From contig CAMLDY010000133.1 of NCBI GenBank assembly GCA_946478895.1, positions 1 through 6,154 of the forward strand: DNA of 6,154 bases, in the 5' to 3' direction. Under the pieces are notes generated by a model. The model searched no databases. It was not told where the DNA came from and saw only the letters and a list, made by a program, of their open reading frames with translations. A program made the position numbers and the translations under genes. This stretch comes from an uncultured Gemmatimonadota bacterium (lineage in GTDB: Bacteria > Gemmatimonadota > Gemmatimonadetes > Gemmatimonadales > Gemmatimonadaceae). Of the stretch, positions 1-6,154 are shown one piece after another (position 1 is the first letter of the stretch; each line of letters opens with the position of its first letter).

Positions 1-186
1 CTGAACGGGTGCGAGACGTCAGTGGCATAGATGCGAGTGATCGGTTCACAACGTCGGGACGTTTCTACTCGCCCTCAGCGCACAAGCGGTTGCCTGTGCT
101 GGGACCGCCACCTCGAGACGTCCCGACGTAGTGAACTGCAAACTGGCGACGCCGCTACTCGCGACTGGCACCCGTTCCGTTGCAGT
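1..186 (-). repeat. Long nested palindrome, copy E1 (left end cut by window)
   Basis: This is a large imperfect palindrome centred near 89.5 and related to the copy at 2814-3006. By symmetry about 8 bp of its left end lie outside the window. Three nested pairings are visible. The outer one pairs the GAACGGGTGC at 3-12 with GCACCCGTTC near 168-177. The middle one pairs 44-62 with 118-136 (19 bp, one mismatch, around an ACGTCGGGACGT motif). The core is a hairpin at 80-99 with an eight-base-pair stem. The outer pairing decays beyond its tip. Read on the minus strand, in the direction of the thioredoxin gene, it aligns with E2. Its proximal arm begins with the same 19 bases as E2 and shares AGTAGCG, and its distal arm (30 down to 3) matches E2 2970-2997 at 27 of 28 positions. 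It starts 15 nt after the thioredoxin stop. It has no poly-T tract and no convincing ORF. It could be a REP/BIME-like or MITE-like element, or a structured 3' UTR; the function is unknown. Confidence 0.85.
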
Positions 187-192
187 TCAGCA

Positions 193-207
193 GTGTAGCA
201 GCTACAC
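193..207. repeat. Short palindrome over the thioredoxin stop codon
   Basis: GTGTAGC-A-GCTACAC is a perfect 7+7 inverted repeat with a one-base centre. It contains the TAG stop of the thioredoxin gene (202-204) and lies directly beside E1. The centre is too short for a good RNA loop, so a protein-binding site or chance are the likelier readings. It is seen directly in the sequence; no role is established. Confidence 0.4.
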
Positions 208-756
208 CCCACCCGCCGCTCTCACCGGCCCCCTCGCGCAGCACTCCTCGAGCATCGCCACGATCTCGCCCATCGTGCTCAATCCCTTGTCGCGCGCGTA
301 AAAAGAGCGAACCTCGCGGTAGCGATCCTCCTTGGGCAAGGCCAGTCCTTTCTCGATCACCCACTTCTGGAGTTCGCGCGGTCGCGGTCCCCACCAGCCG
401 CACTCCTCGAATTTCTGATTCAACAGGATCACGATCGGGATCGATCGCGATTGCCCGGTCAAATGGGTGTCCATGATATCGAGATTCTCATCGCGCGCGA
501 GAATGCGCATGTCCATGTTGCTCACCGACTCGGCGAGCTTCTCGATCAGCGGGACGATGTTGACCGCGTCCCCACACCAATCCTCGCTCAGCACCAGCAG
601 ATGCCAGTGGCCGTGGAGAGCCTCGACGCGCGCCGACATTTCGATCGGGACGACGGCGCGCTTGTAGATCGCGAGCCACAGCTCGCGGTTCTTGATCGGG
701 CGGGCAATGAATTCGGCGAAGTTCTCGCCGTCACAGTATCTGGCCTTTGTTATCAC
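202..756 (-). CDS. Thioredoxin-like fold protein, single-Cys WCGDA active site
   Basis: This encodes a 184-residue cytoplasmic protein of the thioredoxin superfamily, closest in my recognition to the Thioredoxin_9 type. A strand (LLVL) leads into SEDWCGDA at residues 57-64, which is the position of a thioredoxin CXXC. Here only C61 is present and the second Cys is replaced by A64, so classical dithiol exchange at this site is not possible. RSIPIVILLN around residues 104-113 carries the cis-Pro (P107) expected of the fold. GWWGPRPRELQKWV and a YREVRSFYARDKG tail follow; I recall these as typical of homologues in Gemmatimonadota-like genomes. The GTG at 756 is chosen as start. It lies 10 nt after the elaA stop, and an AGG overlapping that stop (766-768) sits 9 nt before it. 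The ATG at 834 would overlap elaA by 68 bp and add residues unlike the family. It is probably cotranscribed with elaA. Substrate and partner are unknown. Confidence 0.88.
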   Translation of the reverse strand: MITKARYCDGENFAEFIARPIKNRELWLAIYKRAVVPIEMSARVEALHGHWHLLVLSEDWCGDAVNIVPLIEKLAESVSNMDMRILARDENLDIMDTHLTGQSRSIPIVILLNQKFEECGWWGPRPRELQKWVIEKGLALPKEDRYREVRSFYARDKGLSTMGEIVAMLEECCARGPVRAAGGV

Positions 757-765
757 GTTGGTTGA

Positions 766-768
766 CCT
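766..768 (-). promoter_or_regulatory. Ribosome binding site for the thioredoxin-like gene
   Basis: AGG on the minus strand overlaps the elaA TAG stop and lies 9 nt upstream of the GTG at 756. This stop/start arrangement fits translational coupling with elaA and supports the GTG start over the upstream ATG at 834. The site is short, so the call is modest. Confidence 0.4.
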
Positions 769-1282
769 ATCGAACCATGTCGACGTGCATGATTCCGTCT
801 TCGTCGTACGGCGCGGACACGACAGTGAATCCAAAGCCGATGTAGAAATCCACCAGGCGCTGCTGCGCTGCGATCTTGATGCGCTGACCCGGCATGAGTA
901 TCTCCGTGCGGCGCAATCCTTCGGCCATCAGAGCTCTGCCGATCCCGGTCCCTCTAACCGAAGGTGCGGTGACGATCCGGCCGATCGACCCCTCGGTGTA
1001 CCGGACGCCCGGCTCGAACACGCGTGCGTACGCAACGAGATCACGCTTGCCATCTGTCTCGTACCAGCCGAGGAGGTGCCACGCGTTGGGGTCGCGACCG
1101 TCGGCGTCGGGGTAGGGGCACTGTTGCTCGACGACGAACACAGCCTCGCGGAGCCTCACGATCGCGTAGAGCTGCTCGGGACTGAGCTCGCTGAAGCGCG
1201 ACCACTGCCAGACGATTTGATCGCCGCGTGGTGCGTCGATCCGCGCAGGTCCGGACGCTGGCGGTGAGCTTGTCTTGGTCAA
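767..1282 (-). CDS. elaA: ElaA-family GNAT N-acetyltransferase
   Basis: This encodes a 171-residue GCN5-related acetyltransferase that would use acetyl-CoA to acetylate an unidentified amine substrate in the cytoplasm. The match to E. coli ElaA runs through nearly the whole length: SELSPEQLYAIVRLREAVFVVEQ (residues 31-53), CPYPDADG (55-62), LGWYE (71-75), LVAYARVF (82-89), and the C-terminal YDEDGIMHVDM (159-169). The acetyl-CoA pyrophosphate loop is VRGTGIGRALM at 109-119. About 20 residues at the N terminus precede the usual family start and are rich in Ser, Pro and Gly. TTG at 1282 is the only canonical start codon in frame between the upstream TAG and the conserved region, and it has a strong AGGGA six bases before it. 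The gene is divergent from the M28 peptidase across a 52-bp gap and leads into the thioredoxin-like gene. The physiological substrate of ElaA is not known to me. Confidence 0.92.
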   Translation of the reverse strand: MTKTSSPPASGPARIDAPRGDQIVWQWSRFSELSPEQLYAIVRLREAVFVVEQQCPYPDADGRDPNAWHLLGWYETDGKRDLVAYARVFEPGVRYTEGSIGRIVTAPSVRGTGIGRALMAEGLRRTEILMPGQRIKIAAQQRLVDFYIGFGFTVVSAPYDEDGIMHVDMVR

Positions 1283-1288
1283 TGCGCG

Positions 1289-1293
1289 TCCCT
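1289..1293 (-). promoter_or_regulatory. Strong Shine-Dalgarno that fixes the elaA TTG start
   Basis: AGGGA on the minus strand is six bases before the TTG at 1282. An in-frame TAG overlaps its first bases (TAGGGA), so translation in this frame cannot start further upstream. This makes the rare TTG the only supported start for elaA. Confidence 0.7.
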
Positions 1294-1334
1294 ATTCTGA
1301 GCAGTTGAACCCGTCCTCACTCGGAAAAAATAAC

Positions 1335-2810
1335 ATGCGCCGGAACGTGCTCGTCGTGCTCGCAGTTGGGCTGGCCTCTTCATTGTCCTGTGCGCCACAG
1401 GGTCTCCAACCCGCAAATGGTGCCGCGCCCGTGACCGGCATGCCGCCGGGCGGTTTTGTTCCGAGCGCAACCCTCGTTTCGCCCGGCACTCTCAGCACCA
1501 CCATCGGATTGAAAGAGGATCCTGCGCTCGCCGCGACGATCGCTGACATCTCCGCGTCGGAAATCCGCGCCACCGATTCCGCGCTCGTCTCCTTCGGCAC
1601 GCGCCACGCCATGAGCGACACCCTGAGCGCCACCCGCGGCATCGGCGCCGCGCGTCGATATCTGTTCGCGAAACTCGATGGCTACAGCCAGGCGTGCGGC
1701 GGCTGCATGCGCGTCGAGTACGACGGCGAGATGATGGAGATGCGAGGGCACCCCCAGCGCCCAATGGTCAACATCGTCGACGTCGAAGCGTGGCTGCCCG
1801 GACGCGATACCATGCGCGTGGTCGTGATCGGCGGCCACTATGATTCATGTGGCTGCGCCCGCACCGACATTGGCCCGCTCGCGCGGTTCGAGGCTACCCA
1901 GGACGCGCCCGGCGCCGACGACGATGGCTCGGGAACTTCGGCAGTGATGGAGCTTGCACGCGTCTTCTCGAAACATTTTCCGCACGGGCTCGACGCGACG
2001 ATCATCTTCGTTGCGTACAGCGGCGAAGAACAGGGGCTCTACGGCTCGACCCACCTCGCCAATCGCCTCCACGCCGCGGGCTACAACGTCGTCGCTGCCT
2101 TCACCGACGACATCGTCGGCAACGTCGTCGCGGACGACGGTACCACCGATTCCACCAGCATGCGGATCTACGGCGCCGATCCGGACAACGGCTCCAGCCG
2201 CGAGCTGGCGCGCTACGCCTGGGCGACCGGCCAGATCTACAACCCAGGCTTCGAGGTGCTACCGGTGTTCCGCCTGGATCGCATCGGCCGCGGTGGCGAC
2301 CACATTCCCTTCGTCAGGCTCGGCGATCCGGGGCTTCGGTTCAGCGAGCGTCTGGAGAACTACAAGCGGCAGCATCTTCCCACCGACGATTTCGCGCACG
2401 TGAATTTCGGCTACGTTGCCAACGTCGCGCGCATCAACGCGTCGGTGGTCGGCTCGCTTGCCGCCGCACCGGCCGCCCCGCTCGCCTACGCGCGGCGCGA
2501 TCGCGCTTCGGGCGGCCAGAAGTGGATGCTGCAATGGAAGCCGATAACCGGCGCGTCGAGCTATGAGGTTCTCTTCCGCCGCACCTACGCTCCGACCTAC
2601 GAAAAGATTTATCCAGTCGGCGACACCACTTCGTTCCTGCTCCCCGACCAGCTCGACGATGGCTGGGCAGCGGTGCGCTCGGTCGGCGCGAACGGGGCGA
2701 GGTCGTTGACCGGCGCGGTGCCTCCACCCTGCCCGATCCTCAGCACCCACGCTGATTCAGTCGCAGCCGGAGATTTGCTTCGGAACTGCATCAGGGCGGC
2801 CGGTCGATAA
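1335..2810 (+). CDS. Secreted M28-family zinc aminopeptidase with FN3-like C-terminal domain
   Basis: This encodes a 491-residue exported metallopeptidase of family M28, expected to remove N-terminal residues from peptides with two zinc ions. Residues 1-19 (RR, then VLVVLAVGLASSLSC) form a signal peptide. C19 could be lipidated, but the lipobox is imperfect. The M28 ligand set is visible in order: H168 in GGHYDS, D196 in GADDDGSG, the E231-E232 pair in YSGEEQG, D259 in TDDIVGN and H347 in RQHLPTDD. GGDHIPF (320-326) matches the usual DH loop. Residues about 382-460 (KWMLQWKPITGASSYEVLFRR, then GWAAVRSVGANG) resemble a fibronectin type III domain. Two cysteine clusters, CGGC (121-124) and CGC (172-174), flank the first ligands. 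The ATG at 1335 is chosen because it begins the signal peptide and has GGA 9 nt upstream. The in-frame TTG at 1275 would bury the signal and overlap elaA. Substrate is not determinable here. Confidence 0.92.
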   Translation: MRRNVLVVLAVGLASSLSCAPQGLQPANGAAPVTGMPPGGFVPSATLVSPGTLSTTIGLKEDPALAATIADISASEIRATDSALVSFGTRHAMSDTLSATRGIGAARRYLFAKLDGYSQACGGCMRVEYDGEMMEMRGHPQRPMVNIVDVEAWLPGRDTMRVVVIGGHYDSCGCARTDIGPLARFEATQDAPGADDDGSGTSAVMELARVFSKHFPHGLDATIIFVAYSGEEQGLYGSTHLANRLHAAGYNVVAAFTDDIVGNVVADDGTTDSTSMRIYGADPDNGSSRELARYAWATGQIYNPGFEVLPVFRLDRIGRGGDHIPFVRLGDPGLRFSERLENYKRQHLPTDDFAHVNFGYVANVARINASVVGSLAAAPAAPLAYARRDRASGGQKWMLQWKPITGASSYEVLFRRTYAPTYEKIYPVGDTTSFLLPDQLDDGWAAVRSVGANGARSLTGAVPPPCPILSTHADSVAAGDLLRNCIRAAGR

Positions 2811-2813
2811 TTG

Positions 2814-3006
2814 ACTGCAACGGAACGGGTGCGAGACGTCAGTAGCGTAGATGCCAGGGATTGGTTCACTACGTCGGGACGTCACTGATGGCATTCGCGG
2901 CACAGGCAGCTGCTTGTGCTCCAAATGCGACCGGTGACGTCCCGGCGTAGTGAACCAACGAGCTGCCGACTATGCCACTGACATCTCGCACCCGTTCCGT
3001 TGCAGT
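2814..3006 (+). repeat. Long nested palindrome, copy E2 (complete)
   Basis: This complete 193-bp element begins 3 nt after the M28 peptidase stop. Outer arms 2814-2850 and 2970-3006 pair over 37 bp with three mismatches; each end reads ACTGCAACGGAACGGGTGCG inward. Middle arms 2861-2885 and 2934-2958 pair over 25 bp with one mismatch (a G.U wobble as RNA). The core hairpin at 2900-2919 has an eight-base-pair stem with one G.U and a CAGC/GCTG-type tip. The arms are separated by poorly matching bulges of about 10 and 14 bases. It is related to E1 but lies on the opposite strand. I see no target-site duplication and no T-run after the arms, so a standard intrinsic terminator is not supported. As RNA it could form one rod about 95 bp long. 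It could be a non-autonomous mobile repeat, an mRNA-stabilising 3' structure, or both. Confidence 0.88.
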
Positions 3007-3031
3007 TCTCCCGCCTGCCGCCCCCTCCCCC

Positions 3032-3037
3032 TATAAT
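3032..3037 (+). promoter_or_regulatory. Consensus -10 box TATAAT just before the GH3 gene
   Basis: A perfect TATAAT stands in a C-rich stretch between E2 and the GH3 gene, with its last base 5 nt before the ATG at 3043. Transcription would then start at or next to the A of the ATG, giving a leaderless mRNA. In keeping with that, no purine-rich Shine-Dalgarno is visible upstream of the ATG. A -35 box at the usual spacing is not recognisable; TTGCAG at the E2 end (3000-3005) is 26 bp away, which is too far. Confidence 0.42.
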
Positions 3038-3042
3038 CCGAA

Positions 3043-4890
3043 ATGTCCTCAAAACTCCCGGCCTCGATCCTCGCCGCTCTCATCGCCTGCGCTCCGGCTT
3101 CCACCACCTTCTCCCCGCCTCTCGCCCCCGGCGTCGATCCCTCCGCGCGCAACCTCCTCGGCCCCGCCAACCCCGGCGCCAATTCCCCGCTCTCGAGCGC
3201 CGACCAGCGCTGGGTCGATAACACCCTCGCGTCGCTCACCCTCCGCCAAAAAGTCGGACAGCTGATCATGCCGTGGGTCGGTGGCGACTACGCCGCCGTC
3301 GGCTCCCCGGAATTCGAGGAAGTGCGCAAATGGGTCGAGGACGACCAGGTCGGGGCCCTCGTGCTCTCCATCGGAATGCCGCTCAGCTACGCCGCAAAGC
3401 TGAACGAGCTGCAAACGCGGGCGAGAGTTCCTTTGCTCATCGCTTCCGACATGGAGAACGGTCCGGGCATGCGCCTCGGCAACATCTACGCGCTGCCATC
3501 GCTCCTTCCCCAGGGCGGTGGCACCGTCTTCCCGCCGGTGATGGCGCTTGGCGCGACCGGCTCCGAGGACCTCGCGTTCAAGCTCGGTCAGGTGCTTGGC
3601 AGCGAAGCGAGAGCCATCGGCGTGCACATGGCGTTCGGTCCCGTGCTCGACGTGAACTCGAATCCGCTCAACCCGATCATCAACACCCGGTCGTTCGGCG
3701 AAAATCCACAGCTGGTGAGCCGTCTCGCGCAGGCGTACATCCGCGGCGCGCGGTCGATGGGATTGATGACGACCGGAAAACATTTTCCGGGACACGGCGA
3801 TACCGACGTCGATTCGCATCTCGAGCTGCCGACGATTCGCGCCGATCGCGCGCAGCTCGATTCCATCGATCTGCCGCCGTTTCGAGCCGCGGTCGCCGAG
3901 AATGTCGATGCGATCATGACCGCGCACATTGCGGTGGTCGGTGTCGAAGGACCAAACGCCGGCCCCGCGACGCTCTCTCCGCGGTTCATGACGGGTATTC
4001 TGCGCGACGAAATGCACTTCCCCGGCATCCTCTTCACCGACGCCATGACGATGGGTGGAGTAGCGAAGCGCTACGGCGCCACCGAGCCGCTCATCCTCGC
4101 TCTCGAGGCCGGAGCGGACGTTCTGTTGATGCCCCACAGCGTCCCCGAAGCGATTACGACCGTCGTCGACGCCGTCCACAGCGGAAGGCTCACCGAGGCG
4201 CGCATCGATTCATCGGTGCGCCGCATCCTGACGGCAAAGGCCCGCGCCGGACTGCGCACCGGCAGGCTCGTGGACCTCAACGCCGTCGATCGAATCGTCG
4301 ATATCCCGGCTCACACAAAGATCGCCGACGAGATCGCGGAGAAATCCATCACCCTGGCGATCGACAAGCAGAACCTCGTGCCCCTGGCGCTCGACTCGTC
4401 GAAGCGAGTCCTCGCCATCACCTACGCCGACCCGTCCGATCTGGTCGCGGGCCGGACCTTCAACGGCATCCTCGCCGACAGCATCCGCGGCCTTCAGATG
4501 GCGCGGGTCGACACCCGCACCACCCCCGCCGAGTACGGCGAACTGGCCTCGCGAGCCGATTCGGCAGACGTCATCGTGGTCTCGGCATACGTTTCCCCCC
4601 GCGCATTCGCGGGGTCGGTGGGCGCCGAGGGCGATTTCGGGCCATTTGTCGAAAAACTGGCGTTGTCCGGGAAGCCCATAATCGTCCTCTCATTTGGGAG
4701 CCCGTATCTCCTCAGCGCGTTTCCTTCGGTGTCGTCCTACCTGCTGGCCTGGGGTGGCGCGCCGGTGAGTCAGCGTGCCGCCGCCCTGGCCTTGCTGGGC
4801 GACCGTGAGATCAGCGGGCACCTGCCAATCTCGCTCCCACCGACGGTTTCGTTCGGCGCGGGCGTACACAGGACCCAGATGCGGATGTAA
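3043..4890 (+). CDS. nagZ: GH3 beta-N-acetylhexosaminidase (NagZ-type, two-domain), lipoprotein
   Basis: This encodes a 615-residue family 3 glycosidase expected to release terminal GlcNAc from muropeptides or related chitooligosaccharides. Residues 1-16 are a short signal ending in the good lipobox LIAC (C16), so it is probably membrane-anchored outside the cytoplasm. The catalytic barrel spans about 55-410. KHFPGHGDTDVDSH at 246-259 is the NagZ signature, with the D257/H259 acid-base dyad that separates hexosaminidases from beta-glucosidases. FTDAMTM at 331-337 carries the nucleophile D333. SDMENGPG (135-142) and NTRSFGENP (214-222) are further conserved loops. Residues about 430-600 form a second alpha/beta domain, so it is of the long, B. 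subtilis-type architecture rather than the single-domain E. coli enzyme of about 340 residues. The start is supported by the signal peptide. The serine hydrolase gene follows after 3 nt. The GH3 family and NagZ subtype are secure; the exact natural substrate is inferred. Confidence 0.92.
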   Translation: MSSKLPASILAALIACAPASTTFSPPLAPGVDPSARNLLGPANPGANSPLSSADQRWVDNTLASLTLRQKVGQLIMPWVGGDYAAVGSPEFEEVRKWVEDDQVGALVLSIGMPLSYAAKLNELQTRARVPLLIASDMENGPGMRLGNIYALPSLLPQGGGTVFPPVMALGATGSEDLAFKLGQVLGSEARAIGVHMAFGPVLDVNSNPLNPIINTRSFGENPQLVSRLAQAYIRGARSMGLMTTGKHFPGHGDTDVDSHLELPTIRADRAQLDSIDLPPFRAAVAENVDAIMTAHIAVVGVEGPNAGPATLSPRFMTGILRDEMHFPGILFTDAMTMGGVAKRYGATEPLILALEAGADVLLMPHSVPEAITTVVDAVHSGRLTEARIDSSVRRILTAKARAGLRTGRLVDLNAVDRIVDIPAHTKIADEIAEKSITLAIDKQNLVPLALDSSKRVLAITYADPSDLVAGRTFNGILADSIRGLQMARVDTRTTPAEYGELASRADSADVIVVSAYVSPRAFAGSVGAEGDFGPFVEKLALSGKPIIVLSFGSPYLLSAFPSVSSYLLAWGGAPVSQRAAALALLGDREISGHLPISLPPTVSFGAGVHRTQMRM

Positions 4891-4893
4891 ACC

Positions 4894-6126
4894 ATGAAGG
4901 CTGTTGTCTCCATTGCAGTAGTTGCCGCCGGCGCCTTTGCGTGCGCTGCCCCTCCGTCGGCGCGTGTCGTGGCCGCTCCACCAACTCCGATCAAGTACAT
5001 CGAGCCCGAGCTTGGCCTCAACAACTCGGGCCTCGATACGTCGCTCGCCACCAAGCTCGACAAGCTGGTGAAAGTCGCGATAGAAGAAGCCGTGGCGCCG
5101 GGTGTTGCGATCGCGGTCGGCCGAAACGGGCACATCGCCTACATGAAGGGCTACGGCTACATCGATTGGAATCAGCCAGGCTCGCCCGCTGTCGACACCA
5201 ACACGCTCTACGATCTCGCCTCGCTGACAAAGGTGGTCGCCACCACCACGCTGGCGATGATTCTCGAGGAGGCCGGTCAGCTCGACATCAATCGCACCGT
5301 CGCATCGTATCTGCCCGAGTTCAACTCGCCGGAGAAGGCGCAGATCACCGTCAGGCAGCTGCTCACCCACAGCGGCGGACTCGAGGCAGGCGCCAACATT
5401 TACCGGACGGCGCGCGGCCGCGACCAGTACCTCGCTCAGATCAACGCGCGGCCGCTCCAGTACGCGCCGGGCACGAGCATGATCTACAGCGACTGGGACA
5501 TGATCCTGCTGCAGCTGGTGATGGAACGCATCACGGGCAAGACTCTCGATGTGCTGGCGACTGAAAAGATTTTCCGACCGCTCGGCATGATCGACACCCA
5601 GTTCCAACCGCCGATCTCGCTGCGCCCCCGCATCGCGCCGACCCAGGTCGACGATGCCCGCGGCGGCCTGCTGTGGGGAACGGTTCACGACGAGAACGCG
5701 TGGGCAATGGGCGGCGTCGCCGGCCACGCCGGATTATTCTCGACGGCGAAAGATCTCGCGCTCTTCTCGATGATGATTCTGAACGGTGGCGAGGGCGTGA
5801 ATGGAGTGCGCATCGTCAAGCCCGCGACCATCGCACGCTGGACGGCGCGTCAGGGCAAGGAATCGACTCGCACGCTCGGCTGGGATTCGCCCGAAGGCGG
5901 ATCGAGCGCCGGCCAGTTCTTCTCGCCGTGGAGCTTCGGCCACACCGGCTTCACCGGAACTTCGATCTGGATCGATCCGGAGAAGGACCTTTTCGTGGTG
6001 GTGCTCACCAACCGGGTGAATCCAACGGGAAACAACACCCGGCATGTGCAGCTGCGGCGGGATGTCGCGGACGTCGTGCAGCAGGCGGTGCTTGGCGCTC
6101 GGATAGTTAACTGGGAAGCGAGATAA
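4894..6126 (+). CDS. Serine hydrolase of the beta-lactamase/class C (EstB-like) superfamily, exported
   Basis: This encodes a 410-residue serine hydrolase of the penicillin-binding fold. Residues 1-17 form a signal (VVSIAVVAAGAFAC) with a possible but weak lipobox at C17. The catalytic SxxK is SLTK at 110-113 within LYDLASLTKVVATT. LLTHSGG is at 157-163, the second motif Tyr is Y198 in IYSD, and the third motif is HTG at 350-352, in place of KTG, within GHTGFTGTSIWIDP. GVAGHAGLFSTAKDLALF (274-291) is typical of esterase/D-aminopeptidase-like members. YSD and HTG argue for a peptidase or esterase role rather than a true drug-hydrolysing lactamase. The ATG is three bases after the GH3 stop (TAA-ACC-ATG), and a GGA lies inside the end of the GH3 gene, so translation is probably coupled. 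The same two domains occur fused in Bacteroidetes-type proteins, which supports a joint role in peptidoglycan turnover. Resistance function is not implied by the sequence. Confidence 0.92.
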   Translation: MKAVVSIAVVAAGAFACAAPPSARVVAAPPTPIKYIEPELGLNNSGLDTSLATKLDKLVKVAIEEAVAPGVAIAVGRNGHIAYMKGYGYIDWNQPGSPAVDTNTLYDLASLTKVVATTTLAMILEEAGQLDINRTVASYLPEFNSPEKAQITVRQLLTHSGGLEAGANIYRTARGRDQYLAQINARPLQYAPGTSMIYSDWDMILLQLVMERITGKTLDVLATEKIFRPLGMIDTQFQPPISLRPRIAPTQVDDARGGLLWGTVHDENAWAMGGVAGHAGLFSTAKDLALFSMMILNGGEGVNGVRIVKPATIARWTARQGKESTRTLGWDSPEGGSSAGQFFSPWSFGHTGFTGTSIWIDPEKDLFVVVLTNRVNPTGNNTRHVQLRRDVADVVQQAVLGARIVNWEAR

Positions 6127-6154
6127 CGGCGTAGCGACTCGGCCGCGTTGCTGG
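6127..6154. other. Window end, no feature seen
   Basis: These 28 bases after the serine hydrolase stop contain no recognisable terminator, start codon with ribosome binding site, or copy of the palindrome end seen after the other two stop codons in this window. Confidence 0.5.

Follow-up and report, generated by a model that had tools for sequence, protein, structure and literature searches.

E2, a nested palindrome of 193 nt, and its diverged copy E1 are members of a non-coding, dispersed family of palindromic repeats in one Gemmatimonadaceae clade (a name taken from the named relatives). Among the large palindromic repeats of bacteria it is a new family. Sequence comparisons support the view that its elements change in place and that their arms share a consensus.

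Structure of E2 and E1

The window, i.e. the whole stretch of 6,154 nt that was analysed, carries genes for an M28 peptidase (1335..2810), a glycoside hydrolase family 3 (GH3) protein (3043..4890) and a serine hydrolase on the plus strand, and for Thioredoxin_9 (202..834) and GNAT on the minus strand. E2 (2814..3006, unstranded like E1) lies between the M28 peptidase gene, whose stop codon is 3 nt upstream, and the GH3 gene, which starts 36 nt past it. It is a full-length element, matched by the covariance model of the family over model positions 1-196 with 194 bits. The nested palindrome described in the earlier note is real. In the DNA fold, the outer and middle left arm (2814..2850) pairs with the middle and outer right arm (2970..3006) along 37 bases with two single mismatches inside, the inner left arm (2861..2887) pairs with the inner right arm (2932..2958) along 27 bases, and a core hairpin occupies 2900..2919. 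Folded end to end, E2 has a DNA minimum free energy of -80.6 kcal/mol vs -33.9 +/- 3.2 for 200 dinucleotide shuffles, none of which was as good (z -14.5).

E1 (1..186) had been put forward as a diverged copy and is indeed a second one, truncated by the window edge, which removes its first model positions (139.7 bits over positions 8-196). It is 80 % like E2 along 98 nt and 78 % along 46 nt, and has a fold of its own that is weaker than that of E2 (z -4.35; none of 200 shuffles matched it). It lies 15 nt from the 3′ end of the Thioredoxin_9 gene. In the genome G003 only a short gap, empty of any recognised element, separates the M28 and GH3 genes (L003 around 278-437).

Distribution and copy number

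When the GH3 protein was used as a query, 11 relatives were obtained: nine were Gemmatimonadaceae, Gemmatimonadetes or Gemmatimonadota bins, and a tenth belonged to Longimicrobiaceae. The DNA of E2 had matches in two of the 11 genomes. When 179 genomes of the family were searched with E2 DNA, scoring the best four candidates per genome, matches were found in ten. The covariance model was built from 22 full-length copies and run on 288 genomes of the order, under stricter filters and with the best eight candidates of each genome scored. It had matches at E <= 1e-6 in 12 of them, three of which (G003, G175 and G073) match only weakly. G184, which the DNA search had found, is not among the 12, and the three loci fetched from it (L044, L052 and L059) are all half elements that look as though they had lost one arm by deletion.

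Counting both strands, so that places are about half as many, and scoring 150 candidates per genome, which makes the counts lower bounds, the model found at least 110 matches in G171, 92 in G173, 74 in G169, 71 in G170, 61 in G172 and 37 in G176. The match list of G171 collapses to at least 55 places. The earlier note had considered that only two copies might exist, or that the arms might diverge freely; the search with E2 and the covariance model instead recovered a dispersed family with dozens of copies in single genomes and with paired changes in its arms. Plasmids and phages gave no match to E2, and viral contigs no exact match to the inner-arm pattern. Searches of open-licence papers for such repeats in Gemmatimonadetes or Gemmatimonadota, and for palindromic repeats with gene conversion, turned up no paper whose title or opening of the abstract describes this family. 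Four copies, L016 and L022 (G002) and L038 and L130:11370 (G173), are wrapped in one more concentric layer of about 25-50 nt on the outside.

Comparison with known repeats and candidate movers

Palindromic repeats of bacteria are mostly explained by movement through RAYT or a transposase. Integron attC sites are imperfect palindromes past a stop codon, with the core GTTRRRY. The element is likewise an imperfect palindrome past a stop codon, but by inspection its ends read GTTGCAGT and not this core, its arms pair almost fully and its copies are scattered beside ordinary genes.

In anatomy REPINs are nearest to the element (PMC3116915, PMC8049555) and MITEs next (PMC10969869). REPINs are non-coding, extragenic sequences with two inverted conserved ends, a variable middle and many copies (PMC3116915), and the element, too, is extragenic, has two inverted conserved ends that form a hairpin around a variable core, and occurs in dozens of copies. 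These shared traits speak for a true REPIN moved by RAYT, a Y1 tyrosine transposase. We regard this as very improbable: the Y1 transposase (PF01797) was found in one of ten carrier genomes vs five of 14 control genomes (the carriers being incomplete bins), so a RAYT-type gene was not found in nine of ten carriers and RAYT was rejected as the mover. Between its ends the element also contains an additional inner arm and a core, making three nested pairing zones in about 193 nt, and its content at a fixed site varies between close genomes. The foot of REPIN/RAYT hairpins bears a GTAG or CGTC tag (PMC3733652), but the foot of the element reads ACTGCAAC, and GTAG is confined to the middle arm.

Other candidate movers were rejected as well. 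IS110 Transposase_20 was present in six of ten carriers, in some only as short weak matches, and in five of six other genomes; the reverse transcriptase RVT_1 was present in two of ten and two of six, so neither tracks the carriers. Loss of SbcCD as an explanation for the tolerance of long palindromes was rejected too, as an SbcD-like match is present both in carriers and in other genomes, in 17 of 18 altogether (over the cut-off in one). The searches for Y1, IS110 Transposase_20, RVT_1 and SbcD-like proteins thus linked no enzyme to the family.

Genomic position and the question of a structured RNA

None of 178 copies overlapped a gene predicted by our own codon-score gene finder by more than half. 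By gene context, 81 copies were tandem, 73 convergent, 13 divergent and 11 unclassifiable, and the element-free control gaps of contig C12 of G171 (674 kb) were 299 tandem, 38 convergent and 49 divergent; the convergent share is therefore 73 of 167 classifiable copies vs 38 of 386 control gaps. The upstream stop codon was nearer than the next start in 66 of the 81 tandem copies, with median distances of 28 nt to the stop and 77 nt to the start. In the simplest case, this siting at 3′ ends would be what remains after selection against insertion in genes and promoters.

Copies just past stop codons and between convergent genes, with arm pairs that co-vary, could also be a structured RNA: a hairpin transcribed at gene 3′ ends that ends or stabilises transcripts, with RNA selection keeping its arms paired. 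We find this unlikely. On the transcribed strand of the 81 tandem copies, G.T pairs were not commoner than A.C pairs (141 and 135), so the sign of RNA selection is absent, and a first set of copies had earlier given 29 vs 26. Before turning to the gene strand, the 178 copies had 376 G.T and 306 A.C pairs, on a strand chosen by the model, which favours G.T. RNA selection was rejected as the cause of arm pairing on the grounds of these equal counts. The 13 copies between divergent genes do not fit such a role either, nor does the result from Rfam, whose three matches in the window are all below the gathering score. T runs aimed at elements (11 among 173 copies) were not much commoner than those aimed away (7). 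A terminator-like hairpin with a T run was seen directly beside L098, L197, L054, L140, L223, L190 and L023; at the first four of these sites, at least, the element is thus not required for termination. The earlier note had proposed selection or copying on the folded form. Copying at the DNA level fits the sequences better than selection on an RNA fold, which the parity of G.T and A.C does not support.

Arm pairing and homogenisation

The observation that arms are kept and bulges are not was borne out in 67 aligned copies, in which paired columns are Watson-Crick in 92 % and bulge columns pair within a copy in 47 %. Among the 22 full-length copies, 95.4 % of the paired cells pair vs 90.4 % in shuffles, and 68 cells changed on both sides vs 27.6 in shuffles, which overstate significance because the copies share ancestry. 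Sliding the partner by 1-3 columns lowers pairing to 29-45 %. The pairs thus do co-vary, but much of this is due to arms being alike across the copies of a genome.

Comparisons within and between 178 copies separate the two effects. Outer arms of subfamily I pair at 0.888 when both belong to one copy, at 0.850 when the partner is taken from a different copy in that genome and at 0.758 when it comes from a different genome. The number of 2000 permutations reaching the observed outer-arm value was 0 in G171 and G173, 2 in G172, 3 in G176, 33 in G001, 196 in G169 and 1200 in G170. For the inner arm, a within-copy excess was found only in G171 (0 of 2000) and G176 (34 of 2000). In G173 the inner arm showed the reverse, 0.897 within vs 0.917 between copies, with all 2000 permutations at least as high, and the inner arms of subfamily II were likewise reversed in G170 (1979 of 2000) and G171 (1912 of 2000). 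Within a copy, the outer arm thus has a smaller yet genuine excess, which the inner arm mostly lacks. Likeness between copies explains much of the pairing. Much of the covariation, as judged from these alignments, is probably homogenisation between copies, with an arm consensus that is specific to groups and alike on both sides.

The same outer-arm motif stands on the left and right in 82 of 146 usable copies, compared with 40 % when the second arm is taken from other copies in that genome and subfamily, and none of 2000 permutations was as high; the remaining copies of the 178 have no motif on one side or belong to groups of fewer than three. With six more bases, 20 of the 146 have the same motif on both sides, and 52 of 2000 permutations were as high. 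Bulge positions, in turn, persist uncorrected, with bulge columns pairing equally within and between copies (0.468 vs 0.473, 67 copies), which disfavours plain correction from arm to arm along the whole element. Template switching makes the arms of inverted repeats alike (PMC8794818, PMC8604942), and the arms of single inverted repeats are kept alike in mitochondrial palindromes of Nematomorpha (PMC6649704). The element shares such likeness within one inverted repeat, but its arms are also alike across dozens of dispersed copies, and its bulges persist.

The arm motifs were classified by the bases after GAAC. The commonest is GGGTGCGAG in G169 (26 of 32 arms), G172 (24 of 26), G173 (27 of 58) and the window (three of four). 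It is GGGCGGGAG in G171 (26 of 110 arms) and G177 (7 of 8), while AGGCGGGAG is commonest in G001 (6 of 20) and GGGCGAGAG in G002 (5 of 8). In a second subfamily the motif is GGGATCCGAG in G170 (22 of 58 arms) and G171 (24 of 110), and in G176 it is GGGATGCGAG in nine of 32 arms and GGGATCCGAG in two. One motif is thus common to several genomes and most genomes have minority motifs; the subfamily labels are simple text patterns and put some copies in the wrong group (one of those in the window is labelled II). From L110:4962 onward, behind an element of subfamily II, its right arm is repeated in tandem with a period of about 36 nt. In the alignment A2, columns 21-52 and their mirror show near-invariant steps, AG on the left and CT on the right, every 7-8 nt, which run through the otherwise variable middle arm.

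Shared sites and change in place

Comparison of flanks showed many sites to be occupied in two to four genomes. Between distant genomes, elements at the same site were not clearly closer to each other than to other copies, which saturation alone could explain. In a comparison of close genomes, we sought 45 copies of G170 and G176 in the sequence fetched from G171; 32 had a syntenic site, 12 had none and one had too short a flank. The element was retained at 13 of the 32 sites (identity 0.87-0.99), changed at 14 (0.66-0.86) and not recognised at five, where the dividing line of 0.86, in the better orientation, was set after the values were known and is straddled by L042 (0.855) and L180 (0.869). 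Mean flank identity at the compared sites was 88.6-96.0 %. G170 vs G171 (median flank identity 94.9 %) accounted for 11 retained, seven changed and three element-less sites, and G176 vs G171 (91.4 %) for two, seven and two, with a degraded remnant at one of the last (L224/L118). The main weakness is that all these are comparisons of metagenome-assembled genomes, in which repeats may be misassembled; the changed sites are syntenic on both flanks. Such difference of sequence at the same site, far beyond that of the surroundings, is unusual for bacterial repeats. The changed sites could partly be independent insertions at one hot spot.

Most loci of G171 had been picked around its own elements, which biases occupancy upward. 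On contig C12, which was taken whole, 11 foreign copies were mapped, seven to occupied places (six sites) and four to empty ones. Duplicate loci (L060, L062, L104:14781, L111:11508, L129:4802 and L133) and weak elements (L104:13244 and L110:4747) were not counted as empty. Aligning the empty sites with MAFFT gave results of low quality, of which all but one were left out. L042 of G170 is closer to L117, at another site of G171 (0.938), than to its partner at the same site (0.866).

Eight of the 13 retained elements were at least as alike as their flanks and five less so. The interiors of L181, L183, L186 and L192 are 0.95-1.00 alike between G170 and G171, with flanks at about 95 %; at the retained sites L153, L180 and L190 the likeness of the interior is lower. 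The conserved retained copies hint at a constraint beyond a purely selfish reading. As another reading, the elements would be two-fold symmetric double-strand binding sites of a chromosomal protein, which leaves the bulges uncontacted and whose specificity the arm consensus follows. The symmetric consensus, the AG/CT steps of the middle arm, the conserved interiors of some retained copies and the inner arm without within-copy excess would all suit it. It is nevertheless improbable, since the outer arms of one copy agree beyond the level between copies, which double-strand binding does not need, and since whole occupants swap at a site.

Junctions, solo arms and flanks

At L179:2023/L125, G170 has 202 nt where G171 has 0 nt, a clean presence and absence with no target duplication. 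At L182/L107, G171 keeps 16 nt, which may be fused element ends, while at L050/L120 the left arm of the G170 element persists in G171 and is followed by a different complete element. The elements at L178/L200 have outer arms of different type and a right inner arm that is 0.95 alike. Among the 173 copies flanked by 60 nt or more, extra solo arms point outward only (28 left-type on the left and 17 right-type on the right, 45 vs 0 opposite), with extra arms on both flanks of five copies. Target-site duplication was rejected, as no consistent excess was found at offsets from -4 to 7 and lengths of 2-9 and the clean empty site has no duplication; the largest signal was two copies at offset 7 and length 5, with 0.06 expected.

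Bacterial MITEs (ERIC, QMITE and others) are short, mostly intergenic inverted-repeat sequences, one about 190 bp long and one mainly in 3′ untranslated regions (PMC10969869); the comparison with ERIC is one of description. The element is also short and non-coding with terminal inverted repeats, and may be a MITE that belongs to an unknown DNA transposon and inserts again and again with a strong preference for old copies, in which case the changed sites would be re-insertions and not conversions. The one clean occupied and empty pair, the outward solo arms around complete elements and the absence of insertion in predicted genes would agree with this. However, there is no consistent target duplication, the right inner arm at L178/L200 is alike while the outer arms differ in type, and the arms are alike across copies and sides. 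Nor was a related transposon found: no arm pair around a gene was seen in the 674-kb contig C12, by a scan so insensitive that a quarter of known arms score below 11 bits. Of 13 arm hits of at least 18 bits there, 11 lie in or touch known elements, one is near and one alone. On balance, re-insertion seems rather unlikely.

The reading that we prefer, to which we give an even chance, is that of a REPIN- or MITE-like palindromic repeat that changes by replacement in place and by homogenisation. The mechanism of change in place is inferred, and the sequences show no benefit to the host. The palindrome would form a hairpin or cruciform in DNA, which would break or stall replication. The element may then be re-made from another copy, either by ectopic gene conversion that uses the arms they have in common or by a new copy inserting within the old one. 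An old outer arm would at times be left as a scar, and copying between the two outer arms would restore their complementarity. This explanation is tempered because the inner arm is without within-copy excess in most genomes and one motif is shared by several genomes. A bolder version, which we offer only tentatively, is that the sites are lasting intergenic docking sites, at which palindromic cassettes are exchanged and their arms homogenised genome-wide on both sides by a dedicated, hairpin-acting process at the DNA level, with no RAYT, target duplication or coding partner. In this family position is uncoupled from content: sites last, occupants change and the outer arms follow the consensus of the genome group. 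If true, concerted evolution and the repair of palindromes in bacteria could be followed in a natural system with elements that can be counted, and the family would show that homogenisation of DNA, rather than selection on RNA, can produce covariation in hairpin repeats.

The immediate flanks showed no more than a slight excess of complementarity, 0.302 vs 0.285 +/- 0.008 at 20 nt, with 7/8 complementarity in four copies vs 1.2 in shuffles. Tandem heptads of the form AACTGNN flank 19 of 173 copies (12 of 55 in G171 and four of eight in G001), with four matches in the whole 674-kb contig. In L013:1-42 these heptads seem to be in phase with the end of the element.
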